61,736 bases of DNA, taken from assembly GCA_018821245.1 (NCBI GenBank), contig JAHJMO010000001.1, forward strand, positions 1 to 61,736, in the 5' to 3' direction. A program made the position numbers and the translations under genes. The notes under the pieces are model-generated. The model was given only the letters and a program-made list of their open reading frames with translations. It was not told the origin of the DNA and did no database searches. This document shows positions 1-61,736 of the stretch, in pieces; the first letter of the stretch is position 1, and each line of letters opens with the position of its first letter. This stretch comes from Patescibacteria group bacterium. Lineage in GTDB: Bacteria > Patescibacteriota > Microgenomatia > UBA10105 > UBA927.

Positions 1-4
1 AAAA

Positions 5-907
5 ATGAAACGGCGTCACTTTGAAAACATTCCTGCGATACAATCTGTGGAATCGTATTTTCAGAAAACGCGCGGGTATGTTGTTGCCATGCCAAAACCA
101 GGAGAAAAAATTATCCTCTTGACCTCGGGAGGCCTGGACTCTACCATCGTCTGGTATCTCCTGATGAAGCAATTCCGGCTGGTTGTCTATCCGCTCTTCG
201 TCGGAAGCAACCCGTTTCATCCCCAACGCAAATCTCTTTATTACTTTTCTCACTTTTTTGAGAAAGAATTTGAAAAACAGTATCGACCCCCTTTCGTTAT
301 GAGTCAACATCTCGTTGCTAAAGAAATAGACACATTAAAGAAAACGAAAAACATACACTCCAAAATACTCCTTAATATGTATGCTGACAAACGCTTAGAT
401 TGGGGGCTGCTCCACATCGCAGGACTCAATGCGCTTACCCCGATCTCTGCCATCCTCTATAGCAAATACTTGCTCCTCACAAAAAATCTTACCATTCATA
501 CGATTGTCTGTGCGGTAGCCGCCGGCGATGGTACAGTCATAAAGAGCCAAACATTTTCGTTTCTGCGTACCACCATGTTTTTTCTCTCTCAATTTTTCCA
601 AGATCGCGAACTTCAGTTTTTTTCACTCCTTTTGGATAAAAACCTGGGGTACTTCATAGAAAAAGCCCAGCTCATACAAATCGGTGCCCGGCTTGGGCTG
701 CCCATCCACAAAACGTATAGTTGCTATACTGGAAAAACATTTCACTGCGGACAGTGCCTGGCGTGTCAGGCGAGAAGGTATGAATTTGGTAAAGCAAACG
801 TCACTGATCGGACGATTTATACCGACAGTCTTGTCCGAAAAATTCAATTAGTGAAAAATAAAATAAAATCTATCGTCAAACGCATTTTTGTCAAACATCA
901 CAAATAA
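5..907 (+). CDS. QueC-like PP-loop ATPase (7-cyano-7-deazaguanine synthase family)
   Basis: LLTSGGLDSTIVWYLL PP-loop near N-terminus; C-terminal CYTGKTFHCGQCLACQARR zinc motif (C-x7-C-x2-C-x2-C). Confidence 0.75.
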   Translation: MKRRHFENIPAIQSVESYFQKTRGYVVAMPKPGEKIILLTSGGLDSTIVWYLLMKQFRLVVYPLFVGSNPFHPQRKSLYYFSHFFEKEFEKQYRPPFVMSQHLVAKEIDTLKKTKNIHSKILLNMYADKRLDWGLLHIAGLNALTPISAILYSKYLLLTKNLTIHTIVCAVAAGDGTVIKSQTFSFLRTTMFFLSQFFQDRELQFFSLLLDKNLGYFIEKAQLIQIGARLGLPIHKTYSCYTGKTFHCGQCLACQARRYEFGKANVTDRTIYTDSLVRKIQLVKNKIKSIVKRIFVKHHK

Positions 908-910
908 GTG

Positions 911-939
911 TTGACAGACATATTCCCGCGCTGTATTGT
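911..939 (+). promoter_or_regulatory. Predicted sigma70-type promoter upstream of 28-aa peptide ORF
   Basis: TTGACA (911-916), 17-nt spacer, TATTGT (934-939); purine-rich AGGGGGGTGA at 951-960 before ATG 972. Confidence 0.5.
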
Positions 940-971
940 AAGAATACAGAAGGGGGGTGAATACATTAAGC

Positions 972-1058
972 ATGAAAACACCGAAACGAATCTACAAAAA
1001 ACCAGCGGATAAAAAAATTAAACTGCGCGCCGTCTTAATCATACCTGAGGCTGTGTAG
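972..1058 (+). CDS. Small peptide MKTPKRIYKKPADKKIKLRAVLIIPEAV, candidate RiPP-like precursor
   Basis: 28-codon ORF below the ORF-track cutoff; own promoter; YKKP motif; 25 nt upstream of a PqqD-like gene. Confidence 0.45.
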   Translation: MKTPKRIYKKPADKKIKLRAVLIIPEAV

Positions 1059-1083
1059 TAAACAGCATTTAGCATACCGAGAA

Positions 1084-1344
1084 ATGAAACTCCGCAGAAA
1101 TCCAAGCGTCTACTCCAAAAAAGTTGACGGCAAGTGGCTGATTCTCGAACCCGATAAACAGCACATCCGGGAGTTAAACGAGACTGCCGATTTTGTTTGG
1201 GGGGCAACACAAAAACCCATCGAAGTTTCAACGATAATAAAGCGCCTTGCCAAGGCATACCTCCTTCCGCCGGAACAATGTAAAAAGGACGTCGAAGAAT
1301 TTGTACGCCGATATTTGAGGGAAAAATTGCTTCTTCCTGCCTAG
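1084..1344 (+). CDS. PqqD-like protein (RRE fold)
   Basis: RRNPSVYSKKVDGKWLILEPDKQHIRELNETADFVW pattern typical of PqqD family. Confidence 0.7.
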   Translation: MKLRRNPSVYSKKVDGKWLILEPDKQHIRELNETADFVWGATQKPIEVSTIIKRLAKAYLLPPEQCKKDVEEFVRRYLREKLLLPA

Positions 1345-1695
1345 CGGTATCCACCGGCCACCCCTCTTTACCTCTGTTGCAATACCGATAAAATCCTCTT
1401 CTTCGACAATCCATGGATCCGGACGGACAACCGCGTCTCCTTTGGTTTGAAAAGTTATCTGTTTGCCGAAGTGATTGATCTTTATAATACGGTGGATAAC
1501 AAGCGTACGATGAACAGGAGAAAAATACACTGCCATTTGTCGGCGCGAAACGCACGAAAGGAGCACCCGTTGTACGCGCACCTGCTCGCCCGACCGAATA
1601 GTTGGGCGCATGCTTGCTCCTCGCGCAGTTACAATAACCCCTGCTCCCGGAGGAAGTTGTCTGATAAAATAGAACCATCTGTCTTTTGTCGGCAT
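1228..1695 (-). CDS. S24/S26 family signal peptidase, SEC11-like (Ser/His)
   Basis: GASMRPTIRSGEQVRV (Ser box), LVIHRIIKI (His box), TKGDAVV box. Confidence 0.75.
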   Translation of the reverse strand: MPTKDRWFYFIRQLPPGAGVIVTARGASMRPTIRSGEQVRVQRVLLSCVSRRQMAVYFSPVHRTLVIHRIIKINHFGKQITFQTKGDAVVRPDPWIVEEEDFIGIATEVKRGGRWIPLGRKKQFFPQISAYKFFDVLFTLFRRKEVCLGKALYYR

Positions 1696-1732
1696 AGAAC
1701 ACCGCCGCCATGTATTATACGACGAATGGTCT

Positions 1733-3043
1733 ATGACATATATTACCCAACGCGCACATAACCCACGTTTACCAACGGTGTTAGGAGCTTATTGGAAAGG
1801 GGGTTTTATCGTCCTTCTTGCCGTTGTATTCGGTAAATCCGTGAGCCTCTTATGGAAGCTGTTGTTGGCACGAATTGGACCGCAAAGCTTGGGAACGGTT
1901 GAAATAGCACTCACTGTTTTTACCACGTTATCCTCTTTTTCACTTTTAGGCCTTCATACCGCGCTTATGCGGTTTGTTACCATACACACCGCAAAGAAAG
2001 CACACGGGCAAGCACAAGTCCTTTTGTGGGTTTCTCTTAAAATAGCCACGGCAATAGGGCTTCTTTTGGTAATGTTATTTCTGAAATATCCGCACATACT
2101 GCCGTCTCTCATCGATTCATCAGCCCCGCTTCTGGAAAGCCTGCTGCCGTATCTTTGGATCATTCCTCTTTTTGCAGCAAGCGAGCTTTTGTGGAGCTTT
2201 CTTGCGGCAACGAAACAGATGGCCTCATATGCTATCGCAAAATATGTTTTTCAGCCGGCATTCAGGCTCTTTTTCATTACTGCGGCAATGATAGTGGGTG
2301 TCGGAACCTCCGGCATATTGGTCCCGCACCTTGTTTATTCCGGCGTGGCATCATGTGTTCTATCCATTGCTCTTGTGATCAGGAGGGTAAACACAAGACC
2401 TTCCTCAACGTGCACGCCCACCATAAAACCATTTCTTCTTTTTGCGCTGCCTATGGGCGGATCCTTTATTGCGTTTGTTCTTTACGGCGCGCTTGATGTA
2501 TTTCTTGTGGGGCGCTATTTAGGAATAGCGCAGGTAGGACTTCTTTCTGCTGTTTTTATTATATCGGGCATTCCCGACGCCATCTACGCTCCGCTTCTTA
2601 ATATTTTTCAAACGTATCTGGGAAACACATACACCAACATAAGACAGGGCTTCTCTTTCACGGTTTCCAATTGCATGCTTTTTTTGGTGGTAGGCGCTAT
2701 CACCGGAGCCTTTGTTTACCTCCTTCGTCAGGGAATTGTAACGTACTTTATGGGCCCGCCGTACCAAACTATAGTACCGCTTGTTGGCGCCTTTCTTCTT
2801 ATAAAGATTCTCCAGGATGCCATCGTTCTCCCGCTTCGGCACTTTCTCGATTTTTACGGCTATGTGCATCACACTTTTGTTCTTATGCTTATTTCAACAT
2901 TGGTCAAACTCATTGTTGGCATTCGTACAGTGCCTGCCGTGGGTTTAACCGGGGTTATACTCATGCAAACTGCCGGGATTATTGTTCACCTTGCGGGGTG
3001 TCTGCTGGTGACATGGATCGTCGTTCGCAGCCGCAAAAACTGA
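1733..3043 (+). CDS. Polysaccharide/oligosaccharide flippase (MATE/Wzx-like)
   Basis: 436 aa multi-TM, FGKSVSLLWKLLLARIGPQSLGTVEIALTVF N-terminus typical of polysaccharide exporters. Confidence 0.7.
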   Translation: MTYITQRAHNPRLPTVLGAYWKGGFIVLLAVVFGKSVSLLWKLLLARIGPQSLGTVEIALTVFTTLSSFSLLGLHTALMRFVTIHTAKKAHGQAQVLLWVSLKIATAIGLLLVMLFLKYPHILPSLIDSSAPLLESLLPYLWIIPLFAASELLWSFLAATKQMASYAIAKYVFQPAFRLFFITAAMIVGVGTSGILVPHLVYSGVASCVLSIALVIRRVNTRPSSTCTPTIKPFLLFALPMGGSFIAFVLYGALDVFLVGRYLGIAQVGLLSAVFIISGIPDAIYAPLLNIFQTYLGNTYTNIRQGFSFTVSNCMLFLVVGAITGAFVYLLRQGIVTYFMGPPYQTIVPLVGAFLLIKILQDAIVLPLRHFLDFYGYVHHTFVLMLISTLVKLIVGIRTVPAVGLTGVILMQTAGIIVHLAGCLLVTWIVVRSRKN

Positions 3044-4171
3044 AGCGTCCATGTGATTTTCTATTGCTTCAATCTTGTGCTTCCAGCTGTTGACGTTCGC
3101 AATCTTGCGTTGTTGGCGCTGTTTTAGATAGGACCATCCTTGAGATTGTAGTAGACGGATATGCTTTGCAAAATCTGGTGCTGTTTTTCCCAAAAGCACA
3201 TATGGCGAAAGCCTCTGAAGCTCTCTTATGGGAGTTGCAACAACCGGCACGCCGCACCAAAAAAACTCCATAATCTTCATGGGATAGCAATACTGATTAA
3301 ATACACGGGAAAGGTCGTAGGGAATTATGGCCGCATGAAACGAGCGTACAACTCCCTGCATCTTTGTTTTGGGAAGCTCGCCGACGTATCGAACGTTTGA
3401 ATAAGAAAAAAGCTTAGTAAGACTATCGTAAATTGGGCCCTCGTTCGGCACAAGCCCAACTTGCACCGGACCCGCAAACACAAATTGTACACCTGGTAAT
3501 AACGCGACAAGCCTAAAAAGGAGAGGGAAATCAAGTCTGTAGTTTATCCCCCCTATATATCCCACGGTAAATAATTCTGATTGTTTGACGCGCTTTGAGG
3601 GTGTACCGAATTCCTCACTGGCAAAACCAAGGGGTACAACGTGGATATTTTTCCTTGTTTTTCTGTGAATTTCCGCAAGCGTCTGCGAATTGCACACAAT
3701 AATGCTTGCCTTTTTGAGAAGAAATTTTTCCGGCCGGCTCCATGAAAACCCAAGGTCTTTGTAATAATCAATGCAGTCATACAAAGAGACATATCCCAAA
3801 AACACCAAATACAATGGAACCATATGAAACGGTTCGAAAAACCAAAATATCTTCCTTTTACCCCGATGAATAACGCCGATAATAAAACGCAAAACCAGTG
3901 CGTTTAGGAAATGGTTTGCGGTTTTAATCGGCATAAACCGCTGGCCGGGAATAAGAAAAAAAGGGTGAATGAGAACGCTTTGGAAGCGTCTCTCAATCAG
4001 TCGAACTCTTCCCTTGTTTTTTATTGCGCCTCTCCAAGAAACCGGCTCGCCCAAGGCAAGTCCGTACACCACGTTGGATTTTCCCAACAGTCGTAAGGTT
4101 TGTGTTGTATAATCACACCCGTCAGACAACTTTGCGTTAAATGCTATTACAATAACGCGCCCGGATATCAT
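2945..4171 (-). CDS. Family 4-type glycosyltransferase
   Basis: C-terminal PMKIMEFFWCGVPVVATPIRELQRL nucleotide-sugar binding region. Confidence 0.75.
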   Translation of the reverse strand: MISGRVIVIAFNAKLSDGCDYTTQTLRLLGKSNVVYGLALGEPVSWRGAIKNKGRVRLIERRFQSVLIHPFFLIPGQRFMPIKTANHFLNALVLRFIIGVIHRGKRKIFWFFEPFHMVPLYLVFLGYVSLYDCIDYYKDLGFSWSRPEKFLLKKASIIVCNSQTLAEIHRKTRKNIHVVPLGFASEEFGTPSKRVKQSELFTVGYIGGINYRLDFPLLFRLVALLPGVQFVFAGPVQVGLVPNEGPIYDSLTKLFSYSNVRYVGELPKTKMQGVVRSFHAAIIPYDLSRVFNQYCYPMKIMEFFWCGVPVVATPIRELQRLSPYVLLGKTAPDFAKHIRLLQSQGWSYLKQRQQRKIANVNSWKHKIEAIENHMDASVFAAANDDPCHQQTPRKVNNNPGSLHEYNPG

Positions 4172-4209
4172 ATTGTTAAATCCTCAGAAATATAGCGGAA
4201 TATATAAAT

Positions 4210-6150
4210 CTATCCTGCCTGATCATCATACAAGACTGACTCGACAGCAAAATGAGACGATGTTTTCAGGTTAAATATAAGATCTTGAAATTCGCTATAG
4301 ACCACAAGATTTTCTATATTGTTTTTTCCCATTCTGCTTATAATCCCGTTAAGGTTGTCTCCATCGGGAATTACTGATGCGATATAGACCGCATTCCTTA
4401 CTTTTCCGTCAAACAAAAAAAGCGGGTAGTCTTGGGCGTCCTGCGGTCCAACAAGAAGAAAAGATGTTGGGGTTTCTAGATTGCTTAGAAATGCAAAGTA
4501 GGGAGAAAGGCGATCGTGCATTGTTTGATTTACAAGTTCTTGTGGCCTGGAGTTGTTCCTGTCATGTTGTTGTCCGTAAAATAGTACATATGCGGCTACA
4601 ACAAATAACACCCACATAATTCCTATACCGGCCAATGTTCTGCCAAGCGTTTTTTTCCATGCATCTATGAAAATCGGAAAAAATGCGCAAAATAATCCAT
4701 ATACAGAGAGAAGGTGTCTATATGGAATGCTTGAGTGTTCAGCCCACCTGATTTCAAAGATTATAATCATAAAGGAAGCCATAAACAGTAAAAATATTTT
4801 TCGAAAACGTGAGATGCTGGGCTTTGTGTTTTTCTTAAATAACATACCAATCGCAATTATTATGGAGCCCAACCACAAAACTCCTCCTAACCCGAACCTA
4901 TTATTGGGCCATTGAAGACGGTAATTATACTGGCCCACCCAATTGCCTCTCCGCTCCTCCACGGAGAGGGGATAGGTCACGCCAATATTTATTGCGATAT
5001 CACCAATCGCTGTTTCTATTGAATTTGCCACTTGCTTAGAAAATACGGGTGGGTCAATAAATATGAACGGCATTCTTTTGATATAAGTTGCGATCTGCTG
5101 TAATGATTTATCTGGCTGGTGTACTATCCGAAAATCTGGTGGACCAAAAGGGTGCTTGTAAAGCACAATGTTCTGAATCATAAAATGAACGTATCCTGTT
5201 AAAACAAGGCCTACCGTCAAGCCGAAAATAAAACCAAGGATGTTCCTCTTTTTTCTCGGCAATATCGATATATACAATACGCCTGGGATAATGAACGCAA
5301 ACCCTGTAGGTTTTATAAATATTGCAACAGCCAAACACAAACCCATAAAGACCACATAAAGGTGGTTTTGACTGTCATGTTGTGTTAGCCTAATCATAAA
5401 ATATGCATAGGAGATGATGGCGAGAGTTAACCATGATTCTTGCACTAGCGTCTGTGAAAAATATAAATGTATTATCGGAGTTACAGCAAAAAGCAGTGCA
5501 GTAAAAATACGGGTTGAAAACGAAGCATGAAACTTTCTAGTAAAAAACAGTAATGACAACAAAATCAGTGGGTATCCCGTCCAGTAGAATATGCTCGTGA
5601 TCTTTTCCTCAATAGAAAAAATTTGGGGCCATAAGAATAATTCTCCTGTTCCCATAGCTAATAAATTTTGTCTGGGGTTGTGTGTCTGGTATCGAAACAC
5701 ACTTTTGTTTTGCAGCCAGTACAAAGGGGCCGATCCCCTATACATCTTGTCATCAAAATCGTTGATAGGGGTATGTAATCTAACAATAAAAGACAACACA
5801 ATCATTACGACCAACGAAAACAGTAATACAACGTCGAGGCTGTCCCTGCTTTTTATTGTTTGAAGGCTTTTTTGTAACTTATTCTTTAACAAGGCGGCTG
5901 AGGTCAGGCTCTTCCCGCCAAAAAAGAAAATTGAGATTATAAACAGTATCCACTGAAAAACCAATAAATTAACGTTCTGTAGTGCAGAAAAACATGACAG
6001 CACCGAAAAAACAAGACCCATATATAAAAACATCATGGGAATAAAAACAAAAAGGGCGTCGGTTGCTGACGGCACAAGCGCGAAAAGCGGCATTCCAATC
6101 GTAATAATAGACAATATTATGCTAGAGGAGAAAGCTATGATATTTACCAT
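4210..6150 (-). CDS. Multi-TM GT-C type glycosyltransferase/membrane protein
   Basis: 646 aa polytopic protein; NDFDDKMYRGSAPLYWLQ after first TMs as in PMT/ArnT-like proteins. Confidence 0.55.
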   Translation of the reverse strand: MVNIIAFSSSIILSIITIGMPLFALVPSATDALFVFIPMMFLYMGLVFSVLSCFSALQNVNLLVFQWILFIISIFFFGGKSLTSAALLKNKLQKSLQTIKSRDSLDVVLLFSLVVMIVLSFIVRLHTPINDFDDKMYRGSAPLYWLQNKSVFRYQTHNPRQNLLAMGTGELFLWPQIFSIEEKITSIFYWTGYPLILLSLLFFTRKFHASFSTRIFTALLFAVTPIIHLYFSQTLVQESWLTLAIISYAYFMIRLTQHDSQNHLYVVFMGLCLAVAIFIKPTGFAFIIPGVLYISILPRKKRNILGFIFGLTVGLVLTGYVHFMIQNIVLYKHPFGPPDFRIVHQPDKSLQQIATYIKRMPFIFIDPPVFSKQVANSIETAIGDIAINIGVTYPLSVEERRGNWVGQYNYRLQWPNNRFGLGGVLWLGSIIIAIGMLFKKNTKPSISRFRKIFLLFMASFMIIIFEIRWAEHSSIPYRHLLSVYGLFCAFFPIFIDAWKKTLGRTLAGIGIMWVLFVVAAYVLFYGQQHDRNNSRPQELVNQTMHDRLSPYFAFLSNLETPTSFLLVGPQDAQDYPLFLFDGKVRNAVYIASVIPDGDNLNGIISRMGKNNIENLVVYSEFQDLIFNLKTSSHFAVESVLYDDQAG

Positions 6151-6155
6151 ATTTT

Positions 6156-7079
6156 TTATTTATCGCTGTAATGTTTTCTTTGATACAAAATAATTCGCAT
6201 ATTCCGCACAACAAACCACAACGCTTTGGGGTAAACCAGCAAGTGTCTTTTATATAAAGTCATTCCAAATATATAAAGTTGTCCCAACAGAAGAGGCGGA
6301 ATATTGATGATTATCTTTATTAAAGGCCAATGTAGAAGAACAACAAGCAGCCAATTGCGATAGCTGTGATACAACTGAAAATAGCTTCCGCGCCCAGCTG
6401 TTTGCGAACCCAGGTGCGTAACCAGAGGCTCGTTGGAAATATATATTTTGCCGCCGTCTTTATGAATACGCAACGATAGCTCAAGATCCTCGGAGTACGC
6501 AAAAAACAACGGATTAAATACATACCCATGCTTTTTCAGTTCTTTTTTTACGCGGTTTTTATATAATAAAACGCAAGTTCCTGAAAATATTGAAGCGTCT
6601 TTCGGGATGGCGTCCCTGCGTCTGGGTAATGCAACGCCTGTTTTATTATAATTAAGCCCAACGCTTTCAATCTCGCCTCCGGGTGCAATAATTTTACAGG
6701 ATACGACATCGTACCTGTCCGACCCAAGCTTCGACAAAAGAGAGACGAAAAAGCCCTTGTGTACACACGCATCATCGTTAAGAACGAAATACCAATCTGG
6801 ATCTCTGCGTGCTCTTTCGTAGACTATCCCGTCGTTGACTGCGGGCGCAAACCCTTTGTTCACATGAGAAACAAGCGCTTCTGCGGCAATGTGTGTTTTT
6901 CTGTGGATATCGTTGGCTATGGTTTCTGCAGATACACGAATTGGGACATCATTTGCGATAACCGTCACCCAATAAGATATGTCAGCTGTTGCTGCTTGTT
7001 TGATTGAGCAAATGGCACGAAACAGCGCCTTCGGGTGTTTCATGTAGACAGTGGGAATAATGACCGATATGGTGATCAT
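6156..7079 (-). CDS. GT2 family glycosyltransferase
   Basis: MITISVIIPTVYM start, VLNDDACVHKGF (DxD region), later SEDLELSLRIHKDGGKIY. Confidence 0.8.
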   Translation of the reverse strand: MITISVIIPTVYMKHPKALFRAICSIKQAATADISYWVTVIANDVPIRVSAETIANDIHRKTHIAAEALVSHVNKGFAPAVNDGIVYERARRDPDWYFVLNDDACVHKGFFVSLLSKLGSDRYDVVSCKIIAPGGEIESVGLNYNKTGVALPRRRDAIPKDASIFSGTCVLLYKNRVKKELKKHGYVFNPLFFAYSEDLELSLRIHKDGGKIYISNEPLVTHLGSQTAGRGSYFQLYHSYRNWLLVVLLHWPLIKIIINIPPLLLGQLYIFGMTLYKRHLLVYPKALWFVVRNMRIILYQRKHYSDK

Positions 7080-7167
7080 AATGCGGTGCTCATTATAACC
7101 CAAAAATCATTTTTGATTGTGTTTATTTTTCAGAATGGTAAAGGCATTTTGTTGTAGACATTATTTT

Positions 7168-7290
7168 TTACAACAAATGTGTCCCGCGCCTGATCTTGAT
7201 ACAACGAGCGTTCGTCATGAACCACTTCACGCGCAGTATGATCCCCAGGATAATTATGAGCAAGAACCACCAAAACTGTTGTTTAAACAT
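7168..7290 (-). pseudogene. Truncated N-terminus of a membrane protein (GT-C-like)
   Basis: MFKQQFWWFLLIIILGIILRVKWFMTNARC then divergence and stop. Confidence 0.35.
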
Positions 7291-7375
7291 ATAAATCGAA
7301 CATGTCGTTAAAACGAGGCATTATTCGCCCCACAGCCTGCTGGCTCCCACGGCAGTAATCAACAAGAGCATCTCT

Positions 7376-7582
7376 TTAATCATAAATGCCGGTCGATTTC
7401 TGCATATTTTTCTTAAATGTTTTGCCGCTTGTCAAAACCGGCCCAGTATTTATGCATTTTAAAGGGATTACAGAAGCCGCAAAACGAATACTGCTTCCCG
7501 CTTGAACCACCGATTTGACTGCTCTCGCAAGGCAACCGTCATCCGGATCGCGCATTGCCGGAATAATGGCGATAATTTTCAT
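7376..7582 (-). pseudogene. Truncated GT2 glycosyltransferase N-terminus
   Basis: MKIIAIIPAMRDPDDGCLARAVKSVVQAGSSIRFAASVI is GT2-like, then homology-like signal ends; start overlaps GH27 stop as ATGA. Confidence 0.5.
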
Positions 7583-9273
7583 TGGTTGCAAAAAACTCTT
7601 GCATCTGCCCAATCGGCGTGTTGGTATTGCGTGGTGTCTGGATCGGAAGATACCACTTGTAGTATGAGGTTTCGATTTCCGGAAATATCGACAGAAATTG
7701 GCAGAGGCATAAAGGACATTGTGACAATCCCGCTATCATAAAGCCTCTGGCCGTCTCCATAAACACGGAAGATTGCGCCGGTCTTCTTGTCCTCTACCTC
7801 GTCGTCTATTCCGACAACAGCATGAAATAACCTGCATTTATCTCCCAACCGGTAAAGAATGTTTGAATACGAATGTACGCCAAGCCCCTTATTAAACTCT
7901 TGGCCCCTTATGGAAAGCGTGCTGCCGTCTCCGCTATCCGTTTCGCCGTTGGACATATCCTTCTCTACTGGACCATGACCGTTTTCTGCATATATCCACT
8001 CCTGATCCGAAAGAAATCCGTCACTGGTTGTGTGGAGTGGAGGGAGCTGCGTTGTTTTGCCTTTGTTCGTAATAAGGCCATACACCTTCAACAATAAAAC
8101 GCCGTGCGCCGGCACCTCTCTGGAAAATTTTTTTTGTGAAAATCCCAACCACTTATGCTCCCAAACATCGCGAATCAATACCGGCGCAAGATACCCGATG
8201 TCACTCCACTTTACGGTTATTATCGAAGGATAATTCCCGCGATTAAATAAAGCAACTGCATTAGCGCCGCTTTGTGCTAATTTTTTTGTCCAAACTTCCT
8301 GATCTTGAGATTTTTGGATTTGTTTGCCTTGACTCTCTGTGGCATCTTGGTCTATTTCAATTGCTTCCTGATTTGTAAGAATTTCGCGGGTTGTGTCTGT
8401 CATTGTACGAATATCATTTCCTGCAATCAGTGGGGCTCCCATCATCGCCCACATACTGAGGTGTGACTTTTGTTCTTCAGCCGTTAAGTTGCCAACGCCC
8501 ACAACCAACATGTCTGGGTCGTTTCGATGGTTTTGATCGGCATACCGTGCGAGCGGCTCATTGACATCAATAATTGAAGCAATACTTTCCCAGGAATCCC
8601 TGATGTCATTGTTTACGCGCCACATTTGTGATATGGCCCTTCCCCATAACCATGGCCTTTCTTTTCCTAAGTTTGGCATAGCGATACTAAATACCACAGG
8701 ACGGGATGATTTGCTTATTAAACCCCGCCATAAATCATACTGCACGAGGGCGTCAAGGTCGTCCACGCCGCACCAATCTACCTTAATAAAATCAACTCCC
8801 CATTCGGTATAACGGTCGATGTCTTTTTCTTCGTGGCCAAAACTGCCGGGTCTTCCTTCACAAGTTAAGACTCCTGCGCTTGTATATATACCAAACTTCA
8901 ATCCTTTCGCGTGAATATAATCTCCGAGAGCTTTCATGCCGCTTGGAAATTTCTTTGGATCAGCCACAATAGTTTCCCATGAATTTCTTTCGATCTGCCA
9001 ACAATCGTCAAGCACAATATACGCATAGCCCGCTTCTTTCATGCCTGTCGTTACCAGAGCATCCGCCGTTTCTTTAATCAACCGTTCGTTCACTTCGTCA
9101 TTGCAACGAAATCTGTTCCACCCGTTCCACCCCATGAGGGGTGTTGATCCCAAATTACGCATTGTAACGGTTGAAGGCGGGCTACAAATAAGAAGCGACG
9201 GCACGACGACAACACCAATTATTGTTAAGACAAAAACCAAAATTTTTGTTTTTTTATTTGCTTTTTTCATCAA
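7579..9273 (-). CDS. GH27 alpha-galactosidase with C-terminal NPCBM domain, exported
   Basis: TPLMGWNGWNRF, YIVLDDCWQ, FIKVDWCG (nucleophile region), NDPDMLVVG; NPCBM-like GLGVHSYSNILYRL; N-terminal TM/signal. Confidence 0.9.
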   Translation of the reverse strand: MMKKANKKTKILVFVLTIIGVVVVPSLLICSPPSTVTMRNLGSTPLMGWNGWNRFRCNDEVNERLIKETADALVTTGMKEAGYAYIVLDDCWQIERNSWETIVADPKKFPSGMKALGDYIHAKGLKFGIYTSAGVLTCEGRPGSFGHEEKDIDRYTEWGVDFIKVDWCGVDDLDALVQYDLWRGLISKSSRPVVFSIAMPNLGKERPWLWGRAISQMWRVNNDIRDSWESIASIIDVNEPLARYADQNHRNDPDMLVVGVGNLTAEEQKSHLSMWAMMGAPLIAGNDIRTMTDTTREILTNQEAIEIDQDATESQGKQIQKSQDQEVWTKKLAQSGANAVALFNRGNYPSIITVKWSDIGYLAPVLIRDVWEHKWLGFSQKKFSREVPAHGVLLLKVYGLITNKGKTTQLPPLHTTSDGFLSDQEWIYAENGHGPVEKDMSNGETDSGDGSTLSIRGQEFNKGLGVHSYSNILYRLGDKCRLFHAVVGIDDEVEDKKTGAIFRVYGDGQRLYDSGIVTMSFMPLPISVDISGNRNLILQVVSSDPDTTQYQHADWADARVFCNQ

Positions 9274-10342
9274 TCAACGATTGTATATTTTTCTCAAACA
9301 GATGCTTTGTAAATTTCTTCGCCTGATTAACAATAGCTCGGGAAAAGAACCGTGTTTTGGTAAATCGAACCATTGCCTGTATTAACGATTGTTCTGTAAA
9401 TACGGCAAAAAACACCCCTGTTTTTCCGTCAACTATGCTCTCCTTAAGCGCTCCGGAGTCATACGCAATCACCGGCACCCCATGTGCCATCGCTTCAACG
9501 GGTACAATCCCAAAATCCTCCTCAATTGAGGGATAAATCAACGCTTTTGCTCCTGCATAAACATCGTGCATCCTCTCGTCCGGAACCCAACCTTTAAACC
9601 GTATTGTGGGCCCTGCAATAGAACGCAAATATTCCCCTTGGGATCCAGCGCCAACTATCATAAGCGGTTCTTTGAGTTTGTTACATGTCCGTATTGCCAG
9701 GTCAATACCCTTTTGCTTAGAAAGTCTTGAAACACACAAAAAATATTTCGGGTTCCTCTTGGGAATCTTTTTGGGGATATCTACAGGCGGATAGACAACC
9801 GTACTCTCCCGCCGGTAATACTTTTTTATCCTTGTCTGTACGGTTTTTGAGTTTGCAACCAGAACGTCCGGTCGCTGTGCTCCTATAAAATCCCGCACCC
9901 TTAGCCAAGATAGCAGGGGAGAAAGAAGAATTTTCACAAACGGGTGCCTAAGCGCTCTGGTTTCGTTATATTCCGCGTAGAGGTACCTCGGAGGAGTATG
10001 AACGTAGGAAACGTGAAGCGCCTCCGGCCCCGTAATCACCGACTTTGAGGAAAATGAGTGGGATGATGACAGTACGAGATCATATTCGGTTAAATCCAAT
10101 TGCTCCCAATATACATACAAAAACGGCTTAAGCAATATTGATGCGGAATGAATAAGCGGTATGTAATTAAACAATGAAGAAATAATTTTCCCCTTTGTCG
10201 TGGCTTCCAATGTGTTCCTCCATTTGCTGGCAAGCAATGGTATATATACGTCTGCCCTCGGGTAAAGTTTTAAAAGCGACAAAAGCACCCGCTCCGCCCC
10301 GCCAAATTCAATAAACACATCATGAACAACGGCAACTTTCAT
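9254..10342 (-). CDS. GT4 family glycosyltransferase
   Basis: MKVAVVHDVFIEFGGAERVLLSLL; SIEEDFGIVPVEAMAHGVPVIAYDSGAL. Confidence 0.85.
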   Translation of the reverse strand: MKVAVVHDVFIEFGGAERVLLSLLKLYPRADVYIPLLASKWRNTLEATTKGKIISSLFNYIPLIHSASILLKPFLYVYWEQLDLTEYDLVLSSSHSFSSKSVITGPEALHVSYVHTPPRYLYAEYNETRALRHPFVKILLSPLLSWLRVRDFIGAQRPDVLVANSKTVQTRIKKYYRRESTVVYPPVDIPKKIPKRNPKYFLCVSRLSKQKGIDLAIRTCNKLKEPLMIVGAGSQGEYLRSIAGPTIRFKGWVPDERMHDVYAGAKALIYPSIEEDFGIVPVEAMAHGVPVIAYDSGALKESIVDGKTGVFFAVFTEQSLIQAMVRFTKTRFFSRAIVNQAKKFTKHLFEKNIQSLIDEKSK

Positions 10343-11688
10343 AGATGATTTAATATTCCCCGTAAGAAGAAAAATGTCACCATTCCCTGAGCGCCGTATC
10401 CGTTGTCGGTAATTCCATAAAGAATCCACGCCCAGGAAGATAGAGCAAATAATAAATATTGGCGTTTTCTTTCCGCCTGTTTTATCCCAATCAGCCGGAG
10501 AAAATCTGTTTTTACAAAATACAAAAGCAGTGCGACAAACGATATGAACCCCAATAGCCCTGTGTCCGAAAGTTTTTCAAAAAACAGGTTGTGAACCCCA
10601 ATGCCGATGTCCGATCTTACCGTATAATTGCGTGCTCCTCTATCATAATATCTGCGCAAAGGAAATTCGCTTACGTCATTATATGTATTGGGACCGGTAC
10701 CAACGATCGGGTGGGATTTGAAGTTTTTTAAAGCCGTGTCCCAGTAGGTAAAACGCAGGTCGATAGTTTCAAGGTCGCGCTCAACGCGGGGACGAAAAAA
10801 ACGATCCTCAAGATTAAACCCAAAATAACGTTGTGATGTATACATCCCAAACCAAACAATCGGCAGGGAAACCAATAAGACTATGGCCGCTGTTTTGCGG
10901 GGCATGAGCCATAAAACAAAAATCAGTTCAATAAAAATCACGATTGCGTCAATCCTGTTGTTGCTCATTACCGCAGTTAATACCCCCACAAAAATCACAA
11001 GCGATGAAAACAGCTTTTGGATAATGGATGCCCTATTTTTTACCAGAAAGAGCGCACACAGCGGCACGAGCATAATATATGGGCCAAGACTGGCATATTT
11101 GCCGTAATAACGAAGCTCGCTTAAGAGATAATTTGCCCGGTGTTCCAAAAAAAGAAAATAGTACAAAGGGTCGACTTCGTACCGAAACAGTAAAGAAAAA
11201 AATGTAAATGTAAATGTGGCGATTACCAAAACCGCTGATAGCGCAAGGAACAGCATCAAATATCCGCGTGGCAGCCGAATTTTTGAAAACGCAAAAACAA
11301 TCGCCGCCGACATGAACGGGTACCACAGATATAATAGGGAGGCTTCCGGAACCTGCGAAAATAACGTGGAAATTCCTATGGCCAGCACAAATCCCATCAT
11401 AAGATAATTCTGCTTGTGCAAGCGCGTTCTGACGGAAGGGAGGGGTAAAAAGATTAAACACCCGGCAAGAAGCAAAAAAAGGCCCTTAAGAATTCCGTGG
11501 GTTGCTTTCGGTCCGGAGATAGGCCATCTCATTGATTCGAGATATCCAAGAAGAAACATAATCAAAAGAATAGACAAAACAATCGTCTGCGCGCGGAACG
11601 ATACGCGCTTAAATGTTCGCGAGCGCCTTATTTTCTTATATAATAGACGGGCGATAGTTTTTGTTTTTTGTGTAATCGGGGATTTCAT
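10339..11688 (-). CDS. O-antigen ligase family protein
   Basis: Polytopic protein with HPIVGTGPNTYNDV and VHNLFFEKLSDTGLLGF motifs. Confidence 0.8.
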   Translation of the reverse strand: MKSPITQKTKTIARLLYKKIRRSRTFKRVSFRAQTIVLSILLIMFLLGYLESMRWPISGPKATHGILKGLFLLLAGCLIFLPLPSVRTRLHKQNYLMMGFVLAIGISTLFSQVPEASLLYLWYPFMSAAIVFAFSKIRLPRGYLMLFLALSAVLVIATFTFTFFSLLFRYEVDPLYYFLFLEHRANYLLSELRYYGKYASLGPYIMLVPLCALFLVKNRASIIQKLFSSLVIFVGVLTAVMSNNRIDAIVIFIELIFVLWLMPRKTAAIVLLVSLPIVWFGMYTSQRYFGFNLEDRFFRPRVERDLETIDLRFTYWDTALKNFKSHPIVGTGPNTYNDVSEFPLRRYYDRGARNYTVRSDIGIGVHNLFFEKLSDTGLLGFISFVALLLYFVKTDFLRLIGIKQAERKRQYLLFALSSWAWILYGITDNGYGAQGMVTFFFLRGILNHL

Positions 11689-11758
11689 ATGGGGAAACCC
11701 ATGTTTATACATCCCACATTCTACGGTAGCCAAATGGAACAATCAAGCCAAAATTAAT

Positions 11759-12505
11759 ATGTTATTTCATGCTTTGTTTATTTCGCCTCATCTTGACGAT
11801 GCAGTATTGTCTGCCGGAGGCGAAGTTGCGCGGTTGACACACGATGGCAAAAGCGCTTGCATTGTCACTGTATTTACCCGGGCTGCCGCCCCTGTCACTC
11901 GGGATGCTCATGGTTTTATTGAGGAATCCAATGAAGAAAACGCCGAGCTGTTGTTTTCCAAGCGCCGCTTAGAAGATCGAAAAGCCGCAGGGGTCTTGGG
12001 CGCACACCACGTCCACATGGGATTTATTGATGCTTTGTTTAGAACCCTGCCTAATAAAAGCGAGCCTCTTTATCCCGCGTATAAACAAATTTTTTCAGGC
12101 AACATATCTTTGAACGACCGATTGCTTTGCGAACAAATACGGGTCGGGCTTCAAAAAATAAAAAACAGACAGACAGACAAAAGAGTGCGTATTTATGCGC
12201 CGCTTGGGGTGGGCGGCCACGTAGATCACATTATCACTCACCTTTGTGTTCGTGAAATTTTTCCCAAACAAAGCATCTGGTGGGAAGATGTTCCTTATCG
12301 CACACACCCAATACAATTATTTAAACGATTAAGTGAGGCCTCGTGTTACAACGCAACCAACAAGCTAATCAAAAACACCCTGCAATATTCTAAACAAAAA
12401 CTGAACGCCGTACGTTGTTATAAGAGTCAGATTGCCAAGCTGGAGTATTCCGGATTAAGTGACATAGATTATTATGCGGAGGCTTATTATACACACGTAA
12501 AATAA
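11759..12505 (+). CDS. PIG-L/LmbE-like deacetylase
   Basis: FISPHLDDAVLSAGG metal-binding motif; GGHVDHIITH. Confidence 0.85.
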   Translation: MLFHALFISPHLDDAVLSAGGEVARLTHDGKSACIVTVFTRAAAPVTRDAHGFIEESNEENAELLFSKRRLEDRKAAGVLGAHHVHMGFIDALFRTLPNKSEPLYPAYKQIFSGNISLNDRLLCEQIRVGLQKIKNRQTDKRVRIYAPLGVGGHVDHIITHLCVREIFPKQSIWWEDVPYRTHPIQLFKRLSEASCYNATNKLIKNTLQYSKQKLNAVRCYKSQIAKLEYSGLSDIDYYAEAYYTHVK

Positions 12506-12565
12506 GAGCATTTGGTTGTATTGGACAACGGCCTAAGCGCAAGCTTTTCCTGCTGTTTCAGACCT

Positions 12566-13693
12566 ATGACCATGAAGGTTCTCGTTCTTTATCAGGGCGT
12601 ACAAAGCGGATCAAAAATAGCAACCGAGTCAATCGTGCGAGAACTGCGTGGTCTTTATCCAGAGTCGATTTTTATTGTATATCAGCAGTGCCCACAGGTT
12701 GCGGTGTCAGGCCCCCTCTCGTTTCTTAAATATTTATTATGGTCAATGTGGGATTTCCGGCGTGTTATAAACCAAAAGAGAAGCATTACGTGTGTTTATT
12801 CAACAATGTATACGGCAATTATTTCCCAGTGGTTATCAAAAAAACGTCAAATACCGTCTATTTTCCACGTCCATGGAGATCAGCGGTTTGGTCGAGAGCC
12901 CAACAACAACCTGTTGCGAACTGTTTATAGAATTTTCCTTGGACGCATTGTGATTCTTCTACAGAAACTTGCCGTGCACTTCGCGACCCGCGTCTGTTTC
13001 GTCTCGTCTACGGCTCAACATGAATTTCTTTCCCGTTACCACCTGCAAATACACACAGGAAAGTCTACAATTCTTCCAAACGGAGTGGATACTAAAAAAT
13101 TTTTTCCGAGTTCCCGCGCACGGCCCCACGATAGACACAAGCCCACATTGCTGTATGTCGGCCGTATTGATGAAAAAAAGGGCATTCACCGCCTTATGCA
13201 CTCTTTGGAATATCTCCGCGCCCTTTCCCCTCGCCTTGTTGTTGCTTATCCTTCATATTTTGACCGCCACTCTGCTTCTTATTTTTCCCGCCTTCAGGGG
13301 GTGGCGGAGCGTGTTGCAGGCGTAACTATATCGTTTGTTAAAAATCCCAAAAATCTTACCGCTCTTTATCATGGCGCACACTGCATCATTCTTCCTTCGA
13401 CGCAGGAAATGGCACCTTTAGTTGTCTTGGAGGCGCTCGCGTGTGGAACCCCTCTCCTTTGTGCAAATGTCGGTGGAATTTCAACCATGCTTGGTCCGCT
13501 TGCCTTCTATTGTGTGTTGCCTTCAGATCGTCCTGTGGCAATTGCTGAAGCAATTAAAAAAACCCTGTCGTTTTCACCAAAATTACGCGCCAAGCTGCAA
13601 AGGGACGGGGTTATGATTGCCAGCAAATACAGTTGGCGGGCAACGGCAAAAAATTTATATGCGCTTATTGCCGAAATTACTCAACCCTGGTAA
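12566..13693 (+). CDS. GT4 family glycosyltransferase
   Basis: LLYVGRIDEKKGIHRLMHSL; PSTQEMAPLVVLEALACGTPLLCANVGG. Confidence 0.85.
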   Translation: MTMKVLVLYQGVQSGSKIATESIVRELRGLYPESIFIVYQQCPQVAVSGPLSFLKYLLWSMWDFRRVINQKRSITCVYSTMYTAIISQWLSKKRQIPSIFHVHGDQRFGREPNNNLLRTVYRIFLGRIVILLQKLAVHFATRVCFVSSTAQHEFLSRYHLQIHTGKSTILPNGVDTKKFFPSSRARPHDRHKPTLLYVGRIDEKKGIHRLMHSLEYLRALSPRLVVAYPSYFDRHSASYFSRLQGVAERVAGVTISFVKNPKNLTALYHGAHCIILPSTQEMAPLVVLEALACGTPLLCANVGGISTMLGPLAFYCVLPSDRPVAIAEAIKKTLSFSPKLRAKLQRDGVMIASKYSWRATAKNLYALIAEITQPW

Positions 13694-14516
13694 TGTATCC
13701 GCTGACATTGGCACTTTCAAACGGAAACATTATGTAAAAACCAACCTTCACTGGCTGAAAGTAGGAAAAATAATGTCTTCCTTTTGAAACAGCTGTTTTA
13801 ATCCTCAGTTTTAGCGTCATGTCTTTGCGCCGGGAATTGGGACCGACATATAAAACGCCGTCTTCCAGTGCTACCGGGGGAACTTCAGCCGGCTCTACTT
13901 GCTTTTCTAATATCTCCGCCATTGTCTGTCCGTCGTCGGTCTTCATTTTGTCCCCGACATTTACGGCATCCGCTAGCCACGGATATATTCCATAGTTTTT
14001 TATTGTAATCAATTTTTCTGATTCCTGCCTCTCCTCGTCAACCCCTTCAATCCACATGACGCTGGAGTTAATTTTCACATTATTTGGGGCAACATAGATA
14101 ACGGACCCAACCTGTATGGGCTCTCGCCGAAATCGATACTGACCGGATGATTTTATTGCAGTTACGCGAAGTCGAGCCCGCATCCACAACATCTTTCTGT
14201 CTCCTACTTCAAACTTATTTGTTTTGACGACCTCTACAAGCACTTTCCCCAGTGAGTCAAGCTCTTTTGCCCCGGGTTGAATTGGGTCTGTAAGCCACTG
14301 TGGGGGGTCGGGGTTGTTCCACCACCACTCTCCTCCGGAAGCAAACAAATCAACCGTAATATAGGTGTCTTTTTGAAGCAAAACCTTTGCAACAAAAAAA
14401 AGCAACACAACAGACAAGGCAATGAAAAGGGGAACAAAAAGGTCATATTTCCCCAAGATCCTTCCCTTATTGTCGATAAGCTGACGTTTTCTGGCAAGAC
14501 CTGTTGTTTTATTCAT
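13677..14516 (-). CDS. Single-TM protein resembling DUF4330
   Basis: LIDNKGRILGKYDLFVPLFIALSVVLLFF N-terminus. Confidence 0.45.
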   Translation of the reverse strand: MNKTTGLARKRQLIDNKGRILGKYDLFVPLFIALSVVLLFFVAKVLLQKDTYITVDLFASGGEWWWNNPDPPQWLTDPIQPGAKELDSLGKVLVEVVKTNKFEVGDRKMLWMRARLRVTAIKSSGQYRFRREPIQVGSVIYVAPNNVKINSSVMWIEGVDEERQESEKLITIKNYGIYPWLADAVNVGDKMKTDDGQTMAEILEKQVEPAEVPPVALEDGVLYVGPNSRRKDMTLKLRIKTAVSKGRHYFSYFQPVKVGFYIMFPFESANVSGYITRVE

Positions 14517-14536
14517 AAATATACTTGATTACTATA

Positions 14537-15307
14537 TCATTTTTTCGACATACTTATCCACCTGTCTTTTATCAATTGCCTTATAACTGCAGATGCGAAA
14601 GTCGCATTTCCGATCATATATCGCACAAACAGCCTTTTCGGGTCTTGGTATAGTCGATACGCCCATTCCAGGCCGATATTTTGTGTCCATGGGGCGGGCT
14701 TTTTTTTATATCCTGTAATATAGTCAAACGCCGCACCTACTCCTATCAAAACCGACCGGACGTGCATGCTGTTTTCTATCATCCACTTTTCCTGATGCGG
14801 GCATCCGCTTCCCACAAAAACGATGTCCGGCTTGGAAAGCTGTATTTTTTTTATTACATCCCCCTCTGCTTTTGTGCTTAATGCACGCCACGGGGTGTCT
14901 TGGTTTCCCGCCAATATTAGCTTGGGAAACATTTTCTTTATTGATTTATACACCTTGAGAGACTGGTTGCTTCTGCCTCCTAAAATAAAAATTCTCCATG
15001 CGCGTTCCGCTGCTTCTCCGCAGACCCGAACCATCAGTTCTGGACCGTATACCCTTGTCTGTTTTTTATGTCCATATAAACGAAGCAGCCACACAAGCGG
15101 CATTCCATCTGGCAACACCATGGAAGATTTTTTTACTCCTCGGGCAAGACGAGCATCTTTTAGGCACTCAATCAAAAGATGCGACGCTGAAACACAGATA
15201 TATGCCGATCTTTTTTCTTGAATTTGTTTGCAAATATAACAGATCGTTCTGTCGTAATTTATTGCAGATATGGGGATCCCGAGAATTTCTTGTTTTTTTA
15301 TTCTCAT
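14537..15307 (-). CDS. WecG/TagA/CpsF family glycosyltransferase
   Basis: VLPDGMPLVWLLRLYG; DIVFVGSGCPHQEKWM; GVGAAFDYITGYKKKPAPWTQNIGLEWAYRL. Confidence 0.9.
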   Translation of the reverse strand: MRIKKQEILGIPISAINYDRTICYICKQIQEKRSAYICVSASHLLIECLKDARLARGVKKSSMVLPDGMPLVWLLRLYGHKKQTRVYGPELMVRVCGEAAERAWRIFILGGRSNQSLKVYKSIKKMFPKLILAGNQDTPWRALSTKAEGDVIKKIQLSKPDIVFVGSGCPHQEKWMIENSMHVRSVLIGVGAAFDYITGYKKKPAPWTQNIGLEWAYRLYQDPKRLFVRYMIGNATFASAVIRQLIKDRWISMSKK

Positions 15308-15356
15308 TGTGATATTGGACCAGGTTTTGTCACTGTGTTTTTTGCGGCTTATTTCT

Positions 15357-17366
15357 TTACTTATCATTATCGCCCTGTATTATATCCCGGGCAAGTGCGC
15401 CCGGCGGACCGAGTTGTCCGTTGTTAAATTGTTCAAGAGCCTGTTCGCAATGTTTGTTTGCATATTTATCCTTTTTACAGATGTCTAGAACGCTCTTTGC
15501 TCCGCCTGTGTCTCCTGTCCACACCATCAGGCTGGCTAGTTCTATGCTTGGGTGGCTCCACGAGGGTGAGGCCAGAACAGCTACCGACCAAAACGGCAGG
15601 GCATCGTTGTATCTGCCTTCGCGAACCGCCGCAAGCCCTGTTTGATATAAAGGCCTTGCCCATGATTCAGACAGTCCGCGTGCACCACGGCGAACAAGCT
15701 CTTGTGAAAGACTGGCCCACCTGTTGTCAATATATAAAAAACGAACATATTCCTGCCGGCACGCCGTGTTCATCGGATCTATATCTAGTACTTCTTTATA
15801 CAACTGGTCTTTTGTATCCCCCTTTGAAATTCGAGCGGCCGCAACTATAACGCTTGCGTCTTTTTTGTGAAAAAAGAAAATTAGTTTTATTTGGGCACTT
15901 GTCGCTGTTTTATTGTATTTTTCATAATGTTCTAACAGGCCCAACGCGCGATCTGCATCATGGGGCGCAATCAAAAACGCGGCCTCGGCTCTTTTTGAAA
16001 AAACAAGGCTAACGGCGCAAGAGCTATAGTAGATACCTACAACAAAAAGGCAAATGAAGATTGTCCGCGATCGGCTTCGTGCGGGCCGCGCATCGGGTTT
16101 AACAACCGACCCCAAAAGCAGTCCCAGTGTTGACCAAAACAACACCCACACCACCAAAAAATTCATGTTAAATTCGTAGGCGCTATAGACAAGTGTCAGC
16201 CCCGCCCCAATCGCCAAGGGCGTTCCGTATCGGGCGTCCTGTCCGCTGCCTCCGGCCCCAAATCCGCGGACAATTTCCTTCCCGTGATGAAAGAGAAGAA
16301 AAAATAAGGGGAGAGCGCCCAAGATGCCAAGTTCCACAATGGTTTCAAGCGGGAAGCTATGGGCAAACCACGAATAGGAAAGCGGGGCGTTCTGGAGTCT
16401 TTTAGACTGCAGGTAAAATGTGCCCGGCCCGCTTCCGAAAGCTGGCCGCTCCTTTATGGCGGATATTGCCTGCGACCAATACCTAAGCCTCCCTTCATTA
16501 AGCGGCGGTGTTTTTAATATCTGTCTCCCTAGGTCGCCGTATCCAAACCAGCGCAGTCTCTGTTTTTGCTCCGCAGGAACAATCGCTATAAGCAGAAATG
16601 CCGCGCTTAGCCCAAAAAGCAGGACAGAGGCGGCGAGGAAAGTCGGGGAGCGCGATGCCTTTATGTGTCCCCTGCGGACAGATTCAAACAAAAAAAAGGC
16701 CGCAATCAAAATCCATGCGCCGCGCGCAAACGTAAAACCCAACGCTGCAACAAAGGCCACAAACACAATAATCGTCTTCGGCGAGGGGCTGTCTCTGTAC
16801 CAATAAATTATTAAGGGGGCGATGAAAACCAAGAGGTCGGCCAGATGATTGTGTCCGTAGTTTCCATAGAGAAGATTCATAAGCGGCAGGCCCCCGGCAA
16901 GAGATGGAAAAATCGCGTACGCTGCCGCCACAAGCGCGGCAAGCCCGACAAACACAACCGCACCGACAGCAAAAACGCGGAGGGTCTTGGGGGAGGAAAG
17001 CGAGTAAAAAAGATGGTATGCCAAATACCCCATGCTCAACCGCACAATGCTGGAAATCGAATACCCGATGCTGTCGGAAAATAGTGTAGAAATCGCGTAT
17101 GCGGTAAATACCGCCGCCCACAGGAGTTGGGCAACCGCCGGAATGGGCCTGATTTTTTTCTTTTGGTAGAGCGCCACAATCCAGAGAGACAACATTCCTC
17201 CTGCAAAGAACGTGTCTGCCGCTGCCTGCTTTCCATCTCCCAAAAACAGCGCCGCAAAAAGCAGCAAAAAAAACGCAAAAAAAATAATATTGGTTTTGAA
17301 AAATTCCGCTGTCAGTTCTTTTTGATGTCTAAACCACATAATCTTTACAAAAACATGTTCGCCCAT
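15357..17366 (-). CDS. O-antigen ligase-like polytopic protein with TPR-like C-terminus
   Basis: RPAFGSGPGTFYLQSKRLQNAPLSYSWFAHSFPLETIVELGILG. Confidence 0.75.
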   Translation of the reverse strand: MGEHVFVKIMWFRHQKELTAEFFKTNIIFFAFFLLLFAALFLGDGKQAAADTFFAGGMLSLWIVALYQKKKIRPIPAVAQLLWAAVFTAYAISTLFSDSIGYSISSIVRLSMGYLAYHLFYSLSSPKTLRVFAVGAVVFVGLAALVAAAYAIFPSLAGGLPLMNLLYGNYGHNHLADLLVFIAPLIIYWYRDSPSPKTIIVFVAFVAALGFTFARGAWILIAAFFLFESVRRGHIKASRSPTFLAASVLLFGLSAAFLLIAIVPAEQKQRLRWFGYGDLGRQILKTPPLNEGRLRYWSQAISAIKERPAFGSGPGTFYLQSKRLQNAPLSYSWFAHSFPLETIVELGILGALPLFFLLFHHGKEIVRGFGAGGSGQDARYGTPLAIGAGLTLVYSAYEFNMNFLVVWVLFWSTLGLLLGSVVKPDARPARSRSRTIFICLFVVGIYYSSCAVSLVFSKRAEAAFLIAPHDADRALGLLEHYEKYNKTATSAQIKLIFFFHKKDASVIVAAARISKGDTKDQLYKEVLDIDPMNTACRQEYVRFLYIDNRWASLSQELVRRGARGLSESWARPLYQTGLAAVREGRYNDALPFWSVAVLASPSWSHPSIELASLMVWTGDTGGAKSVLDICKKDKYANKHCEQALEQFNNGQLGPPGALARDIIQGDNDK

Positions 17367-18325
17367 ATTTCCATTGCTTCTTTAAGCTTGTTAAAGTATC
17401 TTTTGTTTGGGAGACGGATGTTTATTGCAAGTTCTAAATAGCAGTCGGCCGGTGTTTTTTTTGTCAGCCTTACCTCATCGGCCCTCTTCCACAACCACTC
17501 ATTGATGGCTATTCCCTTTTTTTCCTTTAGTAAATTTTTGTGCGGGTCAGAGGCCTTTTTGTGCTCCACAAACGGCGATCCGCTTACAGCGGAAAGGCCT
17601 AAGTGATCTATAATTTTTTTGGCAAAAATTCCTGCCCAAATATCGTCAAACCTGTCATATCCCCACGGGCGCCCCTCTGGGTCTTTTCCCATCAGAGGAA
17701 AATACATGATGGGAGCTGCTTCTTTTGCAAACGCCAAATTCATAGAGCAAAGGGGGAAGTATGCGCCGGACGGAATCACCTGGAGGACCGGGGGGTATAA
17801 CGGAAGATTTATATGAGGATGTTGCAATTGTGTTTGCGCATCAAGATCAATACTGTTGGTCCACAAACCGTGACTTATAACAACCTTTTTTTCTTTGCGG
17901 ATGGAGTAGGGGATTCCGCGCGTGTAGAGAAAGTCCGGATCCGGATACGTAGGCACCCACCGCCCCGGCACGGCCATGGAAAGATTGCGCAGGTGATTAT
18001 ATATAAACCCATCGCCCGTCGGAAAACAATCGTCATCCAGGGTAACTATAATATCGGCGCCCATTGTGACCGCCTTCCAAAACCCATATGAGCGGATTCC
18101 TGCGTTGTGTCGTGAAAAAATCCACTCTTTTTTCCCAAAATCTTTTTTTATGTCCCGCCAGTCATAATGCAGAACTTCTTTTGCCGCTCCGCAGGGCGTT
18201 TCTATCTGCTTGTCCTTGTGATCTTCAACAATAAGTAAAGAACAGTCAGAAAATTCTTTTTTCCACGAAGACAAAAATGCAAGGCTTCTAATGGTGGGAA
18301 TAACGACAAAAACGTTTGTATCCAT
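17345..18325 (-). CDS. Reversibly glycosylated polypeptide (RGP)/UDP-arabinopyranose mutase-like protein
   Basis: TLDDDCFPTGDGFIYNHLRNL; TRGIPYSIRKEKKVVISHGLWTNSIDLDAQTQL; CSMNLAFAKEAAPIMYFPLMG; YDRFDDIWAGIFAKKIIDHLG; HKKASDPHKNL. Confidence 0.75.
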   Translation of the reverse strand: MDTNVFVVIPTIRSLAFLSSWKKEFSDCSLLIVEDHKDKQIETPCGAAKEVLHYDWRDIKKDFGKKEWIFSRHNAGIRSYGFWKAVTMGADIIVTLDDDCFPTGDGFIYNHLRNLSMAVPGRWVPTYPDPDFLYTRGIPYSIRKEKKVVISHGLWTNSIDLDAQTQLQHPHINLPLYPPVLQVIPSGAYFPLCSMNLAFAKEAAPIMYFPLMGKDPEGRPWGYDRFDDIWAGIFAKKIIDHLGLSAVSGSPFVEHKKASDPHKNLLKEKKGIAINEWLWKRADEVRLTKKTPADCYLELAINIRLPNKRYFNKLKEAMEIWANMFL

Positions 18326-18365
18326 CCCACAAAATGTATCATATGTTTGTCAAAAAAAACACCCC

Positions 18366-18412
18366 TTGACTTCTGTTGGCGAGTCTTTTACCATGTGGAC
18401 AACTTATCCACA
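18366..18412 (+). promoter_or_regulatory. dnaA promoter with inverted DnaA boxes
   Basis: TTGACT (18366-71), 17 nt, TACCAT (18389-94); TGTGGACAA (18394-402) and TTATCCACA (18404-412). Confidence 0.6.
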
Positions 18413-18437
18413 CCTCGCTTGCCCCGTATTTACTTAT

Positions 18438-19793
18438 ATGGATCTGGAAAAACTTTGGAAATCGGTTTTGGCAGAGCTTGAACTCTCGGTCTCTAAGGCT
18501 ACGTTTCAAACTCATTTTGCAAGCGCTCATCTCGTGTCCTTTTCGGAGGGCGTTGCCACAATCGGATTTGCAAATCCGCTTATGCGAACCCTCGTGGAAA
18601 CCAGATACTATTCTCTGGTAAAAAGCGTCTTTGACCACCAGGCCAGGGGCGACGTCAGTCTTGTGTTTGTGGTTGTTCCCAAAAAAGACTCGCTTTCCGC
18701 TCGGGCCGGCCCCCTGTTTGCTCCGACCCCACAGCCGTCGGTGGACTCTGCTGTGCTCGCCAGAAGGCTTCACATAAACCCGTCGTGCACCTTTGACGGC
18801 TTTGCGGTTTCCACGTCCAACCAAATGGCGTATGCTGCTGCTACTGCCGTTGCGAAAAGCCCGGGCACGGCCTACAACCCTCTTTTTCTCTATGGCGGAG
18901 TGGGGGTGGGGAAAACCCACCTCATGTATGCTGTTGCTAATTCTATTTTAGAAAAAAAGCCTTCGGCCAGAGTCGTTTATTGTATGGGCGAAGAGTTCCT
19001 CAATGAAATCGTTGAGGCTATTCAAACCAAATCAGCGCGTCAGTTTAAACAAAAATATCGAAGCGCCCAGCTTCTTCTTGTCGATGACGTGCAGTTTATT
19101 GCGGGTAAAACCACGGCGCAGGAAGAATTCTTTCACACATTTAATGCTGTACACAGGGAGGGGGGACAAATCATTTTGACAAGCGACAGGCCCCCGTCGG
19201 AAATCTCTAAATTGGAAGACCGGCTGCGCTCCCGGTTTGAGGGCGGGCTTACGGTGGATATTTCTCCTCCGGACTTTGAGCTTCGGGCGGCCATCGTGAA
19301 CATTAAGTCTACCGCCATGGGACTGGCTGTTCCTTCCGACGCTGCACAACTTATTGCCGCCAACATCACGGACACGCGGGCAATTGAGGGTTTTTTGAGG
19401 AGACTCACCGCCGGAGTTTTTTCGGGCGTAGGAGGCATTACTGCCGAAGCCGTTGCCTCTCTCTTGAGCACAAAGGCCCAAAACGGCGTAACCAAAAAAC
19501 CAAAGCGGGTTTCTCCCCAGGAGGCGCTTTCCGCCGTGGCAGATTATTTCGGCATAAAACCAACCGCAATAAAGGGCCCCAAGCGGAACCGGCCCATAGC
19601 CAGGCCCAGGCAGGTATATATGTACCTGTGTAAAACCGAGCTCGGTCTTACCTATAATGACATCGGCGGCGGTCTGGGTGGCAGAGACCATACCACCATA
19701 ATGCACGGTGTTGAAACCATCACAAAAGAGTTATCAACAAACGAGTCTCTTCGCGGCGCCATCGAGGGGATAAAACAAAAACTATGGGCGTAG
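18438..19793 (+). CDS. dnaA: Chromosomal replication initiator DnaA
   Basis: NPLFLYGGVGVGKTHLMYAVAN, LLLVDDVQFIAGK, RDHTTIMHGVETI; start reassigned to MDLEKLWKSVL. Confidence 0.95.
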   Translation: MDLEKLWKSVLAELELSVSKATFQTHFASAHLVSFSEGVATIGFANPLMRTLVETRYYSLVKSVFDHQARGDVSLVFVVVPKKDSLSARAGPLFAPTPQPSVDSAVLARRLHINPSCTFDGFAVSTSNQMAYAAATAVAKSPGTAYNPLFLYGGVGVGKTHLMYAVANSILEKKPSARVVYCMGEEFLNEIVEAIQTKSARQFKQKYRSAQLLLVDDVQFIAGKTTAQEEFFHTFNAVHREGGQIILTSDRPPSEISKLEDRLRSRFEGGLTVDISPPDFELRAAIVNIKSTAMGLAVPSDAAQLIAANITDTRAIEGFLRRLTAGVFSGVGGITAEAVASLLSTKAQNGVTKKPKRVSPQEALSAVADYFGIKPTAIKGPKRNRPIARPRQVYMYLCKTELGLTYNDIGGGLGGRDHTTIMHGVETITKELSTNESLRGAIEGIKQKLWA

Positions 19794-19976
19794 TTCTTAT
19801 TGTTTTTCCACATTTCCACATTTTTGTTCATTTTATCCACAAACTTATCCACTTTTTTCCTATTTTTTATCCTCTCTTAATCCACGTCCGAAAAAAGCCA
19901 CATTTCTCGCAGTTGACAGCCAAAGAAAAAAACCATACACTTTTCAACACCGATTATTATTTACTGCTACTATAGT
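19794..19976. other. Candidate oriC between dnaA and dnaN
   Basis: TTATCCACA (19833-41), TTATCCACT (19845-53), further TCCACA/TCCACG partial boxes, AT-rich tract. Confidence 0.65.
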
Positions 19977-21080
19977 ATGAACATATCCCTTCTTCAGGAA
20001 AATTTATTAAAAGCGCTAACGAGAACAGGAAGAATTGTCTCAACCCGTCCCCAAATTCCGATTGCAGGAAACGTTCTTTTGGATGCAAAAAACGGAGGTC
20101 TAAGTATAACCAGCACAAACCTGGAAACATCAGAAACGGTTTGGGTTGGAGGAAAAGCGGAAAAAGAAGGATCTGTGTGTGTTCCATCACGCCTTCTTAC
20201 GGAGCTCGTTTCTTCCTTTCCTGCCGAAACGGTTCATCTGGTTGTGAAAGATGAGAAAATCCACATTTCGTGTTCGGGTTTTTCAGCAACGATTCCCGGG
20301 GTTCCGGCAGGGGAATTTCCTCCTGTTGAACCGCCACCCAAAGGAGGAGAAAAAATTAACAAGGAAACGCTGGTTGGGGCGCTGTCTCTCGTGTTGTTTG
20401 CCGCTGCCACAGACGAGGGGAGGCCGCTTCTGACCGGCATAAAGATGGTGTCTGGGGATGGAGGCACGACGCTGGCCGCCACAGACGGGTATCGTCTGTC
20501 AACGAAGACAATTGCTTTTTCATTAAAGCAATCAACCGACATGGTGATCCCGGCAAGAACACTGTCTGAAGTATTAAAAATTTCTTTGGAAGAAAAAGAC
20601 GCGAAAGACGTAGTTGTTACCGCAATAAAAGACGGACAGCTTATCTTTTCCATAGGGGACACCAACATTATGACACGCCTTATAGCAGGGGACTATCCTG
20701 ACTATAAAAAAATTATTCCAAAGGCCTTTAACACACGTGCGCTCCTTGAGAAAGAACCGCTTGCCCGCGCCGTAAAGTCAGCGGCGATATTTGCCCGCGA
20801 CAATGCAAACATTGTTCGTTTTACGCTCGACAAACAGAGAGTTATTGTGTCAGCAAACACACCAAACGTTGGAGAAAACAGGATAGAAATTGACGCAAAA
20901 ATTGACGGAGAAGGAGGGGAGATCGCGTTCAACAGCAGGTTCCTTTTGGAGTTCCTTTCGGCTTTCCCGGGTGACGAGGTTTTATTTGAAATGACCGGCG
21001 CCCTAAACCCCGGGGTCTTTAGGCCGGTTAAGGACGACTCATATCTTCACATCATCATGCCCGTCCGGATCACCTCGTGA
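19977..21080 (+). CDS. dnaN: DNA polymerase III beta clamp
   Basis: MNISLLQENLLKALTRTGRIVSTRPQIPIAGNVLLDA; ends YLHIIMPVRIT. Confidence 0.93.
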   Translation: MNISLLQENLLKALTRTGRIVSTRPQIPIAGNVLLDAKNGGLSITSTNLETSETVWVGGKAEKEGSVCVPSRLLTELVSSFPAETVHLVVKDEKIHISCSGFSATIPGVPAGEFPPVEPPPKGGEKINKETLVGALSLVLFAAATDEGRPLLTGIKMVSGDGGTTLAATDGYRLSTKTIAFSLKQSTDMVIPARTLSEVLKISLEEKDAKDVVVTAIKDGQLIFSIGDTNIMTRLIAGDYPDYKKIIPKAFNTRALLEKEPLARAVKSAAIFARDNANIVRFTLDKQRVIVSANTPNVGENRIEIDAKIDGEGGEIAFNSRFLLEFLSAFPGDEVLFEMTGALNPGVFRPVKDDSYLHIIMPVRITS

Positions 21081-21103
21081 TAAACTGGCGGGCGGATGTG
21101 CCC

Positions 21104-21661
21104 CTAACGGGCGTTGCCCCCGGTTAATTCAGACGTGGAGTATCCCCGAAATTCAGGCAACAGAAGAATCGTCCCAAGGGGGGCGGGCTTAAAATACCAC
21201 ACTTCATAAACCACGTCAGATGGCTCGTTGGCCAGAAAAGCAACCCCCAGATCGGCGAACGCAAACACGTACTGACCGTAAGCAGACTCTCTGCCGTATA
21301 ATTTGACGCCCTGTCCTCCAACCAATGCCAGCCTGGACGAGAGCGAGGCGCTTTGCGTGGCAAACACATGTTCGCGAACGAACGAAACGACATCGTCGCG
21401 CACGACAACGGTAGTGTCCCAATAGGAGCTTTCTCCCTGGTAATACATTTTGGATTCGTCGGTACCCAAATCAATTTTTTTGGGTTGACCCAAACGTTCA
21501 ACAACATCACCCTGCGTATCCCCGGGCCCTATACCCATCCACGCAGCCTGCGGCGGCGGTAGCGGCGTGGAGGAGGGCGGCGGCTTTGGGCGGGAGAGGG
21601 AAAGAAAACCGACAACAACACCCGAAATAACTATTAAAAATAAAAACAACAGTCTTTTCAT
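21104..21661 (-). CDS. Exported small protein, SmpA/OmlA-like fold possible
   Basis: N-terminal TM/Pro-rich linker then GPGDTQGDVVERLGQPKKI. Confidence 0.4.
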   Translation of the reverse strand: MKRLLFLFLIVISGVVVGFLSLSRPKPPPSSTPLPPPQAAWMGIGPGDTQGDVVERLGQPKKIDLGTDESKMYYQGESSYWDTTVVVRDDVVSFVREHVFATQSASLSSRLALVGGQGVKLYGRESAYGQYVFAFADLGVAFLANEPSDVVYEVWYFKPAPLGTILLLPEFRGYSTSELTGGNAR

Positions 21662-21668
21662 ATGTTTA

Positions 21669-24092
21669 TCATCGCCGTCCGCACGAAGAAGACGAAGGCG
21701 ACGACATCCCAAGAACACATTCGGCAAACTCAAAATGGCGAGGGAGGCTTTGTTTCAGAGCGCTGGCACCAACGACATATTGTGCCAGTGTTTCTGCAAA
21801 ATCCTCGCCCACGCTACTCCCCGCGTATGGCGTACTTCCCTCACTCATAATGCCCCAGCCCTTGAAATCTGTAAACCAGTGCGACCCGCTCACCCCGTGT
21901 CCGAGCTCGTGGGTTATGATAAATAATATATGTGCAACGCCGCCGTTATAAATATATATATTGCCGCCTGATTCCGTACACCCCCAGTATGTTCCCGACC
22001 AGTTAATGCGGTATACCCGTACGCCCTGTGGACTAGAGGAGTCAACGAGCGCCATAAATTGAGGATAGCTGTTTCTCAGTTTTGCAAACGCGCCCAAAAC
22101 AGACGCCCATTCGCCCGGCGGCCAGGACACCGACGCACCGTCTTTATTGCAAGCGGCGGATACCGGCTGTATCCCGGCCTCCCCCGCAATGGCGGTTCCC
22201 ACGGTTGGTGACCCAACAACAACGCTTGTGTTTATACTCTTTTCCTCGGCTGAACCTTCGGCAGTGGTTGCCCTGACGGTAAGCGTGTTTACGATAATTG
22301 CGTCGCGCACCCCGGAAACGCTAATTGCGTAGGAAACAGACCCTGATTCTCCGGGGGACAGCGTTTTAATCGCGGAAAAATCTCCCGGGGAATCGCCGCT
22401 TATGGCGCCGCTTCCCCCATACGTTTCAAACGTGTCAGATACGGTTATGTCAAAAAGCTCTTTTTCTTTAGCGGCAACAACAATGGTGTATGTGATGGGT
22501 TGACTTGCCCCGTTAGGAAGACTGCCCGCCGAGGGGGTTTTGGTGGCTTCTATATACCGCGATCCGGGTTCATTTGTTGACTGCCGGGAAAGAGACACAC
22601 CAAGCGCACTTGTGCGTGCGGTGTCCTGCATCTGGGGGAAATTGAGAAAGGAGGGAAAAATGAACAAAAGCACAATTACCGCCACGGGGATGAGCGCGTA
22701 AAGAGTCGTGTTGTCTTTGGTGGATCCTGTCGGCGACCCTCCTCCAAACGTGCTTTTTGCCCAGTCGGATATGGCCCCGGTCGTTGGCAAAAGGCCTGGC
22801 AAAAATCCGCCGCCAAAGAATTTGGCAGCAGCATTTTTGAGAAACGAGACGATGGGCTTAATCAAAAACGAAGCGGCAGCCGCGACCCATCCCCACGGGC
22901 CGGAAAGGCCTTTAACAGTAAGGGTTAGTCCGGTCTTTATTACCGCGGCGACCGTAAGTTTTTTTGCGCCCTCTGCCGCCACGGCGCCGGCCACGCGCGT
23001 CGCACCCTCTTTTGCAGCATGCTTAACCCCACGACGCATGATCCAGCCGACCACATCGCTCAAAAATCCCAAGTGAAAAAAGTGGGGCTGCGATGCCGCA
23101 TATCCAAAATTCCACCACGTTATGCGGGAGGTATAAAACTGGGCGCTCTCGCCAAGCATTGCAAGCCGAAGATATGTCAGCGTGGCCTCGTCTGCCTGTG
23201 GGCGGAAAACGGTTGACGCAACATCGCCAACCACGTTTCGTATTCCTCCGAAAAGCCCCTTTAGTCCGCCCGGCTGTTTTCCAAACGCCGCGTTACCCCG
23301 TGCGATAGTTTGGATAATCGCCGGGGATCGTGCGGCGGTTCCAATAATCTGTTCGGCCCTGAACGCGGTTTTTTGCCAGGATTCATAAAGAATTTTATAT
23401 GCAGCATTATCTCCTCCAATAATGTCAACCAAAGGAGCAAGCAGTTTTTGCGGAATGGTTTTGGCCGCCGCGCGGAAAAAGACACCAGAAAGAGCGGGCC
23501 GGCCGGGTTCGCTTTCAGGAAGGGACGCAAACGCTTCGGCGGCACGGGCAAGTTTTTCTGCCTCGACAAACGGCGTTGGCGTATCCGGGTTTTGCCGCTT
23601 GAGTAAGAGGGCGACATCAAACAATATGTCTTTTCTTATAACCTCAGACATTAGAACGCCTCTGGTTATCTCGGACATTTCGAGATGCTCTGAGACCGCG
23701 TTTTGCAGGGAGACAGCCTCCTCCTCCGATAAGACCGTTCCCTGCGCACGAAGATTTCGGACGTATGCCACGGTCAGCTCGTGCGCAAACTTGCGCGCCG
23801 GGCGGCGCGCCGAAGCCCCTTTTTGTGTTTCCGGAGGGTGAAGGCGGGCGGCGACAGATGTTGCAAGCGCGTCCGGAACGACCGAGTCAATACTTTCTTT
23901 GGCGAACCCCTCTTTTCTGCTTTGTAAAGCGATTTTATTTATAAACCGCTCCACAGCCCCCCGCACCCGTTCGTCTCCCAAAAACCATGAGCCGATTTTG
24001 TCAAGTTCTCCGGCCAGCACGCGATAATCGTCAGGATACGCACCTTGTGCAAAAAGAAGCAATTGTACTGTTTCAGCGTCTTGTTTTGCCAT
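21669..24092 (-). CDS. Large T4SS-associated membrane protein with C-terminal HExxH domain
   Basis: 807 aa; TM segments, DUF11-like repeat region, C-terminal FIITHELGHGVSGSHW. Confidence 0.5.
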   Translation of the reverse strand: MAKQDAETVQLLLFAQGAYPDDYRVLAGELDKIGSWFLGDERVRGAVERFINKIALQSRKEGFAKESIDSVVPDALATSVAARLHPPETQKGASARRPARKFAHELTVAYVRNLRAQGTVLSEEEAVSLQNAVSEHLEMSEITRGVLMSEVIRKDILFDVALLLKRQNPDTPTPFVEAEKLARAAEAFASLPESEPGRPALSGVFFRAAAKTIPQKLLAPLVDIIGGDNAAYKILYESWQKTAFRAEQIIGTAARSPAIIQTIARGNAAFGKQPGGLKGLFGGIRNVVGDVASTVFRPQADEATLTYLRLAMLGESAQFYTSRITWWNFGYAASQPHFFHLGFLSDVVGWIMRRGVKHAAKEGATRVAGAVAAEGAKKLTVAAVIKTGLTLTVKGLSGPWGWVAAAASFLIKPIVSFLKNAAAKFFGGGFLPGLLPTTGAISDWAKSTFGGGSPTGSTKDNTTLYALIPVAVIVLLFIFPSFLNFPQMQDTARTSALGVSLSRQSTNEPGSRYIEATKTPSAGSLPNGASQPITYTIVVAAKEKELFDITVSDTFETYGGSGAISGDSPGDFSAIKTLSPGESGSVSYAISVSGVRDAIIVNTLTVRATTAEGSAEEKSINTSVVVGSPTVGTAIAGEAGIQPVSAACNKDGASVSWPPGEWASVLGAFAKLRNSYPQFMALVDSSSPQGVRVYRINWSGTYWGCTESGGNIYIYNGGVAHILFIITHELGHGVSGSHWFTDFKGWGIMSEGSTPYAGSSVGEDFAETLAQYVVGASALKQSLPRHFEFAECVLGMSSPSSSSCGRR

Positions 24093-24099
24093 AGTGTTT

Positions 24100-25938
24100 T
24101 CAGGCTAGCGGTGATTGTTGTTCATCGGAAACAGTCTCTACGGTAAACGTCGGCCGGCCCTCCTTTCTTGCTTCAAGTTCCTGAGGCCTGGTGTTTGACA
24201 GCTCGTGTTCCTCGGGGCTTGCAATGACGCGCATAGAGGCGTGAGCGGGGCCGGCAAAAAACAGCCCCTCGCCGACGCCCGCGGAAAGAAGGAGCTGTTT
24301 TTCTCCCTCTGATAAATAAAACACACCGGCAACCTTGTCGATTGCGGCGGATGATTGTTTGAGCAATATCTGCATGCTGCTGTTTTGGATGATCGCGCGG
24401 CCAAGCTCAACAGACAGAAAATCCTCAACGTCTTGGGTAATGGTGGTTAAACCCAGATAGTATTTGCGCGCCCGCTTGGCAATGGAATACAAAAACTTTG
24501 CGCTGTCGGGAAACTTCATGAGGTACCACGCCTCATCAACGACCAAAATCCGGCGTTTTGTGTCGCGTCGGATCTTTGTCCAAATATAATCAAGGACAAG
24601 ATACATGGCGATCGGACGAAGTTCTTCTTCAAGGTCCCGGATCGAAAAAACCGTCAGCGGGTTGCGGATCTCTACATTTGTCTGCTGGTCAAATATTCCA
24701 ACAAGGCTTCCTTTGACAAACTTTTCAATGCGGTCAGCAAGCCCTCGCGCAAGCGGCTCTTCCATCCCCACGAGGGTTTTGTAGAGATCTTCCATAAGCG
24801 GCGGTTCCTTTTTTTGTGTCTCCGGGTCCGGGGTAATGCCTTTTTGTTTGTATGTAAGGACAAGCGCTCGGTCCAGGATGGCGTCTTCAGATGGCGTCAG
24901 ATTGCCCATAACTACACGAAAAAACCCATGGAGCGACAAAATTTTTTGATTAAGCTCGCTTTCCACCTCGTTTCTACTCACAAGGGCCAGATCAAACGGG
25001 TTGATTTTTGTGGTGGCGCCGAAATGAAACCTTATGTATTCTCCGCCCAGGGCATGAGATAGCGCCTCATATTCACTCTCCGGGTCAATGACAATCACCT
25101 CTGTCTCAAACATGAGGGAGCGTACAATCTCCAGCTTGATGAGATAACTTTTGCCTGAGCCGGATTTACCAAAGACCACGGAGTTTGCGTTCTCCAGGGA
25201 AAATCGGTCAAACACAATGAGCGAGTCGTTGCCTGAATTTATACCGTACAGAATTCCTTCGTTTGCGGAAAGCTCGGAGGTCGTAAACGGGAACGTGGTG
25301 GCCAGGGACGTAGTGTCCATGTTTCGCGCTACAAGAAGCCGGTCTTGCCCCATGGGAAGCGTGGTTTTGATCCCCTCTTCCATTTGGAGAATTGCGCGTT
25401 TGCTGACAATGAGAAGAGAGGAGAGTGTTGCCTCAATCTGTTTTGTGGTTTTATCCAGATCGGCCTTTGTTTTGGCCGGAATCGTAACATACAGGCCGAA
25501 TTGGAAAAAGCGTTCCGCCCCTTTTGCCAACTCTTGTTGTAGAGAAAGAGCGTCTTCAAGCGCGACTTGTACCGATGGTTCAATTACGCGCCCGCGCTTC
25601 ATGTCCGACTGGATGGTTGCCTCCATTTCGCCCACCTTTCGCTTAAGGTTTTCCAAAACCTCTTCGGAACGCGTAGGGAAGACATACATGGCAATTTCCA
25701 GCGTGTGGTTGAACGAGATGAGCGGCTCGAGCCAGTTGGCGCTGACAAACCGCGGATATCCGGCAACAAACAGGGTGCGGTAATACCAGTCGCCAATCTT
25801 GAGGCAGTCAAAGTCTACCTCGATTGCCGGAGGGGCAATGACGTCTTTAATCAAAAGCGGACCGTGCGGGACCTGTGTCAGCGGATTTTTCCCCGCGCCG
25901 GAGTCAAGAGGCTTTTTGAAAAATGTTTTTAGGTCCAT
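24100..25938 (-). CDS. VirB4-family T4SS ATPase
   Basis: VVFGKSGSGKSYLIKLEIVRSLMFETEVIVIDPESEYEAL; RILVVDEAWYLMKFPDSAKFL. Confidence 0.9.
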   Translation of the reverse strand: MDLKTFFKKPLDSGAGKNPLTQVPHGPLLIKDVIAPPAIEVDFDCLKIGDWYYRTLFVAGYPRFVSANWLEPLISFNHTLEIAMYVFPTRSEEVLENLKRKVGEMEATIQSDMKRGRVIEPSVQVALEDALSLQQELAKGAERFFQFGLYVTIPAKTKADLDKTTKQIEATLSSLLIVSKRAILQMEEGIKTTLPMGQDRLLVARNMDTTSLATTFPFTTSELSANEGILYGINSGNDSLIVFDRFSLENANSVVFGKSGSGKSYLIKLEIVRSLMFETEVIVIDPESEYEALSHALGGEYIRFHFGATTKINPFDLALVSRNEVESELNQKILSLHGFFRVVMGNLTPSEDAILDRALVLTYKQKGITPDPETQKKEPPLMEDLYKTLVGMEEPLARGLADRIEKFVKGSLVGIFDQQTNVEIRNPLTVFSIRDLEEELRPIAMYLVLDYIWTKIRRDTKRRILVVDEAWYLMKFPDSAKFLYSIAKRARKYYLGLTTITQDVEDFLSVELGRAIIQNSSMQILLKQSSAAIDKVAGVFYLSEGEKQLLLSAGVGEGLFFAGPAHASMRVIASPEEHELSNTRPQELEARKEGRPTFTVETVSDEQQSPLA

Positions 25939-25944
25939 ACTGCG

Positions 25945-26607
25945 TTATGTTTCCTGTCGCGGGAGCTTTTCCGGTTTTTCTATCTCTGGCGCCGGATCCT
26001 CCGGGTTATAGACGGAGAAAAACAGCCGTACAATTTGGTCGCTTGTCAATTGGTGAGCCTGAAGCCCTACGCGCGCCAAAAGCCTGAGAATGTGGTCGCG
26101 TCTTGGCGTAAGGGCCGTAAGCGCCCGTTCAAAAATATATGGCTTTTGGTACGGAAGCCCCTGTTTTTTCCCGCCAAGCAACGACCGCGCAGATAACCCA
26201 AGCTCAATGGCAGAAAAGGGGACGATGATATAAAATTTTTTGTCAAGGACATCCCTTTCTTTAACCGTTGTCGCGACGAACGACCGGTATTTGTGTATGC
26301 TCTCGGCAAGTTTGGGGCTTTTCTGTTTTTGTTCCTGCTCCTCAAGAAGGCTTAGATACGCCGAGATATCTTTATGGCGTGTTTGGATAAGAAGCTGAAT
26401 CGGGAATGAAAGCGAATTGAGAAACCCTGCATATGCATATATGATTGCGTCCTGCTCCTTTTCCGACAGAAGCCCGAAGTTGACGGCAGATGTGGCGATA
26501 ATAAGCGCGCATGAACCATCGCAAAAAAGAACGATATCTCGATCGACATCCTCTATTTCTGTAAAAACCTGCGTTGTTGATCTGATGGGCGCAATGGGTT
26601 GGGACAT
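25945..26607 (-). CDS. TraC-like conjugal transfer protein
   Basis: STTQVFTEIEDVDRDIVLFCDGSCALIIATSAVNFGLLSEKEQDAII upstream of VirB4. Confidence 0.7.
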   Translation of the reverse strand: MSQPIAPIRSTTQVFTEIEDVDRDIVLFCDGSCALIIATSAVNFGLLSEKEQDAIIYAYAGFLNSLSFPIQLLIQTRHKDISAYLSLLEEQEQKQKSPKLAESIHKYRSFVATTVKERDVLDKKFYIIVPFSAIELGLSARSLLGGKKQGLPYQKPYIFERALTALTPRRDHILRLLARVGLQAHQLTSDQIVRLFFSVYNPEDPAPEIEKPEKLPRQET

Positions 26608-26615
26608 AATGGTTT

Positions 26616-27977
26616 TTATATTCCCTGGTTTCCAAAAATCTCTTTTTCCAGTTTTTCCCGGGTGAGCTCTTTTTGACTTTTGGCAAGGATTTCAATCGGC
26701 GGTAACACGCGGCCGCCAAGCGTTATCTGGGCTTTATCAAATACATATCGATCCCGGGGGTCTTCTACCTCAACGATGTATGTTCCATCCGGAAGGGGAG
26801 TAGAGGCCGCAAACTGACCAAGCTTATTGCTTTTGAGCGCTCTCAAGGGTACGCCGTCTTTGTCGCGCACCGTGATAAGCACTCCCGGTAGAAGTCCGCC
26901 CTCGCCGTCTTTGATAATGCCGGTAACAACGTTTGGAAAAGACGTCAGGCGCGGGATACCGGCTTTGACTGCGGCGTCCTTTGGAATCACGCGCACCGTA
27001 GGCCCTTTTGTGGCGGGTTGGGCGAAGCGCCCGGGAGCGGAAAAAGACCCGCGTCCAGCAAGCGGGGGTACGGCCCCCATAAAGGGCCGTTGAGCGCCCG
27101 GCATTGGCGGATACATGGGCGACGGCGGCTGCGATGCTTTTTTGTGAAGCGCCGCAAGCTCCTGCTCCAGCTTGTTTTTCTCAGACAATGTTTGCGCGAG
27201 CTGTTTTTGCATCTCAGCCATCTGCCCTTCGCTTGCAGCTTTAGCCTGAAGCTCAACCCTAAGCCCTTGGAGCTGCTTTTCCAGATCCAGGGTTTTTTGT
27301 TGGATCCTGTCGGCGCTTTGTGTGCTGTTTGGCGCCACACCTTCTGTCTCCGGGTGCTGTTGTCCCAAGCCCTGTTTATACCTCGCGGCATCCCGCCAAT
27401 CCGTTTGTATGGTTGGGTTTCCGAGAAACCAGTCTTTCAGCCACCTAAAGGGGTTGTACATGGGTAGCGGTACATTTTTCGACGGGTTCCCTGCCCCCTC
27501 GGTATCGTCTCCGGATGTTTGTTGGTCAGATCGTGGAACGCGAAAAAACGTATCCAAAAGCTGCGCCTTTGACGCAGTAGCCCCCCCGTTGTTTGATTGG
27601 TCTTGAGAGACGTTTGCCGACCCGCGATAAGGAGCCTGTGATTTTCTCCCGGCTTTGGGCACCACTATTGTTTTGGCGCTTGGGGCTTGTTGTCCCCTCT
27701 GCCACACATACTGCGTGGGACTATAGGCACTTTTAAAAAAGGAAAGAACCCACACGTCCATCGGCCGCTCTTCTATTGGAACAAATGCAAAGCCCACTCC
27801 CAGAAGTCCAAATCCGGCTGCGATCGGCCAGGTGAAAATTGTCGGCAAGGGGAGCTTATAGGATATATATGCACAAATTGCGCCCAAAGCCAGATACCCG
27901 AACTGTTTGAGGGTCATGTCGCCGATGAGGCGAAATTGAAACGTTGATACATTTTGAGGAACAGGGTGTTGCTCCAT
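26616..27977 (-). CDS. PrgI-like membrane protein with C-terminal carboxypeptidase-regulatory-like domain
   Basis: N-term PQNVSTFQFRLIGDMTLKQFGYLALGAICAYISY; C-term GIIKDGEGGLLPGVLITVRDKDGVPLRAL. Confidence 0.7.
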   Translation of the reverse strand: MEQHPVPQNVSTFQFRLIGDMTLKQFGYLALGAICAYISYKLPLPTIFTWPIAAGFGLLGVGFAFVPIEERPMDVWVLSFFKSAYSPTQYVWQRGQQAPSAKTIVVPKAGRKSQAPYRGSANVSQDQSNNGGATASKAQLLDTFFRVPRSDQQTSGDDTEGAGNPSKNVPLPMYNPFRWLKDWFLGNPTIQTDWRDAARYKQGLGQQHPETEGVAPNSTQSADRIQQKTLDLEKQLQGLRVELQAKAASEGQMAEMQKQLAQTLSEKNKLEQELAALHKKASQPPSPMYPPMPGAQRPFMGAVPPLAGRGSFSAPGRFAQPATKGPTVRVIPKDAAVKAGIPRLTSFPNVVTGIIKDGEGGLLPGVLITVRDKDGVPLRALKSNKLGQFAASTPLPDGTYIVEVEDPRDRYVFDKAQITLGGRVLPPIEILAKSQKELTREKLEKEIFGNQGI

Positions 27978-28121
27978 ACAAACAAAATATTTGAACCACT
28001 GTCATTGTAAAAGGTTATTGGGGGTGGCGCAAGTATGACAAAGCGCATTTGGATCGTGAAAACGACTATTTTTCTTTTCACGCGCGACATTACTCATCAA
28101 TAGGGTCGTTATTGTGATATC

Positions 28122-30317
28122 ATGAAAATCATGGAACATCCGATGGTGTTGCTTGAAGTGAAAAATTCCCGGGAAAGCGAAGAGTCGCCTGCGTCCATGG
28201 AGCAGGTGTTTTCGGCTCTTGGCGCGTCTCGCGGACACGGCGGTTTTTTTGCCCGTTTTTTCCGGTCGGGGGCCCCGCACGGGTTTATGAGTTTTGAAAT
28301 TGTATCAGTAAACAGCGGCATACACTTTTTTATATGCGTTCCGGAGGCAAGCCGCGCGTACGTAGAAAATCAACTTATTGCTCAGTATCCCAAGGTGCTT
28401 GTCTCTACCGTTTCTGACTATGCTCCTCACTTTTTCTCCCTTCCGCACGTTGCGGGACAACTGGTTTTGTCCAATAGCTTCTATTACCCCCTAAAAACAT
28501 ATATAGACATCAAAGACCTTGATATTTTGGCAAGTGTTTTGGGGCAATTGGCAAAGCTTTCTTCTCAAGAGGCTGCGGGCGTACAGTTGTGGATAGAGCC
28601 CGCCGGAAGCGCGTGGCAGCGCCGCGCCGCCGGCATCGTGGCCGCCGGAGTCCCTGACGCCAACTCAATAACCGGCCGCACCAAAGCGCATCCGCACGCC
28701 AGGCTTATAGAAACCAAAATACATCAAGTGGGGTTTCGCGTGGCAATTCGCGTTGTCGCGGTTTCTGCCACAGAAGGGCAGGCAGGCGAGCTTTTGGAGG
28801 CAATTGGCGGGACATACGGCGTATTTGGTCTTGGAGACGGAAACAGCCTGGTGCTTTCATGGCCGGCCTTTTGGCAGAAAAAAAATCTGGAAAAGGCCTA
28901 CGCGGCAAGAACCGGGGGGCTCTCTCCACGCCATCAGATTCTTAACGCGTCAGAGCTCGCCTCGTTTTGGCATCCTCCGTGGCTTGCCCTTTCTGCCATC
29001 AAAAACATATCATGGAGCGCGCCGGTCGGCGGGGAAGCACCGGAAAATCTCCCGGTTTCAGGCGACAACGAAGAAGAAAAAAAACTTATTAATTTCTTTG
29101 CCCGGACAGAATTCAAAAACAAAACAGTGACACTTGGTTTGAAAAAGGATGACCGCCGCAAACACGTATATATCGTGGGCAAAACAGGCACAGGCAAGTC
29201 AACGATGATTGCCAATATGGCAATTAACGACATGAGGAATGGCCAGGGCGTTGCTGTGTTGGACCCGCACGGAGATCTAAGCGATATTCTTTTGGATTAC
29301 ATTCCGTCATTTCGCGTGAACGACGTGGCGTATCTGGATCCGTCCGACACGGAATACCCGTTTCACCTCAACCCGCTTGAACTTAAAAACGAAGCGTTTC
29401 GTGAGCTTATCGCCTCCGGCATTGTGTCAATTTTTTATAAACTTTACCATTACAGCTGGGGACCGAGGCTTGAGTATATCTTGCGCAACACCATTCTCAC
29501 CCTTCTACATGTTCCGCAGTCGACACTTCTGCAGGTGCCGGAGGTGTTGACCGACGAAAAGTATCGCGCCAAAGTTATAGACAAGCTGGAAGACAAGGTG
29601 CTTAAAAATTTTTGGCTTCATGAATTTAACAAAATGAGCCCCCAGATGCGTTCAGAAGCGGTGTCGCCGATCCTCAATAAAGTCGGGCAATTTTTGTCCT
29701 CCCAAACCATCAGAAATATCGTTGGACACTCGGCGTCCACCGTAAATTTGGAAACCTTGATGAACGAGGGAAAAATCGTGATAGTCAACCTTTCCCAGGG
29801 GAAGCTTGGCGAGGACAATAGTGCGCTTCTGGGCGCCATGATTATTACCAAACTGCAGCTTGCCGCCATGAACCGTGTGTACCAGGCCGAAGAGGCGCGG
29901 CGCGATTTTTATCTGTATGTCGACGAGTTTCAGAATTTTGCGACGCAGTCTTTCATTAAGATTCTTTCAGAGGCACGTAAATATCGTCTGAACTTAACAC
30001 TCGCCAACCAGTATATTGGCCAGATTGATGAGGATGTGCAGAAGGCGATTTTTGGCAACGCCGGGTCTCTTGTGTCATTTGCGGTTGGTGCGGCAGACGC
30101 GCGGGTACTTGCCAAAGAATTTGGCGACAAATACACAGAAGACGAACTGGTTGGTATCGGCAATTACCGGGTGATCCTCAAGCTTTCTATCGACAACCTA
30201 ACGACGCGGCCGTTTTCCGCAACCACTCTGCCTTTGCCGCGCTCCAAGAACCAAAACAGAGAAAAGGTGGTGCGTTCAAGCAGAGAACGATACGCAAAAA
30301 AAGCTGATAGCTTATGA
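28122..30317 (+). CDS. T4SS coupling-type ATPase (DUF87/TraD-like)
   Basis: HVYIVGKTGTGKSTMIANMAINDMRNGQGVAVLDPHGDL; FYLYVDEFQNFATQSFIKILSEARKYRLNLTLANQY. Confidence 0.9.
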   Translation: MKIMEHPMVLLEVKNSRESEESPASMEQVFSALGASRGHGGFFARFFRSGAPHGFMSFEIVSVNSGIHFFICVPEASRAYVENQLIAQYPKVLVSTVSDYAPHFFSLPHVAGQLVLSNSFYYPLKTYIDIKDLDILASVLGQLAKLSSQEAAGVQLWIEPAGSAWQRRAAGIVAAGVPDANSITGRTKAHPHARLIETKIHQVGFRVAIRVVAVSATEGQAGELLEAIGGTYGVFGLGDGNSLVLSWPAFWQKKNLEKAYAARTGGLSPRHQILNASELASFWHPPWLALSAIKNISWSAPVGGEAPENLPVSGDNEEEKKLINFFARTEFKNKTVTLGLKKDDRRKHVYIVGKTGTGKSTMIANMAINDMRNGQGVAVLDPHGDLSDILLDYIPSFRVNDVAYLDPSDTEYPFHLNPLELKNEAFRELIASGIVSIFYKLYHYSWGPRLEYILRNTILTLLHVPQSTLLQVPEVLTDEKYRAKVIDKLEDKVLKNFWLHEFNKMSPQMRSEAVSPILNKVGQFLSSQTIRNIVGHSASTVNLETLMNEGKIVIVNLSQGKLGEDNSALLGAMIITKLQLAAMNRVYQAEEARRDFYLYVDEFQNFATQSFIKILSEARKYRLNLTLANQYIGQIDEDVQKAIFGNAGSLVSFAVGAADARVLAKEFGDKYTEDELVGIGNYRVILKLSIDNLTTRPFSATTLPLPRSKNQNREKVVRSSRERYAKKADSL

Positions 30318-30868
30318 AAATTGGTTTATTCGGCGGAGTTTTTAATCCTCCACACATAGGACACCTCATTATAGCTCAGCAAATTCTGGACTTTACAGAC
30401 GTGGAGGAGGTCTGGTTTTTGCCCAACTTCGGTCAGAGTTTTCCCAAAGAGACAATTCCCGTTGAACACCGGGTGGTCATGACGAGAATGTTGCAAATGC
30501 CGCGGACAAAAACATCAACCATAGAGATTGACAACAGGCTGGATGGTAAAACCATTCATTTAATTCCGTATTTACCCAAAGAACACGCATTTAGTTTTAT
30601 TATAGGAGCCGATCAACTTCCCGTGTTTCATCAATGGGAGGATTGGGAGATGTTACTTCAACACATGCCGTTTTTGGTGTTTCCGCGGTACGGGTATCCT
30701 ACGGAACCGCTTTATGAGAACATGAAGCTTGTCTGTCACCAGCAACTTATGGCAACAGATATATCATCGACAAAAATTAGAGCGAGAATAAAACAGGGAC
30801 TACCTATTGATCGATTTGTGCCCGCGAGAGTGGATCAATACATAAAAGACCATGGACTTTATGTGTAA
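30314..30868 (+). CDS. nadD: Nicotinate-nucleotide adenylyltransferase
   Basis: KIGLFGGVFNPPHIGHLIIAQQ; SSTKIRARIKQG; ATGA overlap with upstream gene. Confidence 0.85.
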   Translation: MKIGLFGGVFNPPHIGHLIIAQQILDFTDVEEVWFLPNFGQSFPKETIPVEHRVVMTRMLQMPRTKTSTIEIDNRLDGKTIHLIPYLPKEHAFSFIIGADQLPVFHQWEDWEMLLQHMPFLVFPRYGYPTEPLYENMKLVCHQQLMATDISSTKIRARIKQGLPIDRFVPARVDQYIKDHGLYV

Positions 30869-30885
30869 ATAACAATTAACATGCT

Positions 30886-31677
30886 ATGCTTGAAATAAAC
30901 GCAGAACAAACGGCCGCCGAGCTTACGGACTTTCTGAAAGCATCGTTTCAAAAAGAAGGGTTTGGGGACGCCGTCATTGCTCTTTCCGGCGGAGTGGATT
31001 CTGCGGTGTCCTCTATACTGGCGGCACGGGCCCTGGGACCGGATCACGTGTTCCCACTCCTTTTGCCGTACGGGGCGCTTAATAAAGATCCGGAAAAAGA
31101 CGCGCTTTCCGTTGTGGCGGTTGCCCGCATTCAGCGCGCCAACATTTCCCGGATATACATAGAACAATTAGTTGACGCTGTCTGCGCTCTAGACCCGTCT
31201 ATGGACAAGGTGCGCCGCGGCAATATCATGGCGCGGGTGCGGATGACCTTGCTGTTTGATGCCGCCAAAAGGCGCAAGGCCCTGGTTGTGGGGACAGAGA
31301 ACAAAAGCGAGTATCTATTGGGGTACTATACGCGTTTTGGAGATGAGGCAAGCGACATTGAGCCCCTCCGGAATATATACAAAACACAAGTATACCAGCT
31401 TGCCAGGCATTTGGGGGTGCCGCAACAAATACTTTTGAAAAGACCAAGTGCGGGACTGTGGGAAGGCCAGACCGACGAGGGCGAATTTGGGTTTTCGTAC
31501 CAGGATGCAGACGAGGTACTGCATCAGCTGTATGACGAAAAAAACTCCACCGAGCAAATTCTCAAATCTGGGATAAACAAAGAGGCTCTTGAAAAAATTT
31601 CCAACTGGATGGAGCGCAACTCCTTCAAGCACCGCGTACCGATTATCCCCTCCACCCCAGCCGGTGGAATAGGTTGA
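30886..31677 (+). CDS. nadE: NAD+ synthase
   Basis: VIALSGGVDSAVSSILAARALG; VVGTENKSEYLLGYYTRFGDEASDIEPL. Confidence 0.93.
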   Translation: MLEINAEQTAAELTDFLKASFQKEGFGDAVIALSGGVDSAVSSILAARALGPDHVFPLLLPYGALNKDPEKDALSVVAVARIQRANISRIYIEQLVDAVCALDPSMDKVRRGNIMARVRMTLLFDAAKRRKALVVGTENKSEYLLGYYTRFGDEASDIEPLRNIYKTQVYQLARHLGVPQQILLKRPSAGLWEGQTDEGEFGFSYQDADEVLHQLYDEKNSTEQILKSGINKEALEKISNWMERNSFKHRVPIIPSTPAGGIG

Positions 31678-31844
31678 TAAAACTTTTGAGCCAGGCAATC
31701 GCCCCGCGCTGTCTTAACCCTCCTAAATTTACCAGAGGCGCCAAGGACAAACCACCCCAGGGGTGGTGGACACCATTACTACTTGTCGGAATATACTACA
31801 ACAGTTACAATTGGATCAGGCAGGCCGGCGGGGCTATTAATTAT

Positions 31845-34800
31845 ATGGAAAAAGAAAAAGGCCTTGACATACTTAATGTGCTTATAAATATGGCCCGAAA
31901 AAAGGGCGGAGCCGGTGGTGCTACTCCTGAAAATATCGAAAAGTTCATTCAAGCCACCAAGGCCGCATTTGAAAAAAGAAAAACTAAAATTGAAGTTGCT
32001 TCTGAACAATGGGTTAAAAAAATTCGTGATTCAAAAAATGAAGCAAATAGAGCCGCTGCCAAAGAAGAAATACAGGTAGAGGCCTATGATAAACGATCCC
32101 CGGAAGAAATAGATATATTAAAAGATCAGCTTAGTGTTGCAGCAACAAAAGGAGACTTGCCAACGTGGTTAGCTGAAGAGACTACGTATATACAACAAAG
32201 TGACGTTGCAGCAGAGTTCGTTGCGCGCATAGCAATGCTTCCCGCCGAACAGCAGCAAAACCCCTACATACTCTATAGAGAGCTATATAAGATGCACAAT
32301 TCTATCAACTGGATTGCGCAGTCCAACCGATCATTAATGGAAATATCAATGATTACCAACAAGGCGTTAGTGGAAATTCGTAGTCAGGCAGCAAACAAGG
32401 GAATATTAGAATTAGAAAACCTAAACAGCGTAGGCGCATTTATTGGTGACAGAACAAGCACGGAACATGAGTCTTTTGATTTGTATAGACTGGACAAATT
32501 AAAAGAGACAGAAGACCCCGGTCAAATGCCCGACAGCAGGAAAGAAAGAGATAAATATGGAGCATGGCGAGAAAAAGAGATTAAAAAACGACAGAGGCGA
32601 GTCTTGGAAGAGACGCTTGTTTCTTATCAAAAAGACCTTGACGGGGGACTGCTTTCAACCAAAGACGAGCTGCAGAGGATGAAAGATTTGGACAAATTAT
32701 TAACAAAGTCAATGAGCGGTAGCAGGGAGGATAAGGGGCTACAAGCAAGATATAAAGAACTTAACTCTGAAGACGTGAGTACAATAAAAAGGCGTATTCA
32801 GCAGCGGGTTCGCGCGCTAGAAGCACAACACGAAAGAGAGTATAAATCACAGAAACTAATAGAAGAGGCAGAAAGGGAAGATCGCAAGACGGCAATATAC
32901 AAAACCAGAAAGCTAGAAGAAACAAAGAAAAAAAGAGATGAACTAGCCAGAAACGGAGATGCGATTATTTGGATAAAAGAGCTTAAGGCCCGCTACCCCA
33001 ATTGTGCCGCGGAGATTGATGACATTATTTACGTGCGCGGTCTTAATAAAGGAGACATAGATTTAATTATTTCCGGTAGCGAAGGCCGGTGGGAGTGGTT
33101 TTCAAAATTTTGGCAAGAAGTGTATACATTTGGGGATGAACGTGTCCGTCCGAGCCTGCAGGATGAATATAAGTGGCATGAATTTCGCAGGATTATCGAA
33201 TTAGTAGATCCAGAATCGCTACACGAAATCAGCAAGTTTAAAGATTTTTGGGAAAGAATTGGAAAGATCGATGGTATAGCAAAAGCGTTTTTTCTCCCCG
33301 GCTCTTACGAGGATAAGGCAAAGGGCTTGAAGTATTTATTGCCCAACGACATGCAAACGTTATTTCGCACGTTTGAGCATTCTGAGTATTCCTACTCTAT
33401 TATGAAATCGGCCATAATGGATAAGTTGAGAAGGCGATTTGCACAATTTGATAAAGACGCTGTGTTTTTGAACGGTTCGGTTTCTGATAGCGACATGGTC
33501 TTGCTTAAGGACGGAGCACCAGATATTTACGATGAGTTTATCGCGCTTCAAAAGACAGGAAAACCCGCCAAGAGGGACCTTTTGCTTGTAAGGCTTCAGG
33601 AAAAATATGCCCACAGAGACGAATCGGGTGATATTGTCGGTTTTGGGGATTTACCATCAAAACTCGTAGATTTGAAGAATGATATACAAAAAGCAAGGGA
33701 TGATACAGGCGCAGGCTTGTTCCTAAGAGACTATGATATGCTTTCCAACAATAGCATGTATGGGCAGTTGTCTGATTTAACACTGAAAGTTAGAGAAAGC
33801 CTAACGGTTTTAGAGAATGGTTATGAGGAGTCGGGGGTAGGTAAAGAATATAAAAAGACAGATCTGACTACTGCCCGACGGGAGGAGATTGACGAGGAGA
33901 TTGTGAGCCTAAAGAGAAAGCTTAATGAAGGGTGGAAAATATTAACGGATAATCCGAATGATACCACAGGCTTTGATGAGCACAAACTGAATGCCGTAAG
34001 AGGATTTTCCCCAACCCTTATCGAAACGAGAGAAAGGTTAATAAAATATTTACAGGTAAAAGAAAAAATAAAGCCGGAAAACTTTCACGGGTGGCTGAAA
34101 AATAATGAATGGAAAGTGAGAAACGCATGTCTGGCGGCACAATATGCATCATTAGGGTGGGGAGACGTATTGGATATTGCCGCACGTGTGGCGCGCGCGC
34201 CGACGTTAGATTTTGATTCAGCAGTTCTTAAGGTTGCAGGTAGAGACATTATGCCCGCCGCTTTTGCAGAGCCGGCGGTACGCGTGTTAAACCCGGAGTT
34301 GTTTGAAGACAGGTTTATGATGCGGGGTAAATTTGGGCAGGAAATTCGGGAACAGCACTACCGCCTTATGTTTGAACGATTTGCGCCGGACTTTATGAAA
34401 AACATGCCAAAATCCGTAAAAAATCAAATAGATCAGCTGCGAAAAGAAGGAAAACCGTCTTACAAGATTTTAATCAAAGCCGCGGCAGATTACTATGCGG
34501 TTCCATACACGGAATTGCTGCGGCCGGGATTTTTGCGCGCCGGATCGCACCTGACCAACACAACTCACCGCTTTGAAATAGCCATGCTTCAACCATATCG
34601 CGACATGATGATGAAGCTAAAAGCCGAGGCACCGGAAGGAGATAAATGGGTGATTAACAATCAAGCCTTAAGTCTGCAGCTTGCTCTGGCAGACCCACTA
34701 GATGAAGATGTAGGTGTGCACGAGCGGATTGCTATTCTTACAAAAATGTTAGGTCGTACACCGTCTCGATTTATTCAAATGAGCGGAACTGATTTATATG

Positions 34801-35852
34801 ATTTAGCCATAAAACGAGGACTGGATATGCAAAGCGTAGAATGGTATGGCTTCCAACAGGCGTTATCTAATGCCGAGATAGAAGCATGGGACGACGAAGA
34901 GGGGCTAAATGTAAAAAGGGTTGATTTTACTACAAACAAAGATTTTAATGCTATTTTACGACCTCACCTGGAAGCATCGGGAATTACAGACAAAGGGCGG
35001 CAGAATGTTTACCATCAATTCTTGGTTGATTTACATGAATATGCCAGCACAAAAGACAGTAGCGGTAGGAATTTGATTGGAAAATGGGCTCGGCATACAT
35101 TTGCCATGACGTTGCCACTGACCGATTATAATATTAAAAATGCCCGTCCGGAGCTTTTGACCGCTTTTATCAATGAAAGACGAATAAACGATCAGTTGGC
35201 CATGGCAGAGGCAGCAAGTCTACAATATCAGCTCCTTGAGCCATCCCTTATTTCTCCGCCGACACAAGACTATAGTAAGCATATTGAAACGTTATTAAAA
35301 TTTCGAAACATAATTAATACATATGATGCCCCGGAAGTTGCAGAAATGGCGGCGAGCGTTATCGCCGATGGCTTTGTCTGGGTAAATATGGACCGATCCA
35401 TGTACAATGTCATAGGTTGGATACCGTTAAGCAAAAAAATAATGCGAGGAATTGCTGAATGGGATTGGCGAATAATATCAAAAAGCAAAGACAACAAGTT
35501 TTTAAATAAAATTACCAATGGGGCCTGGAAAGATTTAGCAGAACATAAAATAGTAGAATGGCCGCACACTGTAGCGGGGGCAGTTTCAATTGCAACGAAA
35601 TACCTGGGGGGTGAGGCCTTAGCCTTAAACGCAAATGAGATAGGTCAATACGTTAGCACAACAGAGGCGGCGGGAGTATTTACACATCTGAGAAATATTC
35701 CAAAGGACATCAGAAAAAAATATGGTACGGGAGTGCTTATGCGTTTCTTTTATCATTTACCAAGAAGATACTGGTGGGTGGTACCGGTAGCAACAATAGC
35801 TATGGCAGCGATGCAAAGCGTTGAAGAGGAGACAAAACAGCAGCACCATTGA
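31845..35852 (+). CDS. Very large coiled-coil-rich protein with C-terminal TM anchor
   Basis: ORF continuous from 31674; preferred start MEKEKGLDILN; charged helical composition; C-term YWWVVPVATIAMAAMQSVEEETKQQHH. Confidence 0.55.
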   Translation: MEKEKGLDILNVLINMARKKGGAGGATPENIEKFIQATKAAFEKRKTKIEVASEQWVKKIRDSKNEANRAAAKEEIQVEAYDKRSPEEIDILKDQLSVAATKGDLPTWLAEETTYIQQSDVAAEFVARIAMLPAEQQQNPYILYRELYKMHNSINWIAQSNRSLMEISMITNKALVEIRSQAANKGILELENLNSVGAFIGDRTSTEHESFDLYRLDKLKETEDPGQMPDSRKERDKYGAWREKEIKKRQRRVLEETLVSYQKDLDGGLLSTKDELQRMKDLDKLLTKSMSGSREDKGLQARYKELNSEDVSTIKRRIQQRVRALEAQHEREYKSQKLIEEAEREDRKTAIYKTRKLEETKKKRDELARNGDAIIWIKELKARYPNCAAEIDDIIYVRGLNKGDIDLIISGSEGRWEWFSKFWQEVYTFGDERVRPSLQDEYKWHEFRRIIELVDPESLHEISKFKDFWERIGKIDGIAKAFFLPGSYEDKAKGLKYLLPNDMQTLFRTFEHSEYSYSIMKSAIMDKLRRRFAQFDKDAVFLNGSVSDSDMVLLKDGAPDIYDEFIALQKTGKPAKRDLLLVRLQEKYAHRDESGDIVGFGDLPSKLVDLKNDIQKARDDTGAGLFLRDYDMLSNNSMYGQLSDLTLKVRESLTVLENGYEESGVGKEYKKTDLTTARREEIDEEIVSLKRKLNEGWKILTDNPNDTTGFDEHKLNAVRGFSPTLIETRERLIKYLQVKEKIKPENFHGWLKNNEWKVRNACLAAQYASLGWGDVLDIAARVARAPTLDFDSAVLKVAGRDIMPAAFAEPAVRVLNPELFEDRFMMRGKFGQEIREQHYRLMFERFAPDFMKNMPKSVKNQIDQLRKEGKPSYKILIKAAADYYAVPYTELLRPGFLRAGSHLTNTTHRFEIAMLQPYRDMMMKLKAEAPEGDKWVINNQALSLQLALADPLDEDVGVHERIAILTKMLGRTPSRFIQMSGTDLYDLAIKRGLDMQSVEWYGFQQALSNAEIEAWDDEEGLNVKRVDFTTNKDFNAILRPHLEASGITDKGRQNVYHQFLVDLHEYASTKDSSGRNLIGKWARHTFAMTLPLTDYNIKNARPELLTAFINERRINDQLAMAEAASLQYQLLEPSLISPPTQDYSKHIETLLKFRNIINTYDAPEVAEMAASVIADGFVWVNMDRSMYNVIGWIPLSKKIMRGIAEWDWRIISKSKDNKFLNKITNGAWKDLAEHKIVEWPHTVAGAVSIATKYLGGEALALNANEIGQYVSTTEAAGVFTHLRNIPKDIRKKYGTGVLMRFFYHLPRRYWWVVPVATIAMAAMQSVEEETKQQHH

Positions 35853-35878
35853 CACGTGGAGACAAACTCTTCGGTCTA

Positions 35879-37267
35879 TTATTTTTCTTTTTTCATTAAT
35901 GTTTGTAGGCGCGACGGGTCCTCTTTTCCGCGTTTTAATGTTTGACCGATAAACGAGCCCTGATACCACAATTGCATCGCGGTTTGCCCACCGGTCATTA
36001 TTGGTCCAAATACTGCTCCCGGGCCAGCCTGCAATACCGGTTTTACCTTGATTGCTTCTTTGATGCTTCCTACTATCGTTGGAATTGTTAATATCAAACC
36101 AAGACCGATGAGTACTTTTGCCAGGGAGTCTGAACCGGTTGGGATAAGCGGGGGTGTCCAAATATGTTCGGTGCCAATATTATCATTTATAATTCCTCCC
36201 AAAACCAGGAGGGAGGCGGTGACCGGAAATACAATGATATTAGAGAAAAGATTTTTAAGCCAAGACGAAAAGCCCGTAGCCCCCGGAATGGCATCCGTGA
36301 GTATCTGGAGCGGCCCGACAATCACAGAAATAATAATATTTATATACGCGCTAAGCAGCATAAATAGTATTCGAACAAACGCAAACAGGAAGGCTATGCT
36401 CAATACAAGAAGTATCAAGCTATTGACTTGGGTTAAAGTACCGGCAAGCTCCGACAGTCCTTCCAGTATATCGCCTGATAATATTTCCGGCAGCGGATTT
36501 AATATGTCTTTTGAAAAAGCACTAAAAAGAGAAAAAGTTCCGGCAAAAAGCTTGCCCAGTCCGCCAGTAGTATATGCGCTTATTAACTTAGCGGTGTCTA
36601 CTCCATGCATACCAGCCGATCCAATAGTTGTAATAAACAATATTATGACAAAATACATAAGATCAATAACAAGCCCCACTATCGCGTAGGAGAACGTGAT
36701 AAGGAGGAGTGTTACTACAATACGAGGCAGGGCATTTTGTACGGTGACCACTGTTTTGGGATCGATTTTTTTCCTTAGCATCACCATAAATCCAATCACA
36801 AGCATAATGACGGCGAGCAATGAATATGCGATATTGCGGAACACTTTCCACAAAGGAAGAAGGGCGGTAAGACCAGAAAACCCTATTCCCTGTGCGTATG
36901 CTTGTTTAGGTATAAAACCAAGAGACTGGGCGGCGTCAGCAATAAAATACGATGTTTTTGCCGGAGGATTGGTATATATAGCCGATATAAAACGAGCTAC
37001 AGAGCTCAAAGTGCTTTTCTTATAATAAAAGACGCTTCCCGGGTCTTTACTGCAGCCCATTATTTGACACGTTAATATAAGCTGATTATTTGTTGTTGTT
37101 GCTGTGTCATATCCTTCTTTGAGTACGGTTCCACCCTCAGCGTCCTTGATGGCGCTGTTGAAGCTTTCAATGGTATTAGAAAACCAGGCTTCCGCATGAA
37201 CAGTAGAATAGCGAGGCAATATGGTAAGTAGCAATAAGATAACAAACATCCACACGAAGCGCTTCAT
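35879..37267 (-). CDS. VirB6/TrbL-like polytopic membrane protein
   Basis: Signal peptide then multiple TMs; adjacent to VirB2-like array. Confidence 0.55.
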   Translation of the reverse strand: MKRFVWMFVILLLLTILPRYSTVHAEAWFSNTIESFNSAIKDAEGGTVLKEGYDTATTTNNQLILTCQIMGCSKDPGSVFYYKKSTLSSVARFISAIYTNPPAKTSYFIADAAQSLGFIPKQAYAQGIGFSGLTALLPLWKVFRNIAYSLLAVIMLVIGFMVMLRKKIDPKTVVTVQNALPRIVVTLLLITFSYAIVGLVIDLMYFVIILFITTIGSAGMHGVDTAKLISAYTTGGLGKLFAGTFSLFSAFSKDILNPLPEILSGDILEGLSELAGTLTQVNSLILLVLSIAFLFAFVRILFMLLSAYINIIISVIVGPLQILTDAIPGATGFSSWLKNLFSNIIVFPVTASLLVLGGIINDNIGTEHIWTPPLIPTGSDSLAKVLIGLGLILTIPTIVGSIKEAIKVKPVLQAGPGAVFGPIMTGGQTAMQLWYQGSFIGQTLKRGKEDPSRLQTLMKKEK

Positions 37268-37335
37268 GGATTTAATTATAGATGGCGGAGCGGGAAGTGA
37301 CAAGAGACAGGAAGACTGGAAGACGGAATATAAAA

Positions 37336-37641
37336 TTACTCCGTCATGATCTTGAACTGTGTTACGTCTACACCGGTGAACACTTTGATTGTTTTGAGGA
37401 TAAGATACGCGCAGACAATAACCACTAGCCCAAAAACAGCGTTTGTAATTGTGCCTTTGGCTTGCTCCAGTTTTTTTTGATCTCCTCCCCCGAACAGAAA
37501 ATTAAACCCGCCGATGATGAGCATAACAAACAGCGCTACTCCCGCAAGGGAAACGAGCGCCCGCACGACATTGACAAAAATCGGCTCAAGACACCCGACG
37601 GTTGCCGCACCTGTATCTGCGCAGTCAGCCCACGAAATCAT
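37336..37641 (-). CDS. VirB2/TrbC-like small membrane protein (pilin paralogue 1)
   Basis: GGFNFLFGGGDQKKLEQAKGTITNAVFGLVVIVCAYLILKTI. Confidence 0.65.
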   Translation of the reverse strand: MISWADCADTGAATVGCLEPIFVNVVRALVSLAGVALFVMLIIGGFNFLFGGGDQKKLEQAKGTITNAVFGLVVIVCAYLILKTIKVFTGVDVTQFKIMTE

Positions 37642-37712
37642 ACTGTTATTATCGCAAAGACAAGCGGGAAGTAGCAAGTGTGAAGAATGAACACCCCTTA
37701 ATACTTTCCCCG

Positions 37713-38054
37713 TTAATACGGCTGTGGGAGCGTGATGCCGCCGCTGCCTATGATGTTGACGCCCAGGAAGTTCTGCACAAGCGTCATGATCGCCCACGCG
37801 GCGCCCACGATTATAAGTCCGACAATAGCATGAGTTATCTTGTTGCGTGCCGTTTCCATATTGGCTTTGTCTCCGCCTGACGTGATCCAGGAGATGCCGC
37901 CCATGATGAGATACAGGAAGGCAATGAGTGCGGCCAAAATCATGAGCGTGCCCACAACCGCGCTGATCAGCTGTCCGATCTCGCTCACCCGGAATTGCGG
38001 TGGTTGTTTGATTTCTATTTTTGCTTGCGCAAATACCTCTGGAATTAATTTCAT
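37713..38054 (-). CDS. VirB2/TrbC-like pilin paralogue 2
   Basis: GGISWITSGGDKANMETARNKITHAIVGLIIVGAAWAIMTLVQNFLGV; AGGAGG RBS upstream. Confidence 0.7.
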   Translation of the reverse strand: MKLIPEVFAQAKIEIKQPPQFRVSEIGQLISAVVGTLMILAALIAFLYLIMGGISWITSGGDKANMETARNKITHAIVGLIIVGAAWAIMTLVQNFLGVNIIGSGGITLPQPY

Positions 38055-38142
38055 ACTAGGGCACCTCCTCCTGATAATGTCAACGATTATAATCTACATT
38101 CTATTGTTGCGCAATAGCCGCGCGCTTGTCAATAGGCCTTGT

Positions 38143-38511
38143 TTACTTTCCGCCCAAAGGATAAACAGGAAGCATGAAGCTTCCTTTCGTAAACCCTTCC
38201 AGTCCCAAAAACTGTCCTACGAGCACAGCCACCGCCCATGTTGCAGCTACAACGATAAGTCCAATAAGGGCATTGACGATCTTCTCCCGTGCGCTCTCCA
38301 GCTTCGCTTTGTCTCCGCCTGACGTGATCCAGGATAAGGCGCCGGTCATGAAGTAGAAGATGGCGATGACAAACGAAACCACAAGCATCGCGCCGATCAC
38401 TCCGCTTATGAGTCCGCCTATTCCTTTATTGGCCCCTTCCGCAGTCGGGTTGTCGCCTCCGCCCAAAAGCGGAGACTCTAAAACAGGGTTTCGTATGACA
38501 GCCAATTTCAT
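38143..38511 (-). CDS. VirB2/TrbC-like pilin paralogue 3
   Basis: GALSWITSGGDKAKLESAREKIVNALIGLIVVAATWAVAVLVGQFLGL. Confidence 0.7.
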   Translation of the reverse strand: MKLAVIRNPVLESPLLGGGDNPTAEGANKGIGGLISGVIGAMLVVSFVIAIFYFMTGALSWITSGGDKAKLESAREKIVNALIGLIVVAATWAVAVLVGQFLGLEGFTKGSFMLPVYPLGGK

Positions 38512-38513
38512 AG

Positions 38514-38906
38514 TTATTGCAATTTAAGTTTTATAAGTTCTCCCGGTTTGGTAAGCAAAAAGTCCACGCCGAAAAACTGCGACGCCAACGCCAGAATTGC
38601 CCAACCGGCGACCACGATGATAAGTCCGATAAACGCGTTTGTTATCCTGTCCCGTGCGGCCTCCAGTTTCGCCTTGTCTCCGCCGGAGGTAATCCAGTTC
38701 ATGCCGCCTACAAGAAATTGGAAGATAAACCAAATGCCCGCGGCTATCGTCATAATGCCGATGATGCTCGAGACTGTGGCGGCAATGGCATTGACGGCAG
38801 CCGTGCCATCGGAACCCTTTTTCACTATGTCGCTGAAAGGCCCCAGCCCTCCGCCTTCTCCTATGGTGCCAAGGGGTATTCCTGTTGGTGCTGCAAAGAC
38901 TTTCAT
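38514..38906 (-). CDS. VirB2/TrbC-like pilin paralogue 4
   Basis: GGMNWITSGGDKAKLEAARDRITNAFIGLIIVVAGWAILALASQFFGV. Confidence 0.7.
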   Translation of the reverse strand: MKVFAAPTGIPLGTIGEGGGLGPFSDIVKKGSDGTAAVNAIAATVSSIIGIMTIAAGIWFIFQFLVGGMNWITSGGDKAKLEAARDRITNAFIGLIIVVAGWAILALASQFFGVDFLLTKPGELIKLKLQ

Positions 38907-38919
38907 GGTTTTAATTTTA

Positions 38920-39330
38920 TTATTTTCCGGGTCCGTATATTTTGGGATTTAGGATAAATCCTGCGTCTCCGAAAATAAGGTACCCGAAAAGCGAAGCAAA
39001 AGCAAACGACCCCACAATGATGATAAGCCCCACCAATGACTGCCATATACGGTTCCAGGCGGCGGTAAGCAGTTTGGTGTCGCCTGCGGCAGTCATATAT
39101 TGGAAGCCGGCGACGACAATGTTGATAAACGCAAATATTCCCCCAGCTACAAAAACAAGCCGCAGAATATTGCTGAAAAACAGAATAAGGCCTGTATCGA
39201 CATTGCCGTAATTAGGTAGAGGATTGGTGACTGCGCCTACTATATCGTTTCCGGATGATCCTCCTCTAAGTGCGTCAGGATTCCTTTGCCACGAGTCGTC
39301 CTGCGCGAACACTTTGGTTATAAAAGACAT
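38920..39330 (-). CDS. VirB2/TrbC-like pilin paralogue 5
   Basis: AGFQYMTAAGDTKLLTAAWNRIWQSLVGLIIIVGSFAFASLFGYLIFG. Confidence 0.65.
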   Translation of the reverse strand: MSFITKVFAQDDSWQRNPDALRGGSSGNDIVGAVTNPLPNYGNVDTGLILFFSNILRLVFVAGGIFAFINIVVAGFQYMTAAGDTKLLTAAWNRIWQSLVGLIIIVGSFAFASLFGYLIFGDAGFILNPKIYGPGK

Positions 39331-39331
39331 A

Positions 39332-39631
39332 TTATTTAGTACCCAAGAGCGGTACGCCGGTCAGTTTTTCTATTATTTGTACGATCCAATATGATGTAAT
39401 TACGATAATCAAGCCGACTACCGCTCCGGTTATTGCCTGTTTACTCTGCTCGGTTTTTTTAGTGTCTCCTGCGCCCATTATAACGCCAAATCCGCCGATT
39501 ACCAACAGGACAAAGCACATGACACCCGCCAGGACAAACGCATTGCGTACGATGACATCGACCAGATCGCCGAATGTCGAAAAAGATGACGCCGGTGAAA
39601 AAACATTGGGATCATCAAGCCTCACTGCCAT
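39332..39631 (-). CDS. VirB2/TrbC-like pilin paralogue 6
   Basis: GGFGVIMGAGDTKKTEQSKQAITGAVVGLIIVITSYWIVQIIEKLTGV. Confidence 0.65.
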   Translation of the reverse strand: MAVRLDDPNVFSPASSFSTFGDLVDVIVRNAFVLAGVMCFVLLVIGGFGVIMGAGDTKKTEQSKQAITGAVVGLIIVITSYWIVQIIEKLTGVPLLGTK

Positions 39632-39660
39632 ATCTACGAGTGTAGACGGGGAGTGCAGAG

Positions 39661-39690
39661 TTGTCAACGAGAGTGTTCGCGTGGTATAGT
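39661..39690 (+). promoter_or_regulatory. Predicted promoter of sigma factor gene
   Basis: TTGTCA (39661-66), 18-nt spacer, TATAGT (39685-90). Confidence 0.45.
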
Positions 39691-39711
39691 TGGGGGATCA
39701 TTAGAAAGAAC

Positions 39712-40251
39712 ATGGGTGATCCGGAGCTTCTTAAAGCAATACTATTTGGCAACAGGCGCGCGGTATACCGCTTGTATCACACGTACACGCCTCCTCTTCG
39801 CAGATTTATCCAGACTAGGGTTAGTAACGCGCAGGACAGCGAGGAGATCCTTCAGGACACGCTTTTTGCGTTTTTGGAAGGCTTACGTGATTTTCAGGAG
39901 AAGTCCAGCATCAAAACATACCTCTATTCCATAGGCAAGCACAAAATCATTGATTTCTACCGCAGAAAAAAAGTCAAGCACGTGGTTTTTTCGCGCTTTC
40001 CTCAGCTTGAGGCACTTATTTCTCCGATTTTGAACCCGGAGGCGGAGCTTGACGCGGCCATGATAAAGGAAAAAATATCCGGAGTCTTTGGCCGGATTCT
40101 CCCGCGATACAGCGAAATACTGCGCCTGAAGTATTTTGATAATTTATCGGTAGAAGAAATTGCTAAAAGATTTGCTATTACGTTCAAAAGCGCGGAGTCC
40201 AGACTGTTTCGGGCAAGGAAAGCTTTTGTTGAGGCGTTTTTATCCATATAA
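39712..40251 (+). CDS. ECF-type RNA polymerase sigma factor
   Basis: DSEEILQDTLFAFLEGLRDFQEKSSIKTYLYSIGKHKIIDFYRRKK (region 2); YSEILRLKYFDNLSVEEIAKRFAITFKSAESRLFRARKAF (region 4). Confidence 0.88.
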   Translation: MGDPELLKAILFGNRRAVYRLYHTYTPPLRRFIQTRVSNAQDSEEILQDTLFAFLEGLRDFQEKSSIKTYLYSIGKHKIIDFYRRKKVKHVVFSRFPQLEALISPILNPEAELDAAMIKEKISGVFGRILPRYSEILRLKYFDNLSVEEIAKRFAITFKSAESRLFRARKAFVEAFLSI

Positions 40252-40258
40252 GACAAAT

Positions 40259-40498
40259 ATGACCCATGAGACAAATATGACCTATTCAAAATTCGTGAAG
40301 CGGTGGGAAGAGGTTGTGGATATTCCGCCGCAAACACTAGGTCCATTGACGCCGTACTACAAAAAAATTGTGCGCCGCCTGAAGGTTATGCCGTGGCCGG
40401 AATTGGTCTTCTGTTCTCTGGTGTTGGCAATCGGACTGTATTTGTTAATTGGATCCGCAATAACGTTCCTCGTCTCTTTGTTGCAAAAAGGTTTCTAG
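40259..40498 (+). CDS. Small single-TM protein downstream of sigma factor
   Basis: Starts 7 nt after sigma stop; PWPELVFCSLVLAIGLYLLIGSAITFLVSLL TM. Confidence 0.5.
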   Translation: MTHETNMTYSKFVKRWEEVVDIPPQTLGPLTPYYKKIVRRLKVMPWPELVFCSLVLAIGLYLLIGSAITFLVSLLQKGF

Positions 40499-40563
40499 TC
40501 TTCAGGCGCGGGTTTTAGGTTTTTTTTCCGACTATATAGTACGACGCTGTGTCGTGAGTCTTT

Positions 40564-41181
40564 ATGGTTGACAATTTTCTCGTTGCCATAGTATCTGTTG
40601 CACGAACTTCTGTTGGTCTTATTATGCGGCCGTACGAAACGTACCGCAGGCTTACCCAAAAAGCAAACCTGTGGGAAGCATTGTCCATTTGGGTGATTCT
40701 TGCCATATACTTTGCCGCCGTGTCGCTGGTAAAAACTGCCGCATTTCTTCCGTTTTACTTGAGCCGGCAGTTTATTGTGATTTTTTCGGCCTCTGTCGGA
40801 GGGTACCTCCTCGCAACGGTCCTTTTATGGGTGTCGGCCAGGATTCTTGGCGGAAAAGGAAGCCTGCGGCAGGTAGCGGTTGCATGGGCGTACACACTCA
40901 TCCCCACGCTTCTTTGGTTTTGGTTTGCAATGCTTCTCTGGCTTATTTTGCCGCCGCCAAGGACCACGAGCGTGCTTGGTATAGGGTTTAGCATCGTATT
41001 TATTGCGATAAGCACAGCCATTCTTTTTTGGAAGATCCTGCTCTCGTATCTGGTTTTGCGCTTCGGCATGCGCCTTGACTTGCTTCGGATTAGCATAGCG
41101 TTTGCAATTGTTATTCCCATCTTAACGTTTTACAGCGTTGTTATGTTTAGAATGGGGATTTTTAAAGTACCGTTTATCTGA
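40564..41181 (+). CDS. Yip1-domain-like membrane protein
   Basis: RPYETYRRLTQKANLWEALSIWVILAIYFAAVSL and polytopic C-terminus. Confidence 0.55.
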   Translation: MVDNFLVAIVSVARTSVGLIMRPYETYRRLTQKANLWEALSIWVILAIYFAAVSLVKTAAFLPFYLSRQFIVIFSASVGGYLLATVLLWVSARILGGKGSLRQVAVAWAYTLIPTLLWFWFAMLLWLILPPPRTTSVLGIGFSIVFIAISTAILFWKILLSYLVLRFGMRLDLLRISIAFAIVIPILTFYSVVMFRMGIFKVPFI

Positions 41182-41189
41182 AGATAAAT

Positions 41190-42326
41190 ATGAACATAAG
41201 GATGCACAAGACAGTAAAAAACAGACGAAACACCTTGGAAGCAGAGTTAAAAGTCGATCTATCAAATATCGGCGCCTTTACACTGGATGAAGAGGCGGCC
41301 TCGACGCGAAACTGCGAAAATATGATCGGCGTGTCTCAAATTCCGCTCGGAATCGCCGGCCCTTTGACTTTATCAACAATCAACAATCAAAAATCAACAA
41401 TATATTACATTCCCTTGGCCACGACCGAAGGAGCGCTTGTGGCGTCCGTCAATCGCGGCTGTAAGGCGATATGTCAGTCCGGCGGAGCATCGGTGGATAG
41501 TTACAGAGTCGGGGCGACCCGCGGGCCGGTATTTAAGGTTGCAAATTTAAAAGAGAGCAATATGCTCAACAGATTTTTGGTTGAACATTTTACTGATCTT
41601 CAAAAAGTAGCTAAAGCGACATCTCATCATTTAACGCTCACTAAGTATATGGACCGCGGGGTGGGCAGATACCGGTATGTACGCTTTATTTTTGACACAA
41701 AGGACGCTATGGGAATGAACATGGTAACTATCGCGACGGATGCAATCGTTTCCTACATCAAACAAAAAACAGGAATTTCTTGTCTTGCTTTATCCGGTAA
41801 CTATTGCGTGGACAAGAAACCTTCTTGGCTCAATGTTATTGAAGGGAGGGGCATTAAGGTATGGGCGGAGGTGACACTTCCTTCGTCAGTGCTTCGCTCT
41901 ATTCTTAAAACGACTGCCTCAAAAATGTATGATGTGTGGCTTGCCAAATGTATGATCGGGTCGGCCATGAGTGGCTCGATGGGATTTAACACACAGTATG
42001 CCAATGTGATTGCCGCACTCTTTATCGCGACCGGTCAGGATCCTGCGCATGTGGTCGAGGGCAGCTTGGGTATAACAACTACAGAAATGGTGAACAGAAA
42101 AGACCTTTATGTGAGCGTGTATCTTCCCGATCTCATGATCGGCACCGTGGGTGGAGGTACGGGTCTTGCAACGCAAAAAGAAGCGCTAAACATCCTTGGT
42201 GTAACAAAAAGTCAAAAGTTTGCAGAAATAGTCGCGGGAGTAGTGTTGGCAGGAGAAATTTCACTCCTTTCCTCGCTTGAGGAGGGCAGTTTAGCTCGTG
42301 CACACCAGAAATTTGCGTGGAAATAA
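41190..42326 (+). CDS. Hydroxymethylglutaryl-CoA reductase
   Basis: ENMIGVSQIPLGIAGPL, IPLATTEGALVASVNRG, DAMGMNM, DKKPSWLNVIEGRG. Confidence 0.93.
   Translation: MNIRMHKTVKNRRNTLEAELKVDLSNIGAFTLDEEAASTRNCENMIGVSQIPLGIAGPLTLSTINNQKSTIYYIPLATTEGALVASVNRGCKAICQSGGASVDSYRVGATRGPVFKVANLKESNMLNRFLVEHFTDLQKVAKATSHHLTLTKYMDRGVGRYRYVRFIFDTKDAMGMNMVTIATDAIVSYIKQKTGISCLALSGNYCVDKKPSWLNVIEGRGIKVWAEVTLPSSVLRSILKTTASKMYDVWLAKCMIGSAMSGSMGFNTQYANVIAALFIATGQDPAHVVEGSLGITTTEMVNRKDLYVSVYLPDLMIGTVGGGTGLATQKEALNILGVTKSQKFAEIVAGVVLAGEISLLSSLEEGSLARAHQKFAWK
41372..41399 (+). repeat. (ATCAACA)x4 heptanucleotide repeat inside HMG-CoA reductase
   Basis: ATCAACA ATCAACA ATCAAAA ATCAACA. Confidence 0.95.
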
Positions 42327-42329
42327 AGT

Positions 42330-43373
42330 ATGGTTGGCATTGTCAGTTACGGTACATATATACCTCGATATCGCATAAAAATTGCCGATATCGCCGCAGC
42401 CTGGAAAAAGGACCCGGATGAGGTAATCAGGTCTCTTGGGGTTTTGGAAAAGTCTGTGCCGGGTGGAGATGAAGACACGGCCACGATAGCCATCGAAGCC
42501 GCTTCAAGCGCACTAGGCGCGTGCGCGGCGGACCCCAAGTCTATAGAATGTATATTTGTCGGATCAGAAAGTCATCCTTATGCCGTCAACCCCACGTCGA
42601 CAATCGTCGGAGAGCTTTTGGGAGTAGGTCATAACTATCTTGCGGCTGATCTGGAATTTGCCTGTAAGGCGGGAACTTCGGGAATGCAGGCAATTTCAGG
42701 GCTTATAGAAGCAGGACAAATTCGATATGGCATGGCAATAGGCGCCGACACTGCCCAAAGCAAGCCCCACGATGTGCTCGAATACACATCCGCCGCCGCC
42801 GGTGCGGCATTTTTGTTGGGGCGCAATAAACTTATCGCGAAGCTCGTGAGCTACACATCGTATTCTTCAGACACCCCCGATTTTTGGCGCAGGGACGGGA
42901 TACGCTATCCGTCGCATGCCGGGAGGTTTACCGGGGAGCCCGCGTATTTCGCCCACGTTGCGGCCGCAGCGCGCCGGCTCATGGAAAAAGCCCATTGCAG
43001 GCCGGAGGATATTGATTGGTGCGTATTCCATATGCCCAACGGCAAATTTCCAAGGGCTGTTGCAAAAAGGCTCGGATTTTCCCACAATCAGCTTGCGCCG
43101 TCTCTTATCGTTGACACCATCGGCAATCCATATTCTGCCTCCACCATGTTGGGGCTTGCGGCGGTTTTGGATATCGCCAAACCGGGCGAAAAGATATTTA
43201 TGGTTTCATACGGATCCGGCGCCGGCAGTGACGCCTTTTTGTGGGAAACGACAGAAGAAGTCGTCAGCTATCAGCGATCAGCAGTCAGACAAAAAAAGAC
43301 GGTTAAAGATCAGATCGAGAGAAAAACCTATATTGACTATGTGCAGTATCTGAAGCAGACACACAAGATTTAA
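42330..43373 (+). CDS. Hydroxymethylglutaryl-CoA synthase (archaeal type)
   Basis: GIVSYGTYIPRYRIKIADIAAAW; EFACKAGTSGMQAISGLI active-site Cys; VFHMPNGKFPRAVAKRLG. Confidence 0.92.
   Translation: MVGIVSYGTYIPRYRIKIADIAAAWKKDPDEVIRSLGVLEKSVPGGDEDTATIAIEAASSALGACAADPKSIECIFVGSESHPYAVNPTSTIVGELLGVGHNYLAADLEFACKAGTSGMQAISGLIEAGQIRYGMAIGADTAQSKPHDVLEYTSAAAGAAFLLGRNKLIAKLVSYTSYSSDTPDFWRRDGIRYPSHAGRFTGEPAYFAHVAAAARRLMEKAHCRPEDIDWCVFHMPNGKFPRAVAKRLGFSHNQLAPSLIVDTIGNPYSASTMLGLAAVLDIAKPGEKIFMVSYGSGAGSDAFLWETTEEVVSYQRSAVRQKKTVKDQIERKTYIDYVQYLKQTHKI
43265..43292 (+). repeat. Degenerate heptanucleotide repeat near 3' end of HMG-CoA synthase
   Basis: CAGCTAT CAGCGAT CAGCAGT CAGACAA. Confidence 0.75.
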
Positions 43374-43393
43374 CAGCAATTGGTATCAAATCT

Positions 43394-44551
43394 ATGAGCG
43401 TAGCGATTATCGGTGTTTCAACTACAAAATTCGGTGAACTTTGGGGAACTTCTCCCCGTGCGCTCGCGCGCGAAGCGGTATTCGGCGCCATGAAAGACGC
43501 AAGAATAGCACCGAAGGAAATACAGGCACTATTCGTCGGCAATATGCTCTCCGGTATCTTAGGCGGGCAGGAGCACCTGGGTGCATTTTTCAGCGAAGAG
43601 CTGGGCTTGCGTGTTCCCGCTTTTCGGATAGAAGGAGCGTGTGCTTCCGGAGGGTTGGCGCTTCATAGCGCTGTTGGGAGTATATTGTCCGGTCAGCACG
43701 AAACAGTCGTTGTTCTTGGAATAGAGAAAATGACTGACCACAAACCCGAGGACGTTGCCGCGGCGCTTATGGCCGCCGGAAGTCAGGAGGAGCGTTCTTC
43801 CGGCGCAACATTCCCCGGCTTGTATGCCTTCCTTGCGCGTGCACACATGGAAGCCTTCGGGACGACCGTACAGGATCTTGCAGTGGTTGCCGTCAAGAAC
43901 CATTTTCACGCAAGCCTCAACACAAACGCCCAATTTCGCAACACGATCACGAAAGAACAGGTTTTGGCAAGCAGCAAGATCGCCGATCCCTTGAGGCTTT
44001 TGGACTGTTCACCGGTTTCTGATGGAGCAGCCGCGTTGATTATAACAAGCAACAGGAGGCAGGCAACAGGCAACAGGAGGTCTGTAACAATTGCTGCGTC
44101 TGCCGTGGCGACGGATACATTAGGATTGGCGCAGCGCGAAAGCCTATTAGAACTGAAAGCAACGAAGAAATCCTCAAAAGAAGCGTATAGGCAGGCGGGT
44201 GTTGATCCGGGCGATATCGATGTAGCAGAGGTGCACGACTGCTTTACCATAGCAGAGATATTAGCGATAGAAGATTTGGGATTTGCGGGGAAAGGGAAAG
44301 CGGCCGCAGAACTTGAGCGCGGAGAATATACGCTGAATAAGGCAAAAAAGCTGGTCGTCAATCCGTCCGGAGGATTAAAGGGGTGCGGTCACCCCGTGGG
44401 CGCGACCGGAGTCAAGCAGGTTGTGGAGCTTGTCGAGCAGCTGCGAATGGATGCGGGAGACAGGCAGGTGATTGGCGTCCGTGTTGGTTTAGCACACAAC
44501 GTAGGAGGCAGCGGAGCAACGGCGGTAGTACACATTTTAAAGAGAGCTTAG
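43394..44551 (+). CDS. Acetyl-CoA acetyltransferase (archaeal-type thiolase)
   Basis: EGACASGGLALHSAVGSILSG; VAEVHDCFTIAEI; NPSGGLKGCGHPVGATGVKQ. Confidence 0.92.
   Translation: MSVAIIGVSTTKFGELWGTSPRALAREAVFGAMKDARIAPKEIQALFVGNMLSGILGGQEHLGAFFSEELGLRVPAFRIEGACASGGLALHSAVGSILSGQHETVVVLGIEKMTDHKPEDVAAALMAAGSQEERSSGATFPGLYAFLARAHMEAFGTTVQDLAVVAVKNHFHASLNTNAQFRNTITKEQVLASSKIADPLRLLDCSPVSDGAAALIITSNRRQATGNRRSVTIAASAVATDTLGLAQRESLLELKATKKSSKEAYRQAGVDPGDIDVAEVHDCFTIAEILAIEDLGFAGKGKAAAELERGEYTLNKAKKLVVNPSGGLKGCGHPVGATGVKQVVELVEQLRMDAGDRQVIGVRVGLAHNVGGSGATAVVHILKRA
44049..44090 (+). repeat. Heptanucleotide repeat inside thiolase
   Basis: GCAACAG GAGGCAG GCAACAG GCAACAG GAGGTCT GTAACAA. Confidence 0.85.
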
Positions 44552-44584
44552 CGGCTTAGTTATAAACTTCTAAGCTACTTATTT

Positions 44585-44884
44585 ATGTTAAGTCCTGTTA
44601 AAATTTGGCGAAATCAGAAGAAAATAGCAGGCCTGGCCGGTAAAACAGGGAGGATTATCTCCTGGACCATAGTGCGGGTGCCGCCAAACGGCTTTGCAGA
44701 TCAGGCGCCGTACCCGGTGGCTGTCGTTGAGCTTGATGGAGGCAAACGAATTATGGCGCAACTTGTAGACTGGGAAGATAGACACGTAGCATTTGGACAA
44801 AAAGTTGTGACAACCATACGGCGCATTACACAGCCCAATACTGAAGGTGTGATTCCGTATGGGATAAAGGTGAAACCGATATAA
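44585..44884 (+). CDS. DUF35 OB-fold protein without zinc ribbon
   Basis: Position after thiolase/HMGCS; OB-like AGKTGRIISWTIVRVPPNGFADQAPYPVAVVELDGG; no Cys residues. Confidence 0.75.
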   Translation: MLSPVKIWRNQKKIAGLAGKTGRIISWTIVRVPPNGFADQAPYPVAVVELDGGKRIMAQLVDWEDRHVAFGQKVVTTIRRITQPNTEGVIPYGIKVKPI

Positions 44885-44887
44885 AAT

Positions 44888-45841
44888 ATGAACAAAATAA
44901 CCGTATCAGCTCCTGGAAAAGTAATACTTATGGGTGAACATGCCGTTGTTTACGGAAAACCGGCTCTGATTTCTGCCATCAACCTTCGGTTAACCGCAAA
45001 AGTTTCTGATAGCCTCAAACCAACAATTATTGCAGATGAGGGAGAGGAATACATTAACCACGTTCTTACTACCGTTTGTAAACATTTTAACCTCAAAAAC
45101 ATTCCATCTTTAAGAATTGAAATCTCTTCCGATATACCAGTTGGGTACCATTTGGGATCATCAGCTGCATTGGGAGCAGCATTGGTCGGCGCACTTTCAT
45201 ATCATTTGAAAAAAATTTGGAACCCTGTTCTTATCAACCAACTTACTTATGAATCAGAAAAATACATCCACATAAATTCGTCAGGAGTAGATCCTGCAGC
45301 AGTGGTTTCCGGTAGGCTTATTTGGTATCGTAAAGAATTAGATTTTTTACGAAGTATCTGGCAGTTTCCCTTCGGAATTCCGAAATTGCTAAATAATTTT
45401 TGTTTTATTGATACCGGAAGACCAGTAGAGTCAACCGGGGAAATGGTGGTGTTTGTAAGTAAAAAGTTAAAAGTTAAAAGTGAAAAGTTAAAAATTGAAA
45501 AACTTTTTGATGAGAATGAACGGCAAACAAGGAGCATAGCAGTAGCGATAAAAGAAGAGAACGAAAAGCATTTTATTAATGCGATTCGAATCGGTGAAAG
45601 AACACTTGAAGATATGGGTGTGGTGAGCGCCAAAGTGATTCCGCTCATTCGCGAAATAGAAAAGATTGGAGGGGCAGCAAAGATTCTTGGCGGAGGAGGG
45701 AGAAAAGAGGGAGTGGGATTTTTACTTTGTTATCACCATAATCCGCAAAAAATAGCATTAATTAGTAAAGCATATAATTATTCCCTTCAGACTATTCATC
45801 TAGGCGAAGAAGGGGTGAGGCTGGAAAAACATGATAAATGA
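44888..45841 (+). CDS. Mevalonate kinase (GHMP family)
   Basis: VSAPGKVILMGEHAVVYGKPALISAI; IPVGYHLGSSAALGAALVGAL; KILGGGGRKEG. Confidence 0.88.
   Translation: MNKITVSAPGKVILMGEHAVVYGKPALISAINLRLTAKVSDSLKPTIIADEGEEYINHVLTTVCKHFNLKNIPSLRIEISSDIPVGYHLGSSAALGAALVGALSYHLKKIWNPVLINQLTYESEKYIHINSSGVDPAAVVSGRLIWYRKELDFLRSIWQFPFGIPKLLNNFCFIDTGRPVESTGEMVVFVSKKLKVKSEKLKIEKLFDENERQTRSIAVAIKEENEKHFINAIRIGERTLEDMGVVSAKVIPLIREIEKIGGAAKILGGGGRKEGVGFLLCYHHNPQKIALISKAYNYSLQTIHLGEEGVRLEKHDK
45462..45496 (+). repeat. (AAAAGTT)x5 heptanucleotide repeat inside mevalonate kinase
   Basis: AAAAGTT AAAAGTT AAAAGTG AAAAGTT AAAAATT. Confidence 0.95.
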
Positions 45842-46634
45842 AGCATCTGGTTTAACCGGCGGGTACAATAAGAGAGAGTTTGGAGCCGGGCCTAGAACGT
45901 ACGCAGATACAGTATTTTTGGATTTGATAAAACAATCAAGTGGTTTATTGACCGCGGACACACGGAATCTTTTGGTGGCAGATATAATGTCTGGCCCGGG
46001 TGGTGTAGGTTTGGCATTATTAAAAGAACATCCTCAACATTCATACTATTTTTTTGACTTAGCTCGTCGTCAGTTGGAGAAAATTAATAATCCAAATTCT
46101 TCTACAGTAAAAGTTCAGGCAGATGCGCGGTTAATTCCAGTTGCCGATAACATGTTTGACTTAGAGGTCGCCAGATATGCCGTTAAAGATCTTACAAAAG
46201 AAGATCAGCCGAAAGCGCTTTTAGAAATTTTTAGAACTTTAAAACCAGGCGGAAATTTTACCTTAGCTGACATGGTGGCACCGAGCGTAGAAACAAAATA
46301 TTGGCTTAATATGCAGCATGCAAAAAAGCAAGAATTTTCGGGGAGAGATCCCAGTAGAGAAGGCATTTGTCATATTCCTACTGAGGATGAGTGGATAGTT
46401 TTACTTCGTAATGTTGGTTTTGACGTGTCTGTTATCGGAAGACATGTAAGTTGTGTTACGACGAGTGATTGGGTAAAAGGAAAGCAGGTTACCGCAGGAC
46501 AACTTCAAGAGCTTAATACAATTATTCTTGAGGCCCCTGAGTCAATTAGAAGAACATTTAATATAAGAGAGGAAGATAGTCGAGTAAGAATTGATTATCC
46601 AATAATAGTCATTAAAGGAATTAAATCGATTTAA
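45831..46634 (+). CDS. SAM-dependent methyltransferase
   Basis: VADIMSGPGGVGLALL (motif I), RTLKPGGNFTLADM; overlaps upstream kinase gene. Confidence 0.75.
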   Translation: MINEASGLTGGYNKREFGAGPRTYADTVFLDLIKQSSGLLTADTRNLLVADIMSGPGGVGLALLKEHPQHSYYFFDLARRQLEKINNPNSSTVKVQADARLIPVADNMFDLEVARYAVKDLTKEDQPKALLEIFRTLKPGGNFTLADMVAPSVETKYWLNMQHAKKQEFSGRDPSREGICHIPTEDEWIVLLRNVGFDVSVIGRHVSCVTTSDWVKGKQVTAGQLQELNTIILEAPESIRRTFNIREEDSRVRIDYPIIVIKGIKSI

Positions 46635-46668
46635 TACAACGAGCCAAAAATTATAAATATAGAACGCT

Positions 46669-48147
46669 ATGATGAATAAGAAACTCACTGTTTCTGCACC
46701 GGGGAAGTTGATGCTTTTGGGTGAACACGCGGTGGTGTATGACCGGCCGTGTTTAGTGACGGCGGTTAGTCAAAGGATGCGGGTGATGACAGAACTAATT
46801 AATGAACCAACATTGCTTCTCGATGCTCCAGACGTAAATGTGGTTGGATACAAAAAATTACTGTCAGAGTTAGGTAAAGGCGAGATCCCTAAAGGCGCGC
46901 AGTTTGTGGAGATAGCCGTCAAAAATTTTCTGGACAAATATCCGTTTAAACAAGGAATTAACATTACTACTCAATCAGAATTTTCCTCACAATTTGGTTT
47001 TGGCTCTTCCTCGGCCTCAATTGTTTGTGTGCTGAAGGCTCTTTCTGAGGCAACAAACAGTAAGCTTACCAATGAGCAGTTGTTTGACTTAGCGTACAAG
47101 ACAGTTCTTGATATTCAAGGAAAAGGATCAGGTTTTGATGTGGCAGCCGCAATATTTGGAGGCACTCTCTATTTCACAACAGGTGGCAGAATTATAGAAC
47201 CGGTCAACACCGCAGATATACCCTTGATAGTGGGCTATACCGGGATAAAAGCAGATACAAAGACTATGATTTTTGAGATCGAAGAGAAAAAGAAAACATA
47301 CCCTGAAAAAATAAATAGAATTTATGATGCGATTGCCAAAATAACAGAAGAAGCCAGGCAAAAAATACTTGAAGGCGATTGGAAGCGAGTGGGGAAATTG
47401 ATGGACTTTAATCAGGAATATTTGCGTGATTTAGGAGTGAGCTCGGAAAAACTTGAGGCGTTGATTTCCGCAGCCAAAAGAGCAGACGCCTGGGGAGCTA
47501 AGCTCTCTGGTGCCGGAAGAGGCGACTGCATGATTGCCCTTGCGTCGTCGGAGAAGAGAAACGCGGTAAGTAATGCTATCAAAAAAGCAGGCGGTGAGGT
47601 TGTCCCTGTGACACCCAACGCGCCGGGAGTAAGAGTCGAAACCACGGATAATCAGGACGAAGTGTTCGTAGTGGTGGATCGGGACGACAATGTTCTCGGA
47701 TACAAAACACGCTGGGAGTGTCATCACGACCCTTCACTTATTCATCGGACTGTCGGCGCACTCATTTTTAACGACAAAGGCCAGCTTCTTCTGCAGAAAC
47801 GCAGTATGACGAAAGATATGGAAGCAGGACTATGGGGGATATCAGCCGCAGGACACGTAACCCGCGGCCAAACGGATGAGGAAGCGGTCCACCTGGAGCT
47901 TCAGGAAGAGTTGGGGGTAGATATGCCTCTCACGTTCTGGAAAAAATTTATATCGGAAGAGCCGGATGAAACAGAACGCGATGTGGCATACAAAGGCATG
48001 TCCAATGGTCCATTTCACCCGAACGCAGAAGAAGTCGCGGAAGTTCGTTTTTTTGAAATTTGCGAACTCAAACTCCACATTGCCAGCCGGCGCATACAAT
48101 TGACCGAAGGGGCAATAAAAACATTACAAGAGGTGAAAATTTTATGA
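46669..48147 (+). CDS. GHMP kinase-Nudix fusion (putative phosphomevalonate-pathway kinase + IPP isomerase-like)
   Basis: N-term VSAPGKLMLLGEHAVVYDRPCLVTAV; C-term WGISAAGHVTRGQTDEEAVHLELQEELGVD. Confidence 0.8.
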   Translation: MMNKKLTVSAPGKLMLLGEHAVVYDRPCLVTAVSQRMRVMTELINEPTLLLDAPDVNVVGYKKLLSELGKGEIPKGAQFVEIAVKNFLDKYPFKQGINITTQSEFSSQFGFGSSSASIVCVLKALSEATNSKLTNEQLFDLAYKTVLDIQGKGSGFDVAAAIFGGTLYFTTGGRIIEPVNTADIPLIVGYTGIKADTKTMIFEIEEKKKTYPEKINRIYDAIAKITEEARQKILEGDWKRVGKLMDFNQEYLRDLGVSSEKLEALISAAKRADAWGAKLSGAGRGDCMIALASSEKRNAVSNAIKKAGGEVVPVTPNAPGVRVETTDNQDEVFVVVDRDDNVLGYKTRWECHHDPSLIHRTVGALIFNDKGQLLLQKRSMTKDMEAGLWGISAAGHVTRGQTDEEAVHLELQEELGVDMPLTFWKKFISEEPDETERDVAYKGMSNGPFHPNAEEVAEVRFFEICELKLHIASRRIQLTEGAIKTLQEVKIL

Positions 48148-49157
48148 TGAAAGCAACAGCGGTAGCGCCGGCAAACATCGCGTTTATCAAATACTGGGGC
48201 CGCAGGGATGCCAAACTTCGCCTGCCGTATAATTCATCGATTTCGATGAACTTAAATGCCTGCATAACGACCACGACTGTTGAATTTTCACCATGTTACC
48301 ACGCGGATGAGTTTATGTTGCTGACTCAGAACAAATTCATTAAATCTTCGCTCGAGCTGAAATTTAATGAATTGGAAAAAGAACGTATTAGCGCGCATCT
48401 GGATCGCATCCGTGATTTGGCGAACATTAAAGACATGTCCAAGGTTGTTACAATTAATAATTTCCCCAAAAGCTCCGGGATTGCTTCTTCGGCTTCTGGT
48501 TTTGCTGCTTTGACGCTCGCGGCTACGGCGGCGGCCGGACTAGATTTATCCGAAAAAGACCTTTCGATTTTAGCCAGATTTGGTTCCGGCTCTGCCTGCC
48601 GGAGTGTTCCCGACGGATTTGTCGAGTGGTTGACTGGAGATTCATCAGAAACGTCTTTCGCTTATTCATTGTACAGAGCAAGTTATTGGGACTTACGTGA
48701 CGTTTTGGTTATAATAGGTAGTGAGCCCAAAAAAATTCCGACCAGCGCGGGCATGGACAATGTGACCACCAGCCCTCTTTGGCGGGTGAGATTACGCGCA
48801 CTGCCTCAAAGAATTTTGCGTATTAAAGAAGCCCTCAAGACGAAAAATTTTGTTCTCCTGGGCAGAATTATTGAGGAAGACTGTCTAGAGATGCACCGGG
48901 GCATGCAGACGCAAGATCCGCCGCTTTTTTACTGGAACGACAAAACCCGGAAAATTATGGAAGCGGTATACAATTGGAGAAAGGACGGATTAGCCGTATA
49001 CTTTACGATTGACGCAGGACCTAATGTGCATATTATCTGTGAAGGAAAAGACGAACAGAGAGTCACCGGTTTAGCAAAAACAATCAAAGGGGTAGAAGCG
49101 GTAATTAGCAACAAGCCCGCCCAGGGTACGCGCTTGACGAAAGAGCACTTGTTTTAA
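48144..49157 (+). CDS. Diphosphomevalonate/phosphomevalonate decarboxylase
   Basis: ATAVAPANIAFIKYWGRRDAKLRLPYNSSISMNL; FGSGSACRSVPDGFVEW. Confidence 0.92.
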   Translation: MMKATAVAPANIAFIKYWGRRDAKLRLPYNSSISMNLNACITTTTVEFSPCYHADEFMLLTQNKFIKSSLELKFNELEKERISAHLDRIRDLANIKDMSKVVTINNFPKSSGIASSASGFAALTLAATAAAGLDLSEKDLSILARFGSGSACRSVPDGFVEWLTGDSSETSFAYSLYRASYWDLRDVLVIIGSEPKKIPTSAGMDNVTTSPLWRVRLRALPQRILRIKEALKTKNFVLLGRIIEEDCLEMHRGMQTQDPPLFYWNDKTRKIMEAVYNWRKDGLAVYFTIDAGPNVHIICEGKDEQRVTGLAKTIKGVEAVISNKPAQGTRLTKEHLF

Positions 49158-49222
49158 GCAGTTATTATATATTATATTAGTACGCTAATATATTATCGTG
49201 TTAACATGTTAATACATTGTCT

Positions 49223-49933
49223 ATGGTCATACAACAACAAATTCCTATACATATTGCCATCATCATGGACGGAAACCGCCGGTGGGCCCGCGAGCATGGA
49301 TTGCCGGTTCTTGCCGGGCACCAAAAAGTTGCCGATGAAATTCTAGAGCCGCTTGTAGCGCACGCGGCCAAGAGAGGAATTAAATATTTGACCTTTTGGG
49401 CATTTTCGACGGAGAACTGGTCGCGGGACAAGCGCGAAATAGAGGGTATTATACGCATTTTTCGCCACGTTATTCGTAAGCGCTGGCAACGGCTGCACGA
49501 GAAAGGTGTTCGTATTAAAGTCATCGGTGATATTTCTAAATTTGCGCCGGATATTCAAGAAGCGCTAGCTAAAGTAGTAAAACAAACTAAAAATAACACT
49601 AAAATTACAGCTGTCTTTGCACTTAATTACGGCGGACGAGACGAATTAATTAGAGCAATTAATAATCTACGAATCTACGAATCTACGAATCTACGAATAA
49701 AAACAGAAATTACGGAAAAAGAATTCGAAAAATATTTAGATACCAAGGACGTTCCCGATCCGGACATGATTGTTCGTACCAGCGGTGAGGAGAGGCTAAG
49801 CGGATTTTTGCCGTGGCAAAGCGTGTATAGCGAATTGTATTTCCCCGCTTGGTATATGCCCGAATTTACCACGGAGAAGCTGGACGAGGTGATTGAGGAG
49901 TATAGGAAGAGGAAGCGCCGCTTTGGACAGTGA
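49223..49933 (+). CDS. uppS: Isoprenyl (undecaprenyl) diphosphate synthase
   Basis: HIAIIMDGNRRWAREHGLPVLAGH; LTFWAFSTENWSR; DMIVRTSGEERLSGFLPWQSVYSELYF. Confidence 0.95.
   Translation: MVIQQQIPIHIAIIMDGNRRWAREHGLPVLAGHQKVADEILEPLVAHAAKRGIKYLTFWAFSTENWSRDKREIEGIIRIFRHVIRKRWQRLHEKGVRIKVIGDISKFAPDIQEALAKVVKQTKNNTKITAVFALNYGGRDELIRAINNLRIYESTNLRIKTEITEKEFEKYLDTKDVPDPDMIVRTSGEERLSGFLPWQSVYSELYFPAWYMPEFTTEKLDEVIEEYRKRKRRFGQ
49664..49698 (+). repeat. (AATCTACG)x4 octanucleotide tandem repeat inside uppS
   Basis: Four perfect 8-bp units plus AAT. Confidence 0.95.
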
Positions 49934-49935
49934 CG

Positions 49936-50286
49936 TTACTTGAATATCGTCTGTATCTCGGTAAGCCCCAAAATTTTTCCGGCAAGTTGTACCGCCCAGT
50001 ACGCGACGAATATCACGATGAACCCCAGAATTCCATTGGTCAGGCGTTGCTTGCCGGCTTCGAGCTTCTTTGTGTCTCCGGCACTGGTCATGAGCCCAAA
50101 TCCGGCACTGATAACAACCAGAAGAAGGGCAAGTCCGGCAAATCCAAAGATGAGCGGGATGGCTTTATTGACAACATCAGCAACAGACGAAAACGAGAAT
50201 CCCTGGTATTCAGCAGGGTAGTTGATTGGAACAGGAGTCTCGTTAGGCCCCGGAAGCTTGATGGCTTGTGCTAATGAATTTTCCAT
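49936..50286 (-). CDS. VirB2/TrbC-like pilin paralogue 7
   Basis: AGFGLMTSAGDTKKLEAGKQRLTNGILGFIVIFVAYWAVQLAGKILGL. Confidence 0.65.
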   Translation of the reverse strand: MENSLAQAIKLPGPNETPVPINYPAEYQGFSFSSVADVVNKAIPLIFGFAGLALLLVVISAGFGLMTSAGDTKKLEAGKQRLTNGILGFIVIFVAYWAVQLAGKILGLTEIQTIFK

Positions 50287-50292
50287 AAAGTT

Positions 50293-50967
50293 TTACCCAA
50301 AGCCGGGTATCTTAAAAATAGTATACCCTATGAGCCGCAAGAGAAAGAGAGAAAAGACGATAAGGAGGAGCCCCGATATCGCCGCACTGACAAGCTCTTT
50401 ACCGGCCGCAAGCTTCTCGGGGTTGCCTGCGCTCGTCATAATCTGGAACCCCCCAAAGATAATCAGAAGAAACGCAATGCCGCCTCCGAGCCCTACAGCA
50501 AGACTCAAAAATTTCGTTATGAATCCCTGGGGATCAGTCGGGATGCAGCCGATAGCGGTATTGACGCTTTTATTGTCTGCACAAAAAATATTATTGGTGG
50601 TAGTGGTAATATCGCATTTTTTAGTCTGCGGATTGCAAGTAAGCGTTGAACAACATGGGGCAGTAGAATCATTGGGATCACAAGAGGCATCAAGTTTGCC
50701 GCAATTTTGAGAAGTGATTTTTTCACATGATACCATAGATAGAGGACATATATCGTTGTCACAGTGCGGCTGATAACCAGTGTGACAATAATCTGTAACA
50801 ACATAACATTGGCCTTCCAAGGAATATGAACACTCATATGTTCCTTGGGCAAAAGCCGTTTTTGCGGTTGTTAGACAGACAATGGTCGTTATAGTAATAA
50901 AAAGGACGACTGTAGTAAGCTTTTTCACAATATAATCAAGTTTAGCAAAATTTTGACGCGAACGCAC
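50293..50967 (-). CDS. VirB2/TrbC-like paralogue 8 with Cys-rich ectodomain
   Basis: Signal peptide, 14 Cys between signal and TM region, then GGFQIMTSAGNPEKLAAGKELVSAAISGLLLIVFS. Confidence 0.65.
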   Translation of the reverse strand: MRSRQNFAKLDYIVKKLTTVVLFITITTIVCLTTAKTAFAQGTYECSYSLEGQCYVVTDYCHTGYQPHCDNDICPLSMVSCEKITSQNCGKLDASCDPNDSTAPCCSTLTCNPQTKKCDITTTTNNIFCADNKSVNTAIGCIPTDPQGFITKFLSLAVGLGGGIAFLLIIFGGFQIMTSAGNPEKLAAGKELVSAAISGLLLIVFSLFLLRLIGYTIFKIPGFG

Positions 50968-51003
50968 GTGGTAAAATGTGAGATAACAAGATATAAAGAT
51001 GTT

Positions 51004-52749
51004 ATGAGAAAAGTCCTACAACTGTTTTTGTTTTTCTTTATCTCGCTATATCTCGCTATCCTTATGCCTTTTTCGGTTTACGCGCAATCCTGCGATTCGT
51101 CCTGCGGCAATCTTGATGAGTGCAAGGCAAAAATTTCCAAATGCCGGGAAGCGTGGGATCAGATGGAGGCAGCCAAAAAGCCGCACGTGGATGCCTTGCG
51201 CAAAATGGAGGCTGATATCGCGGCATTTCAGAGCCGCATCAAGACAATTGAGTCGTCGGTCATCCGCAAGGCACAGGCTATTGCCGAAGGAGAAAAGGAA
51301 CTTTCGGGAATGCTGGACCTGGCAGGCAGAAGGATCCGCCAGTTTTATAAGCGCACCATGACGTATAACCCCTTGTTTTCTCTTCTTTCTTCTGTCAACG
51401 TCGGGTCGGTATTGCGGACTGTTGCCTATCAGCAGGCGGCAACAAATGAGGACAAAAAAATGATTATCCAGACGGCGATACTCGTGAAGGATCTTGAAGA
51501 CAGGAAAAAAATCCTTGAATCCGAGCGTACTTCACTTGCCTACCTCAAGGATGAGACCGACCGGCGTGCTGCGTCGGTACGCAAGCTTGTTGGGGAGGCG
51601 ACAGCATATCAGGGGAAGCTCACGAGCATTATTGGCAGTCTTACCGCTAAACAGCAATCGTTTTTGGCCCAAAAGCTTGCCGGTCTTAATCTTCCGACCA
51701 GTTTAGGCGCAGGGCCTTTATACTGCACCGACGACCGCAAGCTTAACCCCGGATTTTCTCCGGCGTTTGCGTTTTTTACCTTCGGCATCCCGCATAGGGT
51801 AGGGATGAACCAGTATGGTGCGCTTGGTAGGGCGCAGGCAGGGCGGCAGTCCTACCAGGATATTCTGCGCGCATATTTTAACGGGATTAGTTTTGAAAGC
51901 GGCAGGGAAGATATTAAAATTAAGATTCAGGGACATGGAGAGAGATCTTTAGATGAGTATTTGCTGGGAATTTATGAAATGCCGGAAAACTGGGACATGA
52001 ATGCTTTAAAAGCCCAGGCAGTGGCCGCCAGAAGTTACGCGCTTGCTTACACCAATAACGGCCAGGGGGAAATCTGTACGACTCAAGCTTGTCAGGTTTG
52101 GAAGCCGGATAAAAAGACCGGACAGTGGAAGCAGGCGGTGGAACAAACCAAAGGTGAAGTGATGGTCAACGGCGGGCAGGTGATCAAAGCCTGGTATTCG
52201 TCAACTGACGGCGGGTATACTTTTACCTCCGGTGATGTGTGGGGCGGGGATAAAGCCTGGACCAAAAGATTAAGAGATACAACAGGAGAAGTTAATAGTT
52301 TTGATCAACTCAAAGAGCGAGCTTATGATAAAGAAAGCCCTTGTTTTTATGCAGCACAAGGCTGGAGGAGTGAATACGGCAAGTCTGCATGGCTCAAAAA
52401 CGAAGAAGTAGCAGACATTGCCAACGTCATCCTTCTTGCACGCAAAGACTCCTCTGCCAGGGAGCATCTTTACCAACCAGATAAACCCAACCCGGCCGGA
52501 ACTGACACGTGGGACAGGGAAAAAGTCAAACAAGAACTTCGCGCGCGCGGCATCACTCCGTACAACAGTGTTTCCGATGTTTCGCCAACAGGAGTAGATT
52601 GGGGGGTGGGAAGGACGACACAAATAACCATTGCCGGGGACGCAGGGACGAACACCTTTGACGGTCCGGAATTTAAAGACTTTTTCAATTTACGTGCTCC
52701 CGCAAACATCCAAATCGTAGGTCCGTTGTTTAACGTTGAGAGGAAGTAG
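51004..52749 (+). CDS. SpoIID/LytB-domain protein with N-terminal coiled coil, exported
   Basis: Signal peptide; HRVGMNQYGALGRAQAGRQSYQDILRAYFNG; LKAQAVAARSYALAY. Confidence 0.85.
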   Translation: MRKVLQLFLFFFISLYLAILMPFSVYAQSCDSSCGNLDECKAKISKCREAWDQMEAAKKPHVDALRKMEADIAAFQSRIKTIESSVIRKAQAIAEGEKELSGMLDLAGRRIRQFYKRTMTYNPLFSLLSSVNVGSVLRTVAYQQAATNEDKKMIIQTAILVKDLEDRKKILESERTSLAYLKDETDRRAASVRKLVGEATAYQGKLTSIIGSLTAKQQSFLAQKLAGLNLPTSLGAGPLYCTDDRKLNPGFSPAFAFFTFGIPHRVGMNQYGALGRAQAGRQSYQDILRAYFNGISFESGREDIKIKIQGHGERSLDEYLLGIYEMPENWDMNALKAQAVAARSYALAYTNNGQGEICTTQACQVWKPDKKTGQWKQAVEQTKGEVMVNGGQVIKAWYSSTDGGYTFTSGDVWGGDKAWTKRLRDTTGEVNSFDQLKERAYDKESPCFYAAQGWRSEYGKSAWLKNEEVADIANVILLARKDSSAREHLYQPDKPNPAGTDTWDREKVKQELRARGITPYNSVSDVSPTGVDWGVGRTTQITIAGDAGTNTFDGPEFKDFFNLRAPANIQIVGPLFNVERK

Positions 52750-52794
52750 TATAATGGCAAAAAGCCGAAAGCGGCTGTTCGGAAAACAAAATTA

Positions 52795-53424
52795 ATGCCT
52801 ATCTTGTATCAACCGCCTAAACCAAACAAGCCTGCTCGCCAAAAAGGCGACACTCATGACGTGAGAATGGGGCCTTTGACGAGTTATATCGTGGGTCCAA
52901 CCGGCATACGATTTGAAACGCAGGAACAGGGAGAAAAAATCATTTTGTTCATGCGGCAGCATGTTATTTTTCTTGTTCCCACGATTTGTTTGGCTATACT
53001 TCTTGTTTTGGCTCCTTCCGTTCTCGTTCCCTTTATGCTGCGTTTTATGCATTTGCCCATCCGATTGCCGGTGGGCTATGTCATAGTAGGGACGCTATTT
53101 TGGTATGTGGTTACGTTTGGAGTGGTGCTCATACGCTTTCTCCGGTGGTTTTTTAACATATATATTGTCACAGACAAGCGCGTCGTTGATATTGACTTCG
53201 TACACCTTCTGTATAAAGAATTTTCTGAAGCGAAGTTATCTAAAATCCAGGACATGACATTCAAAACAGGCGGGTTTTTCTCGACGATTTTCAACTACGG
53301 AAACGTTGTTATTCAGACGGCCGGAGAGCTTCCGAATTTTGATTTTGAAAGCGTACCGAACCCTGAGAAAGTAGTGCAGACCATAAGCGGGCTTATACAC
53401 AAATCGACATCGTCGACAATATGA
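52795..53424 (+). CDS. bPH2/DUF304-type membrane protein
   Basis: Two TMs followed by NIYIVTDKRVVDIDFVHLLYKEFSEAKLSKIQDMTFKTGGF. Confidence 0.75.
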   Translation: MPILYQPPKPNKPARQKGDTHDVRMGPLTSYIVGPTGIRFETQEQGEKIILFMRQHVIFLVPTICLAILLVLAPSVLVPFMLRFMHLPIRLPVGYVIVGTLFWYVVTFGVVLIRFLRWFFNIYIVTDKRVVDIDFVHLLYKEFSEAKLSKIQDMTFKTGGFFSTIFNYGNVVIQTAGELPNFDFESVPNPEKVVQTISGLIHKSTSSTI

Positions 53425-53633
53425 CACCTTCAGCCATAGTTTTATTGGTTTTAAAAATATGCAGCCTCATGGGGTTGGGGCTCTACTGCATTTTCGCCGC
53501 GATCATCGTACGACAGGAACAGCTCATGGCACACGTCCTTGAGGAAGCATTCGAACCGGTGTTAAAGCTTCTGACCATTATCCATCTTATTGCTTCTTTG
53601 GGAACGTTCTTTTTGGCAATTATTCTTCTCTAA
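53421..53633 (+). CDS. Small two-TM hypothetical protein
   Basis: 70 aa, coupled to upstream gene by 4-nt overlap. Confidence 0.55.
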   Translation: MTPSAIVLLVLKICSLMGLGLYCIFAAIIVRQEQLMAHVLEEAFEPVLKLLTIIHLIASLGTFFLAIILL

Positions 53634-53660
53634 AAGCTTTTCTGCTACTATTATAAGAGT

Positions 53661-55481
53661 ATGCGGATGAAACCTGCGGTATCGTCGGTCGTTGGTATGA
53701 CGAGCCCTACGCATTGGGGGCAAGTACTGCAGTTGCCGGCCGCGTATGGCGTGGTAGAGGTGGAAGTGGCGGACGCTATTGCCCGGCAACGCGGCATCGA
53801 CGTCCTTATGCAACTGACGCGATATTTGACTGATCCCCCGACAAGCCTGCAAGGGCTGGAGGACATAGCAGATGACGTGATGGACGGGGACATAAAGACT
53901 CTTCTGATGCTTGTTCCGGTCGGAGACGTTGTCTACCTTGTGCTTCGTGGTGAAGGAGCGGTGTATATCAAGCGCGAAAACCAATTGGCCAAACTTATGG
54001 ACGCACCCGGCGCAATTTCGGGGAAAGTCCAAAAAGGAGACACGATTCTTTTGTCTTCATACGGATTTGTACGCGCGATATCCGGGGATGAATTGGCGCA
54101 AACATTTGACCACCTTTCTGCTCCCGAGGTCGCCGAAAAGCTTACGATATGCCTGCATGAGAAAGACGGTCAAGAGGGCGGAGCCGCACTTATTTTTCAG
54201 GTAGTGGATTATGTTTCTGATGGGGGGGAGTCTATCGGGAGAGAGTCCGAAGTTGTGCAATCCATCGCACAGAAGACGTTTTGGCATAATAAATCTTTTC
54301 GAACCGCGATGTCTAACGTTTTGCCTTTATCAGTGCGAAATAAATTAAGGCTACTGCGTCACGTTCGCTTAAATACAGCAACAATAATTGCTTTGTTTGT
54401 GATCTGCTTTTTTTTGCTGAGTGTTGGCCTGGGTATACGAAGGAAGATAGGAAGGACGAAAAATCAAGCGATCACAAGTGCCGTGACCCAGGCACAACAT
54501 GCTTTTGATGAGGGCATGGCTCTTTTAGATCTCAATCCCGTTAAAGGGAGGGAACGGTTAAAGCAGGCCAAGGATGTCCTGGATCCGATTGTTGGGTCAA
54601 TTGTTCCACGATCGGCCGAAGGGAGACAAGTTGCCGTCATTTACCGCCAGATAACGGATGCTCTGACGCAAGCCATGCACGTGACGCAACAAGAGCCGCA
54701 ATTATATTTTGACGTGAGCTTGCTGAAGAAAGGGGCACAGGCGTCTGCACTATCGATTTCAGGTGACAAAATCGGCATACTTGATAGTTCGGGGCAGGCG
54801 GTGTATTCTGTAGATTTTTCTTCAAAGAAGGGACAGGTAGCGGGAGGAGGCGCTGGGTTTGGCGTGGCATCGGCAGTTGCCGCGTACGGAGACAAAATAT
54901 ATACGCTGACAGACAGCGGCATACATGAAACGCGGACATCCGATAATAAAACGACTCAATCAGTTATCCCTAAAGACAGTCAATGGGGTTCGATTACAGG
55001 CATGGTGGCGTATGGAGGAAACTTGTATTTATTGGATACGCAAAAGGGGAGGATTTGGAAATATGTGTCTGCAGATAAAACTCCTCATGGATTTTCCGAA
55101 TTGCGTGAGTACCTCAACCCTGATACATTGCCGGATTTTTCCCAGGCAACCGGCATGGCGATTGACGGAACGGTGTGGGTGGGAACGCGTTTGGGGAAAC
55201 TCCTGCGTTTTATACAAGGAAAAGAAAGCACCTTCGCGCCTGAAGGGGTAGAGCCGGCGTTAGGAACCAACCTTTTCGTATACACGTCAGATGACGTAAA
55301 GAATCTCTATGTATTAGATTCACAGAATAAGCGCGTGGTTGTATTGGATAAAGACGGTAATTATCTTGCGCAGTACGTATGGGAGAGCAACATGAATCCG
55401 GATCAAATCGTGGTTTCCGAAGCAAAGAAGCTGATACTGCTTTTGGCAGAAGGGAAGATTTATTCAATTGACCTTCAATAA
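53661..55481 (+). CDS. Membrane protein: PP2C-like N-terminus, TM, beta-propeller-like C-terminus
   Basis: N-term VYLVLRGEGAVYIKRENQ...KGDTILLSSYGF resembles PP2C fold; repeated propeller-like strands in C-term. Confidence 0.45.
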   Translation: MRMKPAVSSVVGMTSPTHWGQVLQLPAAYGVVEVEVADAIARQRGIDVLMQLTRYLTDPPTSLQGLEDIADDVMDGDIKTLLMLVPVGDVVYLVLRGEGAVYIKRENQLAKLMDAPGAISGKVQKGDTILLSSYGFVRAISGDELAQTFDHLSAPEVAEKLTICLHEKDGQEGGAALIFQVVDYVSDGGESIGRESEVVQSIAQKTFWHNKSFRTAMSNVLPLSVRNKLRLLRHVRLNTATIIALFVICFFLLSVGLGIRRKIGRTKNQAITSAVTQAQHAFDEGMALLDLNPVKGRERLKQAKDVLDPIVGSIVPRSAEGRQVAVIYRQITDALTQAMHVTQQEPQLYFDVSLLKKGAQASALSISGDKIGILDSSGQAVYSVDFSSKKGQVAGGGAGFGVASAVAAYGDKIYTLTDSGIHETRTSDNKTTQSVIPKDSQWGSITGMVAYGGNLYLLDTQKGRIWKYVSADKTPHGFSELREYLNPDTLPDFSQATGMAIDGTVWVGTRLGKLLRFIQGKESTFAPEGVEPALGTNLFVYTSDDVKNLYVLDSQNKRVVVLDKDGNYLAQYVWESNMNPDQIVVSEAKKLILLLAEGKIYSIDLQ

Positions 55482-55494
55482 AAAATAGTCATGT

Positions 55495-55938
55495 ATGAAG
55501 ATTATCAATCGTAAAGCATTTTTTGACTACACCATCACGGATCGGTTTGAAGCCGGTATCCAACTGACCGGCGCGGAGGTCAAGTCCGTCCGTGGCGGAC
55601 ACGGGAAGCTGGAAGGGTCGTTTGTGCGCATAATCGGCTCCGAAGCGTATCTTATAAACGCACAGATTTTTCCATATATTTATGCCCGACTGGAGGGGTA
55701 TGATCCTAAGCGGACCAGGAAGCTTCTTCTGCACAAAAAAGAGATTGTCAGTCTCAAAAGCAAGATCGAGGGCGCTAATTTAACTTTAATTCCGCTTTCA
55801 TGGTATAATAGTGGCCCTCTGATTAAGCTTGAAGTTGGTCTTGCGCGCGGCAAAAAGAAGTATGAGAAAAGGGAAGCAATCAAGCGGGAAGACCAAAAAA
55901 GAGAATTAGAGCAGGAATTTAGGGGGAAGATAAAATAA
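55495..55938 (+). CDS. smpB: SsrA-binding protein SmpB
   Basis: NRKAFFDYTITDRFEAGIQLTGAEVKSVRGG...; next to tmRNA. Confidence 0.95.
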   Translation: MKIINRKAFFDYTITDRFEAGIQLTGAEVKSVRGGHGKLEGSFVRIIGSEAYLINAQIFPYIYARLEGYDPKRTRKLLLHKKEIVSLKSKIEGANLTLIPLSWYNSGPLIKLEVGLARGKKKYEKREAIKREDQKRELEQEFRGKIK

Positions 55939-55945
55939 GGACGTA

Positions 55946-55962
55946 ATCCCGCTAAGCGGGAT
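55946..55962. repeat. Perfect hairpin ATCCCGC-TAA-GCGGGAT just before tmRNA
   Basis: 7-bp perfect stem with TAA loop. Confidence 0.7.
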
Positions 55963-55965
55963 AAC

Positions 55966-56366
55966 GGGGACGAATTGCTTCGACAGTTAGCGGCTCTTTA
56001 ACACGGCAGGCCGACTTTGATAAACAGTCGTTAAACATTTATCAAATTCATAACTGCTGATGAACAATCAGAGTTAGCTAAATGGGCGCCTAAGTGGCAA
56101 GAGGCATTTGCCGCAAGGCAGCTTCAAGTAGCTTACGCCTAAATAGCCATCTCCAGGTTAGTTTTCTCGGTGACGTCCTGGAGGTGTAAACCCAGCCGGG
56201 ATGCAGTTATTTAGGTTTGACGTTCCTTAATAACAAAGACTAATACGTCTTGATCCCGCCGTTCTTGTCAATTCGGATTAGGCGGGATGACAAACATAGA
56301 TTGACTAAGCCTGTAGAAGTGTTAAAAGTTGCTTTCTGGACGAGAGTTCATCACTCTCCGTCTCCA
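55966..56366 (+). ncRNA. ssrA: tmRNA
   Basis: GGGGACG 5' end pairs with CGTCTCC at 56359-56365; T-arm GAGAGTTCATCACTCTC; PK1-type pseudoknot; tag ORF ending LQVAYA* at 56140-56142. Confidence 0.9.
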
Positions 56367-56444
56367 CACTTCGCCCTGATTTAACAATCGGGGCTTCGCG
56401 TGGTAAACCACAGCTTGATAGAAAATTAACGTTGATGTTTTCCT

Positions 56445-57125
56445 ATGCAGTTGTTGGATCTTTTTTTCCCTAAACGCTGTATTGGGTGCGGCAAAATCGG
56501 CAGGTACTTTTGTGAGCGATGCAAATTGCGTATTCGTGTCATTGGAGAAAGAGAAGCCATTTGTCCTGTTTGTGAAAAACCCGCAATCGGAGGCGCGATA
56601 CACCCACGATGCAAAAGCCGGTATTCTATTGACGGTCTGACCAGCTTTTTCCGTTATGACGGGCCGGTACGGAAAGCGATCAAGACTGTAAAATATCGTC
56701 TGGTTTCTGATTTAGTTTTCGAATTTATTGATCTTATCCCGCAATTCGCAATTAGACAATTAGATAATTCGCAATTATTGGTTCCCATTCCTCTTCACTC
56801 TTCTCGTCTTCGCGAGCGCGGCTTTAATCAAGCGGCAATATTGGGTAAATTAATTGCAGACAAAATAAATATTCCGCTTAGAACCGATATTCTTAAACGG
56901 GTCAGAAAAACTACCCCACAGGTAGAGATGAAAAAACGAGACGATAGGTTAAAGAATATGGGAAATGTATTTGTCGTGAACAATATAGCGATTCAACAAT
57001 ATAACAATTCAGCAATTTTTCTGTTTGACGATGTCTTTACTACCGGGGCCACCATGCGCGCTGCTGCCAATATTTTAAAGAGGTCTGGTGTAAAATTTGT
57101 TTGGGGAGTTACAATCGCACGGTAA
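56445..57125 (+). CDS. ComF family phosphoribosyltransferase
   Basis: N-term zinc-type Cys pairs CIGCGKIGRYFCERC, CPVC; PRPP motif FLFDDVFTTGATMRAAANIL. Confidence 0.9.
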   Translation: MQLLDLFFPKRCIGCGKIGRYFCERCKLRIRVIGEREAICPVCEKPAIGGAIHPRCKSRYSIDGLTSFFRYDGPVRKAIKTVKYRLVSDLVFEFIDLIPQFAIRQLDNSQLLVPIPLHSSRLRERGFNQAAILGKLIADKINIPLRTDILKRVRKTTPQVEMKKRDDRLKNMGNVFVVNNIAIQQYNNSAIFLFDDVFTTGATMRAAANILKRSGVKFVWGVTIAR

Positions 57126-57151
57126 TTGTATTAGCATGTTAACACGTTAAT

Positions 57152-57784
57152 ATGATTAATAAATTAGCAATTGTTGCCGGTGGGAAATTGTCAAAAAAGT
57201 TTCTGCCGGAAATGAAAAGAGCAGATTATAGTATCGGCGTAGACCATGGTGCGTATTGGCTAATCAAAAACAATATCCGTCCTGATGTATCTCTGGGAGA
57301 TTTTGATTCTGTCACAGAAGAAGAATTGAGATGCATTAAACAACAATCAAAAAAGATAATTGTTTGTGCCAAAGAAAAAAACGAAACAGATTTAGAGATT
57401 GCTGTGGGAGAGGCAATGAGCATTCATCCACAGAAGGTAGTTATTTATGGCGCAACAGGTGTGCGTCTGGATCACACAATTGCCGCAGTTAATTTATTGG
57501 GGAAATTTTTAGCGAATAAAATACCGGCGAAAATCGTTGATGAACACAACGAAATATCCCTCATGAACACAAAACAAATACTACCAAAAGGTAAGCATAA
57601 ATATTTTTCAATTTTTGCCTATACCAAAAAGGCAGTTGTAACATTAAAACAGTTTAAATATCCGGTTTCACAAAAAACTTTTTTTCGAGAATCAAGCTTA
57701 GGAGTCAGCAACGAAATTCAAAGCCAAAAAGGAGAAGTAATTATTCACAGCGGAAAAGTATTGGTGATAAAAAGTAAAGATTAA
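57152..57784 (+). CDS. Thiamine pyrophosphokinase
   Basis: SIGVDHGAYWLIKNNIRPDVSLGDFDSV; NETDLEIAVGEA; YGATGVRLDHTIAAVNLL. Confidence 0.85.
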   Translation: MINKLAIVAGGKLSKKFLPEMKRADYSIGVDHGAYWLIKNNIRPDVSLGDFDSVTEEELRCIKQQSKKIIVCAKEKNETDLEIAVGEAMSIHPQKVVIYGATGVRLDHTIAAVNLLGKFLANKIPAKIVDEHNEISLMNTKQILPKGKHKYFSIFAYTKKAVVTLKQFKYPVSQKTFFRESSLGVSNEIQSQKGEVIIHSGKVLVIKSKD

Positions 57785-57809
57785 TAGAAATTCAATTATG
57801 CCAAAATAT

Positions 57810-58994
57810 TCACGTAGCAAGGCCGTGCTTTTGAGCAAACTTATCTATCCTATCGAAGGCCTCGTGAATCACCTTGGCGTCTGCGGCAAAGGACATCCTA
57901 AGATGATTTTTCCCAGCCGGGCCCATGCTGTCGCCAGGAATCGTAATCACTTTTGCTTCATCAACTAACATCTTGGCAAAATCAAGAGCCGGCATGTCAA
58001 AACCGATTATTTTCGGAAAAACATAATAAGCCCCATCGGGCCTGGAAAAAGAAAATAGTTTTGGTAGTTTCTCTAATCTCTCGCAAATTGCCTGTCTTGA
58101 TTCGGCGAACTTTATTTTAAAATGATTAATCGTTTCTTCACCTATCGGATCGGACAAAGCGGCAATAGAGGCAACGATAGACGGCGTTGACGGACTGATG
58201 CTGAAATAGACGTGAACATCATTGATCTTGGCGATAATCTCCGGGTTGGCGTAAACATAGCCGATTCTCCAACCGGTCATGGCAAACTCTTTGGAAAAGC
58301 TTTTGCAGACAATGAGATTGTTTCTTAATTTCGGAATCTGCATCGGACTGAATAAATCTTTGCCATAAGTTAAAAAGTCGTAGGCCTCATCAAGAACAAG
58401 GATTAAGTTGTTTTTCAAGATAATGTCTGACAATCTCCTAACTTCTGCCTCGTTCAAAACCGTTCCGGTCGGGTTATTCGGATTGGTTAGAATAACCATT
58501 TTCGTTTTGGAGGTAATCGCTTTTTCCAGTTTCTCTAAATCAATGGACCAATTGTTATTTTCATTGTAAGAAACGAAAGCTGGTGTTGCCTGGGCTAAAT
58601 GAATCTGCGAAAGATGAAGGGGGTAGCTTGGGTCAAAGTAGATGACTTCGTCGTCTTTCTCCAGAAAAGCCATGATGGCTGAAAATAATCCTCCGATTCC
58701 GCCCACGGTGAGATAAATCTCTTCTAATTTCGGGGTAAATCCGTGTTTTCTCTCAATTTTCTGGATTATCAGAGTTTTCAGTTCGTTCTCAATCTTGGGT
58801 AAAGAATACTGGCCGATTGTCGGATCCATTTTTGACCTCTCATAAAGATAATCATAGATAAACTGAGGCGTGGGGAAAAGCGGTGTCCCCTGGCCTAATG
58901 AAACCACCTCCGGATATTTGGCCGCATACCGCATCATCGCGCCGATGCCGGCGTTAGGAACGTTTTGCGCTCGCTGACTAAATTTGTATTCCAT
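57810..58994 (-). CDS. PLP-dependent class I/II aminotransferase
   Basis: VILTNPNNPTGTVLNEAEV; VCKSFSKEFAMTGWRIGYV (PLP Lys). Confidence 0.93.
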   Translation of the reverse strand: MEYKFSQRAQNVPNAGIGAMMRYAAKYPEVVSLGQGTPLFPTPQFIYDYLYERSKMDPTIGQYSLPKIENELKTLIIQKIERKHGFTPKLEEIYLTVGGIGGLFSAIMAFLEKDDEVIYFDPSYPLHLSQIHLAQATPAFVSYNENNNWSIDLEKLEKAITSKTKMVILTNPNNPTGTVLNEAEVRRLSDIILKNNLILVLDEAYDFLTYGKDLFSPMQIPKLRNNLIVCKSFSKEFAMTGWRIGYVYANPEIIAKINDVHVYFSISPSTPSIVASIAALSDPIGEETINHFKIKFAESRQAICERLEKLPKLFSFSRPDGAYYVFPKIIGFDMPALDFAKMLVDEAKVITIPGDSMGPAGKNHLRMSFAADAKVIHEAFDRIDKFAQKHGLAT

Positions 58995-59057
58995 TAATTT
59001 ATCCTACCCAAAAAGCGCCTTTCTGGCGACTTTTGAAACCTCTCGGTCTCTCGATCC

Positions 59058-59089
59058 TTCGGCAAGCTCAGGATGGTGAACTTGTCGAA
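59058..59089. repeat. REP-like imperfect palindrome
   Basis: TTCGGCAAG...CTTGTCGAA arms, one G-U mismatch. Confidence 0.6.
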
Positions 59090-59221
59090 TCCACAAGTTT
59101 TTCCAGACCAAACTATGCGACCCTTCCTTATTGCACTTTTTCAGTTACTATCATATCATGGAAATATGGCATAGTCGATATAGAAAATAGATACAAAATG
59201 GCGAAACGTGTGCAAACGTAA

Positions 59222-60178
59222 TACTTCCTACGGATTGATGCGGCAAGCAAGCTACATCCCAATCAACTCGCCGCTCTCTTTGATATCGTCCCAAGAAGCT
59301 ATCGAGATTGGCGTCGGGGAAAATTCGCTATTCCGCAAATAGTTATTGATGTAGCCGAAAAACAGTTTCACATACCCTTTCCAAATTCAAAAAATGCAGC
59401 GCTTATGCACTGGAGGAAGTCAAAAATTGCTGTATCCAGACGCGGCGGCATGGCTGTAATGAAAAAATACGGAGGCCCTGGAACGCCGGAAGGCAGGAGC
59501 AAAGGAGGAAAACGGGGCATGCAGGTATTACGAGAGCGAAGACTAATTCCGCAACCGAAGCCATTCTTCGCTCCTCAGGGACATTCTGCAGAACTCGCTG
59601 AATTTGTGGGCATACTCCTCGGTGATGGGTACATTGGAAAAGGGCAATGGTCAATCACGCTCAATGCAAAAGCAGATAAGACGTATGCCAAGTTTGTCTA
59701 TGAACTTACGCAACGACTATTTCACTTCAAACCTGCTAAATATATCCGGCATGATTGCCATGTCATTGTCATCAGCGGCAGTGGGGTTCGATCCATTCAG
59801 TACTTCATCAGTCTTGGTCTCAAAATCGGCAACAAAGTGAAACAACAAGTTGATGTCCCCAAATGGATAGAGGAGAATCTGTCTCACAGTCTTTCTTGTC
59901 TGCGTGGCCTCGTTGACACCGATGGAGGAATATTCACTCACACATATCGAGTTAATGGCAAGATGTATTCTTATCGGAAGCTTGCGTTCGTCAATAGGTC
60001 TATGCCTTTGTTGCAATTTGCGAGTAACACATTAAAATCCCTGGGCTTCACGCCGAAAATAATAAATAAAGTAGCAAATAAACGCGTTTGGCTTTATAAT
60101 CAACAAGAAGTAAAACGATATCTTGAGGTTGTGGGCTCGCACAATCCTCGCGTTTTTCATGAAGGAGGAGTCCGATAG
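59222..60178 (+). CDS. LAGLIDADG homing endonuclease-like ORF, possibly N-terminally disrupted
   Basis: FVGILLGDGYIG and CLRGLVDTDGGIF motifs; coding-like frame extends upstream of ATG 59405 to an in-frame TAA at 59219. Confidence 0.7.
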   Translation, partial: YFLRIDAASKLHPNQLAALFDIVPRSYRDWRRGKFAIPQIVIDVAEKQFHIPFPNSKNAALMHWRKSKIAVSRRGGMAVMKKYGGPGTPEGRSKGGKRGMQVLRERRLIPQPKPFFAPQGHSAELAEFVGILLGDGYIGKGQWSITLNAKADKTYAKFVYELTQRLFHFKPAKYIRHDCHVIVISGSGVRSIQYFISLGLKIGNKVKQQVDVPKWIEENLSHSLSCLRGLVDTDGGIFTHTYRVNGKMYSYRKLAFVNRSMPLLQFASNTLKSLGFTPKIINKVANKRVWLYNQQEVKRYLEVVGSHNPRVFHEGGVR

Positions 60179-60253
60179 TTGGTCCATTCGGGCGGTTTGC
60201 TAAACCGCTGAGTCGTAAGACTCGCGTGGGTTCGAATCCCACCTCCTCCGCCA
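60164..60253 (+). tRNA. tRNA-Ser(GCU)
   Basis: GGAGGAG/CTCCTCC acceptor; anticodon loop TTGCTAA (GCT at 60199-60201); long variable arm GAGTC-GTAA-GACTC; GTGGGTTCGAATCCCAC T-arm; encoded CCA. Confidence 0.95.
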
Positions 60254-60399
60254 GTTGGAAAATGTCTTTGTTGGCTCGCCCTCTGCGAGGGCTCGCCAGC
60301 CGATTTTAAGCGCAAATTGGAATTTTTTATCTTTGTCCCGCTACTGCGGGGCTGGCCAAAAGCGGGCTTCTCTCATTTTTAATTGGACTATTTTCATAA

Positions 60400-60453
60400 A
60401 ATTTGATAGTATTATATTGAAAGGATAGCATAACACTTTAATACTATCAAATT
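60400..60453 (+). promoter_or_regulatory. Perfect 15-bp inverted repeat, probable operator of XRE gene
   Basis: AATTTGATAGTATTA (60400-14) / TAATACTATCAAATT (60439-53) directly upstream of HTH gene. Confidence 0.75.
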
Positions 60454-60462
60454 AGTGATAAT

Positions 60463-60669
60463 ATGGCAATAGAAATCAACATAGGCGAGAATATAAAAAA
60501 GTATAGAAATAAGCAGGGATTATCCCAAGAGGATTTTGCCAAGAAATCTGGCGTGAAATACACTACTCTTACAAAAATTGAAAGCAATGTTATTAAAAAG
60601 CCGTCGGTGCTTATTATGGCAAAATTAGCTAAAACACTTGGCGTTTCAATAGAATATTTAATTAAGTAA
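60463..60669 (+). CDS. XRE-family HTH regulator
   Basis: IGENIKKYRNKQGLSQEDFAKKSGVKYTTLTKIESNVIKKPSVLIMAKLAKTLGVSIEYLIK. Confidence 0.92.
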   Translation: MAIEINIGENIKKYRNKQGLSQEDFAKKSGVKYTTLTKIESNVIKKPSVLIMAKLAKTLGVSIEYLIK

Positions 60670-60673
60670 AACT

Positions 60674-61096
60674 ATGTGGTGGATAATTTTATTTTCAATC
60701 ATAGGGCTGTACATACTTTTTCGACTTTTTACTTTTCTATTTGGAAATTGGCGAGCAACCTTGAATCGTGTAATAACCCAATATGTTGCGTGGAAGCAGA
60801 TGGAACCTAAATATTCTGATGAGCAAGTTTTTATGACCCTATTAGATCATCGCTATCCAGAGCAAACGGGGTTTATGCGAAAAATGCATGACCGAAAAGA
60901 AAAAATCAAAGAGAGTATCAAAGCTGAAATAGTAGGCGAGATGAGCGTTATTGATAAATACAGCTTGCCCATTCTTATTTACACCTGCCTTTTGATAGAG
61001 GAAAATAATTATCTTAATTCTCAAAAAAGTGTAGAAGAACTTTTAGAGCCAATTACACAAGAAGTTAAAAGACAAGGTTTTGAGAAATATTGCTAA
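60674..61096 (+). CDS. Hypothetical single-TM protein
   Basis: N-terminal TM WWIILFSIIGLYILFRLFTFLF; 4 nt after XRE gene. Confidence 0.55.
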   Translation: MWWIILFSIIGLYILFRLFTFLFGNWRATLNRVITQYVAWKQMEPKYSDEQVFMTLLDHRYPEQTGFMRKMHDRKEKIKESIKAEIVGEMSVIDKYSLPILIYTCLLIEENNYLNSQKSVEELLEPITQEVKRQGFEKYC

Positions 61097-61099
61097 TCT

Positions 61100-61657
61100 A
61101 TGTTTAATTTTTTTAGTAAAAAACAGCCACCGGCTAAATTAACAGAGGACGAGTTGCGCCTGAAAGCCGCTGGCGTTAATTTTGCAATCTTTACAATTTC
61201 AGACGAGATTACAAAAAATCTACAAAAAGAGGTTAAGGACTTGAGTAAACTAAAGCAAGAAGAAATAAATAATGTGTTTTTTGTTGTGTCTTATGTAGCA
61301 TTATTTCAAGCACAAAAATTCTTTTGGGAAAATTTTATCCAAGATGAGGAAAATGCAAGAATTTTTGAGGCTCACTTATTCCGTATGTTTGAAAAAACCT
61401 CTGGAGTTAATCCAAAGCCCCACATACAAGATTTGGTTAAGTATGTTCAACAAGGTGAGCCTTCGAGAGAAGTGCAATATATTGGAAGTAAAATTTGCAG
61501 GACACTAGAAAAGGAAGATGCATTTTTAATGCTTGAAATTTCAACCGTGTTTGCTTCATTTTTAACGCATGGCTTTTATGAATCGATGAAGCGAGCGTGG
61601 GAATTACCTAACGAAACATTAAAAGAAATGGCAGATAAATTGGAAAGTTCCAATTAG
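61100..61657 (+). CDS. Hypothetical helical protein
   Basis: 185 aa ORF 3 nt after previous gene. Confidence 0.55.
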   Translation: MFNFFSKKQPPAKLTEDELRLKAAGVNFAIFTISDEITKNLQKEVKDLSKLKQEEINNVFFVVSYVALFQAQKFFWENFIQDEENARIFEAHLFRMFEKTSGVNPKPHIQDLVKYVQQGEPSREVQYIGSKICRTLEKEDAFLMLEISTVFASFLTHGFYESMKRAWELPNETLKEMADKLESSN

Positions 61658-61693
61658 AAAGAATTTGCCGCCAAAGAAAAACCTGAAATCGTC

Positions 61694-61710
61694 GCCTCGC
61701 TAAGCGAGGC
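61694..61710. repeat. Perfect hairpin GCCTCGC-TAA-GCGAGGC
   Basis: Same 7-bp stem/TAA loop architecture and CGCTAAGCG core as 55946-55962. Confidence 0.65.
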
Positions 61711-61736
61711 AAAAACTGCCAAAGAACCTGGCCGAA

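Follow-up and report, generated by a model that had tools for sequence, protein, structure and literature searches.

Enzymes of the QueC family spend ATP to activate a carboxylate, to which they then deliver nitrogen; QueC itself, which ordinarily serves to make an RNA base, forms first an amide and then a nitrile. The family has also been repurposed to modify proteins, as shown for Cap9 of type IV CBASS, which makes an N-terminal amide on a protein (PMC13279940), and as proposed for QatC of the qatABCD system. The targets of both are defence proteins that carry an N-terminal MGGS/MGTS motif, and Cap9 uses CDG, which in QueC and Cap9 is read by the Tyr/Asp pair of a YPDCR stretch (PMC13279940). 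For ribosomal peptides the nearest chemical precedent is that of the nitrilobacillins/nitrilotides, where PesC of the pes cluster activates the C-terminal carboxylate of the peptide, and for which QueC chemistry was named as a mechanistic parallel; these products have been reported only from Bacillus-related genera (PMC13060819). A third point of reference is given by the lasso systems with a discrete RiPP recognition element (RRE) of the PqqD type, such as TbiB1 and TfuB1. RREs of this group have been described as binding motifs of the W/Y/LxxP type, and an RRE fused to a further domain suggests that the two work together (PMC12710340). In bacteria of the candidate phyla radiation (CPR), RiPPs have been reported as graspetides (PMC8939145). 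A structure-based RRE survey makes no mention of QueC (PMC12710340), and we found no QueC-RRE peptide system in the literature searched, which lacks most subscription-only papers.

The window, meaning the whole stretch of DNA analysed here (61,736 nucleotides), is the entire contig C3 of a 1.08-Mb Patescibacteria genome (G000). Near its start lies a candidate gene set for what looks like a novel type of small peptide, made on the ribosome and then chemically modified, in an ultra-small bacterium; its features are as follows:

5-907, + strand: QueC-family PP-loop ATPase of 300 aa, the proposed peptide-modifying enzyme (PF06508, E=5.4e-15).
911-939, + strand: sigma-70-like promoter match TTGACA-17-TATTGT (10/12 consensus bases).
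951-960, + strand: Shine-Dalgarno-like AGGGGGGTGA, seen in the sequence 11 nt before the ATG of 972-1058.
972-1058, + strand: 28-aa putative precursor peptide MKTPKRIYKKPADKKIKLRAVLIIPEAV, with a YKKP leader motif at 993-1004 and homologous peptides in nine other QueC/PqqD/S26 loci.
1084-1344, + strand: PqqD-type RRE of 86 aa (PF05402, E=3.5e-13).
1228-1695, - strand: soluble-looking S26B (SEC11-type Ser-His) peptidase, the proposed leader protease (TIGR02228, E=3e-14).
1733-3043, + strand: polysaccharide flippase (PF01943), a neighbouring glycan-export gene.

A preliminary description of this DNA had already recognized the 28-codon ORF with its YKKP, the PqqD-like gene 25 nt after it, the SEC11-like S26 peptidase on the opposite strand and the flippase that follows, and all four stand as listed, the ORF exactly as it was written. 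ORF 5-907 starts at the contig edge. The first 141 bases of the window are identical to the end of contig C11 (an assembler k-mer overlap), which thus covers the first 141 bp, so that the window start is an assembly break and not a gene end, and the DNA upstream is probably known: as read from C11 it encodes, among other things, the permease and the ATPase of an ABC-2 system (Wzm/Wzt type) and a methyltransferase-like protein. Membership of the flippase in the cassette is uncertain, none being found in the other cassettes examined. The same glycan region includes an alpha-galactosidase with an NPCBM domain (7579-9273), unusual baggage for a bacterium with a small genome. Among viral contigs no relative was found.

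The preliminary description saw no asparagine-synthetase-like cyclase, and in this it overlooked the gene at 5-907, whose product matches PF06508 and not the asparagine-synthetase-like PF00733, though it belongs to the same broad PP-loop superfamily; we propose that this is the modifying enzyme that had been missed. The PP-loop SGGLDS occupies residues 41-46 and the Zn site is formed by Cys240/248/251/254, and across 20 homologues the SGGxDS motif and the Zn-Cys4 cysteines are invariant or nearly so. Matches to QatC and TIGR00364 are weak and below their cut-offs. By fold and profile, Cap9 and QatC are among the closest solved structures: an AlphaFold model (pLDDT 85.7) superimposes on Cap9 with Z 18.8 over 174 residues at 2.5 Å, on B. 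subtilis QueC with Z 18.7 and on QatC with Z 17.5, and resembles the nitrile synthetase ArtA less well (Z 12.2). The enzyme thus shares its fold, PP-loop and Zn-Cys4 site with QueC, but differs from it in an extra N-terminal helix and insertions, in a lost CDG motif, in a host genome without QueD and in the RRE that accompanies it as neighbour or fusion.

Family membership and fold, together with the precedents of Cap9 and QatC in phage defence, make it natural to ask whether a deazaguanine (NDG-like) group is what the enzyme transfers, or whether it produces preQ0, with the peptide/RRE neighbourhood being secondary. The CDG-recognition Tyr/Asp of YPDCR is, however, replaced in 20/20 homologues when aligned to E. 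coli QueC, and QueD is absent from G000 and from 20/21 of all genomes that carry QueC, among them G097, a genome of a single contig. The peptides of the ten cassettes described below begin with MKK, MKT, MST, MQK or MKY; none carries the N-terminal MG motif of the Cap9/QatC acceptors, and they therefore offer no N-terminal glycine acceptor. On these three grounds the queuosine or NDG reading was rejected, and the fusion of an RRE to QueC speaks further against a deazaguanine or preQ0 role, which we regard as very improbable. Since the CDG motif is lost and both QueD and TGT are absent from G000, the protein is probably not a queuosine enzyme; TGT is present in most of the other QueC-carrying genomes, and those related genomes could salvage queuine. 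The Cap9 and QatC systems also differ from the cassette in having neither an RRE, nor a small peptide, nor an S26 peptidase.

The QueC-like enzyme is linked to a recognition element. In four loci (L053, L055, L061 and L130) QueC and PqqD form a single ORF; the first three of these fall in a second, sister clade of the QueC tree (support 100/99), in the model of the L061 fusion, whose own peptide lies at 6924-7025, a QueC domain leads into an RRE of four strands and three helices, and the L130 fusion has a peptide gene 78 bp upstream. Loci of the fusion clade also encode radical SAM proteins (L053 4249-5289, L059 6682-7668 and L061 7581-8558, Pfam-confirmed in L053 and L059), and several of their peptides end in W...Y (IWTDY, VWTMSY, SIWGGGYAY), sequences that suggest a second modification.

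QueC-like genes are sparse in the class (21/373 genomes at E<=1e-6), and their contexts are not random. A QueC-like gene, PqqD, S26 and a Lys-rich YxxP peptide of 21-34 aa occur together in ten loci (the window, L045, L046, L047, L063, L120, L121, L122, L123 and L124), which span two families (f1 and f9) of the same class of Patescibacteria. Nine of the ten cassette QueCs form one clade in the tree (92/95) and PqqD adjoins every member; the QueC of L063, split over two contigs, was left out of the tree. The preliminary description had proposed to look for conservation of the peptide ORF beside PqqD and for co-occurrence of PqqD with S26, and both were found: the YxxP peptide gene is present in 10/10 loci of the window's QueC clade, usually within 150 bp of PqqD or QueC, and PqqD and S26 are both present in 10/10. 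The window, L045 and L063 have the common order QueC > peptide > PqqD < S26, the last two genes overlapping tail to tail (by 117 bp in the window), and in L046 the peptide is encoded on the opposite strand and its ribosome-binding site is weak. A scan of the genome contigs with a narrow alignment returned eight loci, the majority of which fall outside the PqqD-linked clade. The ten peptides are MKTPKRIYKKPADKKIKLRAVLIIPEAV (window), MSTKKQKKKYKKPQDLRVKINALLFLEGE, MKYIVPQDIRVEILAVLVQED, MQKYKKPQLRIIDLKAILVVAE, MKKKSYNKPSVKKVALVAVAFAEPI, MKKQAKKYSKPELKKSKIKINFAFAVAK, MKKQLKKYVKPELKKNKVKINFAFAASK, MKKYNKPVLKKAKIKISLAVAEAI, MKKPSKEYIKPNDKKVKIRIVLPFVASSHDPFEI and MKKKSQVKVVKYQKPSDTRSKITVMLVET. Their cores are short and diverse with no side chain common to all, the putative core of the window peptide being its short hydrophobic C-terminal part.

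With so short a frame the suspicion arises that the 28 codons are an untranslated intergenic stretch. The promoter noted in the preliminary description is indeed present, yet as evidence it is only suggestive, because promoter-like sites in the region are no more numerous than in shuffles (12 vs 9.2 +/- 2.8). Against chance speak the small ORFs of 20-50 aa in the same loci, where the Y.KP motif was found in 12/236 (5.1%) of those within 150 bp of QueC/PqqD vs 29/6971 (0.42%) elsewhere, a 12-fold enrichment (Fisher p=3.9e-9, or 3.3e-8 without the window). By an automatic rule, a Lys-rich YxxP ORF lies within 300 bp in 11/14 QueC loci with PqqD vs 1/14 without (p=1.7e-4); the rule missed L046, L053 and L120, which were added by eye from the sequence, a less objective procedure. 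Both of these p-values overstate independence, because the loci share ancestry. The looser Y..P motif is slightly enriched within 150 bp (p=0.01) and not at 600 bp, and our argument therefore rests on Y.KP, on position and on the gene set. The ATG is preceded by a strong Shine-Dalgarno-like stretch, within which a GTG at 957 would fall, and a Lys-rich YxxP small ORF arises in only 24/5000 dinucleotide shuffles of the gap 908-1083. Codon evidence is available from the homologous peptides of L121 and L123, two loci of the same genus: the pair differs by 8 synonymous and 6 non-synonymous codons, 11/20 substitutions are at third positions, dN is 0.14 with dS saturated, and the downstream spacer (3' flank) has diverged. 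Evidence of purifying selection thus comes from this homologous pair and not from the peptide of the window itself. Taken with the peptide gene's presence throughout the clade, these data indicate that the 28-aa ORF is real and is part of a conserved cassette, and make a chance frame exceedingly improbable.

The short precursor gene with its RRE-type motif, conserved and adjoining a PqqD/RRE domain, has the arrangement of an RRE-dependent RiPP system, and we consider the pairing of peptide and RRE as substrate and receptor well supported by gene content; this half of the earlier proposal stands, and the other half, S26 as the protease, is only plausible. The lasso framing that came with it fared less well. 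In its favour, the family profile of the RRE matches lasso RREs in the PDB, with TbiB1 best (2.4e-15), TfuB1 at 2.1e-10 and other lasso PqqD proteins also among the best matches. With these systems the cassette shares a PqqD-type RRE of the same group, a YxxP-like leader and an ATP-dependent PP-loop partner. One could therefore picture the PP-loop enzyme as a macrolactam synthetase that acts once S26 exposes the core N-terminus, giving a lasso-like or otherwise cyclic peptide, closed head to tail or from the N-terminus to a Glu close to the C-terminus; an acidic residue does occur within the last few positions of most of the ten peptides, and amide formation with an N-terminal amine is known from Cap9 (PMC13279940). 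However, that residue is missing in L121 and L123, and the core is much shorter than those of lasso peptides, too short for a threaded tail. The lasso protease B2 (PF13471) was found in 0/19 genomes checked, G000 included, in line with the preliminary description, which had seen no transglutaminase-like protease. The enzyme is of QueC type and not a PF00733 cyclase, and the lasso leader end is lacking: neither a Thr at -2 nor a ring-forming Asp/Glu at core position 7-9 forms a conserved column in the ten peptides. A true lasso was rejected for want of B2 and of lasso leader features, and for the wider group of lasso-like and cyclic products we judge the chances to be slim.

The nitrilotides can be compared both in chemistry and in genes. 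Both would use a PP-loop-type ATP enzyme on the C-terminal carboxylate of a peptide, as shown for PesC and proposed for the cassette. PesC, however, is an asparagine-synthetase-like PF00733 enzyme, and the nitrilotide pathway depends on an MNIO hydroxylase and includes genes for M16 peptidases (PMC13060819); the cassette instead has a QueC-family enzyme, an RRE that is either discrete or fused, and a peptidase of the S26 family, and its PP-loop protein is not the PF00733 enzyme that defines the nitrilotide class.

The S26 gene is a match to TIGR02228 (NCBIfam) above its cut-off, the HMM-matched part being 1321-1689. The catalytic residues are in the conserved positions of the family, namely Ser28 (GASM), His68 (IHR) and Asp87 (KGD), and the S26 proteins of the cassettes retain all three. 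In six loci (L046, L063, L120, L121, L122 and L123) the peptidase and an ABC-exporter ATPase form one fused protein. From these sequences we read S26 as a plausible cytosolic leader protease tied to export. The logic of such a fusion, though not the protein family, is comparable to that of the C39-type peptidase exporters. In three further loci S26 is joined to a PF14907 nucleotidyltransferase beside PqqD (L055 12385-13680, L089 10218-11471 and L095 8640-9806).

From the observed gene conservation, co-occurrence and fusions, the conserved ATP, Zn and protease residues and the loss of the deazaguanine motif, we infer the substrate assignment, order of steps, reaction and product that follow. 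The ribosome would make the 28-aa peptide, whose Lys-rich YKKP leader, by analogy with established RRE biology, would be bound by PqqD/RRE. The RRE would present the peptide to the QueC-like PP-loop enzyme, with which it forms one polypeptide in four related loci, and this enzyme would use ATP to adenylate a peptide carboxylate. The likeliest target is the carboxylate of the C-terminus, no side-chain group being common to all cores. Attack by a nitrogen nucleophile may then follow, ammonia giving an amide and then perhaps a nitrile, as QueC does on its base, or alternatively an amine giving a macrolactam or conjugate, as Cap9 does on its protein. The S26B Ser-His peptidase would remove the leader, and the ABC-2 exporter (Wzm/Wzt type, its ATPase fused to the peptidase in six loci) would export the product. 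That the cassette is an RRE-guided, RiPP-like peptide-maturation pathway built around a QueC-family enzyme we consider fairly probable. We put forward more tentatively, as a possible but doubtful reading, that it represents a new RiPP class of Patescibacteria in which an RRE-guided or, in some lineages, RRE-fused QueC-family enzyme makes a C-terminal amide or nitrile on a very short peptide, and in which S26, itself joined in certain lineages to the exporter ATPase, links export with the removal of the leader.

The neighbourhood suggests a different fate for the same activated C-terminus. Glycosyltransferases, a flippase and Wzm/Wzt exporters surround most QueC loci, that of the window included, QueC-like genes without PqqD are found in similar surroundings, the peptidase is joined to an exporter ATPase, and conjugation is a reaction that a member of the family, Cap9, performs (PMC13279940). 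The QueC-like enzyme might thus join the peptide C-terminus to the amino group of a glycan or lipid carrier, with Wzm/Wzt exporting the conjugate as a surface decoration and not as a secreted RiPP. Against this, glycan loci abound in these genomes, so that the cassette may lie among such genes by coincidence, and no conserved glycan enzyme is seen with every cassette; we hold surface decoration to be unlikely.

Should the RRE-guided pathway be right, the QueC family would be added to the enzymes of ribosomal peptide modification, and protein modification by its members would extend beyond phage defence. The three to four genes would make a minimal set, small enough for testing in E. coli. It would also mean that Patescibacteria, whose genomes are reduced and which are believed to live on other cells, possess a diversified machinery for peptide maturation in which QueC, radical SAM and nucleotidyltransferase-S26 partners act on one type of YxxP leader, and the peptide products could mediate contact with hosts or harm to them.

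Several further observations concern relatives of the peptide and of the enzyme. There appears to be a wider Patescibacteria superfamily of YxxP/RRE peptides, mostly without QueC, and in L089, L090, L094, L095 and L098 the YxxP peptides have cores of other kinds, some of them longer or rich in Cys. Two peptides of different families, at L047 16615-16713 and L088 9708-9806, end almost alike (KIELTAFATVAS / KIELTAFATT); each is adjoined by PqqD and not by QueC, and has as neighbour a protein of ~280 aa with no Pfam match (tested in L047). QueC-like genes without PqqD were found at L048-L052, L054 and L056, most of them beside glycosyltransferases or Wzm/Wzt exporters, sugar amidation being one idea for their role. 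Near QueC loci that lack PqqD, a reliable peptide turned up only at L057, whose genome has PqqD elsewhere. Because these other QueC-like clades sit in glycan loci without PqqD or peptide, the ancestral substrate of the enzyme may not have been a peptide. Yet another QueC-like clade pairs with a thymidylate-synthase-like gene (L060 4414-6034, L078 6728-8381 and L079 4240-6424; PF00303 E=4.8e-8 in L060, and by neighbour similarity in L076/L082). This clade includes a contig labelled Nanoarchaeota, and possibly reflects modified-nucleotide metabolism or CPR-DPANN exchange.
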